A DNA stretch of 9,237 nt. It comes from Candidatus Eiseniibacteriota bacterium. GTDB lineage: Bacteria > JAFGKV01. Made by a program: the position numbers and the translations under genes. Below the pieces are notes generated by a model that saw only the letters and a list, made by a program, of their open reading frames with translations, did no database searches and was not told where the DNA came from. The stretch spans positions 1-9,237 of the forward strand of contig JALOPK010000231.1 in assembly GCA_025453925.1 (NCBI GenBank). Direction: 5' to 3'. This document shows positions 1 through 9,237 of the stretch, piece by piece; the stretch's first letter is position 1; every line of letters begins with the position of its first letter.

Positions 1-113
1 GGGTACCGTTCGGCAACGGCCACGGCAAGGTCACGACGCCCGACTTCCGAGGCCCGGCGACCGAGTCCGTCGCAATGAACCAGCCTGACCTCAAGGTGAT
101 CTTCAGACTGTAG
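1..113 (+). CDS. C-terminal end of an unrecognised protein (partial)
   Basis: An open frame enters from the left edge (first full codon at 3) and runs 36 codons to a TAG at 111-113. The visible tail has a Gly-rich stretch (VPFGNGHGKV) and ends in KVIFRL. I do not recognise a family. The frame has no stops, and no better frame exists on this strand, but 36 residues are too few for a functional call. The basic-hydrophobic end could be the last strand of a secreted or outer-membrane protein, which is only a guess. A hairpin 50 nt downstream (161-192) could end its transcript. Confidence 0.55.
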   Translation, partial: VPFGNGHGKVTTPDFRGPATESVAMNQPDLKVIFRL

Positions 114-160
114 GAGCCGGCGCCGGGAGCGGGACTCCCCCGCCTCAGTGCATGAAAGAC

Positions 161-192
161 AGGCGCGGTGCCCTTCTCAGGACACCGCGCCT
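161..192. terminator. Perfect 10-bp hairpin, possible bidirectional terminator
   Basis: AGGCGCGGTG (161-170) pairs perfectly with CACCGCGCCT (183-192) across a 12-nt loop. It sits between convergent genes, as expected of a shared terminator. The tracts after the stem are poor in T in both directions (GAGGTGTTTCC on +, GTCTTTC on -), so intrinsic termination is not assured. Confidence 0.4.
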
Positions 193-263
193 GAGGTGTT
201 TCCGGTCGGCGGCAGGGGCACGCCGCAGAGCGACATGGCTACAGGAGGGAGGGATGTTCCATT

Positions 264-278
264 GCGGAGTGCGGAGCG
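264..278 (+). repeat. 15-bp direct repeat, copy 1
   Basis: GCGGAGTGCGGAGCG occurs here and again, identically, at 396-410. Both copies lie in the same gene-free gap, one on each side of the CCCCCTTT palindrome. Confidence 0.6.
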
Positions 279-334
279 GCCCGCTGCGTGGGCAGTCGCA
301 GCGCGCAATCGGCAGTCACGAAATCCCCCACGAT

Positions 335-353
335 CCCCCTTTACGAAAGGGGG
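335..353. repeat. Palindromic CCCCCTTT/AAAGGGGG element
   Basis: CCCCCTTT (335-342) and AAAGGGGG (346-353) form an 8-bp stem with a 3-nt loop, preceded by a run reading AAATCCCCCACGAT. Elements of this form, an AAATCCCCC lead-in followed by a C/T-rich palindrome, are common intergenic REP/MITE-like repeats in several bacterial phyla. That identification rests on general resemblance. Confidence 0.55.
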
Positions 354-395
354 GAGGTCTCAGAGGCGTCAGCTCGCGCCGGAAACGTCTCGAAC

Positions 396-410
396 GCGGA
401 GTGCGGAGCG
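396..410 (+). repeat. 15-bp direct repeat, copy 2
   Basis: Identical to 264-278 (GCGGAGTGCGGAGCG). It lies about 30 bases from the stop of the convergent carboxypeptidase gene. Confidence 0.6.
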
Positions 411-439
411 ATGGATCCCGCAGAGGGTTCCCCGGGAGT

Positions 440-3112
440 TCAGTCGGCGCGGATCAGGAAGCGTTCGGCCGTGCTTCCCGATGCGCTGAGGCGGACAAGG
501 TAGACGCCCGCCGGCACCAAAGCGCCGCCGTAGTCCCTGCCATCCCACGTGACCCGGTTGGGACCCTCGGCGAAATGCCCTTCGCCAAGATCTCTGATCC
601 GGCGACCCGCCAGGTCGTGCAGCCCGAGCCGGACGGATGTGGCTGCCGGGAGCGTGACGATCATCGTTGCGACCCCGCGGCAGGGGTTCGGCGCGCAGTG
701 CAGGGATAGTGCGGAGGGGGCCGGACGGGGAAGGGCCGCGAGCGCGCCCACACGGAAGCACGACCCGGCGCAGAGCGGTCCACGCTCCACTCCGTCGAAT
801 GCATAGGCGCGCCACCAATAGACGCCGTCGGCCAGGTGAGGGGCGCGCCATGACGCCAAGTCATCCTCCGCGGGGACCTCGGGCGAGGAGGCGATCCGGG
901 TGAGGAACAGGGAATCGGCGTAGAGAAAGAAGCCACAGGCCAACGCATCGCCATCAGGGTCCGCCGCAGGGGCGACCGTCAGAACCGGGGCAGGCGTGTC
1001 CATCACGGATCCGTTCGGAGGGCTGACGGGGGCGGGTGCGGCGGGAGGGAGATTGCCGGGGGCCGGCCCCACGATGAGCACATCATCGACATGCCACCCG
1101 TCGGACGTAATGGACACATCGGTCTCCAGCCGGAACCGCAGGGTGAATGAGGGGGTCGCCCACCCGTCCAGGGGCAGTTCGACCCGCTCCCACCCGTGGC
1201 TGGTTCCGCTGTACTGCGGACCGACCTGACGCCACGAGGCGCCGCCATCGGCGGACGCCTCGACGACGCAGTGGTCATAGCTCTCCTCGGTCTCGCGGCG
1301 CTGCCAGAATGACAACGTCGCCGACGGCGCCAAGGAGAGATCAAGCGGTTGGGCCAGCCGAATCCACGAGTCTGTGTAGTTTTCATAGTCGCCTCCCGGA
1401 CTGTCGGTCATGGATCCCGACGGCGAGCATGCATCCTCATTGGTGATCTCCCAGGTTCCCGTGGCGACCCACGCCCCCTGTCCACGCTCGAAGTCATCAA
1501 AGAAGAGCCCGGGAGGCCGACCCACCATGCAGCGCACCGATTCTTCACCGCGGAATCCTCCCGTCACGATCCGTACCATCAGGGCCACGACATGGCCTTC
1601 GGGGGCGGCCGCGTCGACGGTGAGCGTGAGGGGATTGCCGGTCGCCGCGGTGTCGCCGGCAGCCAGCGCGATCAGCGAGGAGGAGGCCTCATGCAACTGC
1701 ACGTAGGCATCGTCGGTCATGACGGTGACCAGTGCGGCGTCGGCGTGAGCCGCGAATGCGCGATTCTCGATTTCCAGCGTCAGGCATACCGTTTCGCCGG
1801 GATCGATCCTGCCGTCGCCGTTCCCGCCGGAAACGCCCCATCCGGCAACGGCAAGCCAGGCGCCGGCGCTCTGCGCTGCATACAGCAGCGGCCAGCGGCA
1901 TTCATCAAGGAGCTCCGGCACTTCCGACTCCGCGGGCCAGAACCCCGATCCCCCGACCTCGATAGTGGTCGAGATGACCGCGTCTTTGGATTCCGTCTCT
2001 CCGTATGCCCAATCCAGCATCATGCCGCTGCACAGGTACAGCACTTCGGCGGGCTGGGCGACCACGTAGCCGTTCCGGCTCGACATGCGCCGGCCCCAGG
2101 CGCGGAGCGGGTCGTCATGCGGCGTGGGGGCACTGGTATAGCCCCAGGGAATCAGCGTCGCTCCCAGAAAGGAGTGCATCGACACATGGGTCGAGAAGCG
2201 CCCCGAGGCGATGAACGAGATCATGGCCTGCGTCTCGGGCTCCGATGCGGGCGACGGTCCGCGGTAGATGGAGCTGGAAGGAACCGGCGACGATCCGTTG
2301 TCGAGTCCCCACTGGAACGGGTAGTTGCGGTTCAGGTCAACTCCGAATGTCCCGTCACCGTTGTCCCGTCGGTTCTTGCGCCACATCCCGCCCCCGCCGG
2401 GATTCATGGCCTCATTGTAGGCCATGCCGTCGGGGTTCACCACTGGGAGGATGAAGAGCTCCCGACCGTCGACCATGGCGCGGGCCACGGGGTCATAGGG
2501 ATACGCCGCGCACAGCCATCCCGCGAAGTCGAGTATGGTCTCGACGGACATCATCTCCCTGGCATGGTGAAGACCGTCGAAGAGCACCTTGGGCTCGTCC
2601 TCGTCGGCGCAGGGGTTGTCGGAGATCTTCATGGCCCGTATGGGCCGGCCCTCCACGCTGGTCCCCACCGTGAACGGAGGCGAGGTGATTGCCGGGTGGG
2701 CGCCGTGAAGGCTGTCGAGAAAGGCCTCGGTCTCCGCGAGGGTGTGGTAGGCTCCCCACGCCGGCCCCGTGACGCCGCCGGCATAGGTTCGCTCCATGTC
2801 TCCCACCTCGATTTCGACGGGTACGCCCGACGCGCGCAACCTCTCGACAGCCAGAGAGTCGGTCACGACCCAGACGTGGTCACCCTTGCGGCCAATGATG
2901 TCGAGGTCCTCGGCCGGGAATGGCGGGCACTCCGAAACCGGCAGGCGGGCCTGGATGTACCGGGCGGCCGCCGTGCCGTGGAGCATGGCCAGCAGCGCGA
3001 ACCCGCTCGCAACACGGGCGGCCCTGCGAACCCGGGCAGCACGAGGGCGGGCTATCAGCCCTCCGCCCTGTCCCAAGCCTCCGGGATCACGGGAGGAAAT
3101 GACCAGCGACAT
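440..3112 (-). CDS. Secreted M14 zinc carboxypeptidase with C-terminal Ig-like sorting domain
   Basis: 890 residues. A basic N-terminus and hydrophobic stretch (about 25-50, ending GTAAA) form a signal peptide. The peptidase spans about 115-420. Zinc ligands are H183 and E186 (HARE motif) and H313 (SMHS). The substrate-binding N261/R262 lie in DLNRNYPF, a conserved NPDG sits at 226-229, YRGPSPASEPE near 283-293, and the catalytic Glu is E385 (TTIEVG). All key residues are present, so activity is likely. Then come a beta-rich region with NGDGRIDPGE (431-440), a jelly-roll/MAM-like module (about 537-682), a Fn3-like module (about 690-788) and a FlgD-type Ig-like domain (about 800-890, with WDGRDYGG and PAGVYLVRL). 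The family cleaves C-terminal residues from peptides, here probably outside the cell. The start is uncertain: GAGG lies only 2 nt before the ATG, and the ORF overlaps the upstream gene by 58 nt. Confidence 0.93.
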   Translation of the reverse strand: MSLVISSRDPGGLGQGGGLIARPRAARVRRAARVASGFALLAMLHGTAAARYIQARLPVSECPPFPAEDLDIIGRKGDHVWVVTDSLAVERLRASGVPVEIEVGDMERTYAGGVTGPAWGAYHTLAETEAFLDSLHGAHPAITSPPFTVGTSVEGRPIRAMKISDNPCADEDEPKVLFDGLHHAREMMSVETILDFAGWLCAAYPYDPVARAMVDGRELFILPVVNPDGMAYNEAMNPGGGGMWRKNRRDNGDGTFGVDLNRNYPFQWGLDNGSSPVPSSSIYRGPSPASEPETQAMISFIASGRFSTHVSMHSFLGATLIPWGYTSAPTPHDDPLRAWGRRMSSRNGYVVAQPAEVLYLCSGMMLDWAYGETESKDAVISTTIEVGGSGFWPAESEVPELLDECRWPLLYAAQSAGAWLAVAGWGVSGGNGDGRIDPGETVCLTLEIENRAFAAHADAALVTVMTDDAYVQLHEASSSLIALAAGDTAATGNPLTLTVDAAAPEGHVVALMVRIVTGGFRGEESVRCMVGRPPGLFFDDFERGQGAWVATGTWEITNEDACSPSGSMTDSPGGDYENYTDSWIRLAQPLDLSLAPSATLSFWQRRETEESYDHCVVEASADGGASWRQVGPQYSGTSHGWERVELPLDGWATPSFTLRFRLETDVSITSDGWHVDDVLIVGPAPGNLPPAAPAPVSPPNGSVMDTPAPVLTVAPAADPDGDALACGFFLYADSLFLTRIASSPEVPAEDDLASWRAPHLADGVYWWRAYAFDGVERGPLCAGSCFRVGALAALPRPAPSALSLHCAPNPCRGVATMIVTLPAATSVRLGLHDLAGRRIRDLGEGHFAEGPNRVTWDGRDYGGALVPAGVYLVRLSASGSTAERFLIRAD

Positions 3113-3842
3113 AACCTCGACCGGTCACCAACGTAGAGCCCTCCGCCTCCCGATCCGTAGCCGCTCCAATCGCGGATCGGGACGCTGTTGAAGCAGTTCT
3201 CCGTGACCACGGTCTTCGTCTTCTTCTCCGGATTCTCCTGCATGAGGGTGCGCGCCGCCGCGAAACGGCTCTCGGCCGCCAAATGCGGCTGATCGGCCTT
3301 CAGCTCCGTGAACGCGATCTGTCGGAAGACCTTGCCGGGACGATGGGTCGCGTACCATGCGTATTCGGAGGGGGCAAGACTGGAGAGCACGATGAACTCG
3401 ATGGGGGAAAGCACCATGTACAGCCTGGGTGACCGCGACATGGGGGCGGGCGCTGAGATCGCCTGCGCGACTGCATCGGGTGTCATGCGCTCGTGGCAGT
3501 CGTGCCCGTGGAATCGAGCGATCTCGCCTCCGCGGGACAGTTCCAGCACCTGACCTCCGGTCTTCACCAGGAAACAGCGGGCATGGGCGCTGATGGGCGT
3601 GCACGAGAAGCCGTTGTTGGAGAGAGCGGTCTTGGTCTGAGAGCCAGCCGACGCAGCAGCCAGGGCCTCGCGGGTGTCACGGTGGGTGCCGTCCCTTCTA
3701 CGGCCAGGTCGAGAAACAGCGATCTCCCCATGAAGTACTTGCCCGAGCCGGGGCTCAGGTGTCGGGCAAGGCCATCGATACCTAAGCTCGTCGCGACGAC
3801 GAAGCCCTGGGGAACGGAGAGGATGAGGTTCACTGACGTCAT
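3055..3842 (-). CDS. Unrecognised protein, apparently frameshifted near 3694
   Basis: The ATG at 3842 has a strong ribosome binding site (AGGAGG, 8 nt upstream). Reading starts MTSVNLILSVPQ and is sensible to about residue 50 (LFLDLAVEG). It then turns into Arg/Pro-rich shadow sequence, while the neighbouring frame continues sensibly (DGTHRDTREALAAAS) to a stop at 3055. Restoring one G in the run at 3693-3695 on the minus strand would join both into one protein of about 262 residues. I recognise no domain. Visible features are an HGHDCHE cluster (about 112-118), further Cys at about 81, 90 and 217, no membrane segment and a Gly-rich stretch near 230-236. Its end overlaps the carboxypeptidase start by 58 nt, and the lipoprotein gene lies 27 nt upstream, which suggests one operon. 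The shift may be a real mutation or a homopolymer error in the assembly. Confidence 0.6.
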
Positions 3843-3869
3843 GACGTTTTCCTCCTGTGGCCTCGCCTG

Positions 3870-4367
3870 CTATTGCACCCGCACGCCCAGCACTGTGCAC
3901 TGGGCTTCGCCGTCTTCCGGCAGCACCTGCACTGGCTGACCGCCCGTCCGCATGGCTTTGCGGGCGAGGGCCACCGAAACCGAGGGCCGCGATGGGCTAA
4001 GGGCGCGAACGTGCCCGAGTCGCAGCGAGTGCGTCGCAGCGAGTTCGCCGCCGCGGTAGATGCGTGTAGACACCGTGGCCCACGCAAGAGACGGCGGCCG
4101 CCCCAGTGCCTGCTCGGCGTTCTGCCAGGCCTTCACCGCTCCGTCGCTGAGCCGCAGCGTGGCGTAGATGCTGTCCGGGCCGATGCGGACATTCTCCATC
4201 GAAAGGCCGCCACTCTCCACCAGTTCGGCTTCCAAAGCATCGAAGGCCCGCTTGGCCTGGGCGCTCACGGGGGTTTGACGTCCGGGGCCTGGGGGTGTAC
4301 CCTTCTTGTCACCCCCGCCACAGGAGAGCATCATCATCACCGTGAGGCAGAGCATGAGCCTGAGCAT
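3870..4367 (-). CDS. Small predicted lipoprotein, function unknown
   Basis: 165 residues. The N-terminus MLRLMLCLTVMMMLSC is a lipoprotein signal, with lipobox MLSC and the lipidated cysteine at C16. GGGD follows, with no Asp at +2, so outer-membrane anchoring is plausible if the cell is diderm. A polar linker (KKGTPPGPGRQ) leads to a roughly 130-residue soluble region that matches no family I know. It contains an amphipathic helix (about 36-52), alternating strands and one more cysteine (C157). The start is well supported by AAAGGAG about 6 nt upstream. It is the first gene of the minus-strand block, 27 nt ahead of the frameshifted protein gene. Being next to a secreted peptidase suggests an envelope role but shows no specific function. 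Confidence 0.8.
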   Translation of the reverse strand: MLRLMLCLTVMMMLSCGGGDKKGTPPGPGRQTPVSAQAKRAFDALEAELVESGGLSMENVRIGPDSIYATLRLSDGAVKAWQNAEQALGRPPSLAWATVSTRIYRGGELAATHSLRLGHVRALSPSRPSVSVALARKAMRTGGQPVQVLPEDGEAQCTVLGVRVQ

Positions 4368-4411
4368 GGCAGACTCCTTTCAGTCAAGGTCGGAACGAAG
4401 GATCCGAAGGA

Positions 4412-5347
4412 ATGCCGTGGGCTGAGCATCCCAAGAACACCCATCATGCCGATGGGCGTCAAGGGTTTCCTCCCCTGAGCGGCTTCTGCTTTGCACATCG
4501 GGTGTCTGCCTTCGGATATCCGGCGGTTGCCAGTATCCGGCAGGCATTGCTTCTCTGCGACGAACTTGTCGTGGGGGTCTCGGCCTCCCCGGATCCGTTC
4601 ACCCGGGTGCTGGATGCATGGTCTCGGCGCGAGCCACGCCTGCGGCTGGTGCCACTGGATCTCGATGAGCCGCCGCCTGGCGGGGCGGGAATCGAATGGT
4701 GGCACATGGCGTACGCGGGAGCCCTTGAATCGTGCACGAGTGACTGGGTATGCCGTCTCGACCTTGATGAGTTCTTCCATGAGAACGACGTGCCGGTGAT
4801 CACGGGAGCCATTCATCTCGCCGCCGCGCGAGGCGCTGCCGCGCTCAAGACATCGTTCCGGGAAGTGACTGCCGACTGGCGTCTCGCCGTTGAGCCGTCG
4901 CCCTTCGACCAGATCAGAATATGGCACCGGCATCGGGCAACCCCGGCATGGGACGGCTCCCAGGCAGTGCCCGCCGGACCGGTGCTTGACCTGACCCGCG
5001 TCCGGTGCTGGCACCTCGACCTTCTGCTGCCGCCCCGCCTTCGGTCCGTCAAACTGGCGCGCAGCTACTCGGCCCACTTTCCCGGAGTGGTGACCGCGTG
5101 CCGGGATCCGCTGTTCAAGCACCAGCTCCTGGAGGAGCAGGCCCCCGAGGCGTTCGGCGCGCTTGCATGGCGCAGACCGGAACGACTCGTCTGTCTGGGA
5201 GGTCTCGCCGCCTATCCCCGGGCCCTCAGGCTGGTGCCGAGATGGCTCACGCGGTTCACCCATCCTGCCGCGGAGCGGCTGTTGGCCGGAAGTGAACCGG
5301 TCCCCGGAGCTGAGTTTCCCCTGCCCGGCCTCGACGGCGCTCCCTGA
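4412..5347 (+). CDS. Glycosyltransferase family 2-like protein
   Basis: 311 residues from the ATG at 4412. From residue 22 it shows a GT-A layout: first strand LSGFCFAHRV, a helix with YPAVASIRQALLLCDELVV (36-54), then SASPDPFTRVL, where this family usually has a D/S-D-G-T turn. DWVCRLDLDEFFHE (111-124) holds the DxD-like metal/nucleotide-sugar motif (D117, D119, E120). The C-terminal half is Arg/Trp-rich, with H/W-containing motifs seen in related putative transferases. The family transfers a sugar from a nucleotide donor; acceptor and product are unknown. No membrane segment is obvious. The first 20 or so residues (MPWAEHPKNTHHADGRQG) fit poorly, and AAGGA lies 9 nt before this ATG. A frame beginning at 4446 (MPMGVKGFLP, stop at 4478) would join at LSGF if one C were added to the C run at 4472-4475. 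It is divergent from the lipoprotein gene, 44 nt apart. Confidence 0.75.
   Translation: MPWAEHPKNTHHADGRQGFPPLSGFCFAHRVSAFGYPAVASIRQALLLCDELVVGVSASPDPFTRVLDAWSRREPRLRLVPLDLDEPPPGGAGIEWWHMAYAGALESCTSDWVCRLDLDEFFHENDVPVITGAIHLAAARGAAALKTSFREVTADWRLAVEPSPFDQIRIWHRHRATPAWDGSQAVPAGPVLDLTRVRCWHLDLLLPPRLRSVKLARSYSAHFPGVVTACRDPLFKHQLLEEQAPEAFGALAWRRPERLVCLGGLAAYPRALRLVPRWLTRFTHPAAERLLAGSEPVPGAEFPLPGLDGAP
4434..4462 (-). promoter_or_regulatory. Possible lipoprotein-operon promoter with palindromic spacer
   Basis: On the minus strand TTGACG (4457-4462) is followed by exactly 17 nt and a weak -10, TGTTCT (4434-4439). The 17-nt spacer is an inverted repeat, CCCATC-5 nt-GATGGG, of the kind an operator would show. 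It would start transcription about 60 nt before the lipoprotein ATG. The -10 matches only 3 of 6 consensus positions, so this is tentative. Confidence 0.25.
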
Positions 5348-5538
5348 GTGCACGGACCCCGGGGGTGGGTGTTCGCCGACGCGCGGGGCAACCAGTCTCC
5401 GGCGGTGCCTCCCGATACTGATCGGCGACGTTGAGAAGAACAGGGGCTGCAGTCGCGGTTGACACCGGTCCAACGGGGCAACGAGGGGGGGAATGGACGG
5501 GGTTGGAGCGCCGTGAGGCGTGGTGGGCGGTTGATCGC

Positions 5539-5562
5539 ATCGTGACTGAAGTCACTCCCACA
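5539..5562 (-). repeat. REP-like palindromic unit A
   Basis: The core GTGACTGAAGTCAC (5542-5555) is a 6-bp inverted repeat followed by TCCCACA. On the minus strand it reads TGTGGGAGTGACTTC and onward, the typical REP head. It shares 18 of 24 positions with the unit at 7485-7508 and 17 of 24 with the one at 7433-7456. Differences in the stem are largely compensatory. The rest of the 5348-5598 gap shows nothing I can name. Confidence 0.6.
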
Positions 5563-5598
5563 GGGGCACAGTCGCGGAAGGAGCATGCGTCTCGCCCA

Positions 5599-5627
5599 TT
5601 GGCATTCCGTGTCGCGGCCGCTATAAT
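5599..5627 (+). promoter_or_regulatory. Near-consensus sigma-70 promoter for the yedE transcript
   Basis: TTGGCA (5599-5604) is a 5/6 match to the -35 box. It is followed by exactly 17 nt and a perfect TATAAT (5622-5627), a striking AT-rich box in very GC-rich surroundings. Transcription would begin near 5634. This is about 265 nt before the yedE start codon, leaving a long untranslated leader. Confidence 0.75.
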
Positions 5628-5633
5628 GCCGCC

Positions 5634-5845
5634 CGGCGCGCGAATGTTCGCCCTTTTCACCTATCACCAGGAGCACCGATGTGACTGCCTTTCACCGCCA
5701 GACCTGATTGGCAACCCTGATCGCCGGCCGGCGATCCTGGGTTGGACTGCCTGCGCTGGGCGGCGGAGGTGGCCACAGGCTCTGATCTCGTTCTGAGCCT
5801 CCCCCCTGAGCCGTCGCCACAATGGCAGGCGACGGCTTCTTTTTT
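5634..5845 (+). promoter_or_regulatory. Structured 5' leader of yedE, candidate riboswitch or attenuator
   Basis: Between the promoter and yedE lies a leader of about 210 nt that can form nested helices. CACCT (5658-5662) pairs with AGGTG (5767-5771). CCGCCAG (5695-5701) pairs with CTGGGCGG (5756-5763, one bulged G). A strong hairpin at 5712-5744 has arms CAACCC/GGGTTG and GATCGCC/GGCGATC with a GGCC loop. An intrinsic terminator follows at 5809-5845. GGCGGCGG (5759-5766) can instead pair over all 8 bases (one G-U) with CCGTCGCC (5811-5818), the 5' arm of the terminator. The two folds are therefore mutually exclusive. I could not match a known riboswitch class. A stand-alone small RNA ending at the terminator is the alternative reading. 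High GC makes chance complementarity a real concern. Confidence 0.5.
5809..5845 (+). terminator. Intrinsic terminator in the yedE leader
   Basis: AGCCGTCGCC (5809-5818) pairs perfectly with GGCGACGGCT (5828-5837) across a 9-nt loop. The run TTCTTTTTT follows (5837-5845). It sits 54 nt before the yedE ATG and downstream of the yedE promoter, so it would stop transcription before the gene unless overridden. That placement is typical of attenuation control. Confidence 0.85.
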
Positions 5846-5899
5846 CCCCGGCGGCGCGCACGGGTTGCGCATCGCCGCGACTCTCACAGGAGGGAGACC

Positions 5900-7024
5900 A
5901 TGTCGCAACGTCTGACCCGTTTCTTCGCGTCCCGTTCCGGCATCATCCTCGCCGGGGCGATCATCGGCGTCATCGCGCCACTGCTCCAGAAACTGGGCAA
6001 TCCCGCAAACATGGGAATCTGCGTCGCCTGTTTCGAGCGCGACATCGCGGGCGCTCTGGGCCTGCACCGCGCGGCCGTGGTGCAGTACATCCGCCCGGAG
6101 ATCATCGGCTTCGTGCTGGGATCAATGCTGGCGGCGTATGCCTTCTCGGAGTTCCGCGCCCGGGCCGGTTCCGCGCCCATCGTTCGTTTCGTCCTTGGCA
6201 TGTTCGCCATGATCGGCGCTCTGGCGTTCCTGGGCTGTCCGTGGCGCGCCGCATTGCGCCTCGCAGCCGGAGATCTGAACGCCATCCTCGGTCTGGGGGG
6301 CCTCGCCGCCGGCATCGCCATCGGAGTGCAGTTCCTCAAGAACGGCTACAACCTGGGCCGCGCGCCGAAGACGCACACCGCGGCGGGCTGGATCATGCCG
6401 CTGCTCATGTTCAGCCTTCTCCTGCTGCGCATCGTCGCACCGGTCTTCGCCAAGGATGGGCCCATCTTCTTCAGTGCCGGCGGGCCGGGCTCGCTGCATG
6501 CGCCGCTGGTGGTTGCCCTCGCGGCGGGGCTGCTCATCGGCTTCCTCGCGCAGCGTACCCGTTTCTGCACCATGGGGGCCATACGCGACGTGATTCTCAT
6601 GCGGGATGCGCATCTCCTCAGCGGTATGGGAACGCTCATCGTGGTCGCGGCGATCATGAATCTGATCCTTGGACAGACCCGCCTCGGTGTCGCGGGCCAG
6701 CCCGTGGCCCACAGCAGCCATGTCTGGAACTTCGCGGGGATGATGCTGTCCGGCCTTGCATTCGCCCTCGCGGGCGGCTGCCCGGGGCGGCAGCTTTTCC
6801 TGGCAGGCGAGGGAGACGGCGACGCGGCGGTGTTCGTGGTCGGGATGATTACCGGGGCGGCCTTCTCCCACAACTTCGCCCTTGCCGGCTCCCCGGACAA
6901 AGCCGTCGACGGAATCGCCACGGTGGGTGGGCTGACGCCCAACGGCATGGGCGCCGTTATCCTCGGGTTGGTGGTGTGCCTGCTCATCGGTTTCACCATG
7001 CGCGAGCGGACGAAGGAGGTCTGA
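5900..7024 (+). CDS. yedE: YedE family putative selenium transporter
   Basis: 374-residue integral membrane protein with about ten hydrophobic segments. The motif NMGICVACFERDIAGALGLH (37-56) followed by RPEIIGFVLGS is diagnostic of the selenium-linked YedE branch of the YeeE/YedE family. The protein is a two-fold repeat: the first half has C41, C44 and GCPWRAALRLAAGD (C113), the second has RTRFCTMGAIRD (C223) and GGCPGRQLFLAGEGDGDA (C294). Conserved cysteines line the path in the related thiosulfate transporter, so a reduced sulfur- or selenium-containing ligand fits. The start at 5900 is chosen because AGGAGGGAG lies just upstream. An in-frame ATG at 5822 falls inside the terminator and would add an Arg-rich, non-family tail. 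TusA-like begins 1 nt after the stop. Expression is probably governed by the upstream leader. The transport substrate is inferred from the family and neighbours. Confidence 0.92.
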   Translation: MSQRLTRFFASRSGIILAGAIIGVIAPLLQKLGNPANMGICVACFERDIAGALGLHRAAVVQYIRPEIIGFVLGSMLAAYAFSEFRARAGSAPIVRFVLGMFAMIGALAFLGCPWRAALRLAAGDLNAILGLGGLAAGIAIGVQFLKNGYNLGRAPKTHTAAGWIMPLLMFSLLLLRIVAPVFAKDGPIFFSAGGPGSLHAPLVVALAAGLLIGFLAQRTRFCTMGAIRDVILMRDAHLLSGMGTLIVVAAIMNLILGQTRLGVAGQPVAHSSHVWNFAGMMLSGLAFALAGGCPGRQLFLAGEGDGDAAVFVVGMITGAAFSHNFALAGSPDKAVDGIATVGGLTPNGMGAVILGLVVCLLIGFTMRERTKEV

Positions 7025-7025
7025 G

Positions 7026-7232
7026 ATGAAGGCAGTCGACGCACGAGGGCTCTCCTGCCCGCAGCCGGTCATTCTGACCCGCAGGGCCATAGAGAACGGG
7101 CAGTTCCCCATTGAGGTGCTGGTGGATACCGTGACCGCCCGCGAGAACGTTCGCCGCATGGCCGAGAAGGCCGGCTGCACGGTCACGATGCGCGCCGCAG
7201 GCGACGACATCGCGTTGACCATCAGCAGGTGA
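7026..7232 (+). CDS. TusA/SirA-like sulfur or selenium carrier
   Basis: 68 residues, one TusA (SirA-like) domain. The start MKAVDARGLSCPQPVILTRR has the family CPxP motif, with the active cysteine at C11 that carries a persulfide or perselenide. The remainder follows the usual beta-alpha-beta-alpha-beta-beta pattern (VLVDTVTARENVRRMAEKAGC). Full YedF proteins of selenium operons add a C-terminal DsrE-type domain, which is absent here. The gene begins 1 nt after the yedE stop, with GGAGG 5 nt before the ATG, so the two are cotranscribed and probably work together: YedE imports, this protein accepts or passes on the chalcogen. A second gene with a nearly identical N-terminus starts at 9179. Which of Se or S it carries cannot be told from sequence. 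Confidence 0.9.
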   Translation: MKAVDARGLSCPQPVILTRRAIENGQFPIEVLVDTVTARENVRRMAEKAGCTVTMRAAGDDIALTISR

Positions 7233-7344
7233 GCGGTGAGGGCGCCGAGGTTCGGAGGGTACCGAAGAGCGGGAGGCGGGCGCTGCCACGCAGAGCATGG
7301 GATCGAGAAGCGAGCTTCGGAGCGGCAGTGCTTTCGGAATGTAG

Positions 7345-7366
7345 GGGCGGGCCTCTGCGCCCGCCC
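7345..7366. repeat. REP-like hairpin, unit D
   Basis: GGGCGGGC (7345-7352) pairs perfectly with GCCCGCCC (7359-7366) across the loop CTCTGC. It is preceded by TGTAGG, the same head (TGTRGG) seen in the other units. Elements of this form are widespread intergenic repeats in GC-rich genomes. Confidence 0.6.
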
Positions 7367-7432
7367 GCGGGCAGGGACGGAACTCTGCCCTAACCCCAGA
7401 CGCGATGGGGGCACCCGCCCCGGCATGACGCG

Positions 7433-7456
7433 GGCGGGAGCGGCTTCAACCGCGAT
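7433..7456 (+). repeat. REP-like palindromic unit C
   Basis: The stem core GCGGCTTCAACCGC (7440-7453) follows GGCGGGA and is followed by GAT, the same layout as unit A read on its minus strand. Two stem positions differ from unit A by compensatory pairs (T-A to C-G, A-T to G-C). It faces unit B (7485-7508) across a 28-nt spacer, a head-to-head pair as in REPIN/BIME elements. Confidence 0.6.
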
Positions 7457-7484
7457 GGAGCGAAGCGGAATGAGCTGCATCAAG

Positions 7485-7508
7485 ATTACAACTGAAGTCG
7501 TTCCCACA
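7485..7508 (-). repeat. REP-like palindromic unit B
   Basis: ACAACTGAAGTCGT (7488-7501) followed by TCCCACA matches unit A at 18 of 24 positions. The outer stem pairs change together (G-C to A-T, T-A to C-G), which shows that the hairpin, rather than the exact bases, is conserved. It is inverted relative to unit C. Confidence 0.6.
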
Positions 7509-7573
7509 GATTCTGACCTTGTGGAGCGCCGGGGCCAGATGCAGATCCCCGGTGCCCAGTACCCGGAGCAATC

Positions 7574-8728
7574 ATGATCTACTTCGACAATGCGGCGACA
7601 TCATGGCCGAAGCCGCCGTGTGTGGTCGAGGCCATGATGCACTTCATGGCGGAAGTCGGTGCTAACCCCGGCCGCTCCGGGCATCGTCTGGCCGTGGAAG
7701 CCGCCCGCGTCGTCTACGGTGCGCGGGAGGCCGTGGCGCAGGTGCTGAACGCCCCGGACCCCCTGCGGGTCGTGTTCGGCGCCAATGCCACTGAGGGATT
7801 GAACCTGGCGTTGCACGGGCTGCTCAGGCCGGGCGACCATGTGATCACGAGCAGCATGGAACACAACTCCGTCATGCGGCCGCTTCGGGTGCTGGCCCGG
7901 AATGGCGTGGAACTGACCGTCGTGGGCTGTTCCCCACAGGGAATACTCGATCCGGATGATCTCGAGCGCGCTATCCGGCCCACGACACGAATGATCGCCC
8001 TCATCCACGCCTCCAATGTGACGGGCACGGTCTTGCCCATCGCCGAGGCAGGGCACATTGCACGCGAGCATGACACCCTCTTCCTGGTGGACGCAGCGCA
8101 GACCGCGGGGGCCTATCCCATTGACGTGCACGCCGATGCCATCGATCTGCTCGCCTTCTCCGGCCACAAATCCCTCTACGGGCCCATGGGCACGGGCGGA
8201 CTGGTGATCGGCGACCGGGTGGACGTCGCGAGACTTACACCGCTCAAGCAGGGAGGCACCGGCAGCCGCTCGGAGCACGAGGAGCAACCCGGCTTCCTTC
8301 CCGACGTGTGCGAGAGCGGCACCCCCAATGCGGTAGGCCTTGCCGGGCTGGCCGCCGGCGCGCGCTGGGTGATGGCCCGGGGAGTCGAAGGAATCCGGGC
8401 GCATCAGATGGCCCTGACCGAGGAGTTGTTGCGTGGCCTGGAGAGCATCACGGGAGTCACGATCTACGGCCCCCGCGACGCGCAACGACAGACCGCGACG
8501 GTCTCGTTCACCATCGCCGGCATGGAGACATCTGAAGCCGGTCTTCGACTGGACGATGACTATGGGATCATGTGCCGCGTGGGGCTGCACTGCGCACCGG
8601 CGGCACACCGCACGCTGGGCACCTTCCCCGCGGGCACCGTGCGCTTTGGGTTGGGCGGGTTCAGCTCGACCGAGGAAGTCGCGACCGCAGTGGATGCGAT
8701 CGCGGCACTGGCGCGGAAGGCGTCATGA
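7574..8728 (+). CDS. Cysteine desulfurase family protein (selenium-cluster type)
   Basis: 384 residues, class V aminotransferase fold, PLP-dependent. It opens with MIYFDNAATSWPKP, the usual start of the branch found beside selenium genes. H97 (MEHNS) stacks on the cofactor, D173 and Q176 (LVDAAQTAG) bind it, and K199 (SGHKSLYGP) forms the Schiff base. RVGLHCAP carries the catalytic cysteine C340, and GGTGSRSEHEEQP (227-239) is the conserved loop near the active site. All key residues are intact, so it should remove S from cysteine (or Se from selenocysteine) and form a persulfide or perselenide on C340. Length is normal for the family. GGAG lies 5 nt before the ATG. The stop overlaps the DUF3343 start by 4 nt (ATGA), indicating translational coupling and making the DUF3343 protein a likely acceptor. 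General Fe-S or tRNA-thiolation roles are less likely given the neighbours. Confidence 0.92.
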   Translation: MIYFDNAATSWPKPPCVVEAMMHFMAEVGANPGRSGHRLAVEAARVVYGAREAVAQVLNAPDPLRVVFGANATEGLNLALHGLLRPGDHVITSSMEHNSVMRPLRVLARNGVELTVVGCSPQGILDPDDLERAIRPTTRMIALIHASNVTGTVLPIAEAGHIAREHDTLFLVDAAQTAGAYPIDVHADAIDLLAFSGHKSLYGPMGTGGLVIGDRVDVARLTPLKQGGTGSRSEHEEQPGFLPDVCESGTPNAVGLAGLAAGARWVMARGVEGIRAHQMALTEELLRGLESITGVTIYGPRDAQRQTATVSFTIAGMETSEAGLRLDDDYGIMCRVGLHCAPAAHRTLGTFPAGTVRFGLGGFSSTEEVATAVDAIAALARKAS

Positions 8729-8964
8729 GCGGCGATTCTTACTCGGTGATCCTGGTCCACTCCACCAGCCATGCGATGCGTATCGAGAAGCTGCTCGGCG
8801 AACGAGGAGTCGCCTGCAAGATGATCCCCGTGCCGCGGCAGATCAGCTCCGATTGCGGTGTGTGTATTCGAATCCTTCAACAGGACGTCGAGCCCGCCAG
8901 ACGGGCGGTCGCGGCTGCCATCGAGATTCAGGGGATTGTCCCCATTCAAGGAGGTCTGCGATGA
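8725..8964 (+). CDS. DUF3343 putative Se/S carrier protein
   Basis: 79 residues, matching the DUF3343 family in length and motifs: VHSTSHAMRIEKLLGERGV (11-29), then IPVPRQISSDCGVCIRI (34-50). The conserved SSDCG places a cysteine at C44, with further cysteines at C47 and C31. The C44-C47 pair (CGVC) could hold a persulfide or perselenide or bind metal. The family co-occurs with YedE, TusA-like proteins and this desulfurase type in selenium-using genomes and is described as a putative Se/S carrier; no reaction is proven. Starting inside the desulfurase stop (ATGA overlap) and ending in an ATGA overlap with the Mop gene, it is coupled to both. The short start at 8725 is preferred over a longer in-frame one at 8572, which would lie deep inside the desulfurase gene. 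Confidence 0.9.
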   Translation: MSGDSYSVILVHSTSHAMRIEKLLGERGVACKMIPVPRQISSDCGVCIRILQQDVEPARRAVAAAIEIQGIVPIQGGLR

Positions 8965-9173
8965 GAGTCGGTGCACGGAATCAGCTTAAGGGCACGGTGA
9001 CGGCGATCACGCGTGGTGACGTGATGGCGCAGATCAAGTTCGCGATCCCCGCCGAATCGACGATGGGATCAGTCATCACCGTGGAGTCGCTGGACGAAAT
9101 GGAACTCAAGATCGGCGACGAGGTTCTGCTGTTCGTCAAGGCCATTCACGTCCTTCCGGTCAAAGAGGCATAG
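8961..9173 (+). CDS. mop: Molbindin-type molybdopterin/molybdate-binding (Mop/TOBE) protein
   Basis: 70 residues, a single Mop (TOBE-like) domain. Conserved blocks are ARNQLKGTVTAITRGDVMA (5-23), SVITVESLDEMELKIGDEV (37-55) and FVKAIHVLPVKE. Stand-alone molbindins assemble as hexamers of small beta-barrels and bind molybdate or tungstate as a cytoplasmic store or buffer. The start at 8961 has AAGGAGGT upstream (8948-8955) and overlaps the DUF3343 stop by 4 nt. Placement inside a selenium carrier operon suggests a link between Mo/W supply and Se delivery, as in selenium-dependent molybdenum hydroxylases, which need both. A longer frame from 8433 is only an out-of-frame overlap with the desulfurase. 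The gene is followed 5 nt later by another TusA-like gene. Confidence 0.9.
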   Translation: MRVGARNQLKGTVTAITRGDVMAQIKFAIPAESTMGSVITVESLDEMELKIGDEVLLFVKAIHVLPVKEA

Positions 9174-9178
9174 CGCGA

Positions 9179-9237
9179 ATGGCCACGGTCGTCGATGCCA
9201 GAGGTCTGGCGTGTCCGCAGCCCGTCATCATGACCCG
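9179..9237 (+). CDS. Second TusA-like or YedF-like protein (partial, cut by window edge)
   Basis: The ATG at 9179 opens a frame to the window end: MATVVDARGLACPQPVIMTR. This is the TusA/SirA N-terminus with the CPxP cysteine at C12. It differs from the TusA-like protein at 7026 only at a few positions over this stretch, so the two are paralogues. The start lies 5 nt after the Mop stop, with no clear Shine-Dalgarno, so it probably depends on coupling. Whether it is a single TusA domain or a full YedF with a C-terminal DsrE-like domain cannot be seen. In selenium operons the full YedF form often sits here. Confidence 0.85.
   Translation, partial: MATVVDARGLACPQPVIMT

Follow-up and report, generated by a model that had tools for sequence, protein, structure and literature searches.

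Ribosome-mediated transcription attenuators such as trpL, hisL and ivbL combine a short open reading frame (ORF), which follows a Shine-Dalgarno (SD) sequence and contains a run of control codons, with RNA segments that pair as 1:2, 2:3 or 3:4 and an intrinsic terminator; the genes downstream supply the same amino acid, and the position of the ribosome sets the fold. Terminator-type riboswitches also alternate between mutually exclusive terminator and antiterminator structures, with an aptamer as the sensor. The bacterial SECIS hairpins (bSECIS) of fdhF and fdhA follow a UGA that is read as selenocysteine (Sec) in the course of making a selenoenzyme. For the selAB leader of Escherichia coli, Thanbichler and Bock are said to have described, in 2002, a SECIS-like element that provides feedback by Sec supply through SelB. 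This element reportedly includes neither a UGA-containing leader ORF nor a terminator/antiterminator pair, and acts on translation via SelB binding.

The means by which bacteria detect selenium and regulate its import are still largely open. A LysR-type regulator has been predicted by comparative genomics (PMC5322559), and, as of 2024, no dedicated selenium transporter was proven (PMC11097638). We found no Sec-codon leader or attenuator in the open-licence full-text literature, which does not by itself prove novelty. Selenium goes unmentioned in a broad survey of bacterial attenuators, as do leaders and attenuation in a 2026 review of prokaryotic selenoproteomes. Leader attenuation and SECIS elements are each known, and their combination appears to be new.

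Here we describe a leader upstream of yedE that is, in all probability, a ribosome-mediated transcription attenuator sensing the supply of Sec, with a recoded UGA as the control codon. As in trpL, hisL and ivbL, an SD-led short ORF with a control codon precedes segments capable of 1:2, 2:3 and 3:4 pairing and an intrinsic terminator, the genes downstream serve the supply of the amino acid concerned, and the position of the ribosome would set the fold. Unlike in these attenuators, there is a single control codon rather than a run, namely, a stop codon apparently recoded as Sec; segments 1 and 2 are separated by a SECIS hairpin; the readthrough frame ends at another in-frame stop; and the genes are those for selenium uptake and delivery. 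The hairpin resembles the SECIS of fdhF and fdhA in its distance of 18 nt from the UGA to the loop, the geometry also found in FdhA of the same genomes, but differs in residing within a leader peptide without conserved sequence, where its role would be regulatory, with no selenoenzyme made. The yedE and E. coli selAB leaders have in common a SECIS on the 5' side of a selenium gene and, presumably, feedback by Sec supply through SelB, whereas a UGA-containing ORF and a terminator/antiterminator pair, both reportedly absent from selAB, set the yedE leader apart. It resembles terminator-type riboswitches in its mutually exclusive structures, but there is no aptamer, and the sensor would be the translating ribosome. 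If this reading is true, this would be the first attenuator that reads the 21st amino acid. Leader-peptide attenuation would be extended from the 20 standard amino acids to Sec, SECIS would gain a regulatory use, and the leader could serve as a marker for further selenium genes and a source of candidate selenium reporters. For the question of selenium sensing, it offers a direct, testable answer, that is, counting of Sec-charged ribosomes at a UGA.

The leader was identified in a 9,237-nt stretch of DNA, denoted here the window (Table 1). The yedE gene is followed by genes for a YedF-like protein, an SclA-like cysteine desulfurase that scores below the cut-off of the SclA model (NF040779, 373 against 525), and a predicted Se/S carrier. 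The YedF-like protein consists of 68 amino acids and comprises the N-terminal TusA domain only, with nothing that corresponds to the C-terminal remainder of the YedF model (194 aa); a Mop/TOBE molybdopterin-binding protein (8955-9173) closes the selenium gene cluster. On the minus strand, at 440-3112, the window encodes a secreted-type M14 zinc carboxypeptidase with C-terminal MAM/choice-of-anchor J-like and FlgD-Ig domains. SelB, SelA and tRNASec are all encoded in the genome that contains the window. Among the 23 genomes tested, 22 have a tRNASec above the cut-off, and the remaining one has selB; at two loci (L049 and L069), selB is apparently absent and tRNASec is present. The presence of selB does not separate yedE genomes with the leader from those without it, being nearly universal in both.

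Table 1. Coordinates of the leader elements and of the selenium-related genes downstream, numbered along the window
Feature	Position	Strand	Evidence or detail
Sigma-70-type promoter, TTGGCA-17-TATAAT	5599..5627	+	11/12 consensus bases; 0.0 expected in shuffles
AGGAG Shine-Dalgarno sequence of leader ORF	5669..5673	+	7 nt before GTG
Leader ORF GTG ACT GCC TTT CAC CGC CAG ACC UGA (VTAFHRQT-U)	5681..5707	+	
Segment 1 (CACCGCC within leader codons), partner of segment 2	5693..5699	+	P1 helix
UGA control codon, proposed selenocysteine codon	5705..5707	+	Stop-codon scan; invariant alignment column (A4)
Readthrough frame to second in-frame stop, UGA 5783-5785	5708..5785	+	78 nt after first stop
bSECIS-like hairpin	5713..5743	+	-21.4 kcal/mol; published bSECIS constraints; covariation
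Segment 2, antiterminator 5' strand CUGCCUGCGCUGGGCGGCGGAGG	5747..5769	+	Own-partner pairing; compensatory changes
Intrinsic terminator; 5' arm and loop double as antiterminator 3' strand	5809..5845	+	
yedE, putative selenium transporter, regulated gene	5900..7024	+	TIGR04112, 476.8 bits vs cut-off 200
TusA-domain, YedF-like protein	7026..7232	+	PF01206; TIGR03527, N-terminal part, below cut-off
Cysteine desulfurase family protein, SclA-like	7574..8728	+	TIGR01977, 456.6 bits vs 377
Se/S carrier-like protein (DUF3343)	8719..8964	+	PF11823, 8e-21

A preliminary description of this DNA had proposed a riboswitch or attenuator bounded by a promoter and a strong intrinsic terminator ahead of yedE. 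Both boundary elements are present, and the promoter is kept, as TTGCCA-17-TACAAT, in a same-genus relative, the Candidatus Fermentibacteria metagenome-assembled genome (MAG) G001. The RNA between them (5630-5845) is predicted to fold with -97 kcal/mol (z = -3.57 compared to shuffled sequences, 0 of 200 as stable). The terminator arms AGCCGUCGCC and GGCGACGGCU (5809-5818 with 5828-5837) enclose a 9-nt loop (-19.5 kcal/mol) and are followed by UUCUUUUUU; a simple terminator scanner missed this structure because it accepts loops of 3-8 nt only. None of the Rfam covariance models, including those of 6S RNA and tRNA, matched the element at the gathering threshold, in agreement with the earlier impression that it fits no familiar class. 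The nested helices that had been described as an aptamer-like domain do form a stable fold, but this fold consists of a short coding region and a SECIS hairpin rather than an aptamer, and CCGCC (5695-5699), previously assigned to the aptamer, falls inside the leader codons, upstream of a UGA.

A search by DNA similarity across 98 genomes yielded a sole match, in G001, and we therefore sought the class through yedE loci; 80 such loci from many phyla were used, and 81 upstream regions were covered. A common layout recurs ahead of yedE across lineages that include Chloroflexota and Desulfobacterota, and in occasional cases ahead of selD, yedF or a gene for an SclA-like cysteine desulfurase. In it, an SD sequence and a short ORF ending in UGA are followed by a hairpin whose loop is GGUU, GGUC or AGUU, then by a G-rich segment, another stop in the same frame, and a strong terminator. 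With a spacing of 21 nt between the UGA and the loop, this layout is found in about 34 of the 81 upstream regions. Across the leaders, the ORF is 4-14 codons long and encodes peptides such as MTLWYHRRT-U, MLHHRRT-U and MPYHSLI-U; an SD sequence with an in-frame start precedes the UGA in 40 of 46 leaders, compared to 8% of random TGAs.

The identity of the first stop codon was assessed in an unbiased scan that allowed all three stop codons and covered 58 GG-loop hairpins in the 81 upstream regions. At 21 nt before the first G of the loop, TGA occurred 21 times and TAA and TAG not once, compared to 10 TGAs at this distance among 859 GG-loop hairpins in the remainder of the loci. In the set of 46 leaders, the first stop is always UGA, and the second is UGA in 22, UAG in 16 and UAA in 8; the first of these counts is biased because TGA was required by the scans through which part of the set was chosen, so that the three-stop scan is the unbiased count, and the counts are given without correction for shared ancestry. 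Across the alignment A4, which comprises 27 leaders, nothing is invariant apart from the UGA and three Gs in the loop and stem of the SECIS. The leader L072 (upstream of 5001) contains two in-frame UGAs ahead of the SECIS (MLHRT-UGA-N-UGA), the second of which is located at 21 nt.

The hairpin after the UGA fits the published constraints on bSECIS, that is, an apical loop of 3-9 nt, an upper stem of 4-16 bp, at least one G at loop positions 1 and 2, a UGA-to-loop distance of 16-37 nt, and a minimum free energy at or below -7.5 kcal/mol (PMC13188914). In the window, the 4-nt loop GGCC (5726-5729) closes a 7-bp upper stem (5719-5725 with 5730-5736) above a lower stem AACCC/GGGUU, and lies 18 nt downstream of the UGA (21 nt when counted from its U). 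All 46 leaders have a G at loop position 1 or 2, and 45 of them are within the energy limit. The FdhA selenoprotein genes of the same genomes each contain one in-frame TGA, in the motif NVDHCARLU, with a GGUC loop at the identical 21 nt, and the FdhA of the window's own genome (NVDHCARLU) likewise shows this geometry. A point against is the loop sequence in the window, GGCC, compared to GGUU, GGUC or AGUU in most relatives. An E. coli-like GGUC loop is present, for example, in the leader (L060) of the cultured Ornatilinea apprima P3M-1. The leader UGA is probably decoded as Sec, and SelB would bind to the hairpin.

Downstream of the UGA, the frame is open for at least 54 nt in all 46 leaders, and the next in-frame stop follows after 57-110 nt in 45 of them (mode 78), compared to 11 of 46 and 14 of 46 for the other two frames. 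This second stop is located 20-38 nt ahead of the terminator in nearly all leaders.

The two exclusive pairings reported earlier for positions 5759-5766 both exist: in the window, GGCGGCGG can pair with CCGCC (5695-5699) or with CCGUCGCC (5811-5818; 8 of 8 bases, one G-U pair). The homologous helices upstream of yedE in relatives covary. In the alignment A4, 90% of the cells of P1, SECIS and terminator are paired, with compensatory changes at 20 of 23 pairs (0 of 500 shuffles); for P1, they occur at 6 of 7 pairs. For the antiterminator, 9 of 9 pairs show compensatory changes, and 90% of the cells are paired compared to 21-39% when the strands are slid by 1-3 columns. Segment 2 pairs better with its own terminator than with those of other leaders (z = -9.6, 0 of 5000 permutations). 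P1 is absent from about 7 leaders; an Anaerolineales subgroup lacks the 1:2 pairing, and the antiterminator is the default state in the majority of its members, where readthrough alone would turn expression off. The selenium link of the switch suggested in the preliminary description holds, the mutually exclusive structures and the SD-led ORF being placed ahead of a selenium operon, with an invariant UGA backed by a SECIS as the presumed control codon for the product of the pathway. Of the two types of device named there, the attenuator is retained and the riboswitch is not, as nothing points to an aptamer that binds a ligand.

Among the 27 aligned leaders, the terminator has a median predicted probability of 0.91 in naked RNA; placing a ribosome on the UGA lowers this value to 0.055, and placing it on the second stop gives 0.98. 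In 9 of the 27, the terminator is still favored with the UGA occupied. In the window, the terminator is predicted to be favored at equilibrium in every ribosome state, and it is only in partly transcribed RNA that the predicted pairs of segment 2 rise from 1.9 to 5.2 with a ribosome on the UGA. In G001, a conserved block occupies the same place before yedE, with 87% identity over the best-matching part (84% identity between the YedE proteins), and is more conserved than its flanks. The G001 leader (L033, G001:C22, 1865-2080) contains the ORF, UGA, SECIS and segment 2; the 3' arm of the terminator and the U-tract are absent, either lost or never present, and regulation may be translational or Rho-dependent there. 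As G001 belongs to the Fermentibacteria, the window very likely comes from this group as well. Given the terminator favored throughout in the window and the lack of one in G001, the Fermentibacteria copies may be weakened or modified members of the class.

In the proposed mechanism, which is built on sequence features, the cell probably measures Sec supply by ribosome readthrough of the leader UGA. A ribosome would start at GTG 5681 and meet the UGA at 5705, backed by the SECIS hairpin. With SelB and Sec-tRNASec available, the UGA would be read as Sec, and the ribosome would cross the SECIS and segment 2 up to the stop at 5783, keeping segment 2 unpaired; with segment 2 blocked, the terminator (5809-5845) would form and yedE would be off. 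When Sec is short, the ribosome would stay or terminate at the UGA, covering segment 1 but not segment 2, which would then be free to pair with the 5' arm and loop of the terminator, such that transcription continues into the selenium genes. Without translation, segment 1 would pair with segment 2, making the terminator the default except in the Anaerolineales subgroup. Because the sensor consists of a leader ORF with an in-frame UGA and a SECIS, the sensed species is likely the charged Sec-tRNA on the ribosome rather than a small molecule bound by the RNA, such as the ligand suggested before (a selenium species, a Mo/W cofactor or other). The increase of yedE mRNA upon selenium depletion in Methanococcus maripaludis (PMC11097638), a different organism, fits the proposed sign.

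The direction of the response could also be the opposite. Sec-dependent readthrough would then turn the genes on, for instance because the SECIS melts or translation is coupled, which we view as quite unlikely: although the proposed sign is inferred and G001 lacks a terminator, the terminator is left free to form by a ribosome that has reached the second stop (20-38 nt ahead of it in nearly all leaders), a ribosome on the UGA frees segment 2, and shortage would be expected to induce a selenium importer, as it does the yedE mRNA of M. maripaludis (PMC11097638). Repression without any readthrough is unlikely as well. Here, SelB with Sec-tRNA and GTP would sit on the SECIS as a selenium-dependent roadblock or a stabilizer of the fold, a notion favored by the SECIS within the leader of yedE, a selenium gene, by the presence of SelB in the genome, and by the precedent of the SECIS-like element that Thanbichler and Bock reportedly described in 2002 in the E. 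coli selAB leader; this scenario, however, leaves unexplained the SD sequence and start codon, the UGA fixed at 21 nt upstream, and the frame-specific second stop.

The open readthrough frame is also compatible with a small selenoprotein, VTAFHRQT-U-LATLIAGRRSWVGLPALGGGGGHRL, with a function of its own and a terminator that merely tunes its expression. The substitutions between the window and G001, distributed 3/1/9 over the codon positions, had suggested a functional selenoprotein, an idea that was dropped when eight further pairs did not repeat the third-position excess. In nine close pairs, the substitutions after the UGA are distributed 25/30/30, a lack of codon-position bias that favors a leader peptide and disfavors a functional selenoprotein; the peptides diverge in sequence and length across lineages, without a conserved protein sequence or a CxxU-type motif, and conservation follows the nucleotides that form the RNA helices, making this reading very unlikely. 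A conventional metabolite riboswitch with a terminator platform, for a selenium species or a Mo/W cofactor, would account for the covarying helices and for a terminator/antiterminator switch ahead of metabolic genes, but not for the coding-type features; it has no Rfam match, and with the UGA and three SECIS loop and stem Gs as the only invariant positions, there is no conserved core that could form a ligand pocket, so that we regard it as highly improbable. A stand-alone small RNA that ends by chance upstream of yedE, an interpretation that draws on the element having its own promoter and terminator, is hardly credible, given that the element immediately precedes selenium genes in many lineages and that the antiterminator covaries; no unrelated stand-alone Rfam RNA was matched, and the 6S RNA of this genome is encoded on another contig. 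Coding on the reverse strand was considered and rejected, all conserved features, including promoter, terminator and SD sequence, being on the plus strand. On the minus strand of 5681-5800, one frame contains NQVWR-TGA-KAVT in the window where G001 has NQVWR-Cys-KAVT, a possible Sec/Cys pair that is probably due to chance.

Taken across lineages, the leaders quite likely represent a widespread attenuator class, present in several phyla, in which Sec insertion as opposed to termination at the leader UGA sets the transcription of genes for selenium import and delivery. A covariance model of the leader (R1) was run against the class to which G104, the Anaerolineae-type Chloroflexota MAG with locus L041, belongs. 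Of the 396 genomes scanned in this class, 39 gave a match, one copy per genome, and all 29 new matches that could be located have the UGA at the expected place (27 by script and 2 by eye). In the class of G112, the leader is present in 4 of 46 genomes, one of which has two copies and one of which has it before a cysteine desulfurase gene. The gene that follows the R1 matches is usually yedE; in L161, L164, L168 and L171, it encodes an SclA-like cysteine desulfurase, in L165 YedF, and in L153 SelD. In the last case, the matched open frame starts only at model position 50, and an upstream Sec codon is possible.

About eight further variants in delta-proteobacterial MAGs are weaker, with a UGA-to-loop distance of 28-30 nt (25-27 nt spacing) and other sequences. 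These are L063, L066, L075, L076, L077, L096 and L098 (all upstream of 5001) and L062, with leader peptides such as MKSR-U and MKNTATPFSLR-U. Among the Syntrophaceae variants, pairing is possible between CCCTTTTCTC of the leader and GAGAGAAAAAGGG past the SECIS, and a third, CCCTCTTTTCCC-like segment comes next, such that the logic is alike and the letters differ. A Mop/TOBE protein is encoded directly upstream of yedE in L062 and L073, which hints at a link between molybdate and selenium handling. Once, in L144, the gene after the leader encodes a TIM-barrel protein with a weak match to the cobamide-remodelling protein CbiR (31.7 bits against a cut-off of 105), possibly an unrecognized selenium-related gene.
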